From: Nitrospirota bacterium
Lineage (GTDB): Bacteria; Nitrospirota; Nitrospiria; Nitrospirales; UBA8639
Assembly (NCBI GenBank): GCA_027623995.1
Contig: JAQBUF010000011.1
Location: 1-64,000 of the forward strand
Reading direction: 5' to 3'
Length of the DNA: 64,000 bases
Position numbers and translations under genes: made by a program. Numbering within the stretch: the stretch's first letter is position 1; each line of letters starts with the position of its first letter. Positions 1-64,000 of this stretch are shown here, piece after piece. A model generated the notes under the pieces. That model was not told the DNA's origin. It worked only from the letters and a program-made list of their open reading frames with translations, and did not search any database.

Positions 1-119
1 CCAACATTATCAAGAGCGATGGGAAATACTCTAAATTCGGTCGCGGGGTGTCCCAAAGTCATTGACAGATTCCGAGTATCGAAGATGCCATTGAGGACCA
101 GCGCGCGCAGGCAAAGGCT

Positions 120-1124
120 GTGGAGTTCGCCAAAGTGCAGGCTCAAAGAAAGAAAGAAGCGCGAGAGCAAGCACAACGCGAACAAGAAGCCAACGCACTG
201 GTTAAAATTCAGGAAAAAGAAAAGGCCCTGGCCGCAGTCCCAAGGGGAATGGCCTATATTCCTCCAGGGAAATTTCTAATGGGTAGTACTCAATTTGAGG
301 TCGATCGTTTGGTGAGGGAATGTACGGAGGATGAGCTTCCCATTAAAGAATGTTGGGGCCGATTTCAGGATGAACAGCCTCGTCATCCAGTGACAATTGA
401 TACGTTTTATCTGGATCGATACGAAGTGAACAACGATTTATTTGAAAAATTTGTGCTTGCAACCAAGTATCAGACAACCGCGGAGCGGAAAGGTGGCGCA
501 TTTGGGTTGGATGGAAAAGGAACATGGGCCAATATCAACGGAGCCCAATGGCGACAGCCAGATGGTCGCCTCAACGTGTTCACCTCAAAACATGGTGACC
601 ATCCAGTGGTGGCGGTGTCGTGGGAAGATGCCCATGCCTATTGCAAACATTATGGCAAACGTCTTCCGACCGAAGCCGAGTGGGAATACGCGGCACGGGC
701 AGAGACCACGATTCGATATTGGTGGGGCAATGAATGGACCTATGGGAATGCTCGATTGGGTCAAGTCGCCAATATTCGAGATCGGACAGCCAATCTGGTG
801 TTGAAGCTTGCCAACGTGACGCCTCAATATGATGACAGTTTTTCCCAAACCGCCCCAGTTGGTTCCTATGAAGCCAATCCCTGGGGATTACACGATATGA
901 ATGGCAATGTCGTGGAGTGGACGGCTGACTGGTATGCGGAAGATTACTATCAACAGACTTCTACCCTAAACCCCCAAGGTCCTGCCCATGGAAAAACGCG
1001 AGTAGTGCGGGGAGGGTCATGGATAGATCTTCCGCTCGCCGTAAGGTCTGCGAGTCGATTTGGCACTCTGCCCGAAACCAGTCTTGGTACCACTGGTTTT
1101 CGGTGTGCTCAAGATCCTAAATAA
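120..1124 (+). CDS. SUMF1/FGE-sulfatase fold protein lacking the catalytic cysteines
   Basis: The protein has a charged Gln/Lys/Glu-rich, probably coiled-coil start (residues 1-40) and then a full formylglycine-generating-enzyme/SUMF1 fold. Visible family blocks are MAYIPPGKFLMGS, TIDTFYLDRYEVNN, HPVVAVSWEDAHAYC, GKRLPTEAEWEYAARA, GLHDMNGNVVEWTADWY, RVVRGGSW and the final GFRCAQ. The two cysteines used for copper and catalysis in true FGE, expected between RGGSW and GFRCA, are absent (SWIDLPLAVRSASRF), so sulfatase activation is unlikely. Such proteins often act as binding or effector modules of signalling systems. The start is uncertain: GTG at 120 is the first usable start, but the same frame still looks coding back to about 66, after an in-frame TGA at 63-65. 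The true 5' end may therefore be broken or lie outside the window. Confidence 0.8.
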   Translation: MEFAKVQAQRKKEAREQAQREQEANALVKIQEKEKALAAVPRGMAYIPPGKFLMGSTQFEVDRLVRECTEDELPIKECWGRFQDEQPRHPVTIDTFYLDRYEVNNDLFEKFVLATKYQTTAERKGGAFGLDGKGTWANINGAQWRQPDGRLNVFTSKHGDHPVVAVSWEDAHAYCKHYGKRLPTEAEWEYAARAETTIRYWWGNEWTYGNARLGQVANIRDRTANLVLKLANVTPQYDDSFSQTAPVGSYEANPWGLHDMNGNVVEWTADWYAEDYYQQTSTLNPQGPAHGKTRVVRGGSWIDLPLAVRSASRFGTLPETSLGTTGFRCAQDPK

Positions 1125-1187
1125 TTGTTTTGGCTTTCCTGCCTGTTTGTCGTTTCCTCCAATTCCCAAAAACTAATTTTATCTTAT

Positions 1188-1370
1188 GCGGGGTTTCGTC
1201 CCCGCGCGACGAGGTCCTTTTGTTTCGGCAAAATGACCCAAAACCATTTTCGCCCGTCTGCGGCCACAAGGGGGTTCCTCCGCCTACACCCCGAATAAGA
1301 TGGCGAGAGAACTCGCTCCGCTCAAACAGCTCTCGCCAAATAGTCGATTCGGGGCTCCAGCTCCGCCGCA
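1188..1370 (-). repeat. Dispersed intergenic repeat family A, copy 1 (inverted)
   Basis: This ~183 bp stretch is the reverse complement of the family seen at 3453, 5206 and 49963. Shared blocks, read on the minus strand, are TGTTTGAGCGGAGCGAGTT, GGGCGAAAATGGTTTTGGG, TTTTGCCGAAACAAAAG and a terminal GGGGACGAAACCCC hairpin. The open frames that cross it are by-products of the repeat. It fills most of the gap between the SUMF1-like gene and the TIR gene. This copy has lost one arm of the GTCACTTTTG/CAAAAGTGAC stem. Confidence 0.85.
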
Positions 1371-1502
1371 TCCGAAGGCGAGGATGGCAACAGTTTTCAA
1401 CAAAGAGTCGAAGTCGATACTACGGCCACCCCGCACCCAACGCATTGAGAAAACATGGGACTAAAGCAAATCTGGAAACTGATGTGCTAGACTTATGTCC
1501 CT

Positions 1503-3446
1503 ATGGCACGGAAAGATTTCTTTATCAGTTATACCCAGGCCGATAGAGCCTGGGCTGAATGGATTGCCTGGTAATTGGAAGAAGCTGGGTATTCCGTCGT
1601 TCTTCAGGCTTGGGATTTTCACGCCGGAAATAACTTCGTGGTTGAAATGGATAATGCCACGAAGCTGGCAAATGCCACCATTCCGGTGTTATCTCCTGAT
1701 TATCAAAATTCTTTGTTCTCAAAAGCAGAATGGGTCGCAGCCTTTGCACAAGACCCTACAGGGGAAAAGAGAAAATTATTCCCTGTACGAGTCAGAGAAG
1801 TCGAACTCAAAGGGTTATTAGCTCAAATCGTTTATATAGATTTAGCCGACAAAGAAGAAAACCACGCTAGAGAATATTTATTGACTCGCATAAAGGAAGA
1901 ACGAGGAAAACCTTCCACACCCCCCAAATTTCCTGCCACCCAACAGAAGACTATTCCCAAACCCAAACGATTCCCCGGTGCTCTGCCGCCGATTTGGAAT
2001 GTTTCGCATCACCGGAATCCGAATTTTACGGGGCGAGTTGAATTACTCGAAAAGCTTCGAACGACTCTTTCCACAAGCAAGGCTGCAGCAGTGACTCAAG
2101 CTATTACAGGCCTTGGTGGAGTTGGGAAAACCCAAACCGCAATTGAATATGCGTATCGACATTCATCGGAATATGAGGTGGTGTGGTGGGTGAAATCGGA
2201 AAAACAGGAAACGTTGGCGGCAGATTATGCAGCTTTGGCACAGGAGTTAAATCTTCCTGAAAAAGGTATGACAGACCAACCAGCTATCATCAAAGCCGTT
2301 CGTGCATGGTTCGGTCAAAATGAAAAATGGTTGTTGATCTATGACAACGCGGAAGATCCACAGGAAATAAGGGAAAAATATCTACCACAAGGCGGCGATG
2401 GACATGTCCTGATTACTTCTCGTAATCCGAATTGGAGTGAAACCGCACACTCTGAATCGGTCAGTGTGTTGAATGAAGATGAAGCCGTGGAGTTTCTGCT
2501 TAAAAGAACTGGGGGTGATGATCTTGGGTCAGCGACTATTCTCGCCAAGGAGTTAGGGTATTTGCCTTTGGCGCTTGAACAGGCAGCTGCGTACATCAAA
2601 GAAACAAGGATAACAACTTCGAAATATGTCGAGTTGGCAGAGAAGCAAAAAGTCGAATTGTTGAAACAAGGGAAAAAGCCCTCTGGCTATGAAGCCACTG
2701 TATTCACAACGTGGAATCTCTCGTTTCAAAAAATCCAAGAAGAAGATCAGGCCGCGTCTGATCTTCTCAAAGCCTTCGCGTTTTTAGCGCCTGACGATAT
2801 TCCGCTTGCACTCTTTCTAGGAAAACATGAGGACCTCCCTCCATCGCTTCAAGAGTTAGGCGAAAATGAGTTAGTGCTAAATCAGTCTCTAGGAATTCTT
2901 TTGAAATACTCTTTAGTTGAACGCCAGGGTGACGATGTTTTCCTTCATCGCTTAGTACAAGCGGTCTTAAAGAATCAAATGGACAAAGAGGAAAAATAAT
3001 CATGGGGCAGGATCATGGTGAAATGCCTCGAAAAGCAATTCCCATTTGATAAAGATGATCCATCTTCATGGAAAGAAACAGCGCGATATGTCCCACATGC
3101 TATCGCCGTGCTCTCGGAGACTTCAGATTCTGAATGGACTCCTGATGAAAAATGCACTCTAGCAACTCAATTGGCTCAATATCACCGCTATGTGTTAGCC
3201 CTGTTTGACATAGCACACACTTACTATCAACGAGCTCTTGAAATTTCCCAAGCCACCTATGGCCCGGACCATCCGACGGTGGCGATTCGCGTGAACAATC
3301 TTGGGATGGTGTTGCAGGCCTTAGGCGACCTGGAGGGGGCCAAGGCGCACTTTGAACGGGCCTTGGAGATTTGCACAAGAGTTTTAGGAGGAGATCATCC
3401 CGACACAAAGACTGTTCGAGGAAATTTTGAATCACTAGAGAACTAA
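1503..3446 (+). pseudogene. TIR-NB-ARC-TPR (STAND) protein gene with two in-frame TAA codons
   Basis: One reading frame of 647 codons is interrupted by TAA at 1572-1574 (codon 24) and 2997-2999 (codon 499). Before the first stop lies the TIR opening MARKDFFISYTQADRAWAEW. After it the TIR domain continues to about residue 130, with the SKAEW segment that carries the usual TIR glutamate. An NB-ARC ATPase follows: P-loop GLGGVGKTQT near 203, Walker B WLLIYDNAED near 276, HVLITSRNPNW, and GYLPLALEQA near 352. After the second stop come two TPR units (YYQRALEISQATYGPDHP, and AKAHFERALEICTRVLGGDHP). Both stops sit where Gln is plausible, so CAA-to-TAA changes explain them. TIR-STAND proteins of this layout are often immune sensors whose TIR part consumes NAD+. 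Here the gene is probably dead, or expressed only as fragments from TTG 1575 and GTG/ATG codons near 3015. Confidence 0.85.
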
Positions 3447-3452
3447 TTTTTT

Positions 3453-3650
3453 GCCCCGCTTTGGGCGCGGCTTTGCTGCGGAACCAAATTCGACTCTTTG
3501 GTGAGGACTGTTTGAGCGGAGCAAGTTTCCGAGCCATGTAATTTGGTTCCGTGGCAAAGTTTCCCCGGAGGGGACGTGCACGGGCGAAAATGGTTTGGGT
3601 CACTTTTGCCGAAACAAAAGTGACTCGTCGAGTGGGGCCGAAACCCCACA
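3453..3650 (+). repeat. Dispersed intergenic repeat family A, copy 2
   Basis: This full-length copy directly follows the stop of the TIR-STAND pseudogene. It shows GGGCGCGGC, ACTGTTTGAGCGGAGCAAGTT, ACGGGCGAAAATGG, the stem GTCACTTTTG/CAAAAGTGAC around CCGAAA, and a closing GTGGGGCCGAAACCCCAC hairpin. An inner pair (GGAACCAAATT and AATTTGGTTCC) is also inverted, so much of the unit can fold. No transposase is nearby. Confidence 0.88.
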
Positions 3651-3796
3651 TAAATAATCCTACCTTTTATTTTTCTCCCCAGAACCTGTATTGTCTGATC
3701 TTAAGAGTTCGTCGTCTTCTCTTATGAAGACGGACTGATGATTACAGGGGGTGAGTTTTCTCATCATTCTGATATTCGAGACTGCCCAGGGAGGAC

Positions 3797-3913
3797 ATGA
3801 TGGGTGAGCGAGAAGAGCGGCTCATCGTGGATACGAAGGGGGATCGGGTTGGAGTGCTCCCACGCATGGAGGATTCCCGAGAACTGCTGGATAACGCCGA
3901 AGGGAAAGTTTAG
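3797..3913 (+). pseudogene. Remnant of a Phd/YefM-like antitoxin (38 codons)
   Basis: An ATG preceded by GGGAGGAC opens a 38-residue frame: MMGEREERLIVDTKGDRV, then GVLPRMEDSRELLDNAEG and a stop. The run 'ERLIVDTKGDRVGVL..MEDSRELL' matches the start of Phd/YefM-type antitoxins, where a short strand (IVD.KG.RVAVLL) is followed by a helix (MEEYRELLE). The DNA-binding part is reduced and the toxin-neutralising tail is missing. It lies just upstream of a complete toxin/antitoxin pair and may be debris of an older module. It could instead be a real micro-antitoxin, since the ribosome-binding site is good. Confidence 0.45.
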
Positions 3914-3984
3914 CTGTTTATAGTGGCGCCATTCATTTATATTCTATAACGCTAGAAAGCTTCAGGAATTCATGAAGAGAAAAC

Positions 3985-4233
3985 ATGAAGTATCACGTAG
4001 AACTCAAACCTACCGCGATTAAAGATCTGAAGAACATTCCTGAAAAAGAAGTGGCAAGAATCATCGCTCAAATTGAATCGCTTGAAGATGATTTGAAAGG
4101 AGACGTGAAAAAACTTACCAATTTTACCCCCGAGTATCGCATGCGGGCGGGCAACTATAGGGCTTTGTTTGAAGTCAGCGGTGATCGAATCATCGTATAT
4201 CGAATCAAACATAGAAAGGATATTTATCGATGA
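3985..4233 (+). CDS. RelE/ParE family toxin
   Basis: This 82-residue protein has the RelE/ParE fold signature: KYHVELKPTAIKDLKNIP at the start, an early basic helix pair, then EYRMRAGNYRALFEVSGD and IIVYRIKHRKDIYR at the end. The family either cleaves mRNA on the ribosome or poisons gyrase. The Arg and Lys/His residues in the C-terminal strand (RIKHRKDIY) fit the RelE ribonuclease branch better, but the sequence alone does not decide this. The stop overlaps the next start by 4 nt (ATGA), so the two are cotranslated. The toxin precedes the antitoxin, the reverse of the common order but usual for some relE/higB-like pairs. Confidence 0.85.
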   Translation: MKYHVELKPTAIKDLKNIPEKEVARIIAQIESLEDDLKGDVKKLTNFTPEYRMRAGNYRALFEVSGDRIIVYRIKHRKDIYR

Positions 4234-4424
4234 CACTTCACCCACAAATAATTGAAAAAGAAGGCAAAAAAGAATTTGTCGTGCTGCCGTATGAAGAATT
4301 TGTTCAACTTCAGGAAAAGATAGAGGATTATGAAGACTTGAAGGATCTTCGCAGCGCAAAAGAAACAGAAAAATCTTCCCCGACAGTTTCTCTCGCTGAA
4401 GTCAAAAAGGACCTTGGCGTTTAG
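4230..4424 (+). CDS. Phd/YefM-like antitoxin
   Basis: This 64-residue acidic partner of the toxin has the short Phd-like entry 'PQIIEKEGKKEFVVLPYEEF', a helix rich in Glu/Asp (VQLQEKIEDYEDLKDLRSAK), and a C-terminal tail ending VSLAEVKKDLGV. Antitoxins of this type use the N-terminal half to bind DNA and the tail to wrap and block the toxin. The 4-nt overlap with the toxin gene shows translational coupling. Autoregulation of the pair is expected from the family, but I see no clear operator palindrome upstream. Confidence 0.75.
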   Translation: MTLHPQIIEKEGKKEFVVLPYEEFVQLQEKIEDYEDLKDLRSAKETEKSSPTVSLAEVKKDLGV

Positions 4425-4646
4425 CGGCTAACATATCTATCAATTCTGACTAGAGATTGTGGCGGCGAGGTTATCTCAAGAAAGTGACATTTGAGTTTAA
4501 GATTCGAAAAGACCATAAAACATGTGGATCATACCCACACTGCATACCCACTTTTTGGCAATGCCACTGGAGGCAACGTAGGCCAGGATAAGGCTGCGAC
4601 CGTGTATTGACTATCCTCCTCCCTGCCTTTACTCTTTTTCACTTGG

Positions 4647-5195
4647 ATGTCTCACATGAACGCTGCTCTTCGTTTCACCTACCAAGACTACCTACAACTT
4701 TCTGAAGATCAGCGATATGAAATCGTGGATGGAGACCTTTACAGCTTTCCTGCATCTACGCCTTACCATCAAAAAGTATCACGAAATCTTGCATTTCAAC
4801 TGCACCAATTTGTAGATGAAATGGATCTGGGGGAAACTCTCAAAGGCCCCTGTGATGTTCTGCTTTCCGAAACCGATGTGGTCCAACCGGATATTTTATT
4901 TATTGGAAAAGACCGCCTCTCGATCATCAAGGAACCCAATATTCATGGTGCCCCTGACCTTGTGGTCGAAATCCTTTCTCCTGCCTCGGAAAAACGCGAC
5001 CGAGGAGCAAAACAAAAGCTCTATGCCCGTGCGGGCGTTACTGAATCTTGGATCGCCGATCCCACAGCCAAAACAGTAGAGGTATTTTCCCTGGGAGAAA
5101 CAGGCTACCAACGAGTCAATCTCTTCAACCATTCGGATACCCTTCGATCTCTTCTTTTTCCAGTTCTTACTATTTCCCTTTCTGACATCTTTTGA
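4647..5195 (+). CDS. Uma2 family (DUF820) putative endonuclease
   Basis: This 182-residue PD-(D/E)XK-like protein is of the Uma2 family. Visible landmarks are FTYQDYLQLSEDQRYEIVDG near the start (E and D of the first motif), VVQPDILFI (catalytic-type Asp), APDLVVEILSPASEKRD (the E-I-L core strand) and the later K in RGAKQKLYARAGVTESWIADP. The family is very abundant in cyanobacteria and in some other environmental bacteria, and its cellular role is poorly known. ATG 4656 (MNAALRF) is an equally good start. The gene stands alone between a TA pair and repeat A copy 3, which suits accessory DNA. Confidence 0.88.
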   Translation: MSHMNAALRFTYQDYLQLSEDQRYEIVDGDLYSFPASTPYHQKVSRNLAFQLHQFVDEMDLGETLKGPCDVLLSETDVVQPDILFIGKDRLSIIKEPNIHGAPDLVVEILSPASEKRDRGAKQKLYARAGVTESWIADPTAKTVEVFSLGETGYQRVNLFNHSDTLRSLLFPVLTISLSDIF

Positions 5196-5205
5196 TTCGT
5201 CCGTT

Positions 5206-5398
5206 GCCGTTGGGCGCGGCGGAGCCGCAGTATCGAATTCGACTCTCTGGCGAAGACTGTTTGAGCGGAGCGAGTTTATGAGCCATGTAATTCGATACGA
5301 AGGCGGAGGGACCCCTATGGGGCCGCGCACGGGCGAAAATGGTTTTGGTCACTTTTGCCGAAGCAAAAGTGACTCGTCTACAGGAGCGAAACCCTGTT
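5206..5398 (+). repeat. Dispersed intergenic repeat family A, copy 3
   Basis: This full copy begins 11 bp after the Uma2 stop. It holds GGGCGCGGCGGAGCCGC, GTATCGAATTCGACTC paired with GAGCCATGTAATTCGATAC, TGTTTGAGCGGAGCGAGTTT, GGGGCCGCGCACGGGCGAAA, and the stem TCACTTTTGCCGAAGCAAAAGTGA. The rest of the gap up to purL at 5568 holds nothing else that I recognise. Confidence 0.88.
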
Positions 5399-5567
5399 AA
5401 AATAACCCACCTTTTCTTTTTCCACTCAGAACCTGTATATTCTCCACCTATGAGATAGAAGTCTTCTACCTCCCTTTTCCTCTTCTGGCATAGGCGGGGA
5501 AGAGCCAAAAATAAATCGTTATTTAACAACATAATTCAATTAAAGCTTCACTTTAAGTATTCCACTC

Positions 5568-7826
5568 ATGCAGCCTTCTCAGACTGACATTACGCCAGAG
5601 GTGATTCAACAGCATGGGCTGTCCGATGAGGAGTATCAAAAAATCCTCGTTCACCTTGGACGTGAACCAAACCTCACGGAGCTTGGCGTGTTTTCCGTCA
5701 TGTGGAGTGAGCATTGTTCCTACAAAAGCTCTCGGATACATCTCAAGCGTTTTCCCACGGAAGGGGAGCGCGTGGTTCAAGGGCCTGGGGAAAATGCCGG
5801 GGCTGTAGATATTGGCGATGGCCTTTGTGCTGTCTTCAAGATGGAATCCCATAACCATCCTTCCTTTATTGAACCCTTCCAAGGCGCGGCCACCGGTGTC
5901 GGTGGTATCTTGCGCGATATCTTTACGATGGGCGCTCGTCCCATCGCTCTTCTTGATTCCCTTCGATTTGGCGAACTCGATCAACCCAAGAACCGGCATT
6001 TGCTCAAAGGCGTCGTCTCTGGGATCTCCTGGTATGGCAACTGTATGGGGGTGCCGACGGTTGGTGGTGAAATTGCCTTTAACGATATTTATGGCAAGAA
6101 CCCATTGGTGAATGTATTCTGCTTGGGCATTGTAAAAACCGAACAATTGCTACTTGGCGCGGCTGAGGGCGTGGGAAATCCGGTGTTGTACATTGGTGCA
6201 AAAACTGGGCGCGATGGCATTCATGGCGCGACGATGGCGTCTGACAGTTTTGACGATGCCTCGGAGAAAAAACGGCCAAATGTTCAAGTCGGCGATCCCT
6301 TTTTGGAAAAATTGCTTTTGGAAGCCTGTTTGGAATTTTTGGATAAAGACATTTTAGCTGGCATTCAAGATATGGGGGCAGCGGGGCTGACGAGTTCTTC
6401 CTGTGAAATGGCATCCAGAGCTGGGACGGGCATTGAGCTGGAATTGGCGAATGTCCCAAGGCGTGAGCCGAACATGACGCCGTATGAACTCATGCTCTCG
6501 GAGTCACAAGAGCGTATGTTGCTCGTAGCCAAAGCTGGAAAAGAAGATCAAGTGCTTGCCATTTGTAAAAAATGGGGTATCGATGCCGCTGTCGTTGGCA
6601 AAGTGACGAGTGACGGATTTGTCCGGCTTTTAGAGAACGGGAAGGTTGTTGCTGAGATTGCTGCCAAAGCCTTGGCCGATGATGCTCCCAAATATGACCG
6701 CCCGTTCAAGCCACCGGAATATCAGGATGTCTTGCAATCCTATTCTTTCGACAACGTGCCAGATGTAAAAGATGCGGGGGAGGTTCTTCTCAAATTATTA
6801 GACACTCCAACCATTGCGAGTAAATCTTGGGTTTATCGCCAGTATGATCACATGGTGGGTATCAATACGCTTGTGCGTCCGGGGTCCGATGCTGCCGTCG
6901 TGCGTATAAAGGGCACGAACAAAGCCTTGGCCATGACGACAGATGGCAATAGCCGGTATTGCCTCTTGAATCCCTACGTGGGAGCGACGCTGGCTGTGGC
7001 TGAAGCGGCTCGGAATTTGGTGTGTTCTGGGGCTCAACCTATTGGCGTGACCGACTGCCTCAACTTTGGCAACCCCGAACGGCCGGATATTATGTGGCAG
7101 TTCGTACTGGCGGTTGAAGGTATTTCCGACGCTTGTCGAGCTTTTAATGTGCCGGTGGTGAGTGGAAACGTGAGTCTTTACAACGAGACGAATGCGTTGT
7201 CCATTTATCCTACCCCGGTGATCGGCATGGTCGGGCTGATCGAGCCTGCCGAAAATGCCACCACTCAATGGTTTAAGAGGTCGGGCGATCGTATTATTCT
7301 CCTCGGAGAGACCAAAGAAGATTTAGGTGGAACCGAATACCTGAAAGTCGTACATTATCGGGAGCAGGGGAGCCCGCCATGGCTCAATTTAGAGACGGAA
7401 AAGGCCCTTCAGGATTGCCTGCTTCACATGATCCAAAAGAAATGGATTCAATCAGCGCATGATTGTTCTGATGGTGGGCTGGCTGTGGCCCTTGCCGAAT
7501 GTTGTTTTTCACCTCAGACCGCCGAAGGTCAACCGTTGGGCGCTCGTATGAATCTTGATTTGAATCGGCAACGAGTCGATGCGTTGCTCTTTGGAGAAAC
7601 GCCGTCCAGGGTGATAATTTCTGTTGCTCCAGATCATGCAGCGCAGATTTTAGCTTTCGCCAAAGAGCGTGAAGTTCCAGCCGTTGATATCGGCGAAGTG
7701 GGGGGAGAAGACTTTATTCTTAAGGTGAAGGGGAAAGGGGCCATGTCTGGATCATCCATTAAATTGCCTATTTCCGAACTATTCACATGTTGGAATACTA
7801 GCTTGGAACGTAAGCTTCACGAGTGA
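5568..7826 (+). CDS. purL: Phosphoribosylformylglycinamidine synthase subunit PurL
   Basis: PurL uses ATP and ammonia to convert FGAR to FGAM in purine synthesis. The 752 residues fit the small PurL class that works with separate PurS and PurQ subunits, neither of which is in this window. Landmarks are [17 protein letters not shown] near residue 40, the ATP-binding [11 protein letters not shown] and [27 protein letters not shown], the repeat-half motifs [18 protein letters not shown] and [14 protein letters not shown], and [12 protein letters not shown]. The fold is a tandem duplication of AIR-synthase-like halves. It is followed after 41 bp by purF on the same strand, so the two are probably cotranscribed. 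The start is the ATG in CTCATGCAG. Confidence 0.97.
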
Positions 7827-7867
7827 ACCTAAAGTTAAGCTCAAGTCGAACTTAAAGTTTTATATTT

Positions 7868-9349
7868 ATGAAAAATCCTTCGCTCTCTAACAATCCTCTG
7901 TCCTTCGAAACCGATCATTCGGACTTGATTATGCCGGATAAGTTTCACGATGAATGTGCTGTCTTTGGGGTGTACGGTCATAAGGAAGCCGCGAACCTGA
8001 CCTATCTGGGGCTCTATGCTCTTCAGCATCGAGGACAGGAAAGCTCTGGAATTGTGTCTTCGGATGGACAGAAGTTTAATGTGGAAAAGGGCATGGGATT
8101 GGTTGCTGACGTGTTCACCAAAAAGATCATCCGTCGCCTGCGTGGGAACAAAGCCATTGGCCATAATCGGTATTCCACCGCTGGGAATAGTACCCTTCAG
8201 AATGTCCAACCGATCACGGTAAATTATGCTTTTGGCAATTTAGCCGTGGCGCATAATGGAAATCTTACGAATGCGCCGATGCTGCGTAGCGAACTTGAAG
8301 CCTATGGCTCGATCTTTCAATCGGATTCAGACACCGAAGTCATCGTTCATCTGATCGCCCATTCCAAAGGGGAATCCTTCCTCAACCGATTGATCGAAGC
8401 TCTCACCCTTGTACGCGGAGCCTACTCCCTCGCATTTTTAACCGAACATGAAATGGTCGCGGCTCGAGATCCCTATGGATTTCGCCCCTTATGCTTGGGC
8501 CGGTACAAAGATGCGTGGATTGTGGCCTCCGAAACCTGTGCCTTTGATTTAATTGGTGCGGAATTCATCCGTGAAGTCGAACCTGGGGAGGTGATTGTGT
8601 TCAATGACGAAGGGATGACTTCACATCATCCCTTTATCGCTCCGGAAAATCCTGCCAAATGTGTGTTTGAATATGTGTACTTTGCCAGGCCTGATTCCAA
8701 AATTTTTGGCAATTACGCCGTGTATCCCGTGCGAAAAGCCTTAGGGCGACAATTAGCCAAAGAATCCTATGTTCAGGCTGATGCCGTGATTCCTGTACCA
8801 GACTCCGGGGTGCCTGCCGCCCTGGGCTTTGCGGAAGGGTCCGGGATCCCCTTTGAAATTGGACTGACGCGTAACCATTATGTCGGGCGCACGTTTATTG
8901 AGCCGGAGCAGTCTATCAGACATTTCGGGGTAAAACTGAAGCTGAATGCAGTCCCTGATATTCTGGAGGGAAAGCGAGTTATTGTGGTTGATGACTCAAT
9001 TGTGCGCGGAACCACCAGTCGAAAAATCGTCAAAATGCTGCGTAATGCTGGGGCGAAAGAAGTGCACATGCGGATCAGTTCTCCCCCTACGATTGCGCCA
9101 TGTTTTTATGGTATCGACACGCCGACCCAAAAAGAGCTCATCGGGTCCAGCCATAATATTGAAGAAATTCGCAAATATATTACCGCCGACAGTTTGGCGT
9201 ATTTAAGTTTAGAAGGCATGCTCAACGCCGTCCCAGGGCGGAACGACCACTATTGCCACGCCTGCTTCACTGATCAATACCCCATCCCCTTCACCAAAGC
9301 CGAAGAACTCCAGCTCGGGTTATTCGACGGCAATCCTTCAACTCGTTAG
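7868..9349 (+). CDS. purF: Amidophosphoribosyltransferase PurF
   Basis: PurF catalyses the first committed step of purine synthesis: PRPP plus glutamine gives phosphoribosylamine. In this 493-residue protein the catalytic Cys follows a short propeptide ([15 protein letters not shown]), as in the processed Bacillus-type enzymes. The class II glutaminase follows ([28 protein letters not shown]), then the phosphoribosyltransferase domain with PRPP loop [14 protein letters not shown] and [17 protein letters not shown]. Late cysteines ([17 protein letters not shown]) fit the iron-sulfur ligands of the same class. The last 54 nt occur again, diverged, after the next gene (10796-10849). Confidence 0.97.
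9296..9349 (+). repeat. purF 3'-end segment, copy 1 (inside purF)
   Basis: These last 54 nt of purF (codons for [17 protein letters not shown] and stop) are matched by 10796-10849 at 48 of 54 positions, counted by eye. The offset is exactly 1500 bp. The pair brackets the MFS gene. Confidence 0.9.
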
Positions 9350-9485
9350 TGGTGACAGAGAAAACGGTCTGTTCTTTGGGCTTCAGTTCAACCTGACGAT
9401 TTTGTCTGAAGGCCCTATTGTGCCCATGAGAACTTGCCTAAACATTCTGCGTTAATCCCGTTGGATATCTTATAGCCCTCACACC

Positions 9486-10781
9486 ATGAACGACCCTCTA
9501 ACGTCTCACCCAGGTATGAAACGTGGCCAACGATATGGCCTGCGGGATGGGTTTTTTTATGCGGTCTCCCAAGGTGGAGGAGAATCGTACCTTTCGGCGT
9601 TTGCCCTGGTCTTTCATGCCACTCCATTGCAAATTGGGCTGTTGTCCGCGATTCCTCAGACGTTAGGTGTCTGGGCACAGTTTATTTCTGTGTGGTTATT
9701 GCATCGACTACAGGCTCGCCGGCCTGTCATTCTCGTGGGTATGGTGGCCCAAATGTTGATGTGGGGTCCGCTGTTGGCATTGCCATGGGCATTTCCGGCC
9801 TATGGACCGTGGCTCGTCATTGGCTGTGCCCTGGCCTATTTCACCATGGGCCATATTGTCATTCCCGCCTGGAACAGCCTCATGACTGATTTGGTGCAAT
9901 CTCACCATTGGGGATCGTATTTCAGCCAACGCGCTCGCGTAATGACCGTGACGCAATTCTTAGCTCTGGTGGGGGGAGGGGTGTTGTTGCATTGGGCGGA
10001 AGGAATGGGACGTCCGTTTATAGGATTTGGCGTATTATTTCTCTTTGCCTCTGCCGCTCGAGCCGCTTCGGCTTTGATGCTAGCCCGAGTCGATGAAAGC
10101 GTGGTCCCCATTTTGCCCAAGCTTGATATTTCGCTCTTGCCGTCACGGCAATGGATTCATAGTAAAAACTTTGTAAAATTTCTCTTGTTTTCAGGCTCGT
10201 TTCACGCAGCGGTCCTCGTGGCCGGCCCGTATTTCGTGATCTACCTGTTGCAAGATCTACAGTGGAGTTACTTGGAATATACCGGTTGGCTGGCTTCGGG
10301 TGTCTTGGGACAAATTCTGACATTTCCCCTCTGGGGACGCATGAGTGATCGGTACGGGAATAAGGCGTTAATCCGCTGGTGTGGCATGTTTGTTCCTGTC
10401 CTACCAATGCTGTATTTGTTCCATACGGCGGTACCATACCTGGTAATCGTCAACTTTTTTGGTGGCGTATTGTGGAGTGGCATGGCTCTTGGGCTACAAA
10501 ATTTTGTGTTTCATGCGGTGCCACGGGAAGATCGGGCCATGGGTATCGCAGTGTATAATACCGCCAATGGGTTAGGATGGTTTGCCGGCGCCATGGCTGG
10601 TAGTTGGTTAGCTATGGTTCTGCCTAATCATGCGGTTATTCCGATTGTCCATATTTCCTTGACCACCAGTTTGCCATTGGTTTTCTTGGTTTCCGGTTTC
10701 TTGCGCATAATCGTGTTGTGGTTTCTGGGTGACAGTTTTACCGAACCCCAATCGCGGGAAATTCGGCAGGCGGCGTCATAG
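9486..10781 (+). CDS. MFS transporter
   Basis: This 431-residue integral membrane protein has about twelve hydrophobic segments. It shows the loose major-facilitator layout: early helix 1 after a polar start (GLRDGFFYAVSQGGGES), loop LHRLQARRPV between helices 2 and 3, a central polar loop near residues 195-220, and the second-half loop GRMSDRYGNKALIRW, which carries the D-R-x-G-x-K/R pattern of the family. The substrate cannot be told. It lies alone, 136 bp after purF, on the same strand. A copy of the purF tail follows its stop, which suggests it was inserted by recombination at the purF 3' end. No signal of a dedicated regulator is seen. Confidence 0.85.
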   Translation: MNDPLTSHPGMKRGQRYGLRDGFFYAVSQGGGESYLSAFALVFHATPLQIGLLSAIPQTLGVWAQFISVWLLHRLQARRPVILVGMVAQMLMWGPLLALPWAFPAYGPWLVIGCALAYFTMGHIVIPAWNSLMTDLVQSHHWGSYFSQRARVMTVTQFLALVGGGVLLHWAEGMGRPFIGFGVLFLFASAARAASALMLARVDESVVPILPKLDISLLPSRQWIHSKNFVKFLLFSGSFHAAVLVAGPYFVIYLLQDLQWSYLEYTGWLASGVLGQILTFPLWGRMSDRYGNKALIRWCGMFVPVLPMLYLFHTAVPYLVIVNFFGGVLWSGMALGLQNFVFHAVPREDRAMGIAVYNTANGLGWFAGAMAGSWLAMVLPNHAVIPIVHISLTTSLPLVFLVSGFLRIIVLWFLGDSFTEPQSREIRQAAS

Positions 10782-10795
10782 CGCATAACCTTCTC

Positions 10796-10849
10796 AAAGC
10801 CGAAGAACTCCAGCTTGGTTTGTTCAATGGCAATCCTTCAACTCGTTAA
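10796..10849 (+). repeat. Diverged copy of the purF 3' end downstream of the MFS gene
   Basis: This segment encodes [17 protein letters not shown] plus TAA, against [17 protein letters not shown] plus TAG in purF. Five of the six base differences are synonymous (one of these is TAG/TAA) and one gives D to N. That pattern means the two tails diverged while both were still coding, so this is the tail of a second purF allele and not a drifted recent duplicate. Confidence 0.88.
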
Positions 10850-11088
10850 CTGCTAACCAACAATTGACATCAATAATGTATGAGGGCTGGGCACTCCTCT
10901 ATTCAGCTTCAAGCAAGCGGACACAAGCCTTATTTTTTCTTATTGGTACGTATTTTGTGGAAACGGGAACTTATATACGATAAATTGAATAGGCCGGATA
11001 AAAGGCTTAATATAGGATTCTCGATTCATCGCTTGCTTCAATACGGCTTTCTCGTCGCGCTGTCACTCACACGTTCATCCGAGGGCAT

Positions 11089-11793
11089 ATGATTGCACCA
11101 CTTCCTGAAAACGAATCTGAACGCTTGGCGGCCATTCGTCGGTATCGAATTTTAGATACCGAACGTGAGGAAGAATTCGACCACTTAACTGCCCTTGCCT
11201 CATATATTTGTCGAACACCAATTGCCATGATTTCTTTGATTGATGAATCACGGCAGTGGTTTAAAGCCAGTGTTGGGGTTTTGGTTCGGGAGACTTCAAG
11301 GGAGTTGGCTTTTTGCGCGCATGCCATATTGGATGACCAAGTAATGATTGTGGAGGACGCATTACAGGATCCAAGGTTTGTGGATAATGCGTTGGTGCTC
11401 TCAGATCCACATATCCGCTTTTATGCCGGTGCTCCACTGACTACCCCCGATGGATACAGACTCGGCACTCTCTGCGTTATTGATCAAAATCCACGAAAGT
11501 TAAATACCAAACAGATCCAAGCCTTGAAGCATCTGAGAGTTCAGGTCGCCTCTCTCTTCACACTCAGGCACACGCTCTACCAATTACATCTTGCCCTCGA
11601 CGAAGTTCGAATTTTAAGTGGACTTCTTCCCATTTGTTCCTATTGCAGAAAGGTGAGGGACGAAGAAGGATATTGGCGACAAGTGGAGGCATTTATTAGA
11701 GATCATTCCGAAGCCGACTTCTCTCATGGAATTTGCCAAGGAGGCCTAAAACAACATCACCCGGAGGTTGCCAAGAAAATGAATATTTCATAA
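11089..11793 (+). CDS. GAF-domain sensor with C-terminal four-cysteine-type motif domain
   Basis: This 234-residue soluble protein has a GAF domain of the 'ERLAAIRRYRILDTEREEEFD' class over residues 5-165 (TPIAMISLID, FCAHAIL, VEDALQDPRF, FYAGAPLTTPDGYRLGTLCV). A short C-terminal module follows, with LLPICSYCRKVRDEEGYW and FSHGICQGGLKQHHPE. In the related modules that I recall on PAS and response-regulator proteins, the second half reads C-x-x-C and would give a four-Cys site. Here the last Cys is Gly, so metal binding may be lost. The role is probably signal input to a partner, since there is no output enzyme domain. GAGG precedes the ATG at a suitable distance. Confidence 0.82.
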   Translation: MIAPLPENESERLAAIRRYRILDTEREEEFDHLTALASYICRTPIAMISLIDESRQWFKASVGVLVRETSRELAFCAHAILDDQVMIVEDALQDPRFVDNALVLSDPHIRFYAGAPLTTPDGYRLGTLCVIDQNPRKLNTKQIQALKHLRVQVASLFTLRHTLYQLHLALDEVRILSGLLPICSYCRKVRDEEGYWRQVEAFIRDHSEADFSHGICQGGLKQHHPEVAKKMNIS

Positions 11794-12045
11794 CCCTGGC
11801 GATCGGGATCGAAAACCTCTGTAAGGTGTCTAGGAAGTAATTGCATTCCCCCCATTTCCTCTCGCTTCCCACCACGTTATTCTCCCGGATTATTATTTGC
11901 ACCGATTTTAAATTTTGATTTGTCTTTGTCTAGAGACCAGATCCAAAGGAAACATTGAATTGCCCACTCTAAAAATCGTGTGTTAAGATCTCTTCAGGTG
12001 CATGACAGTTCGCTGTTACCGATTCCAAACCAGGTGGAGGATGCG

Positions 12046-12591
12046 ATGAAACGTACACATATTCTGATTGGGCTTTTCATATGTCTTATGGTCATAGTGG
12101 CCACGAGCTGGGCGAAAGGGTTTTTTAAAGTGGGGGAGGCGGCTCCCTTATTTTCATTGACTTCCGTTGCAGGCCAACAAGTCTCTATTGATGAGCTGAA
12201 GGGCAAGGTGGTGGTCCTAGGACTCTTCCACATTTGCGAACCCTGTCTCATTCAAAGCACCAATTTACAAAAAGTGCATGAAGCCACTCAAGGGAAAAAC
12301 GTGGCCGTGGTGGGGGTAAATTCCTCCGGGGATTCCAAAGCCGATGTGTTGGAGTTTCTCGGGATGTTTCCGGTGAAAGTGACCTATCCGTATCTCACGG
12401 ATCCTGATCAAGTCACGGATCGACTCTATGGCGGTGGACGGTTTATTCCTAATGTCTATGTCTTGGATCAACAAGGTGTGATTCGTTGGCAACGTGTTGG
12501 CAATATGGATTTAGCCGATGATACAGCGATTCTCGAAGTGGTGAATGGACTGTTGGCCAAGGGAAGTTCTTCTAGCCCCTCGAGCTTATAG
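12046..12591 (+). CDS. Exported TlpA/redoxin-like thioredoxin-fold protein
   Basis: The start at ATG 12046 is chosen over an upstream in-frame start because GGTGGAGG sits just before it and a clean signal peptide follows (KRTHILIGLFICLMVIVATSWA). The mature part is an AhpC/TSA-redoxin thioredoxin fold: VGEAAPLFSLTSVAGQQVSI, GKVVVLGLFHICEPCLIQS with a CEPC redox pair, VVGVNSSGD, and a late cis-Pro region (FIPNVYVLDQQGVIRW). The length is 181 residues. It probably acts as a periplasmic thiol oxidoreductase, for example in cytochrome c or metalloprotein assembly. The exact partner is unknown. A lipobox is not evident. Confidence 0.85.
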   Translation: MKRTHILIGLFICLMVIVATSWAKGFFKVGEAAPLFSLTSVAGQQVSIDELKGKVVVLGLFHICEPCLIQSTNLQKVHEATQGKNVAVVGVNSSGDSKADVLEFLGMFPVKVTYPYLTDPDQVTDRLYGGGRFIPNVYVLDQQGVIRWQRVGNMDLADDTAILEVVNGLLAKGSSSSPSSL

Positions 12592-12624
12592 TATGAATGT
12601 TCAGGAAAGGATAATACGTAAAGA

Positions 12625-12864
12625 ATGGATGAATTAGAGGCCGGCAAACAAAAGTTTCTGGAAATCATTAGTGGTATTGATGCTGCTGTTGAGGTAGTGA
12701 TCCCCACAGTGCCTTCGAATAGCCAGTTTCTTATTTCACTCACCAAAGGTCCGAACCGAAAATTCATCATGGTGCCGGAAGACGATATCCTCGATATTCC
12801 CACGGAGGAGAATATTTTGGCCAACGTCACAACCATGCTTAAAAAAGAAATTGGGGCATTATGA
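12625..12864 (+). CDS. Small conserved-looking protein upstream of an MBL-fold gene
   Basis: I do not recognise this 79-residue protein. It is acidic, without membrane segments or cysteines, and alternates strand-like and helix-like stretches (AAVEVVIPTVPSNSQFLISL, GPNRKFIMVPEDDILDIP, ILANVTTMLKKEI). Its stop overlaps the start of the MBL-fold gene by 4 nt, so the two are translationally coupled and likely act together. GGAAAGG lies about 15 nt before the ATG. Confidence 0.7.
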   Translation: MDELEAGKQKFLEIISGIDAAVEVVIPTVPSNSQFLISLTKGPNRKFIMVPEDDILDIPTEENILANVTTMLKKEIGAL

Positions 12865-13454
12865 AGGCACTCCTGCCAGGCATTTCCTCATGGTCATGGT
12901 TTTCGGAAGAGAAGCAGATAGATTTTAACGGACATTTTCTGCACGTCGGTGAGCATAGAATTCTGGTCGATCCTCCACCAATGACATCTACCGAAATGGC
13001 ACAAATCAAACATAGTGGGCAACTAGATTATATTCTTTTGACCAATCGTGATCATGTGCGCGAGGCGGCCAACTATCAAAAAGAATTTCAATGCCGACTC
13101 TATGTCCCGGAGAGCGATGCCCCGGAAATGGACGTGACCCCTGATGAAGTGTATCGAGACCAAGAACTGTTGCCAGGTGGTATTTGGGCTATTCATCTTT
13201 CCGATCAAAAATCAAAAGGGGAGTCCGCCCTCTTTATTCAACAAGGCAAGGGTGTCTTAATTGTTGGGGATGCGATCTTGGGGAAACCTTCAGGGTCGGT
13301 CTGCATGCTCCCGGCGGAAAAATATGCTGATGCGGACAAGGCTCGTGAAGGATTACGTCGCCTGTTAAAGTATAACTTCGATTCCTTGCTTGTCGGGGAT
13401 GGCGCCTCAATTCTGATGGGTGCCAAGCCTATTGTCGAACAAGCGCTACAATAA
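12861..13454 (+). CDS. Degenerate metallo-beta-lactamase-fold protein
   Basis: This 197-residue protein keeps the MBL fold outline: a first strand pair (SWSWFSEEKQIDFNGHFLHV), EHRILVDPPP, LDYILLTNRDHVREAANYQ, GGIWAIHLSDQKSKGESALF and a GDAILG segment where true enzymes bear a metal ligand. The zinc-binding HxHxDH motif is replaced by TNRDHVREA, so only part of the metal site remains. Related short MBL proteins of this kind are found in many environmental bacteria without known activity. It is cotranslated with the small protein before it, and a TPR gene follows after 42 bp. Confidence 0.72.
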   Translation: MKALLPGISSWSWFSEEKQIDFNGHFLHVGEHRILVDPPPMTSTEMAQIKHSGQLDYILLTNRDHVREAANYQKEFQCRLYVPESDAPEMDVTPDEVYRDQELLPGGIWAIHLSDQKSKGESALFIQQGKGVLIVGDAILGKPSGSVCMLPAEKYADADKAREGLRRLLKYNFDSLLVGDGASILMGAKPIVEQALQ

Positions 13455-13496
13455 TTTTCACACTGCACCTCGCAAATTATTTTACCAACCATCCCC

Positions 13497-14330
13497 GTGA
13501 CGCTCATGCGCCAATCTCATTCTGCACAACTGAACCAACAAGGCAATGAGCATTTCTCTCGTGGTTTCTATACCGAAGCCTATCAATGTTATGCCAAGGC
13601 CTTAGAGGCCGATCACATGAGCGGTGATCAACGGGCGTTGGTCGCCACCCTTGGAAATCTTGGCAATATTTGTGCGGTCAGCGGGAAGCGAGAGCAAGCC
13701 AATGCCTATTATCATGAGGTCTTGGAACTGCAAAAAATACTCGGCGATGATAGGGGAATAAGCTCGACGTTAGCCAACTTAGGCAATCTCTATGTTGATG
13801 CTGGGGAATGGGAACGAGGTCGTGCGTATTACCTCGAAGCCTTGGACATGATGGAGTTGTTTAAAGACGATGCGGCTAAGGCAGTGTTGCTCTCCGACTT
13901 AGGCCTTGTGGCCAAAGAAACCAAGAAGTTTGAAGACGCGTTAGAATATTACTCCCAATCCATCACCTTTATGCGGCGCGTGGGCAACCATGCAGGGCAG
14001 GCGGATGTCAATAAAATGATGGCGCGAATGTATTTAAGTTGGGAACGTATAGATGACGCCATTGCCTGCAGCCAAACAAGTTTAGCGATTGCGGAACGAT
14101 TGCGAGATGAGTTACGCATGGGCGGAGCCTGGTATGTGCTCGCCGGTTGTCATGAAGCGTTAGGCCAGGATGAAGAAGCTGCTCGGTTTTTACATCGCGT
14201 GGTCAAAGTCGATCGTAAATATGGATTACCCAAACTTGAAGAAAATACCCAACGCCTTGAGGCCCTTCGGCAACGATTAGTCAATGCGCGTGAACACGCA
14301 AAATCGGAAAGTGAGACGACTCATGAGTGA
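13497..14330 (+). CDS. Tetratricopeptide-repeat protein
   Basis: This 277-residue soluble protein is made almost wholly of TPR units. Recurrent cores are HFSRGFYTEAYQCYAKALEA, ALVATLGNLGNICAVSGK, ISSTLANLGNLYVDAGEWER, AVLLSDLGLVAKETKKFEDA and EALGQDEEAARFLHRVV. The gene starts with GTG (13497) or ATG 13506. No signal peptide is visible, so a cytoplasmic scaffold is likely. Its stop overlaps the next start (ATGAGTGA), which ties it to the 144-residue protein downstream. With the MBL-fold pair upstream it appears to form a four-gene unit. Confidence 0.85.
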   Translation: MTLMRQSHSAQLNQQGNEHFSRGFYTEAYQCYAKALEADHMSGDQRALVATLGNLGNICAVSGKREQANAYYHEVLELQKILGDDRGISSTLANLGNLYVDAGEWERGRAYYLEALDMMELFKDDAAKAVLLSDLGLVAKETKKFEDALEYYSQSITFMRRVGNHAGQADVNKMMARMYLSWERIDDAIACSQTSLAIAERLRDELRMGGAWYVLAGCHEALGQDEEAARFLHRVVKVDRKYGLPKLEENTQRLEALRQRLVNAREHAKSESETTHE

Positions 14331-14757
14331 GACTCCTCATACTGAATGGCCACAGGTCCAAACACACCTTAAACATACCATCCCTGGGTTTGAGCAATAT
14401 GAGGCCGACGGGGCTTTAACCTTGCAGTTGGATGATGAAGACTGGCAACTCGAAATCACCCCACAAGGTCTTCTCATCTGTCAGGCAGGATATGCGCTTG
14501 AGGATATGGAAAGCCTGTTGTCTGATGGTACGCCAGAAGACCTGGGAACTGATGAACTTGCGAAACAAGTGAAATTTTATATCAATCAAGTCGTCTCGAA
14601 ATATCGTCCGCGTCTCAAAGCCGAGGGATTTACCGAACGAACGGAAATGAATGATGAATACGTGGCCGTCTTTTTTGAGCGGCCAGTGGATTTGAATAAT
14701 CTTCCAGAGCTTGACCAAGTAATCGCCAAATACCGACAGCAGTTTTCAGCTTCTTAA
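14323..14757 (+). CDS. Uncharacterised acidic protein coupled to the TPR gene
   Basis: I do not recognise this 144-residue protein. The start at ATG 14323 overlaps the TPR stop, and I prefer it to the upstream in-frame start at 14284. It has no membrane segment. The composition is acidic, with a beta-rich first half (GALTLQLDDEDWQLEITPQG, LLICQAGYAL) and a helical second half (ELAKQVKFYINQVVSKYRP) that ends in AVFFERPVDLNNLPEL. The shape recalls small chaperone-like or YbjN-like folds, but this is only an impression. Confidence 0.7.
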   Translation: MSETPHTEWPQVQTHLKHTIPGFEQYEADGALTLQLDDEDWQLEITPQGLLICQAGYALEDMESLLSDGTPEDLGTDELAKQVKFYINQVVSKYRPRLKAEGFTERTEMNDEYVAVFFERPVDLNNLPELDQVIAKYRQQFSAS

Positions 14758-14786
14758 ATAGATTCTCTCATACAAAGGACACATTC

Positions 14787-15800
14787 ATGAATGTTCAACA
14801 ACCCATTCGCACGATGAGTGAATTTCGCGATGCGATGTATGCCTTTCGATTGCCAAGAATCTTAGCCACGGCCTTGGACCTCGATGTATTTACAAAAATG
14901 GGTGCAAGGTGGTGGACACCTAAAGCCTTGGCCAAGACCTTGAACAGTCATGAACGTGGAGTCGAGATATTGCTTCGCAATTTAGAAACTGCTGGATTAC
15001 TCAATAAACGTGGGACCTCATATGGCGTCGGTCAACTTGGTCAAACATTTCTCAACAAGAAGAGCCCAGACTATCAGGGGGCCTATCTCGGGCTTTTACA
15101 TCATCAGTGGGAGAATTGGGGGAAACTGACGGATACAGTTCGCACCGGAAAACCCGTTGGAAATGATGGGCCAGATGATCCTGATGATCGGCGTTCCTTC
15201 ACCTGGGCGATGCATCAACGCTCATTGCCACATGCCAAACAGGTGGCAGCGCAATTCAATCTTAAAAATATTGGATCGTTGTTAGATGTGGGTGGAGGCC
15301 CAGGAACGTATGCCTTGGAATTGTTAAAGAAGAACCCAAAACTTCAGGCAAGGGTATGGGATCGTGAAGCTGCCCTCGAAGTGGCACAAACTATTGCGAA
15401 ACCACTCCGTCATGGCAAACGCCTCTCTTACTATGCTGGGGATTTATTGAAGAGTGAGGTTCCAGGAAAGTTTGATGTCATGTGGCTGTCCAACGTACTC
15501 CACATTTTTTCACCAAGCGAAAACAACATCCTGTTCCGGAAATTGAAACGTGCCCTCAACCCCGGCGGACGCATCCTCATTCAAGATACGTTCCTCATGG
15601 ATAAACCAGGTTTCGATACAGCGGAAACCAATCTCTTTGCCGTGACCATGCTACTCTATACCCCCACCGGCAATACCTACAGCGCCAAAGACGTTCAACA
15701 ATGGCTCCAAGCCTGTGGTTTAAAAAAAACAAAATGTCTTCACATGAAAAAAGGCACGGGTGATTGGGACGGGGTGATTATTGAGGGAAAGGCTTCTTAA
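14787..15800 (+). CDS. SAM-dependent O-methyltransferase (methyltransferase_2 type)
   Basis: This 337-residue enzyme has an N-terminal winged-helix dimerisation domain (FRLPRILATALDLDVFTKMG, WTPKALAKTLNSHERGVEIL) and then a class I SAM domain with the glycine motif SLLDVGGGPGTYALELLKKN near residue 170. Further blocks are FDVMWLSNVLHIFSP and the late LNPGGRILIQDTFLMD. This is the layout of plant-caffeate and bacterial small-molecule O-methyltransferases, and of some C-methyltransferases. The substrate is unknown. AAAGGA precedes the ATG. It may be read together with the TPR unit, which ends 29 bp upstream. Confidence 0.88.
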   Translation: MNVQQPIRTMSEFRDAMYAFRLPRILATALDLDVFTKMGARWWTPKALAKTLNSHERGVEILLRNLETAGLLNKRGTSYGVGQLGQTFLNKKSPDYQGAYLGLLHHQWENWGKLTDTVRTGKPVGNDGPDDPDDRRSFTWAMHQRSLPHAKQVAAQFNLKNIGSLLDVGGGPGTYALELLKKNPKLQARVWDREAALEVAQTIAKPLRHGKRLSYYAGDLLKSEVPGKFDVMWLSNVLHIFSPSENNILFRKLKRALNPGGRILIQDTFLMDKPGFDTAETNLFAVTMLLYTPTGNTYSAKDVQQWLQACGLKKTKCLHMKKGTGDWDGVIIEGKAS

Positions 15801-15829
15801 AGATCCAGTAGGTCCAGAGATGCATACTG

Positions 15830-16228
15830 TTAAGAAATATCCTTAATCTTCATCTCTGAGAGCACGCCTTTTCCTCCAAAGGTAATCAAGAGGAAATTTA
15901 ACAGAGCGGTTGTGAAAATCACCACGATAAATGCCGCAGAGTCAAATTCATTGGTGACACTCTGTACAGCAGTCGAAATATCCAGCGCCAACCCAATCGT
16001 GCCGTAAATGACGGCAGTCATAAACGCCCAACGTTTGCCAGTCAGGCATAGGGCTCCCACGAGTAACGGCATCCAAAATTGAAAGGCATTCCAAATGACA
16101 CTTCCCGATTGGGCCGTAGGATCTCCGGTAGATTGTAGGGACTGAAGTGCCATCGCGCCTGCGAATAGACCAACACACAGCATGGCCATGAGATGGGGAG
16201 TTTGGGGTGATGACGTAGATCTATTCAC
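15830..16228 (-). CDS. Small four-helix membrane protein
   Basis: This 132-residue protein has about four hydrophobic helices: LMAMLCVGLFAGAMAL, FQFWMPLLVGALCL, AFMTAVIYGTIGLALD and AFIVVIFTTALLNFLLI. It is not a recognised family to me, although the layout resembles small DoxX-like or 'MFS-like fragment' proteins. The likely start is GTG 16228, with no clear ribosome-binding site; ATG codons a few residues in (LMAMLCVG) are alternatives. It converges on the methyltransferase gene and lies just downstream of a histidine kinase on the same strand. Confidence 0.65.
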   Translation of the reverse strand: MNRSTSSPQTPHLMAMLCVGLFAGAMALQSLQSTGDPTAQSGSVIWNAFQFWMPLLVGALCLTGKRWAFMTAVIYGTIGLALDISTAVQSVTNEFDSAAFIVVIFTTALLNFLLITFGGKGVLSEMKIKDIS

Positions 16229-16261
16229 GGTGAAATGGTTGCAAAAAAGATGGACTCGAAT

Positions 16262-18412
16262 TTAGCTTGCCTGTGATGAGATGGTTTTTGCTGGTAAGAT
16301 AACGGTGATAGAGATATCGACCCCACTTCCAAATTTCACATCGATAAATCCTTGATGCTCTTGAATAATTTGATTCGCAATCGCTAACCCAAGCCCTTCG
16401 CTCTGAAGGGGTAGACCCGGCCTCTTCTCAATGACTGGGCTTTGGGCAAATAAGAAACCATCATCCCCTTGAAATTCTGTCAAGGGCAATCCGCCACGAG
16501 CCAGCGTCATCTCCAACTCAACCCAAGGCTCTTCTTCTGATTTCATGCGAGGTCTGGTGATCACAGTGATGGTGCCCCCGACTGGTCCTAAAATATCCAA
16601 GCTACTCATCAAGATGTTGAGGACGACCTGTTTAATTTGTTGTCGGTCTATCCACAGAGGGGGAATATTGTTGGACAAGATTTTTTCAATGACCACTGGT
16701 TTGGAGGTTGGAATGGCTTCAATAAAGTATAAACAGGATTCAATCATCTCGTTGAGTTGTTCTTGGCGAAGCTGGGGTTTGGTCTGTCGGGCATAGTCCA
16801 GAACTTCTTTGATGAGCCGTTCTATCTTAGCGACATCTTGGGCCACGACTTCGGATAATTTTCCGACATACTCCGGGTCTTGAATTTGTTTAGGGACTTG
16901 GGTGACAAAAGTTTTTATCGATCCAAGCGGGGGTTGAATCTCGTGGGCCAAGCCACCGGCCATAGACTCTAATGATCGCAATCGATCCGCGCGATGCGCT
17001 TGGGCTTGGGATTCTTTGAGCTCTTTATAGAGCATGCTGTTATCCAATGCGATGGCGGCTTCTTGTGCCAGGGTCATCAAAATTGTGAGATCTTGTTCGG
17101 AATATAAGGCATGGCCCTGACGAGACCCCAAACAACAAAATCCCACCAGGCGGTTTTTATTGGCCATGGGCAAAACAATTTCGCTTGGCAAGGAATCCCG
17201 AAGGATATTCAGGAGTTGGCTTGCCTCGTTTCGTGGATCGTACTCCAAGTCCTGCCGCATCAAACCCGTTTTTGTGGTTTGAAGAAATTGCGGGAGGAGA
17301 TGGTCAGGATCCACAGTCGCGAGACGAGGCCGTATGCCTGGCAACTTCCCAAATTCGGCGGCAAGCCGATAGGTTTTCAATTGAGGATCAAGGAGGTACA
17401 GGGTGACCGTGTTCGCTCCCATATTCTCTCCAAGGGTACGAACGATTTCGTTGGTGAGGGTGTTGACATCAAGAATCGTCACTAGAGCTTTTGAAAAGTT
17501 CGACAGCGTGGCATAGGTTTCATGTCGTTCTCGAAACAAAGCGCGCGAAATAGCTCCTTCCGTCCCCACTTTCATTTTATAGGCGCCAATCACCGTCAGT
17601 AGAAATAAGGCCAGCAGGAGAAAAGAAAATTGGACATTAATCTGATTCCAAAACACTTTTTGCATGAGGAGCAAGAGGGGATACACGGGAAGAGCAACCA
17701 GTACCATCAAGACTAAGTACGTCAGGCTTTTTTCAAACGCGAGGGAAAAGTCCATTAAACGATGTCGTAGTAATGTATACGCCACAAGGGCAACATAGAC
17801 CGTGGTGAAAATGGTGCCAAATGGTAGCAGGGGGATGTCATACCAAAGCGGAAAATTTGTGATCCCGCCGGCATACCCGATGAGGGTGGCACAGAGTAGG
17901 TAGAGATATTGGGTACGTTTTTGACCCGTCTCTCGCCTGACGGCTTGATATAATAAATAGACCGAAAGAACGGCCAGGAGCGCCCACCACACTAAAAATG
18001 GATGAAACAACCATCCTGGTCGAGGCCAAAATGAAAAGGATAGGGCCGGTTCCACGTTCGCGACAAAGGCAGATGTCGTATTCCCAATGACAAACAACAG
18101 GGCCAGAACATACGATGCTCGGAGGGTAGCTTTATAACGATCGACACGATTGAGAAGTACAAGAATATGATGCAAATATGTGACAGGAATAAAGATGGCT
18201 CCCATCATGAACATTCTCGCCATGAACAATGAGGTCTCGTGGGTCTCAGCCAATTGCCAGGCGAAATAGGCAAAGCTCCACAGTGCTACTGATAGACCAA
18301 AATATCCAAAGGTGCGATGCCGGATTTCCTTCGAGTTTCGAGAATAGACCAAGAGGGTCAAGCCTGTGGCAGCAAGACCATTGACTAATCCACTGAGGGC
18401 CCAAAACGTCAT
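16262..18412 (-). CDS. Membrane histidine-kinase-like protein (7TM-GAF-HisKA-HATPase) with degenerate catalytic boxes
   Basis: This 716-residue protein begins with seven or more membrane helices of the HisKA_7TM type (residues 1-290: LSGLVNGLAATGLTLLVYS, LWSFAYFAWQLAE, TYLHHILVLLNRVDRY). A GAF domain follows (about 300-455: TLSNFSKALVTILDVNTLTN, YSEQDLTILMTLAQEAAIAL). The H box is SMAGGLAHEIQPPLGSIKTF, with the usual Asn-Pro-Leu as Pro-Pro-Leu. The ATPase domain keeps the G2 box (EGLGLAIANQII). However, the N box has lost its second Asn (NILMSSLDI) and the G1 DxGxG is replaced by ARGGLP. ATP binding is therefore doubtful, and a pseudokinase or phosphatase-like role is possible. No response regulator is adjacent. 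Confidence 0.88.
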   Translation of the reverse strand: MTFWALSGLVNGLAATGLTLLVYSRNSKEIRHRTFGYFGLSVALWSFAYFAWQLAETHETSLFMARMFMMGAIFIPVTYLHHILVLLNRVDRYKATLRASYVLALLFVIGNTTSAFVANVEPALSFSFWPRPGWLFHPFLVWWALLAVLSVYLLYQAVRRETGQKRTQYLYLLCATLIGYAGGITNFPLWYDIPLLPFGTIFTTVYVALVAYTLLRHRLMDFSLAFEKSLTYLVLMVLVALPVYPLLLLMQKVFWNQINVQFSFLLLALFLLTVIGAYKMKVGTEGAISRALFRERHETYATLSNFSKALVTILDVNTLTNEIVRTLGENMGANTVTLYLLDPQLKTYRLAAEFGKLPGIRPRLATVDPDHLLPQFLQTTKTGLMRQDLEYDPRNEASQLLNILRDSLPSEIVLPMANKNRLVGFCCLGSRQGHALYSEQDLTILMTLAQEAAIALDNSMLYKELKESQAQAHRADRLRSLESMAGGLAHEIQPPLGSIKTFVTQVPKQIQDPEYVGKLSEVVAQDVAKIERLIKEVLDYARQTKPQLRQEQLNEMIESCLYFIEAIPTSKPVVIEKILSNNIPPLWIDRQQIKQVVLNILMSSLDILGPVGGTITVITRPRMKSEEEPWVELEMTLARGGLPLTEFQGDDGFLFAQSPVIEKRPGLPLQSEGLGLAIANQIIQEHQGFIDVKFGSGVDISITVILPAKTISSQAS

Positions 18413-18510
18413 AAGAATACGTGGGTAGGAGCCAGCTTCTGGCTATTAATAAATAGAGGAAGGATGCGTCTGGGAGAGTAATCGAAATTGGAACGACATG
18501 CAAAGGGTAA

Positions 18511-18556
18511 TCTCCAGCAAACCCTGATTCGGTCTGCTGGAGACTATTTTTTATTA
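18511..18556. terminator. Hairpin between the fusion gene and the histidine kinase
   Basis: TCTCCAGCAAACC (18511-18523) pairs with GGTCTGCTGGAGA (18531-18543). On the plus strand it is followed by CTATTTTTTATT. Both flanking genes are on the minus strand, on which the hairpin follows the fusion gene's stop but lacks a strong U tract, so it may act as a weak or two-way terminator. Confidence 0.5.
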
Positions 18557-18569
18557 TGACCTCGATGTC

Positions 18570-20813
18570 TTATGCCGCAATCAACGAGTCTGGCGTCAAG
18601 GGGAGAGCGGCCAGCTCATTGGAAGGCAATGCCAGTTTCTCCACAATTCCAATGTAGGCTTGGTTCCCAAACGTCGGAAACACTTTGGGGTTATCCGCTC
18701 CGCAGCCTTGCAAAACTTGAAGAAACTCATCTTGTGAATAAAATTGAAATGCCCCTTCACTCTCCCCTTGGCGAATATGACTTGAATTATTCAGGACTTC
18801 TCGGGCTTCATGAATGGCGGAAGTTGTTGTCGTCCGGTCTACAAAGTTTCGATAAATTTGCGTTAAGTCAGAACATGGCTTGAGATTGGTTAAGACCATT
18901 TTTCCACCAGGAGCCAACACTCTCAATAATTCCCGAATGGTGGCGGCTGGATCCCGTAAATAGCCAATCACTAAATTACTCATGATTCGATCAAAGTTGC
19001 CATCTTTAAACGGCAATGGTTTGTTTAAATCAAGGCGATAAAAATTTGGCGTGAGCAGTGTGGAGGGATTCTGGCAATGAGAATATTCTTCATCCGCATC
19101 CCGCAGCACCTGACTGAGATGGGATTTGGCTTGCGTCAGCGCCGTCTCGACAAAATCAACTCCAGTATAGTGAATGGGGCTCACGGATTGATGTGGTGCC
19201 TGCTGACGTCGAGTCCATTCCTTGGCAAAGAGAAATGATCCAAAGTGACCATTCCCACAGCCAGCATCCAGTAATCGATCTCCAGGCGACACCGGCCCCA
19301 AGAGATGATAAATATGATCCAATGCCGCCAGGTAATCATGGCTATTGGCAATATAATGAAAGTTGGATAAATAGTGATTCCAAAAATCGACATGATCGGC
19401 TTCATGTTGAAATCGACGAGTTTGATTTCTTTCTCGCTCAATTCGAGTTTGAAGACCAATGTCTTTTCGTGAGGGTTCCATGAGTTCGTGCGTTTCTGGA
19501 TGCCCGACCAATTGCTCCTGACAGGCAAAGACAATTTGACGGTAGACGGCCCGCGCCCTTCGTGGATTTTCTTGCAGCCGATGCAACCCTTCAGGAATGC
19601 TAAATGATCGGCTTTGGGGTGAAGGAAAAGATTCCATGACTTGCTGATGCGATTCTTGGTTGACCCAGGCATCTTCTTCTGGTGCAAACCATATCACCGG
19701 GGTCTGAATGCCTTGAGCATCTTCAATGGTGGACGATAACTCACTAAATCCTTCATCCACGGTGTCTCGTAAAAATACATTTCCATCGACATTGAATCCC
19801 AAGACATTGGTGATCCCTCGACCATTGCCGTTGAGGTAATCCCCGATTAAATCTTCTTGATGGACGGCCGCCAATGTGGCACGCACATCGACGATCCCGC
19901 TAATGACAATGAGTTGGTCTACCTGGGTTCCCTGGCTGAGCGCTTTTAACGCGACGCGACCTGCCAAACTTGTCGCCACCAACCCAATCCGGCTGTGCAT
20001 CCAATTATGTTTGGCAAAATCAATCATGGCATTCATGTCGAGCTTCATATTGGTGAGACTGGTGTGCTCATGGTCGCCTTCACTCTCACCGACATGACTC
20101 GTATGATCGTACCGCAATACGTGAAAACCATTGCACGCTAAGTAATAGGCAAGCGTAATGTATTCACGTTTCGTCTCTCCGTACCCTGGAGTGAGAACCA
20201 CCACAGGCGCGTGAGGCTCTATCCCTTCACGGTGATCAAGGTATCCCAAAATTTTCTTCCCGGAAGGGTTTAGGCATTGAATGACTGTGCTGAGCAATTT
20301 TGGTTGTGAGGCTTTAGATAATTCCGGCAAATCTAGATTAGTAGGAGGTATTAGAAAGGACTTCGCGATATGTTCATGTCTCTCCTCACCCGCGGACTCC
20401 GTCAGGAATGAAAGTTCAATGTGAGGAAAGGGTGTTGGTCCACTCAATGTTTTCACTAAACCCTTTAATTTAAACGCTGTCATTTCATCGAGATCTGGCC
20501 ATGTCACCTGGATTTGCATGTGTCCTAATACGTTTTCACTCTCTTGTTGCTTTGTGTTTCCAATTGTGACGCCCGCAACCTTTCCCTTAATTTCCAAGAT
20601 GGAGTGTTGACTCGATAACGTAAACTTCACCCCTTGTGACGGTGTCACGGGAATAAATCCTTCTACATTCATGAATAGGCCATGGTTCGTTAATGACATA
20701 ATCGTGGCTTCCCAAGTGGCACCGTGTACATCCAATGTGATTCGGTGGCCTAATGTCTCCAAGTGAGAATTTTCGAAATTATTGACTGTTGTGGATGAAT
20801 CATGAGGTAACAT
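18570..20813 (-). CDS. Three-part fusion: PilZ-like domain, LuxD-like acyl hydrolase/transferase, SAM methyltransferase
   Basis: This protein has 747 residues. Residues 1-125 look like a PilZ-type beta barrel (HRITLDVHGATWEATIMSL, TNHGLFMNVEGFIP), although the c-di-GMP-binding RxxxR and DxSxxG motifs are not clean. Residues 165-440 form an alpha/beta hydrolase like LuxD, the acyl-ACP thioesterase/transferase of the lux operon: APVVVLTPGYGETKREYI, RYDHTSHVGESEGDHE, nucleophile VATSLAGRVALKAL, acid region EEDAWVNQES, and histidine in GLHRLQENPRRARAVYRQI. Residues 510-700 form a class I methyltransferase (LLDAGCGNGHFGSFLF, YTGVDFVETALTQA, FDRIMSNLVIGYL, VLAPGGKMVLTNLKP). Inferred role: release or transfer of an acyl group coupled to methylation, possibly gated by a second messenger. 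It stands alone in its own transcription unit. Confidence 0.8.
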   Translation of the reverse strand: MLPHDSSTTVNNFENSHLETLGHRITLDVHGATWEATIMSLTNHGLFMNVEGFIPVTPSQGVKFTLSSQHSILEIKGKVAGVTIGNTKQQESENVLGHMQIQVTWPDLDEMTAFKLKGLVKTLSGPTPFPHIELSFLTESAGEERHEHIAKSFLIPPTNLDLPELSKASQPKLLSTVIQCLNPSGKKILGYLDHREGIEPHAPVVVLTPGYGETKREYITLAYYLACNGFHVLRYDHTSHVGESEGDHEHTSLTNMKLDMNAMIDFAKHNWMHSRIGLVATSLAGRVALKALSQGTQVDQLIVISGIVDVRATLAAVHQEDLIGDYLNGNGRGITNVLGFNVDGNVFLRDTVDEGFSELSSTIEDAQGIQTPVIWFAPEEDAWVNQESHQQVMESFPSPQSRSFSIPEGLHRLQENPRRARAVYRQIVFACQEQLVGHPETHELMEPSRKDIGLQTRIERERNQTRRFQHEADHVDFWNHYLSNFHYIANSHDYLAALDHIYHLLGPVSPGDRLLDAGCGNGHFGSFLFAKEWTRRQQAPHQSVSPIHYTGVDFVETALTQAKSHLSQVLRDADEEYSHCQNPSTLLTPNFYRLDLNKPLPFKDGNFDRIMSNLVIGYLRDPAATIRELLRVLAPGGKMVLTNLKPCSDLTQIYRNFVDRTTTTSAIHEAREVLNNSSHIRQGESEGAFQFYSQDEFLQVLQGCGADNPKVFPTFGNQAYIGIVEKLALPSNELAALPLTPDSLIAA

Positions 20814-21253
20814 TGGTGAATCCTTTCTTTAATGAGTGCCCATCCTGAAAAAGTTCAAAAAATAAGGAGCTCATTAAATACCTAGTTAAATTTACGTAAG
20901 TTTTGGTGTAGACTTTTCCCATTGCCTGGTTTGACAGGCACAAATAAAAAGACAGCCCATTCAGTTTTTATTGTGTTTTTTAGAACTTACGGAGCGCGTA
21001 TTCCCATGATGTTCCTCCTACATTCAGTTGCTTGAGATCGGTAAGAATTGCCTATCGTTAGTTGGTATTTTGCATCTCGCATGCCATGACGTTTGAGATG
21101 GTGATGTGCCTGAAATCTTGAAGCCGCATGAAAGAAAGGGAGGAAAAACAGGAGGTTGGAAATGTCAGGCCGTAAGGAAGATATAATCCCCAAACGTCCC
21201 TGTTTGGAATCTTGACACTCTCTCGTCAGAAACCCTGACAGTTGGACATTTTA
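20814..21253. other. Divergent intergenic region without a gene
   Basis: This 440 bp lies between the divergent fusion gene (minus) and EF-G-like gene (plus). It is AT-rich near 20870-20990 (CAAATAAAAAGACAG, TTTTTATTGTGTTTTTTAG). A 68-codon minus-strand frame at 20987-21193 has no convincing protein features. The inverted pair GTCAGAAACCCTGACAG near 21224-21240 could be an operator for the promoter that follows. Confidence 0.5.
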
Positions 21254-21283
21254 TTGACACTGTTGGGAAACCAAGCCTAGAAT
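21254..21283 (+). promoter_or_regulatory. Sigma-70-type promoter of the EF-G-like gene
   Basis: A -35 TTGACA at 21254-21259 and a -10 TAGAAT at 21278-21283 are separated by 18 bp. Transcription would start near 21290, which rules out the upstream ATG at 21282 and supports ATG 21309 (after AGGGGGACACC) as the start. A small CTGACAG inverted repeat lies just upstream. Confidence 0.7.
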
Positions 21284-21308
21284 GTGTTCATTCAAAAAGG
21301 GGGACACC

Positions 21309-23405
21309 ATGACGCAACTGACGATCAACACCATTAGGAATGTTGTTTTGGCATCGTATGCGGGAGCGGGAAAAACCTCTTTAGCTGAAGCGATGGCGTT
21401 TTCAGCTGGTGGGATTCCATCAATGGGGTCCACAGCCACCGGCAACACCATCGCTGATTTTGAACCAGAAGAGGTTCACCACCATCACTCAATGAGTACC
21501 GCCCTTCTTCAATTTTCCTTAAAAGACACGTCTTTCAGTATTCTCGATACCCCTGGGTCTTTTGATTTTTTTGCGGACACGCGATGTGCCATTCATGTGG
21601 CGGATGGTGCGGTACTGGTTATTGGGGCCACTGGACTCCGCTCTGAAGTCGAGCGGGTATGGGATGTGATGCTAGAGCGGAAACTACCGAGTCTAATATT
21701 TATCAATGAACTTGATAAAGAACACACGAATTTTGAAGCGACGCTGGAAGACATTTCAAAAACCTTAGAAATAAGCTGCATTCCCATTGCCCTTCCACTT
21801 GGTCAAGAGGCGGAACTTGAAGGCGTGGTTGATCTTCTTAGGCAAAAAGTCATCATTCCCATTCCCAAGAGCCATAAACTCCAGGAACATGACATGCCTG
21901 CAGAGTTGCTTGGGAAGGTTGAGGACGCTCGGAAAAAGTTAATGGAATGCGCGGCGGAGGGTAGTGATGCGTTGCTGGAAAAGTATCTAGGGGAGGGGGA
22001 TCTCTCGACAGAGGAGATCCTTCAAGGCTTGGCCTTGGCGACTCGCAATCGCTCGTGCGTTCCTGTGGTATGTGGAGCAGCCACAAAAAATATTGGCACT
22101 ACTCTTTTGATGGAAGCCATCATTCAATTACTGCCATCTCCCAATGAACGGGCTGATGATTTTCCCATGACTGGTCACAATCCACACACTGGAGAAGACG
22201 AAGCGATCCTCATGACAGAAGAATCTCCATTTTCGGCATATGTGTTTAAAACTGCGATTGATCCCTTCATGGGACGCCTGACCTATCTGAAAGTGCACTC
22301 TGGGGCACTTGAGGCGGATGCCCATTTTTTTAACCCGATTCGAAACGCCAAGGAAAAAGGCGGACACCTGTACCACTTGCTTGGCAAAAAGGCCACACAG
22401 GTCGGGAAGGTATCCGCTGGCGAAATTGTGGCTATTGGCAAACTTAAAGACACTCAGACGGGTGATACCCTGTGTGCTGATAAACATCCCTTGATTCTGC
22501 CAGGTGTGAAATTTACTCGGCCCGTCATGTCGTTTGCGTTGGAGACCAAGGCCAAAGCCGATATTGATAAAGTCAGTCTGGGCCTGCATAAACTTGTCGA
22601 AGAAGATCCATCCCTAGAATTTATTCGCAACGATGAAACGAAGGAAATGTTACTGAGTGGGGTCGGCCAAACCCATATCGAAATGGCGTTGGAAAAACTT
22701 CACCGGAAATATGGAGTGGATGTCAATCTTCATCTCCCAAAGGTTGCCTATCGAGAAACGATTCACACCATGGCGCAAGCCCAGGGAAAATACAAAAAAC
22801 AAACAGGCGGTCACGGCCAATATGGGGATTGCTGGTTACAGCTCGATCCTTTGCCCAAAGGGAGTGGATTGGAATTCGTCAATAAAATCGTTGGTGGGGC
22901 GATTCCTCGAAATTTTATCCCCGCAGTTGAAAAAGGGGTTGTGGAGGCCATGCATGAAGGTATTTTGGCGGGATACCCTGTGGTGGACATTAGGGTATCG
23001 GTCTATGATGGATCACATCACCCCGTAGATTCTTCAGAAATGGCCTTTAAGATGGCCGGATCCATGGGTTTTAAAAAAGCTATGGAATCGGCAAATCCTA
23101 TACTTCTGGAACCTATAATGCTGGTTGAGGTTTTAGCGCCAGACGATATGGTGGGCGCGGTGATTGGAGATTTAAATAGTCGGCGTGGACGAATATTGGG
23201 AATGGACGTCAAAGGCCATAACCAAGTGGTCAAAGCCATGGTTCCGCTGGCGGAGATACTAAAGTATGCTCCTGCGCTTACGTCAATTACCGCCGGCAAG
23301 GGATCGTATGTGATGGAATTTTATGGTTATGAACCAGCCCCACGAGAAGTCATGACAAAAGTGATTGAAGAACACAAGGCTATGAAGCAGGCTGTGGCGA
23401 GTTAA
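21309..23405 (+). CDS. Elongation factor G-like GTPase (EF-G paralogue)
   Basis: This 698-residue translational GTPase has all EF-G domains. The G domain carries P-loop ASYAGAGKTSLAEAM, switch-region HHHHSMSTAL, FSILDTPGSFDF, and INELDKEH in place of the canonical NKxD, so Lys has become Glu. Domain II includes AYVFKTAIDPFMGRLTYLKV. Domains III-V show GVGQTHIEMALEKL, the domain IV start KYKKQTGGHGQYGDCWLQ, and GAVIGDLNSRRGRILGM. Its divergence from housekeeping EF-G (TAGAGKTSL variants, HHxxSM in switch I) matches the 'EF-G-like' or FusA2 class, whose task may be stress translation or ribosome recycling. The start is chosen from the promoter and AGGGGG ribosome-binding site. Repeat C copy 1 lies directly downstream. 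Confidence 0.9.
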   Translation: MTQLTINTIRNVVLASYAGAGKTSLAEAMAFSAGGIPSMGSTATGNTIADFEPEEVHHHHSMSTALLQFSLKDTSFSILDTPGSFDFFADTRCAIHVADGAVLVIGATGLRSEVERVWDVMLERKLPSLIFINELDKEHTNFEATLEDISKTLEISCIPIALPLGQEAELEGVVDLLRQKVIIPIPKSHKLQEHDMPAELLGKVEDARKKLMECAAEGSDALLEKYLGEGDLSTEEILQGLALATRNRSCVPVVCGAATKNIGTTLLMEAIIQLLPSPNERADDFPMTGHNPHTGEDEAILMTEESPFSAYVFKTAIDPFMGRLTYLKVHSGALEADAHFFNPIRNAKEKGGHLYHLLGKKATQVGKVSAGEIVAIGKLKDTQTGDTLCADKHPLILPGVKFTRPVMSFALETKAKADIDKVSLGLHKLVEEDPSLEFIRNDETKEMLLSGVGQTHIEMALEKLHRKYGVDVNLHLPKVAYRETIHTMAQAQGKYKKQTGGHGQYGDCWLQLDPLPKGSGLEFVNKIVGGAIPRNFIPAVEKGVVEAMHEGILAGYPVVDIRVSVYDGSHHPVDSSEMAFKMAGSMGFKKAMESANPILLEPIMLVEVLAPDDMVGAVIGDLNSRRGRILGMDVKGHNQVVKAMVPLAEILKYAPALTSITAGKGSYVMEFYGYEPAPREVMTKVIEEHKAMKQAVAS

Positions 23406-23491
23406 TCGTGATGCGGAATGCGTGATGGGTCAAGAGGCGAAAAACCATAATGACTTTTTTGCTTCACGTCTTACGCATTACGCGTTACGTC
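23406..23491. repeat. Imperfect palindromic repeat family C, copy 1
   Basis: GTGATGCGGAATGCGTGATG is mirrored by CTTACGCATTACGCGTTACG around a loop with a T-rich TGACTTTTTTGC. It separates the converging EF-G-like and htrA genes and may terminate both. The second copy is at 46096-46179. Confidence 0.7.
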
Positions 23492-23495
23492 AAAT

Positions 23496-24923
23496 TTAGC
23501 TTTCAGGTTTTAACACGACAAAGAACGCACGTCCTTCCCGGAGAATGCGAAGGAGCACGGTTTCTCCTGGGCGAATTGCTTCAAGTGCGTCGCGAAAATG
23601 TGAGAGTGTGGGAACTTCCACACGGTTCACTTCTTTAATGACATCCCCTTCTCGCACCCCCTCAGAATAGGCAATGCTCTGCCGGCCAACCTTAGTCACC
23701 AGAATCCCTTCCCGATCTTCGATTTTAAAGTTTTCGGCTAAATCATCAGTGATAGGGGAGACATCAATTCCCAAATCGATACCGTTTTGCATGGGAGGAA
23801 GTGATGTGACCATGGGTTTTTCTTTCTTGACTCCTAAGAAAACTGGCAAGGTCAATGATTGTCCATCACGAATAATCTGCACTTGAACTTCTTCTCCTGG
23901 CCCAAACCCAGCCACCACACGTGATAATTGATTGGGGGACTCTAAGCGTTCCCCGCCAACACTGGTAATAATATCTCCTGGTTTAATGCCTGCCACATCA
24001 GCCGGATTTCCCTCAAACACTTCGTTCACAAGAATGCCCTTACCATCTTTGACTCCAAATTTTTCACCAAGTTTTGGGGTTAAGGGTTGGATGCCAACGC
24101 CTAACCAACCTCGAATGACTTTTCCGCCAGTTTTCAACTGTGTGACCACTTGGTTGGCCATGTTGGAGGGGATCGCAAATCCAATGCCCTGAGCAAAGTT
24201 AATGATCGCCGTATTGATCCCAATAACTTCACCTTTTAGATTAAATAATGGCCCGCCAGAATTTCCTGGATTGATCGATGCATCAGTCTGAATAAAGTTC
24301 TCGTATCGGGAGAGATTCATATTTTCCCGGCCTATACCGCTAACGACTCCTAAAGTTAACGTTTGGTCTAATCCAAATGGATTTCCAATGGCTAACACCC
24401 AATGCCCAACTTTCACGGTCTTCGAATCACCGAATTTGGCTACGGGTAGCTTTCGATCCACTTGAACTCTGAGTAAGGCGAGGTCCGTATCAGGATCACG
24501 ACCAATAACCTCAGCAATCAGGATTGTTCCATCCGAAAGCCGTATTTCTGCCTCGATGCCTCCACCGATCACGTGATTATTCGTCACGATATAGCCATCC
24601 TCATGGATGATGACTCCAGACCCAGACCCAGGAGTTTTTGGTCTATTTTGTTGGGAAAGGTTTTTCGATTGCCCTAAGGTACGAGTGGTGGAAACATTCA
24701 CGACGGTGGGAGACACATTTTCGGCCAGAGTTGAAATGGCCGTTTGTATATCCTCTAATACTTGCATTCCTCGTGAGGATGAAAGAGCCGAAGATCCCGA
24801 GGCCAGTGATTCAGAAACAACAAGGATTTGGCCAAAACATGAAAGAATACACAAGCCCAAAAACATTGAAGTATGAAATAGGGAATTTTTTAAAGCGAGA
24901 AAAGAAAGATATGGAGGAGACAT
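23496..24923 (-). CDS. HtrA/Do-family periplasmic serine protease
   Basis: This 475-residue protein has an N-terminal hydrophobic export segment (FHTSMFLGLCILSCFGQILV). The trypsin-like domain has His in VTNNHVIGGG, Asp in RDPDTDLALLRVQ and Ser in ASINPGNSGGPLFNLKGE. Two PDZ domains follow (about residues 265-360, GWLGVGIQPLTPKLGEKFG and DVAGIKPGDIITSVGGERL; and 375-475, DREGILVTKVGRQSIAYSEG). The family degrades or refolds damaged envelope proteins. The gene is last in the minus-strand envelope run and 87 bp from plsY. A second HtrA is encoded at 33837-35357. ATG 24923 follows AGGAGA. Confidence 0.94.
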   Translation of the reverse strand: MSPPYLSFLALKNSLFHTSMFLGLCILSCFGQILVVSESLASGSSALSSSRGMQVLEDIQTAISTLAENVSPTVVNVSTTRTLGQSKNLSQQNRPKTPGSGSGVIIHEDGYIVTNNHVIGGGIEAEIRLSDGTILIAEVIGRDPDTDLALLRVQVDRKLPVAKFGDSKTVKVGHWVLAIGNPFGLDQTLTLGVVSGIGRENMNLSRYENFIQTDASINPGNSGGPLFNLKGEVIGINTAIINFAQGIGFAIPSNMANQVVTQLKTGGKVIRGWLGVGIQPLTPKLGEKFGVKDGKGILVNEVFEGNPADVAGIKPGDIITSVGGERLESPNQLSRVVAGFGPGEEVQVQIIRDGQSLTLPVFLGVKKEKPMVTSLPPMQNGIDLGIDVSPITDDLAENFKIEDREGILVTKVGRQSIAYSEGVREGDVIKEVNRVEVPTLSHFRDALEAIRPGETVLLRILREGRAFFVVLKPES

Positions 24924-25010
24924 AAAGTCACCATACTAGGGCAGAAGTGCCTAAACAAGGAAAGTTTGAATATTTATAATGTCGCATAACAAGTATTATG
25001 TTAAATTATG

Positions 25011-25616
25011 CTATTTACCGAAAGAACCAATGCGTGATTCAGTTCCTTTAATAAGACGATCAATATTGCCTTTATGTGTAAGGAAAATTATGCCGCTTAA
25101 TAAAAGAGAAAAACATAAAAATTCAAACGAACCATCGTACACAAACCCCAAGAATGGAAATACTCCAAAGGAAAGCAATGCACCACCAGATGAATATTTA
25201 AAAATCCATACGGTGGCCAGCCAAAGACTCACCATCAACAGACCAAGTCCAATATGAAATCCTAAGATCGCCCCAAGCCCTGTCGCGACCCCTTTTCCGC
25301 CTTGAAACTTAAGGAACACTGGAAAAATGTGTCCGATCACTACGGCTAATAAGGATATGAGTCCCCATAGGTTTTGAGAGTAGAATGTGATAGCGACCCA
25401 CCCAATCACCCAACCTTTTCCTAAATCTCCAAGTAATGTGAGTGCAGCAACTTTTTTTCCTGAAATTCGTAATACATTGGTGGACCCAATATTTCCGCTT
25501 CCAGCCTTTCGGGGGTCTTGGGCTCCACATAATCGAGAGACCATTAAACCAAAGGGAATTGAACCAAGAAGATAGGCTAAAAAGGAAAAAATAAGGCCGT
25601 TAAGGTCAAAGGCCAT
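25011..25616 (-). CDS. plsY: Glycerol-3-phosphate acyltransferase PlsY
   Basis: PlsY acylates glycerol-3-phosphate from acyl-phosphate, the first step of phospholipid synthesis in most bacteria. This 201-residue inner-membrane protein shows the conserved cytosolic loops LLGSIPFGLMVSRLCG, DPRKAGSGNIGSTNVLR, GHIFPVFLKFQGGKGVATG (acyl-phosphate loop) and a last helix pair ending LLSGIIFLTHKGNIDRLIKG. Length and order of the loops fit the family. It lies directly after pgsA on the same strand, so two phospholipid enzymes are paired. Confidence 0.95.
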   Translation of the reverse strand: MAFDLNGLIFSFLAYLLGSIPFGLMVSRLCGAQDPRKAGSGNIGSTNVLRISGKKVAALTLLGDLGKGWVIGWVAITFYSQNLWGLISLLAVVIGHIFPVFLKFQGGKGVATGLGAILGFHIGLGLLMVSLWLATVWIFKYSSGGALLSFGVFPFLGFVYDGSFEFLCFSLLLSGIIFLTHKGNIDRLIKGTESRIGSFGK

Positions 25617-25633
25617 AGTGAATCTAGTGAGGA

Positions 25634-26266
25634 TTATTTAAGAAGTTCTTTGTTAACAAGGGCTTGCCAAAATTCCCATAAGTATTGCCCTGCGGAAATG
25701 ACCGAGAACAGGAGCGCGCCATATAATAGGCCAGTGCCAAGAAGATTGAAATCTATCATGGGTATGGACAAGGCGCCATGAATGGTCAATAAAATAATCC
25801 CAACTATTTGAAGGACCACTTTATATTTCCCAAATTGTCCTGCGGCAATAATAAGTCCCTTTGAGGCGGCGACAGCTCGAATCCCGGTAATCCCCAAATC
25901 CCTGACGATGAAGGCAATAGCCAGCCAGGCTTCAATTCTTTGAAATTGAACCAGCAGCACAAGGCCTGAGATGACCAAAAATTTGTCGGCAATGGGATCG
26001 AGTAATCGACCAACTTTTGTGACTTGGCCACGACGTCGTGCTAAATATCCATCTAATAAGTCCGTGAGGGCAGCCAATCCAAAGACGCTAGCGGCTGCGA
26101 TGGACCTTGTCACCGTAGGCTCTAAAAATAGTACCACATAAATTGGGACCATTAAAATCCGCAACACGGTCAAGCTATTTGGCAAATTAATGGCATCCTC
26201 CCCTTCTTCTTCTGGAGGGAGGGGATTTGGTGAAATTGGAAGTTTAACGATTTTAGCGGGGTGCAT
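25634..26266 (-). CDS. pgsA: CDP-diacylglycerol-glycerol-3-phosphate 3-phosphatidyltransferase PgsA
   Basis: PgsA makes phosphatidylglycerol-phosphate. The CDP-alcohol phosphotransferase signature D-x2-D-G-x2-A-R-x8-G-x3-D-x3-D is complete in TDLLDGYLARRRGQVTKVG followed by RLLDPIADK. The 210 residues include an N-terminal extension of ~26 polar residues (SPNPLPPEEEGEDA) before the usual NLPNSLTVLRI start, so the true start could be further in. Several membrane helices follow. It lies between kdsA and plsY in the same transcription direction. Confidence 0.94.
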   Translation of the reverse strand: MHPAKIVKLPISPNPLPPEEEGEDAINLPNSLTVLRILMVPIYVVLFLEPTVTRSIAAASVFGLAALTDLLDGYLARRRGQVTKVGRLLDPIADKFLVISGLVLLVQFQRIEAWLAIAFIVRDLGITGIRAVAASKGLIIAAGQFGKYKVVLQIVGIILLTIHGALSIPMIDFNLLGTGLLYGALLFSVISAGQYLWEFWQALVNKELLK

Positions 26267-26277
26267 ATGGATCGAAA

Positions 26278-27123
26278 TTATCTTGTCAAAACGTTCTCAT
26301 CACCTTTGCCTACGGATTGGCAAACTTGAAGTAGCTGTTGAAGTAACTCTTTAAGTTTATTGAGGGGGACCATATTGGGGCCGTCTGATAATGCTGAATC
26401 AGGATCAGGATGAACTTCCATAAAAAACCCATCACAGCCTGCTGCCGCTGCCGCTCGAGCTAATGGCGCAATAAACTCTCGTTGCCCAGAGGATTTGGTG
26501 CCTCCTCCACCAGGAAGTTGGACACTGTGCGTGGCGTCAAACACGACGGGATATCCAAGGCACCTCATCACCGGAAGCGAACGCATATCTACCACAAGGT
26601 TGTTGTAACCAAAGGATGCCCCACGCTCGGTCAGCACAATTTTCTTTGTTCCGCTTTCTTCTAATTTATGAACCACATTTTTCATATCCCAAGGCGAGAG
26701 GAATTGGCCTTTTTTGACATTGACGACACGACCTGTTTTTGCAGCCGCAATCAGTAAATCTGTTTGTCGGCATAAGAACGCTGGAATTTGCAGGATGTCC
26801 ACAATTTCCCCAGCTTGAGTGGCTTCATCAACACTATGAACGTCCGTTAAGACAGGAACTTGAACTTGTTCTTTAACTTTCTGAAGGATGGATAACCCTT
26901 CATCAATCCCTAGTCCTCGAAAGGAATGAATCGAACTCCGATTGGCCTTGTCATAGGAACTTTTGAAAATAAAAGGGAATCCGACTTGCTTGGCGATTTC
27001 GGCTATTTCAAAAGCTGTCTCTAAAACGAGTGCTTCGCTTTCGATGACACAGGGACCAGCTATGAGAAAGTGAGGATGAACTCCCCCACCATAAAACCCA
27101 CCGAGGTCAATTTCTTGCACCAT
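26278..27123 (-). CDS. kdsA: 2-dehydro-3-deoxyphosphooctonate aldolase (Kdo-8-phosphate synthase)
   Basis: KdsA condenses PEP with arabinose-5-phosphate to form Kdo-8-phosphate for LPS. Landmarks are [92 protein letters not shown] and [10 protein letters not shown] choose ATG 27123 (281 residues, the usual length) and not the track's longer version, which would overlap pyrG. The Cys in GPCVIE fits the metal-dependent subclass. It lies 31 bp after pyrG. Confidence 0.95.
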
Positions 27124-27154
27124 GTGTTTCTCGTGTTCGAATAGAATCTTGGTG

Positions 27155-29533
<2,379 letters not shown>

Positions 29534-29541
<8 letters not shown>

Positions 29542-30598
29542 GAGCGTGCTGAATGGCCTCCTTCAATTGAGCTTTGGAGATTGATGCGGTGCCAACCTGC
29601 CCGACAACCACTCCCGCTGCATAATTGGCCAAAATGGAAGCCTCCGTGATTGATGCTCCCACACTCATGGCTAACGCCAAGGTACTCACCACGGTATCTC
29701 CGGCGCCGGTCACATCGTAGACTTGTCGAGCCATGGTGGGAATATGCCAACTGGATCCATTGCTTTCACAGAGACTCATTCCCTGCTCCCCTCGTGTCAC
29801 CAGGACCGCTTCACAGCCAAGTTTTTCTCGTAAGGAATGACCGATTTCATGAATGGCTTGATGATCATGTCCTGTACGGCCAGCTGCCTGCTGGGCTTCC
29901 ATATGGTTTGGGGTAATGACAGTCGCACCAGAATAGTAAAGAAAATGATCGACTTTCGGATCGATCACAATCGGAATGTTGCGGCTTCTCGCTAATTTCC
30001 CAACCTGTGCCATCAGGGAAGGCGTAATCACCCCTTTGGCATAATCGGATATCACGATGCAGGAAATGGAATGTATACGAGCTTCAATTTGTTTTAAAAT
30101 CCGTCGAGTGATTGGCTGAGAAATATCCTCGCGATGTTCAACATCATAACGAACCACTTGTTGGCTATGTGCGACAATTCGAGCCTTTCGCGTTGTCGGG
30201 CGTGAAGCATCCACGATAATGCCAGGGTGGCGGCGTGGCATTCCTAACTCTTTCAATAACGATTTGCCCGTATCATCAGCTCCAATAACCCCACAGACAT
30301 CAGCCTTTCCTCCCAACGACAGCACATTGTTGTAGACGTTGGCGGCACCACCCAATCGCAACGACTCACGTTCAACATGCACAATGGGGACTGGGGCTTC
30401 GGGGGAGATCCGACTCACCGCACCCCAAATATAATGATCGAGCATCAGATCGCCGATCACCAATACCTGACCACGATGAAATCGGCGGAGAAACCCTTCG
30501 AGAGACGAGGGAGAAATCGCTGGTGAGGATGGGGCCTCGCTTTTAGATTGTCGATGAGTGCGTTTGCTTGATGAAGATGGCACGAGAAAAGGTTCCAA
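29534..30598 (-). CDS. D-glycero-beta-D-manno-heptose-7-phosphate kinase (PfkB family)
   Basis: This 354-residue ribokinase-like protein matches the RfaE1/HldA half of HldE. Landmarks are VLVIGDLMLDHYIWGAVSRI, SPEAPVPIVHVERESLRLGG, AANVYNNVLSLGG, VIDPKVDHFLYYSGATVITP and the catalytic VYDVTGAGDTVVSTLALAM. The nucleotidylyltransferase half is absent, so a separate HldC-type protein should exist elsewhere. The first ~30 residues are a low-complexity Ser/Lys-rich extension. The start is uncertain: TTG 30598 has no evident ribosome-binding site and GTG 30583 is possible. Repeat B copy 1 separates it from lepB. Confidence 0.9.
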
Positions 30599-30626
30599 AT
30601 GAAAATGGTCAATATGTATGGTAAAG

Positions 30627-30784
30627 AGGGCTGTTCAAAAAGGTCTACCAGCAAGGCCGCAGGGATGTTGACGCGCGGAGCGTACTCTCAGTACGTGAGC
30701 ACGGCAACGGCCCGACCTTTGGCCTGTTCCAAGCCGCTTCGGCGATGGCAGGGAACGCCGCTGGCGGTCTTTTTCAACAGCCCT
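30627..30784 (-). repeat. MITE-like repeat family B, copy 1 (short, inverted)
   Basis: This 158 bp unit has perfect 16-bp terminal inverted repeats: AGGGCTGTTCAAAAAG and CTTTTTCAACAGCCCT. The interior holds GACGCGCGGAGCGTACTCTC, AGTACGTGAGCACGGC and GGGAACGCCGCTGGCGG, all shared with copies 2-4 in reverse. The last base touches the lepB stop codon. Confidence 0.88.
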
Positions 30785-31551
30785 TAATCAATAAATTTTC
30801 CAATACGATCCCAACGAACCCATTCAGACATAGGCCCATAGCCTTTCCAAGACCAATAGACCAAAAAGGCCCGCCCTTTAATTTTATGTGATTTCACGAA
30901 ACCCCAAAACCGACTATCCAAGCTTTGATCACGATTATCACCCATCATAAAATAGGAGTCGGGTGGGACAGTAATTGAATCAAGATTATCGCGTGGTGTG
31001 ATGCGACCATCGATGATTCCCGGATCAATCCGCTGGGTCCAGGCTTTATCATCCAAAGGATTTCCGTTCACGTAGACCGTCTTATTTCGAATGTGAATAT
31101 GGTCACCAGGTAAGCCGACAATTCGTTTGATAAAATCTTTTTCCTCGTCTTCAGGATAGCGAAAGACAATCACATCGCCGCGTTCTGGTTTGCCAAACTC
31201 AACAAGCAATTGGGAGGAATAACATGTCATCGGTGGAAACGAAATGTCGAATTCACAGTCCTGCGGCAGCTGAATACCATAGGACATTTTGTTGACCAAG
31301 ATATGGTCGCCAATGAGCAGACTGGGAATCATCGATCCTGAGGGGATTTTAAACGCCTGAACCACAAACACTCGAATGGTAAAGGCCAAAATCATCGCGA
31401 TGATGATCGCTTCGGTATATTCTCGCCAAATAGATTTTCTTCCGAAAGAGTCTTCTTGACGTTTTTCTACAGATGGCGAAGGTGTAGCCGAGGCATCCTG
31501 ATCCGTTGATGGAGACTCGGTCCCATCAAGTGGATTCGAATTATTCTCCAT
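30784..31551 (-). CDS. lepB: Signal peptidase I LepB
   Basis: LepB removes signal peptides from exported proteins at the outer face of the inner membrane. This 255-residue S26 protease has a polar N-tail of ~40 residues and one anchor helix (AIIIAMILAFTIRVFVVQAF). The Ser motif is PSGSMIPSLLIGDHILVNK, the Lys motif is KDFIKRIVGLPGDHI, and GDNRDQSLDSRFWGFV follows. The start lies 2 bp after the lepA stop, the classic lepA-lepB pair. Its stop abuts repeat B copy 1, which may end or attenuate the transcript. Confidence 0.96.
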   Translation of the reverse strand: MENNSNPLDGTESPSTDQDASATPSPSVEKRQEDSFGRKSIWREYTEAIIIAMILAFTIRVFVVQAFKIPSGSMIPSLLIGDHILVNKMSYGIQLPQDCEFDISFPPMTCYSSQLLVEFGKPERGDVIVFRYPEDEEKDFIKRIVGLPGDHIHIRNKTVYVNGNPLDDKAWTQRIDPGIIDGRITPRDNLDSITVPPDSYFMMGDNRDQSLDSRFWGFVKSHKIKGRAFLVYWSWKGYGPMSEWVRWDRIGKFID

Positions 31552-31553
31552 GA

Positions 31554-33359
31554 TTATTCATCCTTCACCTTCAGAAGGGCCAAAAAGGCCTCTTGCGGAA
31601 CTTCTACCCGCCCTAATTGCTTCATGCGCTTTTTTCCTTCTTTCTGTTTTTCCCACAATTTTCGTTTTCGCGTGATATCACCGCCATAGCATTTGGCCGT
31701 CACATTCTTTTTGATAGCGGGAATCGTTTCGCGAGCAATGACACGTTTGCCAATGGCCGCTTGGATGGCAATTTCAAACATTTGTTTGGGGATCAGTTCC
31801 TTCATTTTTTCCGCAAGCTGACGTCCTCGATGATGGGCTTTTTCTTTATGGGTGATAAAGGAAAGGGCATCAATGTTTTCGCCATTGAGGAGTAAGTCGA
31901 GCTTGACCAAGTCAGCTTTTCGATAGTCGGAGAGTTCATAATCGAGGGAGGCATATCCCTGGGTCCGAGATTTCAGCTTATCGTAAAAATCAAGCACCAT
32001 TTCATTGAGCGGTAATTCATACACCAGCACGATGCGCGTCGCATCCAAATATTGCATACTCACCTGGGTCCCACGACGCTCCTGGCATAAGGCCATGATA
32101 TTTCCGGCATGACGTTCCGGGGCAATCATCGTGGCTTTAATAAAGGGCTCTTCCATGAATTCAATTTGCTCTGGCTCAGGCATTTTGGAAGGATTGTCAA
32201 TGCGAAGGGACTCTCCTTTTAAGGTCTTCACTTGATAGATGACGGTTGGCGCCGTACTAATCAATTCAAGTCCATATTCGCGATGCAATCGCTCGCGGAT
32301 AATTTCCATGTGCAGCAATCCAAGAAATCCACATCGAAACCCAAAACCCAAGGCCAATGAAGTCTCCGGTTCATAAATAAAGGAGGAGTCATTGAGGCGA
32401 AGTTTTTCGAGAGAATCACGAAGATCCTCATAGTCAGCATTATCAGTGGTGTATAAGCCACAAAAGACGAGGGGTTTGACTTCGCGATACCCAGGCAAGG
32501 CGGTCTCCGTGGGACGACTGGCATTCGTGAGCGTATCCCCGATTTTGGTATCCGACACATCTTTCATCCCTGCGACCACATATCCAACTTCACCCGCTTG
32601 GAGTTTTTTAGATTTTGTGCGTTTCGGAGAAAATATACCCACCTCGGAGACTTCAAATGTTCGTTGATTCGACATGAGTTGAATTTTCATGCCTGGTTCA
32701 ACCATCCCATCAAAAATTCGAACTAGGATAATGGCGCCTTGATAGCTATCAAACCATGAATCGAAAATCAGGGCTTTCAGTGGATCGGTCAGCGAACCTT
32801 TCGGTGGAGCCACGCGTTCGACGATGGCATTCAACGCCTCATCAATGCCGATCCCTGCCTTAGCACTGACCAACAGCACATCCTCTTTTTCGAGGCCCAA
32901 GACATCCTCGATTTGCTGCTTGACGCCCTCGACGTCGGCACTGGCCAGATCGATTTTATTAATGACAGGAAGGATCATGAGGTCATTGTTGATGGCCAAA
33001 TACGCATTAGCAATGGTTTGCGCTTCAACCCCTTGAGTGGCATCAACCAGCAATAGCGCGCCTTCGCAGGCCGCAAGACTTCGCGACACCTCATAAGTGA
33101 AATCCACATGACCAGGGGTATCAATGAGGTTCAGCTGGTAGGTCTGCCCATCACGAGCCTTAAAGGTGGTGGTGACCGCATGGGCTTTAATGGTGATTCC
33201 ACGTTCACGTTCAAGATCCATATCGTCGAGGATCTGCTCACGAGCCTCTCGTGCTGTCACGGCACCAGTCAGCTCCAGAAAGCGATCGGCGAGGGTGGAT
33301 TTCCCGTGATCGATATGGGCGATGATGGAAAAGTTGCGAATACGGGAGAGATTGTTCAT
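31554..33359 (-). CDS. lepA: Elongation factor 4 LepA
   Basis: LepA is a ribosome-binding GTPase that helps initiation or back-translocation under stress. The G domain carries [48 protein letters not shown] and [16 protein letters not shown]. The later LepA-specific C-terminal domain shows [20 protein letters not shown]-like order and [20 protein letters not shown], then [23 protein letters not shown] 33359 ([19 protein letters not shown], 601 residues) fits the family better than the longer start at 33407. Repeat B copy 2 lies upstream. Confidence 0.97.
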
Positions 33360-33430
33360 TGTAAATTCTAATCCATTGATTTTATTAATGTTTTGTTGTC
33401 TTGTCAAAGAAACTTTCTGGTTCCTATAAT

Positions 33431-33692
33431 GGGAATGTTGAAAAAAGCCGCCAGCGGCGTTCCTTGGCTTTGCCGAAACGGCTTGCCAAGCATCGTCGCC
33501 CTTTTGCCTGACCTTCGGGCTCGCAGACTTGGCGCATTGCGCCGCTCGCGCTCACGTACTGAGAGTACGCTCCGCGCGTCAAGCCTACTCCGCCGAAGTG
33601 AGCTACGAAGGCCGGGAACGGCTGCGGCCTTGCTGGACCTGCCTTCGCCGAAGCGGCTTCGCGCAGGCAGGCGAACTTTTTTGAACATTCCC
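33431..33692 (+). repeat. MITE-like repeat family B, copy 2 (long)
   Basis: GGGAATGTTGAAAAAAG opens and CTTTTTTGAACATTCCC closes the unit, a terminal inverted repeat with a few mismatches. The interior contains the shared CGCTCACGTACTGAGAGTAC, GCTCCGCGCGTCAAG and GGCTGCGGCCTTGCTGGAC, plus an extra GC-rich palindrome (CTTCGCCGAAGCGGCTTCGC). A tail to 33759 (TGAAATATTCAACAGGCCC) is shared with copy 4. It occupies the gap between lepA and the second htrA. Confidence 0.88.
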
Positions 33693-33836
33693 TCTCACTG
33701 ATGTTGGTTGCCGTCCTGAAGCATCTATGGTCAATGAACATGAAATATTCAACAGGCCCAATAAGGAATGATGTCGCGGAAAAATCTTCAACCGTGAGTC
33801 GCCATCTCGTTTTGCTACGAGCGATCAGCGACGAGC

Positions 33837-35357
33837 TTAGGGCTTAATCGATAAATAGATGGTGCCATTCCCACGTTTCAGCAAAACTAAAACTGGCGTC
33901 TGTGGGCCAAGATGACTCGTGAGCTGTTGAAAATCCTCAACATGGCGAATGGGGCTTCGATTCATTTCAAGCAGGATATCACCACGACGGAGTCCTGCGC
34001 GGTCGGCTGCACTATCTGGCTGAACACTCGTGATGGCAACGCCTTCGTTTTTGGGGGCACGATCAGGTGGAACAGGTTCGACCATGATCCCGGACAGCAC
34101 ATGATTAGGTTGTGAATCTCGTTCTGATCCACGCATGGCAGTGAGGTTTTTGGATAATTCTCCAATGGCTACGGAGAGTTCCTTGGGTGAATTGTCTCTC
34201 AACACTAAAACCTTTGCACTGGTTCCTGGTGTTGTTTCCGCGACCAGCGAACGAAGGTGAGTGGGATCTTTGACTTTCATCTCATTGTAGAGACGAATGA
34301 TATCTCCTCGCTGGATCCCCGCATCATCAGCAGGACTCCCAGCTACGACGTCTCCTACCAACGCACCCAAAGAATCTGGTGATCCAAATTGCTCGGCCAG
34401 TTCCGGATTGAGTTCTTGAATCGAAACCCCGAGCCATCCCCGAATCACCTTCCCATGGTCAACCAGGTTATTCATGACGTTTTTGACCATATTGCTTGGG
34501 ATCGCGAACCCAATTCCCATATAGCCTCCGGTTCGAGAAAAAATCGCGGTATTGATCCCAATGAGCTCGCCTCGAAGATTGACCAGTGCCCCTCCAGAAT
34601 TCCCAGGGTTAATCGCGGCATCGGTTTGAATGAAATCCTCATAATCCACGATGCCCATATTTGCTCGCCCAATGGCGCTGATGATTCCCATGGTGACTGT
34701 TTGATTCAGGCCAAAGGGGTTTCCCACCGCGAGAACAAGCTCACCTACCTGAAGATTGTGCGAGTTGCCCCAGTGCAATGTGGGTAAATTGGTTTCATCA
34801 ATTTTTATGACCGCAAGGTCGGTTTTAGGGTCAGTGCCAATCAGTTTGGCAGAAAACTTTCGCTTGTCTCCTAGCAACACCGTTAAATCCTCGGCCTGTT
34901 CCACCACATGATTGTTTGTGATGATGTAACCATCGGAGGAGATAATGACTCCTGATCCCAAACCCTGCTCCTGCTTTCTGGGCGGGTCTTTTCTGGACCG
35001 ATGTTCAAATTCCTCTCCGAAAAACCGTCGAAATAATGGATCATCAAAAAATGGCGTTGCTTTGTCCTGGGAGGCTTCTCCTTTTTTTCGAGTTGAGGAA
35101 ATATTCACCACGGACGCCATGGCATCTTTTGAGACACGAATAAAGGTTTCGTTGGCGGGGAACGGAACTCCAGCAGGTTGGACCGTCGGCATAGGACCTT
35201 GTGTGGAGGTTTGGAGGGCGGGTTGGATACTCGGATTGCCCATGAGCGTTGCGTCATTCGGAGCGTCAGAACACCCTACCGTGAGGCCTAACAGCAACAT
35301 CCACAATAGGCGTTGGCTCCATCTGGATGTGAAAAAATATGTTCGTTGATGATTCAT
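33837..35357 (-). CDS. Second HtrA/Do-family serine protease
   Basis: Start ATG 35357 (MNHQRTYFFTSRWSQRLLW) gives 506 residues with a signal segment LLWMLLLGLTVGCSDAP, which may be a non-standard lipobox before Cys. A Pro/Gln/Thr-rich linker follows. The protease domain has His in TNNHVVEQAED, Asp in DPKTDLAVIKIDE and Ser in AAINPGNSGGALVNLRGE. Two PDZ domains follow (GWLGVSIQELNPELAEQFGS, DAGIQRGDIIRLYNEMKV; then VTSVQPDSAADRAGLRRGD). It differs from the first HtrA mainly in the possible lipid anchor and the LA-loop (FFDDPLFRRFFGEEFEHRSR). The latter is the long inhibitory loop type seen in DegP/DegQ, so this is the more DegQ-like of the two. Confidence 0.94.
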   Translation of the reverse strand: MNHQRTYFFTSRWSQRLLWMLLLGLTVGCSDAPNDATLMGNPSIQPALQTSTQGPMPTVQPAGVPFPANETFIRVSKDAMASVVNISSTRKKGEASQDKATPFFDDPLFRRFFGEEFEHRSRKDPPRKQEQGLGSGVIISSDGYIITNNHVVEQAEDLTVLLGDKRKFSAKLIGTDPKTDLAVIKIDETNLPTLHWGNSHNLQVGELVLAVGNPFGLNQTVTMGIISAIGRANMGIVDYEDFIQTDAAINPGNSGGALVNLRGELIGINTAIFSRTGGYMGIGFAIPSNMVKNVMNNLVDHGKVIRGWLGVSIQELNPELAEQFGSPDSLGALVGDVVAGSPADDAGIQRGDIIRLYNEMKVKDPTHLRSLVAETTPGTSAKVLVLRDNSPKELSVAIGELSKNLTAMRGSERDSQPNHVLSGIMVEPVPPDRAPKNEGVAITSVQPDSAADRAGLRRGDILLEMNRSPIRHVEDFQQLTSHLGPQTPVLVLLKRGNGTIYLSIKP

Positions 35358-35641
35358 AAGATTCTCAGTCTTGATTTTCATTGATATTTTGCATGGTCGA
35401 ATGAATGTCGCTTGCCTAGGGCAAGCCATTTACCGCATTGTGTAGGTCAGCTTTGTGGAATCGCAACGATCATCAATTGTGTTATTGTAGCATTCGCTGT
35501 CCCTTGGATGAAGCCCGACTTTACAGAAAAATTTACAGGGCGATCCCTCTCTTCCACACACCACCTTTAGTCAAACCATCATTCCAGACTCAACGAAGTG
35601 ATGATGCCAAGGCGAACAGTGCCGAAAGACGATAAAAAGAC

Positions 35642-36268
35642 ATGAGGGGAAGACAGCTCATTCACAGTGACCTGGTACGGGGATTGCGAGCGTTAGTTCG
35701 ACACGATCATAAAATTCGAGACTTGAAGAGTCTGCATGGTTTTCCAACAATTCAGCCACATAGTCGATATGTTGAAACCTTGGTCCAATCAATTTTGAGC
35801 CAACAGATTAGTGGCAGTGCTGCCCAGACGATTATTGGGCGAGTGAAGGATGCCGCTGGTACGCTGAACGATATACATCTCATAGCCGAGTTACCAGATG
35901 ACGTCCTGCGACGATGTGGCGTTTCTTCACAAAAACTGAGCTATCTACGATCGCTCAGCGAACACATCCGCAATAACCAATTGAAGTTTAAAGGCTTCAG
36001 TGAATTGTCAGATGAAGAAATCATCCATGAGTTGACGGCGGTGAAGGGAATTGGGGTTTGGACAGCCAAGATGTTTCTCATATTTTCCCTTGGACGTCTT
36101 AATGTGTTGGCTTTTGAGGACCTTGGTGTCCAGAATGGAATTCGTACGGTCTACAACCTTGATCACATGCCAGATAAATCTGAGATCGAACGCGTGGCAC
36201 AAGAGAATAGATGGGAGCCGTACTGTTCGATCGCTTGCTGGTATATGTGGAGAGCGACTGAGGCCTGA
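35642..36268 (+). CDS. DNA-3-methyladenine glycosylase (HhH-GPD, AlkA-like)
   Basis: This 208-residue base-excision repair enzyme shows VETLVQSILSQQISGSAAQT in the first helical pair. The hairpin and catalytic part are ELTAVKGIGVWTAKMFLIFS, with the conserved Asp in AFEDLGVQNGIRTVYNL, and the end is RWEPYCSIACWYMWRA. There is no iron-sulfur cluster motif, so it belongs to the AlkA/MpgII side and not to EndoIII/MutY. It is divergently placed from the second htrA. The small gap upstream has no clear promoter that I can name. Confidence 0.92.
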   Translation: MRGRQLIHSDLVRGLRALVRHDHKIRDLKSLHGFPTIQPHSRYVETLVQSILSQQISGSAAQTIIGRVKDAAGTLNDIHLIAELPDDVLRRCGVSSQKLSYLRSLSEHIRNNQLKFKGFSELSDEEIIHELTAVKGIGVWTAKMFLIFSLGRLNVLAFEDLGVQNGIRTVYNLDHMPDKSEIERVAQENRWEPYCSIACWYMWRATEA

Positions 36269-36320
36269 GGCGAGAAGTGGAATTAATAGGCGGAGAAAAT
36301 GGGGAGAAGAGATTTTGTCT

Positions 36321-37013
36321 TCAGTGGGCTGGTCGTTTTTTGATGTGGATCCCTTGTGTGCCACCAACGATGACCATCGAGGTTTGATTCACAAATAATC
36401 CATTTTCCACGACACCGGGAATGCCATTGAGTTGAGCTTCCACGGTTCCCGCATCTTCAATGCGATCCACCTCGACATCGAGAATGAAATTCCCTTCATC
36501 GGTTCTCACCACCTCATTGTTCTTTTTTCTGAGCTTGGAAGCCCACCCTAATCCTAAAATATGTCGTTGGGTATTAGGCCACCCAAAAGGGATAACTTCA
36601 ACCGGGATAGGCCAGGGCATGCCCAACACCGGAACGCATTTGGCCTCGTCCACGATCACGATAAATTGACGTGCTGCAGCGGCCACAATTTTTTCTCGTA
36701 AGAGCGCCCCTCCGCCACCTTTAATGAGCTGAAATTGAGAGTCCACTTGATCGGCCCCGTCAACGGCAAGATCGAGTTCCCATTCCCCTTCAAAGGGTAA
36801 CAGGGGAATGTTCAGTTTCTGGGCTAAATGGGCTGTTGCCTGTGACGTGGGGATTGCTTGAACGCGAAAGCCGGCTTTGACCTTTTCGCCAAGGGCCATG
36901 ATGAAGTATTTGACGGTGGAGCCAGTACCTAATCCGATCAAGGCCCCGTCTGGGACATATTGTAGCGCTGCTTCGCCTGCAGCACGTTTTCCGTCTTCTT
37001 GAATCTGAGTCAC
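36321..37013 (-). CDS. rpiA: Ribose-5-phosphate isomerase A
   Basis: RpiA interconverts ribose-5-P and ribulose-5-P in the pentose phosphate pathway. Blocks are GALIGLGTGSTVKYFI, VQAIPTSQATAHLAQ, DLAVDGADQVDSQFQLIKGG, GGALLREKIVAAAARQFIVI and VDRIEDAGTVEAQLNGIPGV. GTG 37013 is taken as start (230 residues, the usual length), because AAGGA sits before it and the longer frame would overlap glk. It starts 13 bp after the glk stop, so both sugar-phosphate enzymes are cotranscribed. Confidence 0.94.
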   Translation of the reverse strand: MTQIQEDGKRAAGEAALQYVPDGALIGLGTGSTVKYFIMALGEKVKAGFRVQAIPTSQATAHLAQKLNIPLLPFEGEWELDLAVDGADQVDSQFQLIKGGGGALLREKIVAAAARQFIVIVDEAKCVPVLGMPWPIPVEVIPFGWPNTQRHILGLGWASKLRKKNNEVVRTDEGNFILDVEVDRIEDAGTVEAQLNGIPGVVENGLFVNQTSMVIVGGTQGIHIKKRPAH

Positions 37014-37026
37014 GTGAGGAATCCTT

Positions 37027-38091
37027 TTAGGATGAAGATGAATGGGCCATTCGAGCGGCCACTGATGCGGCGCCAAGCAAGGCGGCCTGATCATTCAAAA
37101 TCACATGGACAGGCAATGTGCTCAATATTCGTTTAAATCGACCCTTGGCAATGAAGGATTGAGTGAATCGCTTTTCTTTAAGGCGTGGCAAAATTTGAGG
37201 GACGATTCCGCCTCCTAAATAGACACCGCCTCGGGCCAAAGCTTTCAACGCAAGATTACTCGATTCTGCAGCAAGAATGGACACGAACAATTCCAGGGAT
37301 TGCACACAAATGTCTGGTTTCCCCTTCAAGGCGGCTTCGGTAATAAGGGCCGGTGGGTCACCATTCGGTAAGAGTTCAGCAAACCAGGTCGGTTCATTTT
37401 TTTTCACATCTCGAAAAAACTGGTAGATCATATAGAGACCTTCACCGGACAGGACTCGCTCGACACTTACATGAAGAAAGCTGGTGCGAATATAACGGAG
37501 CAAATCAATTTCCAGATCACTGGTTGGTGCAAAGCTCGCATGTCCTCCCTCCGAAGGCATGGGGTGATACCGAGTTCCATCCCAAAAGAGAATGCCTTCC
37601 CCAAGCCCAGTTCCAGGCGCAATCAGTACTTTCGTTTCATTGTCGAGGGGTTGCCCGTTGATTAACTCGGTCTCGTCAGGAGTGAGGAGGAGAATGCCAT
37701 GGCCTAAGGCTTCCACATCATTGAGGAGCTGGACCTTGGGGGAGTTGATATGTGTCGCGAGGGTGTTTCCATCAATGACCCAGGGGAGATTCGTGGCGCG
37801 GCATCGATTGTCGATGACCGGACCGGCCACCCCAAAACACGCGGCATCTATGGTTTCATCTAAGGGTTCCGCAGGAGGCTTGGAGGAAGATTCTTCGTCA
37901 GGGTCGTCTTCCATTTCAAAGTCGTCGGATGGCTTATCGGGTGGGGCAAGGAATTCACTCAGGATTTCTTCGAACGACTCGAAGTCGGCATTAAAAAACT
38001 TTTCTTCGCGTGCCGGCTCGACACGGTCTTCTTTCCAATCATAGAGAGCGAGATAGGTTTTAGTCCCGCCAATATCCCCAGCCAAAATCAT
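37027..38091 (-). CDS. glk: Glucokinase (Glk family) with an acidic insert
   Basis: Glucokinase phosphorylates glucose with ATP. This protein has 354 residues from ATG 38091. Landmarks are MILAGDIGGTKTYLALYDW, DAACFGVAGPVIDNRCRATN, LPWVIDGNTLA, VQLLNDVEALGHGILLL, TKVLIAPGTGLGEGILFWDG, PSEGGHASFAP and ARGGVYLGGGIVPQIL. An insert of about 35 residues (PPDKPSDDFEMEDDPDEESS and following Pro/Glu run) sits after the first ATPase strands, where relatives have a short loop. This is unusual and probably disordered. It precedes rpiA by 13 bp. Confidence 0.92.
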   Translation of the reverse strand: MILAGDIGGTKTYLALYDWKEDRVEPAREEKFFNADFESFEEILSEFLAPPDKPSDDFEMEDDPDEESSSKPPAEPLDETIDAACFGVAGPVIDNRCRATNLPWVIDGNTLATHINSPKVQLLNDVEALGHGILLLTPDETELINGQPLDNETKVLIAPGTGLGEGILFWDGTRYHPMPSEGGHASFAPTSDLEIDLLRYIRTSFLHVSVERVLSGEGLYMIYQFFRDVKKNEPTWFAELLPNGDPPALITEAALKGKPDICVQSLELFVSILAAESSNLALKALARGGVYLGGGIVPQILPRLKEKRFTQSFIAKGRFKRILSTLPVHVILNDQAALLGAASVAARMAHSSSS

Positions 38092-38253
38092 AAGCCACCT
38101 TTCGTCGAAGTCAGGAGTTCGAGAATGCAAGGAGTCGCGTAATTCTGTGCTTTTGACCCCGAGCGGTCACCTTAAAAGAACGAGATGGGGTTTGCAACGA
38201 CTGGTAGAGCAGCGACGGATTCCAAGCGACGAGCAACTAGCGACTGGTTCCCT

Positions 38254-38748
38254 TTACCCCGGCGATACCGGCGTCCACGTTGAAAAGGTGGCGGCTTGCC
38301 CAACTTTGTGTTGGTGTTGATCAAGCACATTCCACACTGTGGCCTGTTCGACCAGAAACCGTTTCCCGGTTCGGGAAATTCGAATACCTCGATAGTTGCG
38401 AATCAATCCTTGAGTCGCGGCTTGTTGAAGCATCCCTGCGCGTTCTGCTTGATTGACTGGCTCAGCCGTTACGCGCGAAGGGGTTGCCACGAATTCCTGC
38501 CAGCTCATTTCCCAGAGCCGAAGGGCAAGGGCATTTCCGTAGTTTAAGATGGGGTCAGCTTCGGTCCCATGCGAGGCGACCACGAAGGGGGCATGAAACA
38601 GGCGATGCCCTTGTTCTTGAAGCGTACCCGTTCGATCGATTAATTCCTCGCCGGTCCAATGCCTATAGCTGTCAAGAACCATGCCAATCCAAGAGGGAGT
38701 TGGTTCTTCCCTCCAAAGGGGATTTTCTGTTGGGGGCTCTTTAGGCAT
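38254..38748 (-). CDS. MEKHLA-domain protein
   Basis: This 164-residue soluble protein consists of a single MEKHLA domain, a PAS-related fold: SYRHWTGEELIDRTGTLQEQ, RLFHAPFVVASHGTEADPIL, NYGNALALRLWEMSWQEFVA, TPSRVTAEPVNQAERAGMLQ and GIRISRTGKRFLVEQATVWN. The family occurs alone in many bacteria and fused to HD-ZIP factors in plants. It is thought to sense small signals, but no ligand is known. It is divergent from the STAS gene. Confidence 0.88.
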   Translation of the reverse strand: MPKEPPTENPLWREEPTPSWIGMVLDSYRHWTGEELIDRTGTLQEQGHRLFHAPFVVASHGTEADPILNYGNALALRLWEMSWQEFVATPSRVTAEPVNQAERAGMLQQAATQGLIRNYRGIRISRTGKRFLVEQATVWNVLDQHQHKVGQAATFSTWTPVSPG

Positions 38749-38880
38749 CGCGGTATTTCATCATAACGGACAATTCTGGACAGAAACGGTTAAAGAAGTG
38801 CATTTGGGAAACCGATGAGGAGTGATATACACCATTCATGATGGATGGCGATTTCGTAGAATAAGGGGAGGATGAAATCC

Positions 38881-39213
38881 ATGAACATTGTTGAGCGTCA
38901 CATGGAAGATGCGTTGATTTTTGATTTGTCCGGCCGGTTCGAATTCCAATCGACACCACAGTTTTTTGTGGCGCTGGGGCGAATCGAGGAGCTGGGTGGC
39001 AAGCATCTCATCTTGAATCTTGAGCAGATTTCCTTTCTGGATAGCGCTGGATTGAGTGCTATTCATGTGGCCCATCAAAAACTTTCTGCGGTGGGAGGCA
39101 CCATGAGCATTGTGAACCCGTTGCCCCATGTGCAGAGGATGATGGAGCGAGCAAATCTTACCAGTATCATTCCCATCCATTCGTTGGAAGAGCAAGCCTT
39201 ACTGGTTGGGTAA
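38881..39213 (+). CDS. STAS-domain anti-sigma-factor antagonist
   Basis: This 110-residue SpoIIAA-like protein has NIVERHMEDALIFDLSGRFE, RIEELGGKHLILNLEQISFL, DSAGLSAIHVAHQKL and IVNPLPHVQRMMERANLTSI. The Ser of LDSAGL is the residue that partner kinases phosphorylate in this family. AAGGGGAGG lies 9 nt before ATG 38881, which I prefer to the ATG at 38872. No anti-sigma kinase or PP2C phosphatase is adjacent. Confidence 0.9.
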   Translation: MNIVERHMEDALIFDLSGRFEFQSTPQFFVALGRIEELGGKHLILNLEQISFLDSAGLSAIHVAHQKLSAVGGTMSIVNPLPHVQRMMERANLTSIIPIHSLEEQALLVG

Positions 39214-39231
39214 TCTCTCGATCTCTCAACC

Positions 39232-39741
39232 CTACGACTGTTGAAATTGGCTCAGCACCTGGTCGGCCACCTGGGCCGCCGTGCGAGTATCCGTTTCAAC
39301 TATAAAGTCGGCAGCCGCCTGATACTTAGGTGTTCGTTCCTTCAGAACTTCTGCGATTTCCTCGATGAAGGTCTTTCCACTTGTTAACGCTGGACGTTGC
39401 GAGTCTCCCCCAATACGATGACCAATCGTGTCAATACTCGCCGTTAACCAACACACCATTCCACTGGGTTTCAAGGCTTGGACATTCACATCCCTCAGTA
39501 TGGCTCCTCCTCCCGTATCGATCACAAGATGGTCCTGCTCCTTTAAGTCCTGGCAGACCGTGGTTTCCAAGTCTCGAAAATAGTCCCACCCAAATTTTTC
39601 CACAATCTCGGGAATTGGTAATTTCGCCCGTTCAATAATCAGTGCATCTGTCGACACCGTTTCCCATCCCAAGCGGGAGGCGAGTATTTGAGCCACGGTA
39701 CTCTTTCCTGTCCCACGATATCCAATCAGAATCAGATTCAT
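39232..39741 (-). CDS. aroK: Shikimate kinase
   Basis: The enzyme phosphorylates shikimate at O3 in the aromatic amino acid pathway. The 169 residues carry P-loop ILIGYRGTGKSTVAQILAS, the shikimate-binding WETVSTDALIIERA, FGWDYFRDLETTVCQDL, VIDTGGGAILRDVNV and lid RPALTSGKTFIEEIAEVLKE. Its start overlaps the aroE stop by 4 nt (ATGA), making an aroE-aroK unit. Confidence 0.95.
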   Translation of the reverse strand: MNLILIGYRGTGKSTVAQILASRLGWETVSTDALIIERAKLPIPEIVEKFGWDYFRDLETTVCQDLKEQDHLVIDTGGGAILRDVNVQALKPSGMVCWLTASIDTIGHRIGGDSQRPALTSGKTFIEEIAEVLKERTPKYQAAADFIVETDTRTAAQVADQVLSQFQQS

Positions 39742-40592
39742 GAGAATTGGGCCTCCAAAATTTCTCGCATGACTTGAGTCGGGGCCGATTGCCCAGTCCA
39801 GAGTTCAAATTGGGCGACGGCTTGATGAAGAAACATTTCAAGCCCGGGGATTGTCGTGCATCCGATTTCTCGAGCCTCGCGAAGTAAGCGAGTTTCGCGT
39901 GGATTATAGACGATATCCATCACCGTCAGGTGAGGCTGGAGGAGATTTTTCGGGACGCAGGTTCCATCCACCTTGGGGTGCATTCCCAGTGGGGTGCAAT
40001 GGATGAGTACCTGACATTGTTCGATGGCCTGCCCCAGAGTCTCCTCACTTAAGTGCATTTCATTGATCGGTATTGTGCTGCCTTTGCGAAGATCTGCGGC
40101 AAGAGTCGCCCGCTCATCATCGACAATCCCCAGGAGGGTTATGCCGGCAATGGGTTCATGAAGGGCAATCCCAAAGGCAATGGCCCGCGCCGCACCGCCG
40201 GACCCTAAGATCAAAACCTGCTTTCCTGCTAAGGGTGCCTTGGCCTGACGTAGGGCTTGGAGTGCCCCCAACGCGTCAGTGTTATAGCCAGTTAATGCGT
40301 CATCGGTTTTAACGATGGTGTTGATCGCGCCAATATATTTGGCGGTGTCGTCGATCGAGTCCAGAAAATCCATCGTAGAAATTTTATGGGGAATCGTGAC
40401 GCTGAATCCGCGCATGTTGCCTAATGCTCGTATGCCCTGGACGGCTTCCTTTACCTGCTCAACACGAAAAGCAAGATACACATAGTTCAGTCCGAGGTGT
40501 TGAAAGGCGGCATTATGAATTGCCGGTGAAAGGGAGTGTTCGACAGGGTTGCCAAGTACGCCACAAAGTTGTGTGTGAGCATTGATGTCCAT
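39738..40592 (-). CDS. aroE: Shikimate 5-dehydrogenase
   Basis: AroE reduces 3-dehydroshikimate with NADPH. Start ATG 40592 gives 284 residues and the canonical opening QLCGVLGNPVEHSLSPAIHN. Further blocks are GFSVTIPHKISTMDFLDSID, GAINTIVKTDDALTGYNTDA, the nucleotide motif VLILGSGGAARAIAFGIAL, VLIHCTPLGMHPKVDG and IPGLEMFLHQAVAQFELWTG. It is cotranslated with aroK. Confidence 0.95.
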   Translation of the reverse strand: MDINAHTQLCGVLGNPVEHSLSPAIHNAAFQHLGLNYVYLAFRVEQVKEAVQGIRALGNMRGFSVTIPHKISTMDFLDSIDDTAKYIGAINTIVKTDDALTGYNTDALGALQALRQAKAPLAGKQVLILGSGGAARAIAFGIALHEPIAGITLLGIVDDERATLAADLRKGSTIPINEMHLSEETLGQAIEQCQVLIHCTPLGMHPKVDGTCVPKNLLQPHLTVMDIVYNPRETRLLREAREIGCTTIPGLEMFLHQAVAQFELWTGQSAPTQVMREILEAQFS

Positions 40593-40802
40593 GCTAGCCA
40601 ATTCCCTCTTTGAGGTGATCTGATGCTTCGGAGTAACGTCCCGCATTTATCACATACCCGAGGAAGGAAACTCAACGGGCGTATTCAATGGAAAAGATTG
40701 GTAAAGCGATGAAAGAAAGTGGACCGTGATGGATGAGTACTATGGATGGAGAAATACGGTGAGGTGCTTTGAGGGAGGAACGAAACATGCGGCAATAAAA
40801 TT

Positions 40803-40831
40803 GCCGGGGAAGGCGTTTGCCATTCCCCGGC
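40803..40831 (-). terminator. Hairpin downstream of the Lys/Ala-rich small gene
   Basis: GCCGGGGAA (40803-40811) pairs with TTCCCCGGC (40823-40831). Read on the minus strand, the stem is followed by AATTTTATTG. It lies 33 bp after the small gene's stop. Confidence 0.6.
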
Positions 40832-40863
40832 CTGAATCACAAGGTAAATCTACCTCATGTTAA

Positions 40864-40953
40864 TTAGCGTTTAGCTCTTGACGCTGGTTTGCGGGCTGGT
40901 GCTTTTTTCGCACGCGCCGTGGCTTTCTTCGCTAGTTTCTTTGCTGCTGCCAT
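40864..40953 (-). CDS. 29-residue Lys/Ala/Arg-rich (histone H1-like) small protein
   Basis: The frame runs MAAAKKLAKKATARAKKAPA and then RKPASRAKR. It is composed almost only of Ala, Lys, Arg, Pro, Ser and Thr, like the tails of bacterial histone H1-like (HctB/AlgP-type) DNA-binding proteins. A strong ribosome-binding site (AGGAAGGGGGG) lies 7 nt before the ATG, and a terminator hairpin follows the stop. A short but real gene is therefore likely. It probably condenses or bridges DNA or RNA. It is too short for standard ORF lists. Confidence 0.72.
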   Translation of the reverse strand: MAAAKKLAKKATARAKKAPARKPASRAKR

Positions 40954-41159
40954 GGAATCACCCCCCTTCCTAAAAATTTTGGTATGACTTTCCCCGATTT
41001 ATCGGCTTATAGAGCGATCTACTTAATGGCAGATGAGGAAAATTTCATGTTTGGTTTAACACGTGAAACTTCAAAGTGAAAAAGAGAGGAGTGCTATAAA
41101 AAAATCTGACACTACAATCCAAAGTCATTCAAATAGAGATTGGCGAACAAGACAAATAT

Positions 41160-43493
41160 TTAGTGGGGTGAAGGTGGCGTGTGTTGCGGAAGCAGAACTC
41201 GAAACGTGGCTCCATGTGGTTGGTGATTTTCAACATGGATACTGCCATCGTGAAGTGTGACTAAGTGCTGAACAATGGCGAGTCCAAGCCCCAGCCCTTT
41301 CGTCCCAATTTCGTGATCACGATGGGCCTGAAAAAATGGATCGAACAATTTGGGAATGGCGTCTTCCGGGATGCCAGGGCCGGAATCGATAATAGAGATA
41401 CTGGTGTGGTCAGGTGCGACCAGTTCAGTGACGATCCGAATGGCTCCTCCATCAGGCGTGAATTTACTGGCATTATGAAGAAGGTTGAGCAGGATTTGTG
41501 TGATGTGGTCAGTGTCGGCAAATAGGGAAACAGGAAGCCCAGGTCCCTCAATGTCGATACGCTGATTCTTTGCTTGAGCCAACGGGTGGTAATGAGCCAC
41601 GACATCTTCGACAAGGGTTGTGAGATCGCAGTCACTTCGATGTAAATGGAGCTTGCCAGCTTCGATCTGAGAGAGATCAAGGAGATTGGCAATCATGCGT
41701 GCCAACCGATCGGAGTTGGCTTGAATGCGTTGCAGGGAACTTTTCTGTTTGTCGGTTAAGGGCCCGCCCAATCCAGATAGTAAATTTTCTGAAAATCCCT
41801 TGATCGAGGCCAGCGGCGTTCGAAGTTCATGCGAGCAATGCGCGAGAAACTCTGATTTGGTGTTATTGAGTTCGGCTAGTTGTACGTTCGTCGTTTCGAG
41901 ATGGCGATTGGCTTGTTCGAGATCAAAGGTTCGTTCCTGCACTTTGGCTTCGAGTCGTTGATTGAGTGTTTGAAGGTCGGCATAGGCATGGGCATTGTGC
42001 AGGGCCAGGGCAATGTGATGGGCAATGGTGAGTAACGTAGACACATCATCGTGCGTGAGTGGAACGGCAGTGCTTCGGTCGGCCACAAGTGCACCCAAAA
42101 TGGAATGTTGGAATTTCAAGGGGACGGCGATAAAGGCCTGCGTGTTCATGGCGGTCACCAATTTTTGGTTCAACGGATGCAACGAAGTCCAGATGGTGTT
42201 GATGTCATTGACCAGAACCGGTTCGCCTTGGAGAAGCAATTTTCCTTCAAAGCTGGTGGGGTTAGAAATGGGGACCTCAAGGGAATATGCCATGGTTGCC
42301 AGCTCCTCGGACACCCCTTTGACCTGAGCCTGCCAGGCCACCTGTCTTGTTTGGTCGAACCGTGTGATCATGGCACGATCATATGGTAAATCTCGGGTAA
42401 TGGCGTCCAGCCCTACTTTGATCACGGCATGTTGATCGAGAGTCGAACTCAGTCGGAGGGCGATATCGCGAAACATTGTCTGTTCACGAAATTTTTGACG
42501 AAGATCCACGTTGGTTTGTTCTTGCGCGAGATAGGATCCTCGAAGCGCTTCATGTTGGGATTCCACCGAAGCCAACTGTTCCCGGATCACCTGTTGTTGA
42601 TTCTTGATGGCTTGTCGATCCGTCCATATCATCCCTGTCAGCGAGAGTAAAAGGGTCGGAATCGATGCGAGCCCAGCCGCCATAAAAAACGATAACCCAT
42701 TTCCACTCAAAGTTAGCCAGCTGAAGATGGTGAGGCTGAGGAGGATGCCTATCGCTGGCCAACGCCAAAAGGTCGAGGGGTGTGGTTTCCACGTGATATG
42801 CCATTCGCAATAGTCCGCTCCATCCGCCATGCAACAGGGTTCAGAAATTGTGGCGGACTCGAGATGAAACATTTGTGAGGGAATCTGGGCCAAGGCATTT
42901 TTCCCCGATTGGCAAATCCGTTCCGCAGATCCATAGCGATATGGTCCAAATTGTTGGGCCGTGTTCTCACCCAATCGCAAACGTAAGACAGCCTGACCAT
43001 TCTCTGAAGACACAGCTTCGGCCTTGAGGGCCCCCTTGCCGAATTTTTCCGCAAAGTGAGGAAACATGGAATAGATTTTGGAGATAGAAAAGGGTTTGCC
43101 TAAGATTTGGACGAGCGGGGATAATAATTTTTCTCGCCCAAGCTTAATGTGAAAGTCATCATCTCCACTCAAGACCACGCAGAATTCAGCCAGAAAAATG
43201 ACAAATTCGTAGGAATAACTGTTCCAGGGATTTCGAAGGAAATCTTGGGTGACGTGATAATTGGCATTGGGAATGCGTTCATTCAGGCGCCTGATGAGTT
43301 CTTGAACGGCATAGGTCCCAGCCGCCGGACCTTTGGTGCGAGCAAGCAGGTCTTCCAAAAATTCGACGTTGGCGCGAACGGTGACCCCACTGACATCCTG
43401 AATGTTATGGCCGTCCGGGTGTTTGCCAAATGGTTGAAAGGCCATCGAGCCTTTTTCCAGGATGCGGTGCGATTTTGGTAGTAAATGGTTCAT
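41160..43493 (-). CDS. Sensor histidine kinase with V4R-like N-domain, two TM helices and GAF
   Basis: ATG 43493 is chosen (777 residues) because the longer start lies inside repeat D. Residues 25-245 resemble heme-NO-binding/V4R-like sensor domains (YEFVIFLAEFCVVLSGDD, MFHLESATISEPCCMADGAD, YCEWHITWKP). A pair of membrane helices follows (about 250-300), then a coiled coil, a GAF domain (about 350-500, PYDRAMITRFDQTRQVAWQA), a second coil, and HisKA with SEFLAHCSHELRTPLASIKG. The complete HATPase shows ILLNLLHNASKFTPDGG, IIDSGPGIPEDAIPKLFDPF and KGLGLGLAIVQHLV. Unlike the first kinase, all catalytic boxes are intact. No response regulator is adjacent, so the partner lies elsewhere. Confidence 0.9.
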   Translation of the reverse strand: MNHLLPKSHRILEKGSMAFQPFGKHPDGHNIQDVSGVTVRANVEFLEDLLARTKGPAAGTYAVQELIRRLNERIPNANYHVTQDFLRNPWNSYSYEFVIFLAEFCVVLSGDDDFHIKLGREKLLSPLVQILGKPFSISKIYSMFPHFAEKFGKGALKAEAVSSENGQAVLRLRLGENTAQQFGPYRYGSAERICQSGKNALAQIPSQMFHLESATISEPCCMADGADYCEWHITWKPHPSTFWRWPAIGILLSLTIFSWLTLSGNGLSFFMAAGLASIPTLLLSLTGMIWTDRQAIKNQQQVIREQLASVESQHEALRGSYLAQEQTNVDLRQKFREQTMFRDIALRLSSTLDQHAVIKVGLDAITRDLPYDRAMITRFDQTRQVAWQAQVKGVSEELATMAYSLEVPISNPTSFEGKLLLQGEPVLVNDINTIWTSLHPLNQKLVTAMNTQAFIAVPLKFQHSILGALVADRSTAVPLTHDDVSTLLTIAHHIALALHNAHAYADLQTLNQRLEAKVQERTFDLEQANRHLETTNVQLAELNNTKSEFLAHCSHELRTPLASIKGFSENLLSGLGGPLTDKQKSSLQRIQANSDRLARMIANLLDLSQIEAGKLHLHRSDCDLTTLVEDVVAHYHPLAQAKNQRIDIEGPGLPVSLFADTDHITQILLNLLHNASKFTPDGGAIRIVTELVAPDHTSISIIDSGPGIPEDAIPKLFDPFFQAHRDHEIGTKGLGLGLAIVQHLVTLHDGSIHVENHQPHGATFRVLLPQHTPPSPH

Positions 43494-43513
43494 GGGGAAG
43501 GATTCCGGGAATT

Positions 43514-43609
43514 CCTGTAGCTGCACGATCTCATCGTGCCCTCTTCGAACGTCTCAATGGCCAATGACGCATGGCAGAGGCAGCATAAGATGCTGCGGCT
43601 ACAAAGGGA
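43514..43609. repeat. Short palindromic repeat family D, copy 1
   Basis: This ~96 bp unit starts CCTGTAGCTGCA and ends TGCTGCGGCTACAAAGG. It holds two small stems: GCACGATCTCATCGTGC and GCAGCATAAGATGCTGC. It abuts repeat B copy 3 and lies just upstream of the second kinase's start. Confidence 0.85.
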
Positions 43610-43792
43610 GAATGTTGAAAAAAGCCGCCAGCGGCGTTCTCTGGCTTCGCACAGACACAGTCGCCCTTTTGCCTGACCTTCGGGCTCACAGACTTGCCGC
43701 TCTTCACGCCGTTCGCGCTCACGTACTGAGGGTACGCTCCGCGCGTCAAAAGGGCTGCAGCCTTGCTGGACGGACTTTTTTGAACATTTCCT
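43608..43792 (+). repeat. MITE-like repeat family B, copy 3
   Basis: GAGAATGTTGAAAAAAGCCG opens and ACTTTTTTGAACATTTCCTC closes the unit. The interior shares GCCAGCGGCGTTC, CCTGACCTTCGGGCTC, CGCTCACGTACTGAGGGTAC and GCTCCGCGCGTCAAAA with the others. It sits between two copies of repeat D. A further tail to 43850 ends in TATTCAACAGACCC, like the tails of copies 2 and 4. Confidence 0.85.
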
Positions 43793-43848
43793 CTCATTGC
43801 AAAACCTGCCCCCTCTGAAGCTTTTATTAGCAATTGTATTCAACAGAC

Positions 43849-43943
43849 CCTGTAGCTGCACGATCTCATCGTGCCTTCTTCGAGTGTCTCAATGGGCAAT
43901 GACGCGTGGAGGAGGCAGCATAAGATGCTGCGGCTACAGAGGG
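43849..43943. repeat. Short palindromic repeat family D, copy 2
   Basis: It begins CTGTAGCTGCACGATCTCAT and ends GATGCTGCGGCTACAGAGG, with most of the ~95 bp matching copy 1 by eye. The termini form CTGTAGC/GCTACAG inverted ends. With copy 1 it frames repeat B copy 3. Confidence 0.85.
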
Positions 43944-44023
43944 ACGCTTTTTCTATCAAGAGTACATGAAACATGGTCTAGAATAGAAGGTGTAGGGATG
44001 TAGGAAGAAGGCAGGCAGAGAAG

Positions 44024-45451
44024 CTAGTGTGGAAGTTCAAAATTTGTTCTGAGATTGAGGGCTCCGACATGAATAAGAGTTTCCCAAAAGCCATTGACTC
44101 TGGCGTCATCATTGTTACTGATGCCACGCCCTTGATACACGATCGCCTGGTACGCGAAATCAATACCAATGGCGGTGGTGCCAAGAAAGGTTGTGCCATC
44201 ATTCCCACAACGAATGACTCCGAAGAACTGGCCTTGTCCCGAGCACAGGAATCCGAGGCCTATGGAGAAGGCATGATAGTTACTGTCTGGCACATCGGGC
44301 TTAAAGGTGGTTTCTGGCACAGGGCTATCGGAAAAGACATAGCCGCCTCGGAACGCGACATCCCAATGGGGGAGTTGAGCAGGGCTGACCAGTTTATATT
44401 CTGTCCCGAGCATATACAGGTAGGCTGGATTCCAATTGCGCGGCTTTGGAAGCGTAATACCATTAGACAAGGCAATGTCGAGATTATTGAAAGATGACCA
44501 ATCCGCGAAATCAAAATCAAATTATACCTTCCACTCACGTTGGGCATTGCGGATGGGCCAGACGGCTAAGCCTGCTGTTACAATTTGAGGAAGGTTTATT
44601 GTGGCTTTGGCGCTATGCGAAATGCCGTTCGTTTGATTCAAAAACTGCCCATTTAAATTCAGTGCCGCGTGACTCCGGTACACGACCGCAAAGTTCATGA
44701 TGGGTTTCCCTTGATCGTTGCGAAAGGGCGTGAGGAGAAAGCTCACATTGAACCCCAAGGTGGTATCGGTTCCGTTCAGTTCAATGCGGTCGCTAGGAGA
44801 GGAAGCTAAGCTAAGCGGAGGCAGAATAAGGTCACCCCCAGTTTGTTGAAATTCGACATGTCCCTCGCCTACGAGATCTGAAAAGGTATAAATGTCGAGC
44901 CCGAATCCAACGGAAAGAAATTCGTTGAGTTCAATGGCCAGAGTAGGCTTGAAATCGACCAGGGGCGAAGCGGAAGACGTGAGAACCGGGGCAAGTGTCC
45001 CACTCTTGGGGTAGTCGGTTAGGTTTCCGAACGGTGAGTTCACGCCAAACCCGAGAGTGATATGGCTAAGCGAAGAGAATCCAAGATCACCCAAGTTTGC
45101 TGTCATAAAAAAATTGCTGGGTGGCGGGTTGGCAATGGTTGACCCAAAGTCTCCCCCAACCGTTGTTCCGGTTGATGATGAGGTGAAATCGATAGCACCG
45201 TTTACTAACAAGGTACCAAAAGTCATTTGAATGCCTGGCAGTTGGCTCATCGCAGCAGGATTAAAATAGACGGCCGATGGTTCATCGGCTTGGGCGGCAA
45301 AAGCAGTGCCTTGAGCAGTGGCCGCTGCGCTTTGGTCGAGAATCCGAAGGGCTTCCCCCTGCGCCAAGGTCGCCCACCCCGCAACCATACACAGAAGGAT
45401 GCTGGTCTGTAGAAGAAAGAAATGGAAGCTGGTAGGCATTTTTTGTCGCAT
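44024..45451 (-). pseudogene. FadL/OmpP1-family outer membrane porin gene with an in-frame TAA
   Basis: One minus-strand frame of about 475 codons is cut by TAA at 44522-44524 (codon ~310). The first part has a signal peptide (FHFFLLQTSILLCMVAGWAT ending near LAQG) and the FadL hatch start (ALRILDQSAAATAQGTAFAA, DEPSAVYFNPAAMSQLPG). Beta strands follow (FLSVGFGLDIYTFSDLVGEG, IMNFAVVYRSHAALNLNGQF). The second part resumes directly: FDFDFADWSSFNNLDIALSN, YLYMLGTEYKLV, HWDVAFRGGYVFSDSPVPET and a last strand region. FadL proteins import long-chain fatty acids or aromatic compounds. A single base change (CAA or GAA to TAA) explains the break. Starts at 45451, 45457 or 45490 are possible. Confidence 0.85.
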
Positions 45452-45694
45452 GGTCATAAGTGGGATTTTTGATTGACCTCTTCGGTACATGATCAGAAAA
45501 AGGCTTTCAAACTAGGATTATTCCACTAAGTAAGCGGCCCAGTTTACGCCAACCGGAAGGCCCATGCAATAAAGGAAACTTCTTGAACGGGTCCCGGTGC
45601 ATGGGAAGGCTGTTTCTTGTTGCAAGATCCAGGCTGACGTACAATGGATTACGTTTAATGCCAGGCAAATGATTAGGGAAGGGATACGGTTCAC

Positions 45695-46093
45695 ATGAAG
45701 GTGAAAAGATTGTTGCATACCCGAATGCGGGTCAGCGATATGGATCAAACGATTACGTTTTATCAGCATGTCTTGGGGCTTGAAGTGCTTGAACGAAAAG
45801 TGTCTCCACGTGGCTCGCATCTCGCCTTTTTGGCTGTGCCGAATAGCGAGGAATTGATTGAACTGTGTAGCTTTCCTGCCAGTGGTCCGGTGACCGTGCA
45901 AGAAGATCTGGTGCACTTGGCTTTTGAAGTCGACAATCTTGATCAGACCATTGAGGAGCTAACTGCGAAGAAGGTGCCCATCACCGATGGCCCAACCCAA
46001 AGTTCTTCCGGTAGCCGATTTATTTTCATCGATGCGCCGGATGGGTATGAAGTGGAGTTGATTGAACGCCCGCCGGGCACGGCTGTAGTCTAA
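45695..46093 (+). CDS. VOC/glyoxalase-family protein
   Basis: This 132-residue single-domain protein has paired beta-alpha-beta-beta-beta units: LLHTRMRVSDMDQTITFYQH, VLGLEVLERK, HLAFLAVPNSEELIELCSFP and then LVHLAFEVDNLDQTIEELTA, RFIFIDAPDGYEVELIERPP. Potential metal ligands are His in LLHTRM, Glu in ELIELC, His in LVHLAF and Glu in YEVELIE, which fits lactoylglutathione lyase (GloA)-like or related isomerases. The specific substrate is not decided by sequence. Repeat C copy 2 follows directly. Confidence 0.88.
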   Translation: MKVKRLLHTRMRVSDMDQTITFYQHVLGLEVLERKVSPRGSHLAFLAVPNSEELIELCSFPASGPVTVQEDLVHLAFEVDNLDQTIEELTAKKVPITDGPTQSSSGSRFIFIDAPDGYEVELIERPPGTAVV

Positions 46094-46095
46094 AA

Positions 46096-46179
46096 GACGT
46101 GAAGCGTCATGTGTGAAGCGTGATGGGTGGGGATAGGGAACTTTTTTTCGCATTACGGATTACGCATCACGCTTCACGA
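46096..46179. repeat. Imperfect palindromic repeat family C, copy 2
   Basis: GACGTGAAGCGTCATGTGTG and AAGCGTGATGGG are mirrored by CGCATTACGGATTACGCATC and ACGCTTCACG, around a loop containing ACTTTTTTTCG. It fills the gap between the VOC gene and uvrC and resembles 23406-23491. Confidence 0.7.
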
Positions 46180-46190
46180 GATTTGAACAA

Positions 46191-47867
46191 ATGATCCAAC
46201 CATCTTCCCTACTTCAAGCCACACTCGATCATCTTCCCAAGCAGCCGGGCGTGTATTTAATGAAGGGGAAGCAGGACGAAATTTTATACATTGGCAAGGC
46301 GCGAGTATTGGCTGATCGCGTGCGGTCCTACTTTCAAAAGGGGACCGACCTCAGCCCGAAGAACCAGGTGCTGGTTGGGCTGGTGTATGACATTGAAACC
46401 ATAGTGACTAAATCTGAGCTTGAGGCGCTGTTGCTCGAAAGCAATTTAGTCAAGCGTCATCGTCCACGATATAACATTGTCCTTCGAGACGATAAGCACT
46501 ACCCGTACCTTCGCCTTCCAGTCAAAGAAAATTTCCCGAGGTTATCCATTGTACGACGCGTCAAACACGATGGCGCGTTGTATTTCGGCCCCTACGTCCC
46601 AACCGGGGCGTTGCGTGAAACATTAAAAATCATCAAGAAAGTCTTTCCCCTGGCCACCTGTAAGATCGAGATCAATGGCACCGCCGACCGAGCCTGCATT
46701 GAGTTCGAAATCAAACGCTGCATGGCGCCGTGTACCGGCAATCAATCCCAAGAAGACTATCATCGTATCGTCAAGCAAGTTCGGTATTTTTTAGAAGGCC
46801 GGGACAAGGAATTGCTGGACGGGTTGCGAACGGAAATGGAAAGCGCGGCAAATCGGGAAGAGTTTGAAGAAGCCGCACGTCTGCGTGATCGAATCGCGAA
46901 TATTTCCAGGACCTTGGAAAAACAACGTATCGCCCAAATCGGCCCGGTCGATCAGGACGTGATGGGGCTCGCCCGCATGGGTCCGGCGGCGGACTTGCAA
47001 CTCCTGTTTGTGCGAGGCGGGCAGCTTATTGGACGAAAGGACTTTTTCTGGGCCGATACGAAAGAAGCGACAGATGAGGAACTCATTCGGTCGACGATCG
47101 AACAATTTTACAACAAAGAAATGTTGCCACCGAAGGAGGTGTTAATTCCGACGGATTTGGGTGAGCGAGAATTGATCCAACAATGGTTGTCAGCAAAGAG
47201 ACAGCAAACCGTTCGTATTCTCACACCCGAGCGGGGCGTCAAGCACCACTTGCTGCAACTCGCACAAGAAAATGCCGTCGCCGCGATTGCCGAGCATTTG
47301 CGCAAAGGGGTCGTCGAAGAAAAAGAAGCCAAGGAACTTCAGCAGCTCCTTCGTCTACCCAAGGCATTGGGCCGCATTGAAGGGTTCGATATTTCCAACA
47401 CCATGGGCACGAATTCCGTGGCCTCGATGGTGGTCTGGGAAGACGGAAAAATGAAAAAATCTGACTATCGGCGTTTCAAAATCAAAACCGTAGAAGGAGC
47501 CAATGACTTTGCCAGCATGCACGAAGTCGTCAAACGGCGGTACGGCGGATCACTCAGCACGAATAAAAAAAAAGCCTTGCCCATTCCTGATTTAGTCCTG
47601 ATCGACGGCGGAATTGGCCAGCTGGGCGCGGCCATTGAAGCGCTCAGAGAATTGGGTTTGAAACATGTTCCGATTGTTGGCCTCGCCAAAGCCAAAGGCG
47701 AAAAAGAAGAACGAATTTATTCCCCAGGCATTCGAGAACCCCTGATCTTGTCTCCCACATCCTTCTCCTCTCACCTCGTCCAACGCATCCGCGACGAAGC
47801 CCACCGTTTCGCCATCACCTACCACCGCAAACTCCGCGGGCAGGCATTGATTTCTCACTCAAGATAG
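46191..47867 (+). CDS. uvrC: Excinuclease ABC subunit C, lacking the C-terminal HhH domain
   Basis: UvrC makes both incisions in nucleotide excision repair. Present are the GIY-YIG nuclease (PGVYLMKGKQDEILYIGKAR, residues ~18-60, 3' cut), the Cys-rich region (CIEFEIKRCMAPCTG), the UVR helix pair that binds UvrB (EEFEEAARLRDRIANISRTL), and the RNase H-like 5' nuclease (GFDISNTMGTNSVASMVVWE, DLVLIDGGIGQLGAAIEAL, DEAHRFAITYHRKLRG). The protein stops at residue 558, just after that domain. The ~50-residue tandem helix-hairpin-helix that normally follows is missing and is not found in other frames downstream. Some substrates may still be cut, since HhH is needed mainly for certain lesions. Confidence 0.93.
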   Translation: MIQPSSLLQATLDHLPKQPGVYLMKGKQDEILYIGKARVLADRVRSYFQKGTDLSPKNQVLVGLVYDIETIVTKSELEALLLESNLVKRHRPRYNIVLRDDKHYPYLRLPVKENFPRLSIVRRVKHDGALYFGPYVPTGALRETLKIIKKVFPLATCKIEINGTADRACIEFEIKRCMAPCTGNQSQEDYHRIVKQVRYFLEGRDKELLDGLRTEMESAANREEFEEAARLRDRIANISRTLEKQRIAQIGPVDQDVMGLARMGPAADLQLLFVRGGQLIGRKDFFWADTKEATDEELIRSTIEQFYNKEMLPPKEVLIPTDLGERELIQQWLSAKRQQTVRILTPERGVKHHLLQLAQENAVAAIAEHLRKGVVEEKEAKELQQLLRLPKALGRIEGFDISNTMGTNSVASMVVWEDGKMKKSDYRRFKIKTVEGANDFASMHEVVKRRYGGSLSTNKKKALPIPDLVLIDGGIGQLGAAIEALRELGLKHVPIVGLAKAKGEKEERIYSPGIREPLILSPTSFSSHLVQRIRDEAHRFAITYHRKLRGQALISHSR

Positions 47868-47992
47868 TCCGGAACCACATATGTCAGGGAATCTTGAAAG
47901 GTCTCCAATTTAGAGAGGTCCCAATCCAAAAGGGCAAACAAGGTGTCAGCTTTGGTTGATAGGCATAGCTTCCCTTTCGACCTTGCACTATT
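47855..47992 (-). pseudogene. Possible 45-codon minus-strand coding remnant overlapping the uvrC end
   Basis: From a TAA at 47993-47995 to a TGA at 47855-47857 runs an open frame without ATG. It reads KGKLCLSTKADTLFALLDWD, then LSKLETFQDSLTYVVPDYLE. The amino acid usage looks protein-like, and the end overlaps the last 13 nt of uvrC. I cannot name the family. It may be the tail of a gene whose arrival cut off the uvrC 3' end. Confidence 0.3.
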
Positions 47993-48240
47993 TTAGCAGT
48001 CAAAGGTAACTTTTGAGGCATTATTCACGTTTTTGACTTGTCGTGAAATATGTGGCATTGCAATATAACCTCTGTGCCCCAGGGGGTTTTAACATAAACG
48101 GACTGGTCTTCGTGAATCTGTCTTTCGATTGTGATTTTTCAAAAAAAATTGGTCAGATAGGGTCCATAAAAATTTTGAATTATTCACTAAATCTTTATTT
48201 CGTAAATGCTGAGGGAAAACCTGTATAATGGTGAACTGCT
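47993..48240. other. AT-rich gap upstream of the three-gene cassette
   Basis: This sequence is markedly AT-rich (CAAAAAAAATTGGTCAG, ATAAAAATTTTGAATTATTC). A 61-codon plus-strand frame at 48043-48228 has no ribosome-binding site and a low-complexity product, so I do not count it as a gene. It probably holds the cassette's promoter. TTGAAT..TTTATT-like elements are present, but no pair is convincing. Confidence 0.45.
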
Positions 48241-48978
48241 ATGGCCCAATACCGACATCTAAAAAATGCCCCAATAAATGAGGCTCTTATAGACCTTCGG
48301 GTGAAGCTACCTGAGGATAAACGAAAGGTTGACCTGCTTGAAAAAATGCACGACCAAATTAAAGACCGCTTTCCTGAGAAAAAACAACAAATCGAACATA
48401 GATTAGAATTTCATTCTGGGCCACCCTCAACCGAAAAAAAGACTACAGACCATGTTGGATATAGATTCGCCAGTGAAGATGGCTTATGGGTGGTTCAAGC
48501 GACCATAAATGGATTTACTTTAAGCAGGTTAAAACCCTATGAAACATGGGAAAATCTTCGAGATGAGGCCAAACAAATTTGGAGAATCTACGAAGACATA
48601 CTTAGTCCAGAGGCCGTTACCCGTGTAGCTACGCGTTTTATAAATAAAATTGAGATACCAGGGCCAAATATTGATTTTGATGATTACCTTACAGCTGCTC
48701 CAGTTATTCCAAAAGCACTCTCGCAAATTATGATGGGGTTTTTTTCTCGGGTTGTAGTCCCAGACGAAAAATCAAAGTCTGTGGGTATAATAACCCAAAA
48801 CTTTGAGCCAGGAATTAATCCACAGGTTATTCCAATTCTTTTAGATATTGATGTTTTTAAGGAAAAATTATTTGAAATCCAAGATCCCATTTGGGATACA
48901 ATTGATTGCCTAAGGGAAGTGAAGAATCGCATATTTTTCGATAGTATTACTGAGAAAACAGCGGGGTTATTTGAATGA
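48241..48978 (+). CDS. TIGR04255-family protein (cassette gene 1)
   Basis: This 245-residue protein has the family's start (YRHLKNAPINEALIDLRVKL), then VGYRFASEDGLWVVQATING and FTLSRLKPYETWENLRDEAK. The middle block is RVATRFINKIEIPGPNIDFD, followed by VIPILLDIDVFKE and VKNRIFFDSITEKTAGLFE at the end. The function of the family is unknown. It is scattered across bacteria and archaea in accessory positions. The ATG is preceded by GGTGAACTGCT. Its last codons overlap the next start by 4 nt. Base composition is clearly richer in A/T than uvrC and leuS on either side, which suggests transfer. Confidence 0.85.
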   Translation: MAQYRHLKNAPINEALIDLRVKLPEDKRKVDLLEKMHDQIKDRFPEKKQQIEHRLEFHSGPPSTEKKTTDHVGYRFASEDGLWVVQATINGFTLSRLKPYETWENLRDEAKQIWRIYEDILSPEAVTRVATRFINKIEIPGPNIDFDDYLTAAPVIPKALSQIMMGFFSRVVVPDEKSKSVGIITQNFEPGINPQVIPILLDIDVFKEKLFEIQDPIWDTIDCLREVKNRIFFDSITEKTAGLFE

Positions 48979-49469
48979 GCACAGTTGCCTTTACTCAACA
49001 TTCCAGTATAGGTCTCTTTGGTCACTCGGGAAATAGTAGTATGGATGAAATGAGAGGGATCATTGACAAGGAGTCTGACAGGTTTGCTCTTCCGGTAACC
49101 TTCCAGAAGACGAAAGATTCCATTAATTCTATTATTGATGTATTTCGAAAACGTTGCGAACCAAATTGGGATGGATATGATGCTGAGCCGGTGTCGATAG
49201 AAGCTTGCAAGGAGGCTGCGAAATTTTTGCAAAAGCTGCCTTCAACAATTCCCTTGCCTGAAATCATTGCTGAGCCAGATGGCGATATCGGATTGGAGTG
49301 GCATGTAAATAATCGGAACTTATTTGTCATTGGTTTTGCAGGTAAAGAAATTCTTTCTTATTCTGGGCTGTTCGGAAAAGGCAGTAAGGCATCTGGAACA
49401 GAGTACTTTACAGATTCTATCCCACACGTAATCATTGAAAATATTCGACGTGTTTTAGCCCACCATTAA
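48975..49469 (+). CDS. Uncharacterised protein with NWDGYDAEP motif (cassette gene 2)
   Basis: This 164-residue soluble protein is coupled to gene 1 by an ATGA overlap. Conserved-looking segments are CEPNWDGYDAEPVSIEACKE, AAKFLQKLPSTIPLPEIIAE, PDGDIGLEWHVNNRNLFVIG and a C-terminal GTEYFTDSIPHVIIENIRRV. I recall proteins with the NWDGYxAEP...PDGDIxLEW pattern in other genomes beside TIGR04255 genes, always without a known role. The D-G-D and E-W residues could form a catalytic or metal site, but that is a guess. No membrane segment is visible. Confidence 0.75.
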   Translation: MSTVAFTQHSSIGLFGHSGNSSMDEMRGIIDKESDRFALPVTFQKTKDSINSIIDVFRKRCEPNWDGYDAEPVSIEACKEAAKFLQKLPSTIPLPEIIAEPDGDIGLEWHVNNRNLFVIGFAGKEILSYSGLFGKGSKASGTEYFTDSIPHVIIENIRRVLAHH

Positions 49470-49475
49470 AAATCA

Positions 49476-49856
49476 ATGAATCCAGTATCACCAACTGAAA
49501 AGATTTCAAGATACTTAATGGATGAAGACGATATCCGGCCAAGTGATGGTTCACTTCGTTGGCGGGCCCTTATTCCCAATCGGGAAGGCAAGACGTCCGT
49601 TTTTCGGATAAGTGGCCTTTCTGAGCAACAGGTCTGGTCGATTGCGGAAGAAAAAGTCATACCTATTCGAAATAAAAGGTTAGTCGGACGAGCGGATTTA
49701 TTAGCCGCAGTCGTTTATAACAGGAACTTGAATTTTTCCCCGGACGTTGATGCAGCGTCTCGGCACGCGGATATTATTGAGTGGCCAGATGAAAAGGAGA
49801 AACGCAGGTTAATTGCGATGGATCTGGCATCTGAGGCTAAAGTGATAAGAAGGTAG
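49476..49856 (+). CDS. Uncharacterised small protein (cassette gene 3)
   Basis: This 126-residue protein starts 6 nt after gene 2. Segments are EKISRYLMDEDDIRPSDGSL, RWRALIPNREGKTSVFRISG, LSEQQVWSIAEEK, RLVGRADLLAAVVYNRNLNF and a charged tail RHADIIEWPDEKEKRRLIAM. The layout (a short beta part carrying K-T-S-V-F-R, then G-R-A-D, then H-A-D-I-x-x-W-P) seems to be a distinct family that I associate with the two genes before it. No catalytic motif is certain. The three genes form one tightly packed operon, followed at once by repeat A copy 4. Confidence 0.75.
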   Translation: MNPVSPTEKISRYLMDEDDIRPSDGSLRWRALIPNREGKTSVFRISGLSEQQVWSIAEEKVIPIRNKRLVGRADLLAAVVYNRNLNFSPDVDAASRHADIIEWPDEKEKRRLIAMDLASEAKVIRR

Positions 49857-49962
49857 TCTGTTATCAACAAAATTGGGTTCAGACATGAGTATTGAGTTTT
49901 GGTAGACCTTACCTTCACCCCTCCACCCCAAGTTTGAAACTTGATTTGTTTCCCAAGTGTTT

Positions 49963-50158
49963 CCCCGCCTCGGGCGCGGCGGAGCCGCAGTATCGAATTC
50001 GGCTCTTTGGCGAGCATTGTTTGAGCGGAGCGAGTTGCGCAGCCATATAATTCGATGCCGGGGCGGAGTTCACCCGCAGGGCCGCGCACAGGCAAAAATG
50101 GTTTTGGTCACTTTTGCCGAAACAAAAGTGACTCGTCTGCAGGGGCGAAACCCTGCAT
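49963..50158 (+). repeat. Dispersed intergenic repeat family A, copy 4
   Basis: This full copy contains CGGGCGCGGCGGAGCCGCAG, ATCGAATTCGGCTCTTTGGC, TGTTTGAGCGGAGCGAGTT, the stem TCACTTTTGCCGAAACAAAA with GTGA, and a closing GCAGGGGCGAAACCCTGC hairpin. It closes the right side of the three-gene cassette, 106 bp after its last stop. Confidence 0.88.
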
Positions 50159-50211
50159 AGATATTCCTGAACCAAAGATTACGGAATGCTTACATTGTGT
50201 TAACAAGCTCG

Positions 50212-50270
50212 TCATCTCCTCCTTGTAGTATGGCTTCAATGCTAATTATTAAAAAGGAGGAACGAGATGA
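50212..50270 (+). promoter_or_regulatory. Possible RBS-sequestering hairpin before the GBBH-like gene
   Basis: TCATCTCCTCCTT (50212-50224) is complementary to the ribosome-binding site and start region AAGGAGGAACGAGATGA (50254-50270), with a 4-nt bulge. The 29-nt loop is AT-rich. If both arms are in the transcript, the start would be masked until something opens the stem. Confidence 0.45.
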
Positions 50271-50578
50271 ATGCTACTTCAACCATTTCATGTTTTGTTC
50301 AGGATGTGTCTCCGGAAGTGGAAGGGCTTCGAATTCAATGGGGCGATAATGAAGAGAGTTATTTTCCCTACCGGTGGCTGGCGGAAAATGCTCCAGAGTT
50401 TCGGCATAGCCAAAGTCACATTGGTCCAAAATATGGGACGCTTCCTCAAACGATTCGTCCTCGGTTTATTCAGCTCTACCAAAATAATGTGTTGGAACTG
50501 GGATGGAACGAATTCTCTTACACCACGTGTTTCTCTACCGTGTGGCTTCGTGAGCAATGTACATCCTTAGCCGCCTAA
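50267..50578 (+). CDS. DUF971/GBBH-like N-terminal domain protein
   Basis: This 103-residue protein is built of the small domain found at the N-terminus of gamma-butyrobetaine hydroxylases and as stand-alone DUF971 proteins. Visible are LRIQWGDNEESYFPYRWLAE, NAPEF, then LPQTIRPRFIQLYQNNVLEL and GWNEFSYTTCFSTVWLRE. The stand-alone forms often sit near iron-sulfur assembly or apbC/mrp genes, but none is near here. In other members a Cys/His group binds zinc. Only one or two possible ligands remain here, so metal binding is doubtful. A very strong ribosome-binding site (AAGGAGG) may be masked by the upstream hairpin. Confidence 0.75.
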   Translation: MNATSTISCFVQDVSPEVEGLRIQWGDNEESYFPYRWLAENAPEFRHSQSHIGPKYGTLPQTIRPRFIQLYQNNVLELGWNEFSYTTCFSTVWLREQCTSLAA

Positions 50579-50770
50579 GGGTGTGGCTCTGAAGTCTGTT
50601 TTTTTGCCAACCAACGGTTCTCCCTCCTAATCCCTCTCCTTCGTTCATCCCATTCAACCTCAATTCTTTCCCTATGCTGCCGTTTGGGTCTGACGGGCTA
50701 TGGATTTTCCTCAAGATCTCCTTTTCTGAACCGACAAAAATGACAACGGAGTTCTTTCAAGGAGGTCGTT

Positions 50771-50995
50771 ATGCATTGTGTACGTTGCAAAGGTGCTATG
50801 GTTACCGACTATTTTATTGACATGGAAAATAGTGGTGAGTTGTGGATGCCAGGCTGGCGGTGTTTGGCCTGCGGTGAAGTGGTGGATCCGTTAATCATGA
50901 AACATCGCTTGGCTCAAGAAAAAACGCCTGAACTCCTGGAAGCGGCGACTCGCAAAAAACGAAAGTCTTTGCCTGTTGGTACCCCAAAGCTGTAA
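50771..50995 (+). CDS. Small zinc-ribbon protein
   Basis: This 74-residue protein has two CxxC pairs: MHCVRCKGAMVTDYFIDMEN and WRCLACGEVVDP. It ends in a basic tail (RKKRKSLPVGTPKL). Such mini zinc-ribbon proteins may bind RNA or serve as small regulators. A strong AAGGAGG lies before the ATG (TCAAGGAGGTCGTTATG). A similar minus-strand gene is at 57249-57431. No operon partner is evident, and leuS begins 232 bp further on. Confidence 0.8.
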   Translation: MHCVRCKGAMVTDYFIDMENSGELWMPGWRCLACGEVVDPLIMKHRLAQEKTPELLEAATRKKRKSLPVGTPKL

Positions 50996-51226
50996 TTGGG
51001 CTTGGCCAACTTTTCCTCCTTCTTTCTGCTGCCTGAGGCTGTTCGCCCTTGGGGTTTACGTGCTTCGTTTCTTCAATCCAATACATCTGAAATTCTGCAA
51101 TGCCCCGATTTGGGATGCCTTCTAGGTTAGGTTTCGCCTTGTCGTGCCTTCGGGTCTGTGATAGATTTTCCCTCCATTGATATTCAAGTAGAATCAAGAC
51201 CACCAAACCATCTGTTTTCCAAAATC

Positions 51227-53866
51227 ATGGCAAAAATCTACGATCCTCAGGCCATTGAGACAAAATGGCAGCGCTACTGGCGTGAGCAGGCCATTTTCTC
51301 ATCCACCATAGACACGACTAAACCTAAGTTTTATGTGCTGGATATGTTCCCCTATCCCTCAGGGGCTGGCCTACATGTGGGACATCCCAAAGGGTATATT
51401 GCGACGGACGTTATCTCTCGCTACAAGCGGATGTGTGGCTTTAACGTGCTTCATCCCATGGGGTGGGATGCGTTTGGTCTGCCGGCTGAGCAATATGCCA
51501 TTGAGACGGGCACCCATCCGCGAGAAACCACCAAAAAGAACATTCAAAATTTCAAGCGTCAGTTTCAGTCGCTTGGCACGGATTACGACTGGTCGCGAGA
51601 GATCGATACCACCGACCCGAAGTACGTTCGCTGGACCCAGTGGATCTTCAGCAAACTGTATGAAAAAGGTCTCGCGTACCTAGCGGAAGTGCCGGTGAAT
51701 TGGTGCTCGGCCTTGGGTACGGTATTGGCCAACGAAGAAGTTATTGATGGCAAAAGTGAGCGGGGTGGTCATCCCGTGGTGAGAATCCCGATGCGGCAAT
51801 GGATGCTCCGCATCACGGCTTATGCCGATCGACTGACCGAAGACTTGGATTCTGTGGATTGGCCAGAATCTATCAAACGCATGCAGCGGGATTGGATCGG
51901 GCGGTCGGAAGGCACGCGAATTTTCTTTGAACTGGCCGAACATTCTGGGCAATCTTTTGAAGTATTTACCACTCGTCCGGATACTCTGTTTGGCGCCACC
52001 TACATGGTGCTGGCCCCAGAGCATGCCTTGGTGCCGACAATTACCACGGCGGGGCAACTCCCAGCAGTGGAAGCTTATGTCGAGGAGGTCTCCCGTCGCA
52101 GCGAACGTGCACGTATGGCAGATGTTGTGAAAAAAACCGGAGTCTTTACCGGGGCCTATGCCCTTCATCCTGTGACCGGGAGTCAGGTGCCGATTTGGAT
52201 TGCCGACTACGTCCTCGCCACATACGGAACAGGAGCCATCATGGCCGTGCCTGGGCATGATACCCGCGACTATGCGTTTGCGAAGCAATTCAATTTGCCG
52301 ATTGTCGAGGTCATTGCTGGAGGGGATATTTTCGCCGAGGCATTTACGGGTGACGGCAACACGGTGAATTCAGACTTTCTCAATGGCTTAGCCACCCCAG
52401 AAGCCAAACAACGGATGAATGAATGGCTCGTCGAACATGGGAAGGGAGAGAAGACGATCAATTACAAATTGCGAGATTGGTTGTTCAGTCGCCAACGCTA
52501 TTGGGGCGAACCATTCCCGATCATCCATCTTGAAGATGGAACCACGAAATTAGTGCCGGAATCCGATCTGCCCGTGCTGTTGCCGGAGCTGGAAGACTTT
52601 CGCCCAAGCGGTGAATTTGAACCACCGTTGGCACGAGTGCGCGATTGGGTCGAAGTCACTGACCCGGAGACGAAGAAAAAGGCCATACGCGACACCAATA
52701 CCATGCCGCAATGGGCAGGCAGTTGCTGGTACTACCTGCGGTTTTGTGATCCATCTAATGATGCCGAACCTTGGTCCAAAGAGGCCGAGCAATATTGGAT
52801 GCCCGTGGATCTTTATGTGGGTGGCGCTGAACATGCGGTGTTGCATCTGCTGTATTCACGCTTTTGGCACAAGGTGTTGTTTGATCTCGGACTCGTGCAT
52901 ACCAAGGAGCCCTTTCAGAAATTACTCAACCCGGGAATGATCTTGGGGTATAGCTATCGATACTTCGACAATAATTTGTCCGATGATCCTCACATTGAGG
53001 TTAAGGCGTATCCTTCTTCCGAGGTGCGGTGTGATGATGAAACACAGCTACATAAAAAATCCGGCGAGGAATTAAAGGCGCGATGGGTTGTGGCGAAGGA
53101 TGTGAAGTGGTCCGAAGATGAAAAACCTTTGCATCCCACGATCGATGGTTTGGCGCTGGAAGAAGTGACGGAAAAAATGTCCAAAAGCCGTGGCAACGTG
53201 GTGAACCCAGATGACGTGATTGCGGAATATGGCACCGATGCCTTGCGGCTCTACGAAATGTTCATGGGGCCATTGGATAAAGGCGCGCCGTGGTCGACGG
53301 ATTCCATCCCAGGTGTTTCACGATTTTTGCAACGCGCCTATCGATTGTTTGTTGGGGAGCAAGAGGGCGTGGAAGCAATTTCATTAGTCGAGGGTTCTGG
53401 AACTCCGGAGCAGGCACGTTTGACAGCCGAAACGATTCACGGTGTCACGCAAGACTTGGAAGAAATGGGATTCAATACGGCCATATCCAAACTGATGGTC
53501 TTCGTCCGAGATATTTGCAAAAATGCACCGTTGCCGCGTGCATCAGCAGAATCCTTCTTAATGCTCCTGTCGCCCTTCGCTCCGCATATTGCTGAAGAGC
53601 TGTGGGTGCAAATTGGGAATACGCCGAGTATCGCGTTGCAGCCCTGGCCAACGTATAATCCAACGTTAATTGTCAAAGAGGAAATGACCATTCCCTTGCA
53701 AGTGAATGGAAAGTTACGAAGCAAAATTGTGGTTCCAACCAATTCAAGTAAAGACTCGATTGTTGCCTTGGCTCAACAAGATGAGAAGGTGGCGGAGTGG
53801 CTCAAGGGGGCTATCCCTCGCAAGGTCATTTATGTGGAGAAAAAATTGGTCAATTTTGTGGTGTAA
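51227..53866 (+). CDS. leuS: Leucyl-tRNA synthetase
   Basis: LeuS charges tRNA-Leu. ATG 51227 ([20 protein letters not shown]) gives 879 residues, the usual bacterial size. The class I signatures are [18 protein letters not shown] (HIGH-type, near residue 50) and [18 protein letters not shown] (KMSKS, near 650). The editing domain holds [20 protein letters not shown] and [34 protein letters not shown] and the anticodon domain with the C-terminal [18 protein letters not shown] complete it. It is followed by lptE after 16 bp. Confidence 0.97.
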
Positions 53867-53882
53867 GGCAGGTGGTGCACTG

Positions 53883-54554
53883 ATGAATGCGTACAGAGAT
53901 TCGCGACCTCTCTTTCTAATTGTCTTGAGCCTAAGCGTGCTGCTTTCGAGTTGTGGCTACCGTTTTACCGTCGAAGGAAGGGGTCCACAAATCGGGGGAG
54001 GGAGTATTCAGGATAGTGGGCCACTTGTTCCGTTGATCATTCGAGATTTCCTCAATCGAACGTTTCACAGCAATCTTGAATTTGCCTACACCAAATACAT
54101 GCGACAAGAATTTGCCGCGAGCAGTGGGGCCAAGGTCGTTCATAGTGATGGTCAAGCTGATTTTGTGATGAAGGGTGAGATCGTGTCGGCTACTGTGCCG
54201 ACGTTGACATTTTCCACCACAGTAGCGAGGGAGAGTCGGGTGAATGTAGTGGTGAAAGTGACGGTCGAAGATCGAAAGACTGGACGAATCGTGTGGAGTG
54301 ATACAGTGACTGGTACGGCGGAGTTTTTTGTGAACCAGTCTTCAGATACGGAAACGGGCCAAGACCAATTGCAATTTAACCAAGTGCTTCAAGATCGCGC
54401 TCTGGAACAGGCTGGTCAAGAGGTCGCTGAAATTCTCGCTGCTGATTTTTGGGACGCTCGCGATCTTGGTACCTTTTCGCCCGGTGAGAAAAAGCCCGTG
54501 ACGAAATCTTTGGAGTCTGATCAACGATCGCCTGCGACCGGCATTACAAACTAG
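53883..54554 (+). CDS. lptE: LptE-like LPS-assembly lipoprotein
   Basis: LptE plugs the LptD barrel that inserts LPS into the outer membrane. ATG 53883 gives 223 residues with a lipoprotein signal (FLIVLSLSVLLSSCGYRFTV, Cys after LLSS). The mature part is the usual beta-alpha fold: VPLIIRDFLNRTFHSNLEFA, YTKYMRQEFAASSGAKVVHS, VVVKVTVEDRKTGRIVWSD and ALEQAGQEVAEILAADFWDA. The position between leuS and holA is the conserved order known from many Gram-negative bacteria, which strengthens the call. Confidence 0.88.
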   Translation: MNAYRDSRPLFLIVLSLSVLLSSCGYRFTVEGRGPQIGGGSIQDSGPLVPLIIRDFLNRTFHSNLEFAYTKYMRQEFAASSGAKVVHSDGQADFVMKGEIVSATVPTLTFSTTVARESRVNVVVKVTVEDRKTGRIVWSDTVTGTAEFFVNQSSDTETGQDQLQFNQVLQDRALEQAGQEVAEILAADFWDARDLGTFSPGEKKPVTKSLESDQRSPATGITN

Positions 54555-54597
54555 AGAATCTTTTGTTTTGTAGGGACGAAGTCCCCGAACCTCACCC

Positions 54598-55647
54598 ATG
54601 AAACCATCAGAACTATCATCGGCCCTAAAACGGAACGGTCTCGATTCGCTCTATCTCGTCGTGGGGGAAGAGGATTATTTTCGAGATGAGGCCATAGCGA
54701 CACTTCGTGCTTGGAAGGAAGTGGATGACGCCGGAAAGAATGCAGACGCGAGTGGTAAGGAAGATTCGGATCAGGATGACACCTTCTCCTGCGACCTGTT
54801 GTATGGCGACGAAACCGACGCACAGGAAATTCTCTCTCGTGTGCAGGAAGTTCCGTTTTTTTCTGATCACCGATTGGTGATTCTGAAATGGGCTGATAAG
54901 CTCTCTGCCAAACATGGGGAAGCCTTAATTCCTTATTTCCAAGCACTCAATGAGTCCACCACCTTTGTCCTTTCAGCGGGGAAACTCGATGGTCGAACCA
55001 AATGGGTGCAGACGCTCAAGTCGAAAGCCACCGTCATTGATTGTGCGCCGTTGTTTGATAATTTTTGCCTGGGCTGGATCAAGCAGGAGGCCGCTCGGTT
55101 GGGTTTGAAGTTAGATCAAGAGGCGGCCTTACAGTTAAAGGACATTGCGGCAGAAGGATTGTATCGGGCCCGACGCGAACTGGATAAGTTGGTGCTATTT
55201 TCCCCGCCAGGCCAAATTATCACTGGACAAGATGTGGCTGCCGTTCAAGGAGCAGATACCGGAGCCTCGGTCTTTGACTTGGCCGGAGCGATTGCCGCAA
55301 AAAATCCTACCCAGGCCCTGACGATTGTGGAGAAAAATCTGGAATCCGGAGAGGCGCCGCTTCGAATCTTAGGGGCGTTGCTGTGGCAGTATCGTCGGAT
55401 GTGGAAAGCGAAAGACAGCTTGTCACGGGGAATCAATGAATCAAAAGTCGCTCGTTTGATTGGGCTGTCCCCGTACCGTCAAGGAGAGTTTTTTTCGTTA
55501 GTGAATCGATTTTCGTTGTCGCACTTTGGGAAGGCCTGGCAGGTCTTTGCCAAAACGGATTCGTCCCTGAAGGGGGGATCCTCTGGTTCTCCGCAGCTCG
55601 TGTTCCACATGCTGGTTTTTGCGCTGTGTCAGACCACGCAATCGTGA
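54598..55647 (+). CDS. holA: DNA polymerase III delta subunit
   Basis: HolA is the clamp-loader wrench that opens the beta sliding clamp. The 349 residues show LDSLYLVVGEEDYFRDEAIA at the start, the clamp-binding-like EVPFFSDHRLVILKWADKLS, and the DEAD-like core GRTKWVQTLKSKATVIDCAP. The C-terminal collar shows LYRARRELDKLVLFSPPG, SVFDLAGAIAAKNPTQALTI and LLWQYRRMWKAKDSLSRG. It follows lptE by 43 bp with a small GGGACGAAGTCCC hairpin in between. It converges on rpsT. Confidence 0.93.
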   Translation: MKPSELSSALKRNGLDSLYLVVGEEDYFRDEAIATLRAWKEVDDAGKNADASGKEDSDQDDTFSCDLLYGDETDAQEILSRVQEVPFFSDHRLVILKWADKLSAKHGEALIPYFQALNESTTFVLSAGKLDGRTKWVQTLKSKATVIDCAPLFDNFCLGWIKQEAARLGLKLDQEAALQLKDIAAEGLYRARRELDKLVLFSPPGQIITGQDVAAVQGADTGASVFDLAGAIAAKNPTQALTIVEKNLESGEAPLRILGALLWQYRRMWKAKDSLSRGINESKVARLIGLSPYRQGEFFSLVNRFSLSHFGKAWQVFAKTDSSLKGGSSGSPQLVFHMLVFALCQTTQS

Positions 55648-55700
55648 ACTTGCCGAAGACGCACTCCTCCTTCAAGGAAAAAGAGAAGTGCTCGAAACAA

Positions 55701-55976
55701 TTAGGACTTGGATTTTGTGGCGTTGACGCCCTTGGCAAGTCTGGAAATTTTGCGGGAAGCAGTTTTGCGGTGCAGCGATCCTTTGGTGACGGCCTTAGAA
55801 AGGGCCGAAGTCGCCTGCACAAGCAGGGTTTGGGCTAATTCTGTATTCTTTTCTGCCACCGCAGCCTTCACCTTTTTGACCACGGTTTTGGTTCCGTGAA
55901 TGATGGCTTTATTGCGCTGATGACGTTTAATCGATTGGCGAGCCCGTTTAATTGCAGATTTATGAACAACTGGCAT
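55701..55976 (-). CDS. rpsT: Small ribosomal subunit protein bS20
   Basis: This 91-residue, very basic protein opens PVVHKSAIKRARQSIKRHQR, continues NKAIIHGTKTVVKKVKAAVA, and has the late helix LSKAVTKGSLHRKTASRKIS followed by RLAKGVNATKSKS. This is the full S20 pattern, a three-helix protein bound to 16S rRNA. Its usual neighbour holA converges on it here. TGGAGGACTTACATG gives a good ribosome-binding site. Confidence 0.95.
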   Translation of the reverse strand: MPVVHKSAIKRARQSIKRHQRNKAIIHGTKTVVKKVKAAVAEKNTELAQTLLVQATSALSKAVTKGSLHRKTASRKISRLAKGVNATKSKS

Positions 55977-56071
55977 GTAAGTCCTCCATGAGTAATCCTA
56001 GTCGCGAACTTTTAATTCTTAACATACGTTACCCAGAAGGGTCAATGGGAATTGTAAAAGGAAGGAACTGA

Positions 56072-56800
56072 GTGTTGTCGAAGATTTACGCCATAGATCG
56101 GTTAATGGTGGCTTTGGATGTTCCAGATGCCCGGTCCGCCGAGTCTCTGCTTGATCGGCTTCAAGATTCAGTGCGAGTGGTCAAAATAGGGCTAGAACTG
56201 TTTACGAGTGAAGGCCCAACCATCGTCAAATTGGTCCAGGATCAAGGGAAACAGGTATTCCTGGATCTCAAATTTTTCGACATTGACGAAACCGTCAAAC
56301 GAGCGACCGCACGGGTGGCGGATCTCGGAGTAGAGTTTCTCACGGTTCACGCGCATCGAAAAACGATGCACGCGGCGTTGGACGGGAAGCGAGCCCAGCC
56401 AGAGTTGAAGATTCTGGCCGTCACCGTATTAACGAATTTTGATCTCAAGGATGTACAGGAAGGTGGATCGGCCTGGAGTATTGCGGAGTTAGTCGTGGCA
56501 AGGGCCAAGGCGGCGGCAGACGTAGGTTGTTATGGTGTGGTCGCCTCTGGTCAGGAGCCGAACGCCATTCGGCAGGCAGTTGGCCAAAATCTAGCGATTG
56601 TGACGCCAGGTGTTCGCCTTGTAGGCGCGGACACCCATGATCAGGCTCGGGTGACAACGCCAAGTCAGGCCATTGAGCAGGGCTCAGATTATTTAGTGAT
56701 AGGCCGACCCATTCGAGATGCCGATGATCCTCAGGCTGCGGCGCAAGCCATTGTGATGGAAATGCAGGGAGCCTTTGATCGTCGCATGGCCAATTTGTAA
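56072..56800 (+). CDS. pyrF: Orotidine 5'-phosphate decarboxylase
   Basis: PyrF makes UMP from OMP. The 242-residue TIM barrel carries RLMVALDVPDARSAESLLDR, VVKIGLELFTSEGPTIVKLV, the catalytic FLDLKFFDIDETVKRA (Asp-Lys-x-x-Asp tetrad), FLTVHAHRKTM and the phosphate-binding end IVTPGVRLVGADTHDQARVT with GSDYLVIGRPIRDADDP. GTG 56072 after GGAAGGAACTGA is the likely start. TTG 56075 is an alternative. Confidence 0.95.
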   Translation: MLSKIYAIDRLMVALDVPDARSAESLLDRLQDSVRVVKIGLELFTSEGPTIVKLVQDQGKQVFLDLKFFDIDETVKRATARVADLGVEFLTVHAHRKTMHAALDGKRAQPELKILAVTVLTNFDLKDVQEGGSAWSIAELVVARAKAAADVGCYGVVASGQEPNAIRQAVGQNLAIVTPGVRLVGADTHDQARVTTPSQAIEQGSDYLVIGRPIRDADDPQAAAQAIVMEMQGAFDRRMANL

Positions 56801-56862
56801 CGCGAACAATCTCTGACGGTGAGTCGTGAAGCGATGTGTTAGCAAAACGCCAAGTCCTTATC

Positions 56863-56891
56863 TTGCGGGCCATCGGGGCATTTGCTATTAT
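56863..56891 (+). promoter_or_regulatory. Candidate promoter of the tRNA-His gene
   Basis: A weak -35 TTGCGG at 56863-56868 and a -10 TATTAT at 56886-56891 have 17-bp spacing. The site is ~50 bp upstream of the tRNA. It is the best-fitting pair in the gap after pyrF, but the -35 is poor. Confidence 0.35.
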
Positions 56892-56942
56892 TCCTCTCCG
56901 CTCTTGAACAAGTCGTTTCCTCGTTCATAAGCCGCTCTGGAT

Positions 56943-57020
56943 GGTGGGTGTAGCTCAGTTGGTTAGAGCGCCGGGTTGTGGACCCGGAGGTCGCGGGTTC
57001 AATTCCCGTCACTCACCCCA
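56943..57020 (+). tRNA. tRNA-His (GTG anticodon)
   Basis: The cloverleaf is complete. The acceptor GTGGGTG pairs with CACTCAC. The D arm is GCTCAGTTGGTTAGAGC, and the anticodon stem CCGGG/CCCGG has loop TTGTGGA (GTG). The T arm is CGGGTTCAATTCCCG and CCA is encoded. The extra 5' G at 56943 and the discriminator C are the two identity marks of tRNA-His, which confirms the assignment. It stands alone. Confidence 0.97.
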
Positions 57021-57204
57021 AAATCATTCCTCCCACTTCGGTCATTCGTCATTACCCCTGTCATCACAGACATTCTAAATAACGGAATCGAAAATTCCTT
57101 GTTGTGGTTGCCCCATAGTGAGGATCATATTCCGGGAATAGGTGACGAGGCCCCGATGTAAGATTTTCATGCTTGAGAAAATGAATGGAGTGGGTAGAAA
57201 GATC

Positions 57205-57233
57205 GAAGACCCCTTTTTGCCAAAGGAGTCTTC
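57205..57233 (-). terminator. Weak hairpin after the minus-strand zinc-ribbon gene
   Basis: GAAGACCCC (57205-57213) pairs with GGAGTCTTC (57225-57233). On the minus strand the stem is followed by GATCTTTCT. It lies 15 bp after the stop of the zinc-ribbon gene. Confidence 0.4.
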
Positions 57234-57248
57234 CGAGATAGATCGTAT

Positions 57249-57431
57249 TTAATTACGGTAGAGCGGGGAAGGGTTTTTCATCAATGGTGTTCGACAACCG
57301 CAGTTGATGCACAGGAGCACGGGGAGTGCTAAGCCGGTAATCAGATCTAGTTCCCGATCCAACACTAACGAGCCTTGGCAGCGAGTACATTGGGGCAATG
57401 CTTTCACTTTGAGCTTTGTTTCTGTTTCCAT
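57249..57431 (-). CDS. Small zinc-ribbon protein (minus strand)
   Basis: This 60-residue protein carries CTRCQGSLVLDRE and LLCINCGCRTP, two CxxC pairs that would hold one zinc, separated by a hydrophobic segment (LITGLALPVL). It resembles the protein at 50771-50995 in layout, and both are probably members of one mini-protein group in this genome. AGGAGG lies 9 nt before the ATG. Transcription is opposite to that of its neighbours. Confidence 0.78.
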   Translation of the reverse strand: METETKLKVKALPQCTRCQGSLVLDRELDLITGLALPVLLCINCGCRTPLMKNPSPLYRN

Positions 57432-57491
57432 GTTCCCTTGACCTCCTTTCTCAGTAGTGATTCGCAGAATCTCATGGAAATGAGCGGCGCG

Positions 57492-57548
57492 CTATGCGAT
57501 GAACGGCGTATAGCACTCCTCTGTGGGCGCATGCGATAGTGACTTCAT
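57492..57548 (-). CDS. Possible 18-residue micro-ORF upstream of the zinc-ribbon gene
   Basis: Read on the minus strand, AAGGAGGG stands 8 nt before an ATG that opens MKSLSHAPTEECYTPFIA and a stop. The ribosome-binding site is as good as that of the zinc-ribbon gene 60 bp downstream, so this might be a leader peptide. Protein content alone does not support it. Confidence 0.3.
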   Translation of the reverse strand: MKSLSHAPTEECYTPFIA

Positions 57549-57566
57549 TGTTGCATCCCTCCTTGA

Positions 57567-57606
57567 GAAGGCTCACCAAAGACTGCTGGTGGGCCTTCTT
57601 TTTTTT
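57567..57606 (+). terminator. Strong intrinsic terminator
   Basis: GAAGGCTCACCA (57567-57578) pairs with TGGTGGGCCTTC (57587-57598), with one G-T pair, and is followed by eight T. No plus-strand gene ends just upstream, so it may end the tRNA-His transcript or an unannotated short RNA from the 57.4-57.57 kb gap. It would also insulate the next gene. Confidence 0.75.
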
Positions 57607-57684
57607 GACGGAATTCAGGGAAGCGAGGGAGAATAGGGGGCCGATTACCGGCCCCTACTTCAAATTGAGCCATGGCTGGTGAGC

Positions 57685-58716
57685 ATGATGCGACGTACAC
57701 ACTGCCGATCCCCTCGAATTCTCTGATTGCTCATCGTCGTGACAGTCTGGCTAGGAGTTGGGTCGATACCTGCCGTGTTGGCCCATGATGAGGAAGCTCA
57801 TCCACCGATTTCCCCACAAATATCCTCCAAGGGGCTTGATGCTTCTGCTTCAACAATTCTCCAAGACTGCGAACGCGATGCCCATTACGTCATGCGACAG
57901 CTCACGGTACTCGCGACCCGGGAATCACAAGAGCAGGGTGTCAATGTCATGCAAAAGATTATAAGCGCGTGGGAACAAGAAGAATTCTATTGCCATCCCA
58001 ATGCGCACCATCTCGGGCGCTTTTCATTCAACCTGTTTGAAGGGGATGTGAGTCAGGCACTCACGCACACCGATAATACATGCGGGAACAGCCTGTATCA
58101 CGGAGTGTTAGAAAATTTCTTGCAGGTGCCAATGAAAAGCGAGAGCCGAAAGGCAGATGAGCTCGATATTGCCACGACCTGCGCAAAGGTCGAGCAGTCG
58201 CCACATTCCAATACCCGCAGGCAATGCTTTCACGGTATGGGCCATGCGCTGGCCAAAGTATACGACCACGATATTTTTCAAACCGCTCCACGCTGTGAAC
58301 AGTTCAAGAATTGGCATGAACAAGACATGTGCTTAGATGGTACGTTCATGGAAAACCATGTGGAGATTTTTAATGGAGGGAAAGGCGTATCATCCAAAGA
58401 CGATCTCTACTCCCCCTGCAACGCCGTAGTAGAACAATGCCAATATCGATGCTACGTGTATCAAGCCTATTATATGTTGCGCGCTAACCATTATGAGTAT
58501 GCCATAGCGTTCAAAGCCTGCGAACAAATTCCGTCTCAATCAGAACACCTCATCGGCACCTGTATTGGCGGAGTGGTCAACTACCTGACCGTGCGAAAAT
58601 TCTTCAATGATAGCGATGCCATGGCCACCATGTGCGCCGAGGTCAATCCAAAGTATCAAAAGAACTGCCGCAACCTCGTCGTCTTCGCCCTCATTCATTA
58701 TGTCGCCCTGATCTGA
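57685..58716 (+). pseudogene. Secreted Cys/His-rich protein; TGA inside the likely signal peptide
   Basis: ATG 57685 opens MMRRTHCRSPRIL, then TGA (57724-57726), then LLIVVTVWLGVGSIPAVLAH, which together read as one signal peptide with a basic n-region. If the stop is real, translation could only begin at TTG 57727 or GTG 57739, without the basic residues. The ~310-residue mature protein is rich in Cys and His: FYCHPNAHHLGRFSFNLFEG, TCGNSLYHGVLENFLQ, RQCFHGMGHALAKVYDHDIF, DMCLDGTFMENHVEIF, VEQCQYRCYVYQAYYML and GTCIGGVVNYLTV. The repeated C-H-x-x-G-H pattern suggests metal binding or many disulfides. I recall similar proteins of unknown role in other bacteria and archaea. I mark it as interrupted, but the body is intact and may be expressed. 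Confidence 0.65.
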
Positions 58717-58813
58717 GCGACGACTTCTGCCAACTCCTCCCCACCGACCAAACCTAACCCTGCCTCCAAGAATGGCAACGTGTGCAGGTGACGAGTAATC
58801 GAGAATAATTTAC

Positions 58814-58891
58814 TTCGGGGTTTCGCCCCCGAAAAACGAGTCACTTTTGCCGAAACAAAAGGAGGTCGTCTGCAGGGACGAAACCCTGCAT
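58814..58891. repeat. Dispersed intergenic repeat family A, copy 5 (short)
   Basis: This ~78 bp reduced version keeps both GGGGTTTCGCCCC- and GGGACGAAACCC-type hairpins around CGAGTCACTTTTGCCGAAAC and AAAAGGAGGTCGTC. The GGCGGAGCCGC and TGTTTGAGCGGAGCGAG part is missing. It lies between the Cys/His-rich protein and rsmA. Confidence 0.75.
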
Positions 58892-58937
58892 CTTTAATTC
58901 CTCAACAAGGAAGCGGACCATTTTTTATGACGGCCCC

Positions 58938-59804
58938 TTAAGGAGTGGTCTCTGGATCAATGCTGACGTCGGCGTTGCCGGGAGGAATGTTTTCGACAGT
59001 TGCGTGATGGCGAATGGCGTGGGTGAGGTCGATGAATTCTTGCACGGTCATGGTTTCTGCCCGGCGTTTTGGGTCGATGTGTAATTCGCCTAGGGCGTCT
59101 TGGATGGTGGTCATGGGCAATCCTTGATCGCGAAAGGAGTTCACCAAAGTTTTTCTTCGATGGGCAAAGGCGGCGCGCACGGTCTGATTGAAATCTCGAA
59201 GAAAATACTCATCTTCGTGTTCCGGAGGAATCACTGACAGCGCGACCACGGCAGAATCCACCTCAGGTCTTGGCCGAAAACACGAAGAAGGGATTTTGAA
59301 CGCCAACCGCGATGTTGCACAGTATTGGCTCAGCACAGAGAGCGCGCCATAGTCACGCCCCCAGGGCTTTCCTGCTAATCGCTTCGCCACTTCGAGCTGC
59401 AACATGACGACCATGCGACTGATTCGCGAGCGTTGTTCGAGTAACTGAAACAGCAGGGGTGTGGAAACATAATAGGGGAGATTCGCGACGACCACGGTTC
59501 CTTGAGGCAAGGTCGAATAGTCAAACTCCAAGGCATCGCCCGTCCGCAGGTCCAAATTGGAATGTAGGCAGGTCTGGGACAAATAGTCCGCCAACTTTTT
59601 GTCGATTTCGACGGCAATCACGCGAGAGGCGACCCTACATAACGGATCGGTGAGCACTCCACGCCCAGGCCCAATTTCAAACACGGTTTCGTCAGGACGA
59701 ATCGCGGCCTCGGCAAGAATTTTTCTCACCATGTTGGGATCAGTCAGAAAGTGCTGCCCAAGTCGTTTGAGAGGGGGCGGCGGGGATGGGGGCAGCGGCG
59801 TCAT
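58938..59804 (-). CDS. rsmA: 16S rRNA (adenine1518-N6/adenine1519-N6)-dimethyltransferase
   Basis: RsmA (KsgA) dimethylates two adenines near the 3' end of 16S rRNA late in 30S assembly. ATG 59804 (after GGTGGGGAAC) gives 288 residues. The longer TTG start adds four residues. Blocks are RLGQHFLTDPNMVRKILAEA, VFEIGPGRGVLTDPL, VIAVEIDKKLADYL, the catalytic VVANLPYYVSTPLLFQLLEQ and a helical C-domain (RAAFAHRRKTLVNSFRDQGL). A proline-rich extension (PLPPSPPPPLKRLG) precedes the fold. Confidence 0.95.
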   Translation of the reverse strand: MTPLPPSPPPPLKRLGQHFLTDPNMVRKILAEAAIRPDETVFEIGPGRGVLTDPLCRVASRVIAVEIDKKLADYLSQTCLHSNLDLRTGDALEFDYSTLPQGTVVVANLPYYVSTPLLFQLLEQRSRISRMVVMLQLEVAKRLAGKPWGRDYGALSVLSQYCATSRLAFKIPSSCFRPRPEVDSAVVALSVIPPEHEDEYFLRDFNQTVRAAFAHRRKTLVNSFRDQGLPMTTIQDALGELHIDPKRRAETMTVQEFIDLTHAIRHHATVENIPPGNADVSIDPETTP

Positions 59805-59822
59805 GTTCCCCACCAAGGAATA

Positions 59823-60167
59823 TTACGAGGCAGGGGTTTCATCGGATTCCAGCGGCAGCAGTCCTTTGGTCTCGATCTCAAAGATAAGATTTTTGAGTTG
59901 CCGAAGACACATCTCGATATCATCGGCGATTTCATCATACATATCTCCACCAGCATAGGCCGTATCAATCCAATCCAGTTGAAGGCGCTGCCCGTAGGTA
60001 GGGCCCAGCTTTTCTGTCACTGCACCAATCACAAAGATTTTCCATTTGTGGAATCGCTCTTTCGCCATGATGGCATTCGTGGTTTCAAGCGCATACGGTT
60101 GTATGATTTCCAAATCAGACTTCTGTTTTTTGAGAAATTCTAAGGCGGCTTCTTGTCGATCACTCAT
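59823..60167 (-). CDS. Uncharacterised helical protein upstream of rsmA
   Basis: I do not recognise this 114-residue protein. It is largely helical and charged: AALEFLKKQKSDLEIIQPYA, LETTNAIMAKERFHKWKIFV, IGAVTEKLGPTYGQRLQLDW and EIADDIEMCLRQLKNLIFEI. There is no membrane segment. It ends 18 bp before the rsmA start and is probably cotranscribed with it. GGAAGGAAC lies ~10 nt before the ATG. Repeat B copy 4 separates it from fmt. Confidence 0.7.
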   Translation of the reverse strand: MSDRQEAALEFLKKQKSDLEIIQPYALETTNAIMAKERFHKWKIFVIGAVTEKLGPTYGQRLQLDWIDTAYAGGDMYDEIADDIEMCLRQLKNLIFEIETKGLLPLESDETPAS

Positions 60168-60187
60168 GAGTTGTCATGTTCCTTCCC

Positions 60188-60344
60188 GGGGAATGTTGAA
60201 AAAAGCCTCCAGCGGCGTTCCCTGGCTTTGCCGAAATGGCTCGCACAGGCATAGTCCCCCTTTTGCCGTGCTCACGTACTGAGAGTACGCTCCGCGCGTC
60301 AAAATGGCTGCGGCCTTGCTGGACGAACTTTTTTGAACATTCCC
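60188..60344 (+). repeat. MITE-like repeat family B, copy 4
   Basis: GGGAATGTTGAAAAAAG and CTTTTTTGAACATTCCC form the ends, as in copy 2. The interior is short and holds CCAGCGGCGTTCCCTGGC, GTGCTCACGTACTGAGAGTA, CGCTCCGCGCGTCAAAA and GGCTGCGGCCTTGCTGGAC. A tail to 60413 (CATGAAATATTCAACAGGCC) matches copy 2. It fills most of the gap between fmt and the next gene. Confidence 0.88.
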
Positions 60345-60470
60345 TCTCACTGATGTTAGTCGTCTCCCCTGAACCATCTTTGGGAAATAGGCATGAAATA
60401 TTCAACAGGCCCTCCCAATAAATTTCTCCTACCGCTCTTTAGCTAGGACTCGAATCTCAAGGCCTTGGCG

Positions 60471-61448
60471 TTAGCCCAATGCAGGTAAAGATGTCGGCGG
60501 CAGTTCAGACGCAAACACTTCTCCTCGTGGTATCGAACGGCCTTGGAGAAACTGCTCCACGGGCATTCGCTTTTTATTTGCTGGCTGGACTTCTGTCACT
60601 CGAAGTACCCCATCGCCAGTATAGACCCTGATTTCATATTTATTGGCCTCCAGAATGGTGCCAGGAACAAGTTCCGCCGTTTGCTCGCCGCCCCTCGCCT
60701 CCTCCTTAGCTTTCCAAATCACCAACCGTTGGTCTTGGAGAAAAGTATAGCAGCCTGGCCATGGAGAAAGCCCGCGAATTCGGTTGACAATATCCCGAGC
60801 CGGTTGAGTCCAATGAATCAATCCCGCTGCCTTCGTTAACAAGGGCGCATTCGTCGCTTTGCTGTGATCTTGCTCTTGAGGGAACACCGTCTTCTCAGTC
60901 AAACCCTTCAAGGTTTCGATCAACAGTTCGCCCCCTATTTTGGCAAGGCGTTGGCCTAATTCGGCTGCGGTGTCTTCCGGCTCAATCGGCATCACCCGCT
61001 GAAGTAACATCGCTCCGGTATCCATACCCTCGTCCATCAGCATGGTGGTAATGCCGGTCTCTCGGTCTCCATTCATCAGCGACCATTGAATTGGCGCGGC
61101 CCCACGGTATCGAGGGAGTAAGGACCCATGAACATTCACGCACCCACCCGGAGGAAGATCCAAAATACTCTTGGGGAGTATCCGACCGAAGGCTGTGACA
61201 GCTATCACGTCCGGATGCCATGCGGCAAGAGACTGCAGCAATTCAGGGCTTTTCATTTTCTCAGGTTGAATGATAGGGATTCCCTGAGATTCTGCCAACT
61301 GCTTAATGGGCGACGCCACCACGGCTTGCCCTCGACCTTTCGGGCGATCAGGCTGGGTCACCACTCCGACAACTTCATGCCCACTGTGGAGCAACGCTTC
61401 CAAAGATGGCACGGCAAACTCGGGGGTTCCCATAAAAATTATGCGCAT
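60471..61448 (-). CDS. fmt: Methionyl-tRNA formyltransferase
   Basis: Fmt formylates initiator Met-tRNA. ATG 61448 (MRIIFMGTPEFAVPSLEALL) gives 325 residues. Blocks are VVGVVTQPDRPKGRGQAVVA, DVIAVTAFGRILPKSILDLP, the catalytic CVNVHGSLLPRYRGAAPIQW (Asn, His), GETGITTMLMDEGMDTGAML and a C-domain with IRGLSPWPGCYTFLQDQRLV and KKRMPVEQFLQGRSIPRGEV. It is divergent from yebC. No def gene is adjacent in this window. Confidence 0.96.
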   Translation of the reverse strand: MRIIFMGTPEFAVPSLEALLHSGHEVVGVVTQPDRPKGRGQAVVASPIKQLAESQGIPIIQPEKMKSPELLQSLAAWHPDVIAVTAFGRILPKSILDLPPGGCVNVHGSLLPRYRGAAPIQWSLMNGDRETGITTMLMDEGMDTGAMLLQRVMPIEPEDTAAELGQRLAKIGGELLIETLKGLTEKTVFPQEQDHSKATNAPLLTKAAGLIHWTQPARDIVNRIRGLSPWPGCYTFLQDQRLVIWKAKEEARGGEQTAELVPGTILEANKYEIRVYTGDGVLRVTEVQPANKKRMPVEQFLQGRSIPRGEVFASELPPTSLPALG

Positions 61449-61663
61449 GAGATTTCCATACCACCCTCCTCCCGTTGAAGCAACCAAATGAAGAGAACCT
61501 CTTACTCACTACTGCAAACAGATCTTCACTTGCCACGTTTATTTACCTAATTTTTTTTACTTTGTTCTCATTGACACCACTTTCGACTCTGTGTTACAAG
61601 CCCACCCTTAGAATCAGGGAAAATTGTCATTCATCAGACCTAGCGAAACTGAGGGGCTAATCA

Positions 61664-62416
61664 ATGGGTGGACACAGTCATTGGTCAACAATTAAGCGGC
61701 ACAAAGGTGCCGTTGATGCCAAACGAGGGAAGGTGTTTACGAAACTCATTCGTGAAATCACCATTGCGTCGAGGGCAGGCGGTGACCCTGATGCCAATCC
61801 TACGCTCCGGACCTATATTGCCAAGGCCAAAGAGGTGAATATGCCCGCCGACACCATGAAGCGCGCTATTCAACGGGGGACGGGAGAACTACCTGGTGTG
61901 AACTATGAAGAATTTACCCTGGAAGGCTATGGTCCTGGCGGGACCGGAATTCTCATGGAAATCACTACGGACAATCGCAATCGGGTCGTGGCAGAGATTC
62001 GAAACTTTCTGGGGAAAAACCATGGCAATATGGCAGAGGCAGGAGCGGTTGCCTGGCAATTTCATAAAAAGGGACTCTTTATTTTAGAAGGCCCCACGAT
62101 CGACGAAGAGCAACTCATGACGTTGGCCTTAGAAGCCGGGGCCGAAGACGTGAAACAAACAGCCACCGGATTTGAGGTCATCACAGAACCTACCGAATTC
62201 GAGACCGTCAAAGAAGCCCTTCAGGCCGCGAACATCGAAACTGCCCTGGCTGAAGTCACGTTCCTCGCGCAAAATCTCGTAACGCTGGACGAAAAACCAG
62301 CCATGCAAATGTTGAAATTGATGGAAATTCTCGACGATCAAGACGACGTGCAGAAAGTTCACGCCAATTTTGATATCTCCGACGAAATAATGGAAAAAGT
62401 CGCCGCCTCGGGTTAA
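61664..62416 (+). CDS. yebC: YebC/PmpR-family (TACO1-like) protein
   Basis: This 250-residue three-domain protein has MGGHSHWSTIKRHKGAVDAK, RGKVFTKLIREITIASRAGG, PADTMKRAIQRGTGELPGVN, EGYGPGGTGILMEITTDNRN, FLGKNHGNMAEAGAVAWQF and the late VQKVHANFDISDEIMEKVA. Members were first seen as transcription factors. Newer work links one branch to relief of ribosome stalling at proline stretches. The gene stands directly before ruvA (22 bp), the widespread yebC-ruv neighbourhood. Confidence 0.96.
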   Translation: MGGHSHWSTIKRHKGAVDAKRGKVFTKLIREITIASRAGGDPDANPTLRTYIAKAKEVNMPADTMKRAIQRGTGELPGVNYEEFTLEGYGPGGTGILMEITTDNRNRVVAEIRNFLGKNHGNMAEAGAVAWQFHKKGLFILEGPTIDEEQLMTLALEAGAEDVKQTATGFEVITEPTEFETVKEALQAANIETALAEVTFLAQNLVTLDEKPAMQMLKLMEILDDQDDVQKVHANFDISDEIMEKVAASG

Positions 62417-62438
62417 TCATGCAACAGAAACTCCTTCC

Positions 62439-63041
62439 ATGATTGCTAAACTGACGGGCCAACTATCCACCAAGGCCCCGTCACACATTATCCTCAATGT
62501 CCACGGTGTGGGCTATGAAGTCTTGATTCCGCTCAGCACCTACTTTTCCCTGCCAGACCTTCAAGCTTCAATATCCCTTAATATTCTGACCAACGTTCGG
62601 GAAGATGCCATTCAACTCTTCGGATTTTTAACGGTGTCGGAAAAAGAAGCATTCGTCATGCTCACGGGCATCTCAGGTGTGGGAGGAAAGTTGGCCCTTA
62701 GTGTCCTCTCCACACTTAGCGTTCCCGATTTGATTGCCGCCATTCAAACTAATGACGGCGACAAATTGGCGTCCGTGCCTGGAATCGGGAAAAAATCCGC
62801 CAGCCGCATCGTCTTAGAACTCAAGGACAAAGTTGGCCGATTGGATATAGACTCGGCATTGCCAACCCAACAGACGGTCCCCAACCAAATCGAGGAGGAT
62901 GCCGTCTCCGCACTCGTCAACCTCGGCTACCGTCCCCGAGACGTCAAAGACATGATTACCAAGATCTGCCGCGAACACAGCACTCCACTTGAACTTGATG
63001 ACCTCATCCGAGAAGCCCTCAAACTGCTATCTAAACATTAG
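62439..63041 (+). CDS. ruvA: Holliday junction branch migration protein RuvA
   Basis: RuvA binds four-way junctions and loads RuvB. The 200 residues contain the OB part MIAKLTGQLSTKAPSHIILN, VHGVGYEVLIPLSTYFSLPD, two HhH units (LTGISGVGGKLALSVLSTLS and LASVPGIGKKSASRIVLELK) and the RuvB-binding tail EEDAVSALVNLGYRPRDVKD. It follows yebC. The expected ruvB and ruvC are not in this window, since the next gene is a minus-strand TPR gene, so the usual ruv cluster is split. Confidence 0.96.
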   Translation: MIAKLTGQLSTKAPSHIILNVHGVGYEVLIPLSTYFSLPDLQASISLNILTNVREDAIQLFGFLTVSEKEAFVMLTGISGVGGKLALSVLSTLSVPDLIAAIQTNDGDKLASVPGIGKKSASRIVLELKDKVGRLDIDSALPTQQTVPNQIEEDAVSALVNLGYRPRDVKDMITKICREHSTPLELDDLIREALKLLSKH

Positions 63042-63143
63042 TTTCCTGCGTCAAAATTTTGCTAACTTTCAGTGCGTAGGCTGCCTGGATAATCACGAAG
63101 TGAACTCCCTGGTAAAAGGCAAACCTTTTTTCCCGAGCGCAAT

Positions 63144-64000
63144 TTATGGCTCTGAGGAAGGTTCATCCGAAGCCTCATCAAGCATTTGGCGGAAAGACAA
63201 AAACATAGCGAGCATGCGCTCAGCATCTGGAACAGGCGAAATCTGCTGCCACGCTTGAACGGCCTTGAGTCCTTCATCAATGGCAAAACGGGCCTTCTCT
63301 ATATCCCCACACTGCGCGGCAATTCCTATTAACGACAGGCAGACTTGCGCTAAGGCCGCCCAATTCTCCGGCAAGGGGGTTTCCTTTACCAATTCCTGAC
63401 GAACAAAGAGCGCTTCTTCTATCTCCTTTCCCGCCTCTTCGATGCGACCCTGCAAAAGCAATGCATTTGCGTGAAGGGTGAGTATTTCCGAAAGATCTGA
63501 TTTTGTTGCAGGCAGATTAATATCTTTAAAAAGAGCCCGGCGAATTTGCAAACACTCAGAATACAGGGCCTCTGATTCAGACAACAGATTAGGGTTTATT
63601 TCACTTAGGTCCAACCCAAGATCTAAAAGATTAGGGAGACTCGATTGACTAGGCCCGTCCTGATCAGAAAATAGGTACTGCAGCAAAAATTTCTTCCCTT
63701 TCTCTCCAAAACTTAAAATAAACAAAAATTGACCAAGATTTTTAAACGAGATCGACAAATCCCGTTGGGCCTCAGGCGTCTGCAGCGTCTCGGCCAAGGT
63801 GCGCCGAATCGCCAACCCTTGCCGATAGAAGTCTTCGGCTTCTTCGTAATTCCCGCGCACCTTCGCCACATCCCCCACCCGGTCAAACGAGATCGACAAA
63901 TCCCGTTGGGCCTCAGGCGTCTGCAGCGTCTCGGCCAAGGTGCGCCGAATCGCCAACCCTTGCCGATAGAAGTCTTCGGCTTCTTCGTAATTCCCGCGCA
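63144..64000 (-). CDS. TPR protein, 5' part outside the window
   Basis: The coding frame enters from beyond 64000 on the minus strand and ends at 63144. The visible ~285 residues start with repeats of 47 residues (YEEAEDFYRQGLAIRRTLAE, TLQTPEAQRDLSISFDRVGD, VAKVRGN), that is 141 bp at DNA level. The two visible copies are identical over all bases that can be compared. A helical, TPR-like region follows without repeats (LYSECLQIRRALFKDINLPA, GRIEEAGKEIEEALFVRQEL, WAALAQVCLSLIGIAAQCGD). Such proteins often carry an NTPase or CHAT-like domain at the N-terminus, which cannot be judged here. The first ATG in view is only an internal TTG/ATG of the repeat. Confidence 0.8.
   Translation of the reverse strand, partial: RGNYEEAEDFYRQGLAIRRTLAETLQTPEAQRDLSISFDRVGDVAKVRGNYEEAEDFYRQGLAIRRTLAETLQTPEAQRDLSISFKNLGQFLFILSFGEKGKKFLLQYLFSDQDGPSQSSLPNLLDLGLDLSEINPNLLSESEALYSECLQIRRALFKDINLPATKSDLSEILTLHANALLLQGRIEEAGKEIEEALFVRQELVKETPLPENWAALAQVCLSLIGIAAQCGDIEKARFAIDEGLKAVQAWQQISPVPDAERMLAMFLSFRQMLDEASDEPSSEP

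Follow-up and report, generated by a model that had tools for sequence, protein, structure and literature searches.

The closest described systems to the cassette analysed here are the toxin-antitoxin-chaperone (TAC) systems. In CmdTAC, the chaperone CmdC holds the antitoxin CmdA, and a phage capsid protein competes for CmdC. The subsequent degradation of CmdA frees the ADP-ribosyltransferase CmdT (PMC11618068). The antitoxins of TAC systems carry a transferable C-terminal chaperone-addiction tail known as ChAD (PMC5105189). A second precedent is Panacea. There, one constant domain, which sits inside the antitoxin and neutralises the toxin, is combined with many toxins (PMC8832971).

A three-gene cassette in a member of the Nitrospirota shares features with both. 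Like CmdTAC and the HigBA-SecBTA system of M. tuberculosis, it is a three-gene operon of a kind that pairs several candidate toxin families with one partner type, and a transferable terminal extension appears to tie the putative antitoxin to that partner, as in TAC antitoxins (PMC5105189). The differences are equally clear. The partner is a TIGR04255 protein and is not SecB-like, the tail is N-terminal in the cassette as opposed to C-terminal in TAC systems, the gene order would be partner, antitoxin and toxin, and the families of the middle and third genes are new. Since it has neither a SecB-like chaperone nor an antitoxin of a known family, the cassette would work like a TAC system without being a member of that group. 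Unlike Panacea, the cassette has as its constant element a separate protein plus a tail. The best reading of our analysis is a toxin-antitoxin-chaperone-like module with a non-SecB head.

The cassette lies in a 64-kb window, by which we mean the whole stretch of DNA that was analysed (64,000 nucleotides). Its parts are the following.

47868..48240, + strand: AT-rich upstream gap (GC 0.39); by composition, the probable regulatory region of the cassette
48241..48978, + strand: gene 1, 245 aa, TIGR04255; proposed "head" or antitoxin holder and possible sensor
48975..49469, + strand: gene 2, 164 aa, middle protein; proposed antitoxin or adaptor
48975..49166, + strand: N-terminal tail of gene 2, residues 1-64, up to NWDGY; candidate segment for docking to the head
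49167..49469, + strand: C-terminal domain of gene 2, WDGYDAEP ... PDGDIGLEW ... GTEYF; proposed to act as the antitoxin part, with specificity for gene-3-like effectors
49476..49856, + strand: gene 3, 126 aa; proposed effector or toxin of a new family with an R12-S41-H97 signature

An earlier sequence-only reading had placed three open reading frames in one operon, and its coordinates proved exact: genes 1 and 2 overlap by 4 nt (ATGA), and a gap of 6 nt separates genes 2 and 3. The GC content of the cassette is 0.41 (0.385, 0.414 and 0.457 for genes 1, 2 and 3) versus 0.485 for the window. The unusual base composition noted earlier is borne out, as the cassette with the preceding gap exceeds every other stretch of its length in the window in AT content. 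A consensus scan of the + strand of this gap detected no promoter-like site. The motifs quoted earlier for gene 2 and for gene 3 (GKTSVFR, GRADLLAAV and HADIIEWP in the latter) are present and correspond to the conserved motifs of their families.

The flanks of the cassette were described earlier as a uvrC that had lost its 3' domain and a copy of a repeat. The uvrC gene (46191-47867) indeed lacks the C-terminal HhH part. This shortening is not a sign of an insertion, however, as the uvrC of the relatives examined from the same GTDB family likewise lacks the HhH end, which is kept in related families of the same order. The short uvrC is therefore ancestral, and cassette insertion was rejected as its cause. 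The repeat beside the cassette (repeat A, 49900-50165) is also present, with the correction that it is dispersed, matching at 42 places in the genome; its copies are 74-96% identical, and several lie in the contig.

A three-part toxin-antitoxin-like module, its head constant and its payload exchangeable, is in our view a fairly probable explanation of the cassette. More generally, the cassette is probably a three-part toxin-antitoxin system or an alarm against viruses, not a housekeeping operon. Gene 3 would be the effector, a toxin. Gene 2 would be an antitoxin or adaptor whose C-terminal domain recognises and neutralises gene 3. Gene 1, a dedicated antitoxin holder or chaperone and possibly a sensor, would hold gene 2 by the roughly 60 residues of its N-terminal tail. 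With gene 1 on the tail, gene 2 would be stable and gene 3 would be kept off. A signal, such as a phage protein or stress, would draw gene 1 off, and as a result gene 2 would be lost and gene 3 freed. The holder or sensor model for TIGR04255 is drawn by analogy from CmdTAC and the transferable chaperone-addiction tail of TAC antitoxins; complex formation, toxicity, neutralisation and the chaperone or sensor role are putative properties of the cassette.

Gene 1 is a full member of TIGR04255. It matches the family model at positions 2-248 of 252 (E 2e-42, 145.7 bits, cut-off 30), which confirms its earlier assignment to a family of no known role. The NCBIfam entry sporadTIGR04255 assigns no role to the family, and none of the papers in the open-access collection searched names TIGR04255. 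A Pfam search with gene 1 gave no match at E <= 1. Its AF2 model (pLDDT 95, pTM 0.89) has the order b-a-b4-a followed by b-b3-a, and the best Foldseek matches of this model are duplicated beta-alpha-beta4-alpha folds of the AdoMetDC/TBP-like type, with a TMq of about 0.3 or less. SecB was considered as an identity for gene 1 and rejected, with no SecB match in Pfam and no SecB among the 50 PDB fold matches listed for the model. Gene 1 had no counterpart in phage records. Searches of the other two genomes of the genus, one of which is only 64% complete, found no TIGR04255, in line with a recent gain of the cassette here.

The trio of genes recurs far beyond chance and is widespread. In a set of 296 genomes of the phylum, a search with gene 2 found 25 places in 24 genomes, and in 20 of these places the gene immediately before it is a relative of gene 1. 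Divergent TIGR04255 genes occupy the same position in two more (L136 and L138), bringing the total to 22 of 25. The gene-3 profile found 25 places in 22 genomes of the same set, nearly all of which are the gene-2 loci. A wider search with the gene-1 profile, in a collection with one genome per species, returned 214 relatives, of which 80 were kept, and genes 2 and 3 adjoin gene 1 in 42 of the 80. The kept relatives come from Nitrospirota, Planctomycetota, several classes of Proteobacteria, Chloroflexota, Acidobacteria, Cyanobacteria, Neomarinimicrobiota, Omnitrophota, Dadabacteria, a Thaumarchaeota bin and others; many loci are from metagenome bins, and organism names follow the records. The statement in the sequence-only reading that the same trio travels together in other genomes was thus correct, and genes 2 and 3 are not mostly found apart from TIGR04255. 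Scans of viral contigs and of plasmids with genes 2 and 3 found neither gene.

The description of the trio as strict holds from the side of genes 2 and 3 but not from the side of gene 1. TIGR04255 is present in 57 of the 296 genomes at 66 loci, and only about 20 of these are the trio. The family is usually found without genes 2 and 3, in most such cases at the front of a different three-gene cassette; two close small genes follow TIGR04255 in roughly 80% of the 66 loci. Besides several branches of gene-3-like proteins, the third position is occupied by QSCDL proteins (12 loci), HEPN proteins (4), a family of 94-97 aa (4), PIN proteins (3), DUF7689 (2) and a zeta toxin (1), with classes assigned by profile and by hand, partly by eye. 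The three PIN proteins, the zeta toxin (Zeta_toxin, 39 bits, cut-off 22) and DUF7689 reach their Pfam cut-offs, as does one HEPN protein by a small margin; the remaining HEPN third genes fall below. Third-slot proteins of known toxin families therefore exist in sister cassettes (PIN and Zeta), and gene 3 itself has no family match. The third genes of 94-97 aa (L117, L119, L127 and L135) were considered as HicA-like, a label with no support in Pfam or NCBIfam. In four loci (L087, L108, L116 and L125), TIGR04255 and a middle gene are accompanied by a "QDCD" protein. The arrangement extends to plasmids. A Vibrio parahaemolyticus plasmid carries TIGR04255, a hypothetical gene and a gene annotated as "zeta toxin family protein", and plasmids of V. 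furnissii and Crinalium carry TIGR04255 plus two genes.

A tree of 112 TIGR04255 proteins required 16 changes of payload, compared with a minimum of nine and with 54 in shuffles. This indicates that payloads are inherited with the head and are repeatedly exchanged, although single nodes should not be relied on because the tree was built quickly and some of its branches are long. The trio of the window is one version of a widespread and hitherto unexplained bacterial kit, in which a constant TIGR04255 protein goes with a middle protein to match and with a third protein that can be exchanged and is often a known toxin. The remaining TIGR04255 loci are eight divergent solitary genes (L106, L113, L118, L130, L131, L134, L137 and L142) and loci at contig ends or unclassified. 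Several of the eight adjoin very large repeat proteins and export-type genes, and they were perhaps recruited for a different function. Their solitary state counts against the module reading.

The genomic surroundings suggest a role in defence for the class, but not clearly for the trio. Counted as PADLOC models, which overlap and are not gene numbers, the 90 genes neighbouring non-trio TIGR04255 cassettes matched 246, the 90 genes neighbouring trios matched 37 and 90 control genes matched 25. Non-trio neighbours include type I methylases, SNF2-type helicases and DISARM-type genes. These counts give good grounds to suggest defence as a role of the TIGR04255 cassette class. The trio subtype is not clearly enriched, and the expected enrichment in defence islands is strong in the other subtypes. 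One TIGR04255-middle-HEPN cassette (L082, G286:C24, 5219-11175) lies between a type III mod-kind methyltransferase gene and a large helicase-like res-type gene. In L087 and L116 the cassette has an SNF2-type helicase on one side and large methylase genes on the other, and this larger locus is a recurrent one. In searches of PADLOC itself, gene 2 matches PDC-M32A only weakly and locally (52 residues, E 2e-5), and genes 1 and 3 match no system model. The close linkage of genes 2 and 3 to TIGR04255 across many phyla suggests a self-contained toxin-antitoxin or defence-like system, as was proposed earlier; the strictness of the trio from the side of gene 1 is not supported, and its enrichment in defence islands is not clear.

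The non-trio cassettes placed within restriction or DISARM-like loci (L082, L087 and L116, with genes named by eye) also speak for a phage-sensing complex without toxin-antitoxin logic, in which TIGR04255 senses an invader, gene 2 is a passive adaptor and gene 3 is an enzyme that is active only within the complex and would not be toxic when free. We regard this alternative as unlikely. The third-slot genes include PIN and zeta, which elsewhere are free toxins neutralised by their partners, and the neighbours of the trio are not clearly defence genes.

The toxin-antitoxin-like reading gains from the composition of the middle protein, which is a hybrid: its N-terminus goes with TIGR04255 and its C-terminus goes with the third gene. 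Gene 2, like gene 3, has no family in Pfam or NCBIfam, and its invariant residues are P95, G103, W109 and G141. The C-terminal part of gene 2 resembles the middle proteins that accompany two gene-3-like branches, g3c and g3d (hhalign prob 97.6-98), and the tail does not. In general, the middle-protein profiles match by payload in the C-terminal part. In contrast, the first 60-odd residues of gene 2 resemble the N-terminus of the middle proteins of the DUF7689 type (hhalign prob 90, E 1.8e-6, score 31.7), and the rest of these proteins is unmatched. None of 300 column shuffles of the tail alignment reached the real score, the best being 12.7; an earlier script produced one column shuffle above the real tail score, which was treated as an artefact of that script. 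Middle proteins of the DUF7689 type, each weak alone, are also the top-ranked non-trio matches in a search with the tail model. The check for tails in DUF7689 partners that lack TIGR04255 covered one free-standing locus.

A natural exchange illustrates the same division. Gene 1 is 68% identical between L088 and L098, and the middle proteins are similar over residues 1-77 only (E 5e-7 pairwise). The third genes encode a PIN protein and a QSCDL protein with no similarity. In L171, genes 1 and 2 are fused as one protein of 414 aa. This fusion and the co-inheritance of gene 1 and the tail indicate a protein-protein contact. The simplest reading of these comparisons assigns head binding to the tail and effector binding to the remainder, with binding as the conjectural element.

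Some loci lack TIGR04255. In L139, genes 2 and 3 occur without it behind type I restriction genes. Here gene 2 has 121 aa instead of about 164 and lacks most of the tail; it is the single locus of this kind. A RadC-like gene directly follows gene 3 in L139 and stands at the place of gene 3 in L161. In L147 and L299, the place of TIGR04255 is taken by a different first gene of about 100 aa (1612-1950 and 1077-1361), and these two genes, a second kind of head, are related to each other (E 6e-9). L147 has a gene-2/gene-3-like pair, and L299 is a DUF7689 cassette whose middle protein has a different tail. In L148 (5177-7118), a distant gene-3-like protein lies behind two unrelated proteins, of 234 and 278 aa, which may represent yet another type of head, the third.

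The pairs without TIGR04255 in L139 and L147 would fit an arrangement in which genes 2 and 3 are a stand-alone toxin-antitoxin pair and TIGR04255 is a transcriptional or translational autoregulator of the operon rather than a protein holder. An HTH in the middle protein of one other cassette (L094) and the TBP-like matches of the gene-1 model point in the same direction. This arrangement is nonetheless improbable, given the fusion of genes 1 and 2, the joint inheritance of gene 1 and the tail, and the low TMq of the TBP similarity. A complex with a metabolic or signalling function outside conflict that is merely mobile is very improbable, for although solitary TIGR04255 genes do lie beside export-type genes, the sporadic occurrence (57 of 296 genomes for TIGR04255, 24 of 296 for gene 2, not found in the two genus-mates), the exchange with known toxin families, the AT-rich composition and the carriage of relatives on plasmids all argue against it.

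In the three-part toxin-antitoxin-like module, the effector would be gene 3. It is best read as a candidate effector of a new family, with an Arg-Ser-His signature and a confidently predicted fold (AF2 model, pLDDT 97, pTM 0.89). Among 68 gene-3-like proteins in four branches, R12 is conserved in 88%, S41 in 100% and H97 in 98%. R12 is on strand 1, S41 on strand 2 and H97 on a late strand, and there is no glutamate. ART enzymes carry their triads, of the H-Y-E or R-S-E type, at these positions. The predicted order of strands and helices and the positions of R, S and H would fit an ART core in which His replaces Glu, and ADP-ribosyltransferase-type chemistry may be proposed for gene 3 on this basis. 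Its model aligns as a whole with KptA/Tpt1, an RNA 2'-phosphotransferase of the ADP-ribosyltransferase superfamily (9ldi; TMq 0.52, rmsd 4.2, prob 0.57), the sole whole-model match with a TMq above 0.5 among the PDB matches listed, the others having a TMq of 0.30 or less. Because its E-value is 0.99, the match is a lead only; moreover, no sequence similarity to KptA/Tpt1 was found and the catalytic residues of gene 3 differ. Profile comparison gave no sequence similarity of gene 3 to RES or known toxins, and its identity as RES is not supported (hhalign prob < 1). None of 61 genomes of the phylum contains a member of the Tpt1 family. PDB sequence searches with the profiles of genes 1-3 returned nothing of note, and the matches of gene 3 in a viral structure library are weak, none having a described function.

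A bolder form of the toxin-antitoxin-like reading is possible and is offered tentatively. TIGR04255 may be the constant sensor or holder in a large class of three-part toxin-antitoxin systems not yet described. The N-terminal tails of the antitoxins would be grafted onto TIGR04255, which would thus serve as a plug-in platform for at least six kinds of effectors. Gene 3 may be a new ADP-ribosyltransferase-like R-S-H toxin, and TIGR04255 or alternative heads, such as the protein of about 100 aa in L147 and L299, may sense phage. For each middle protein, the model predicts one part that would bind the head and another that would neutralise the effector. If it is true, gene 3 represents a new effector family with three named residues, and TIGR04255, a sporadic family without a function, gains a role as the shared head for many toxins. 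The cassettes would then be a second, SecB-independent solution to chaperone-controlled toxin-antitoxin systems.
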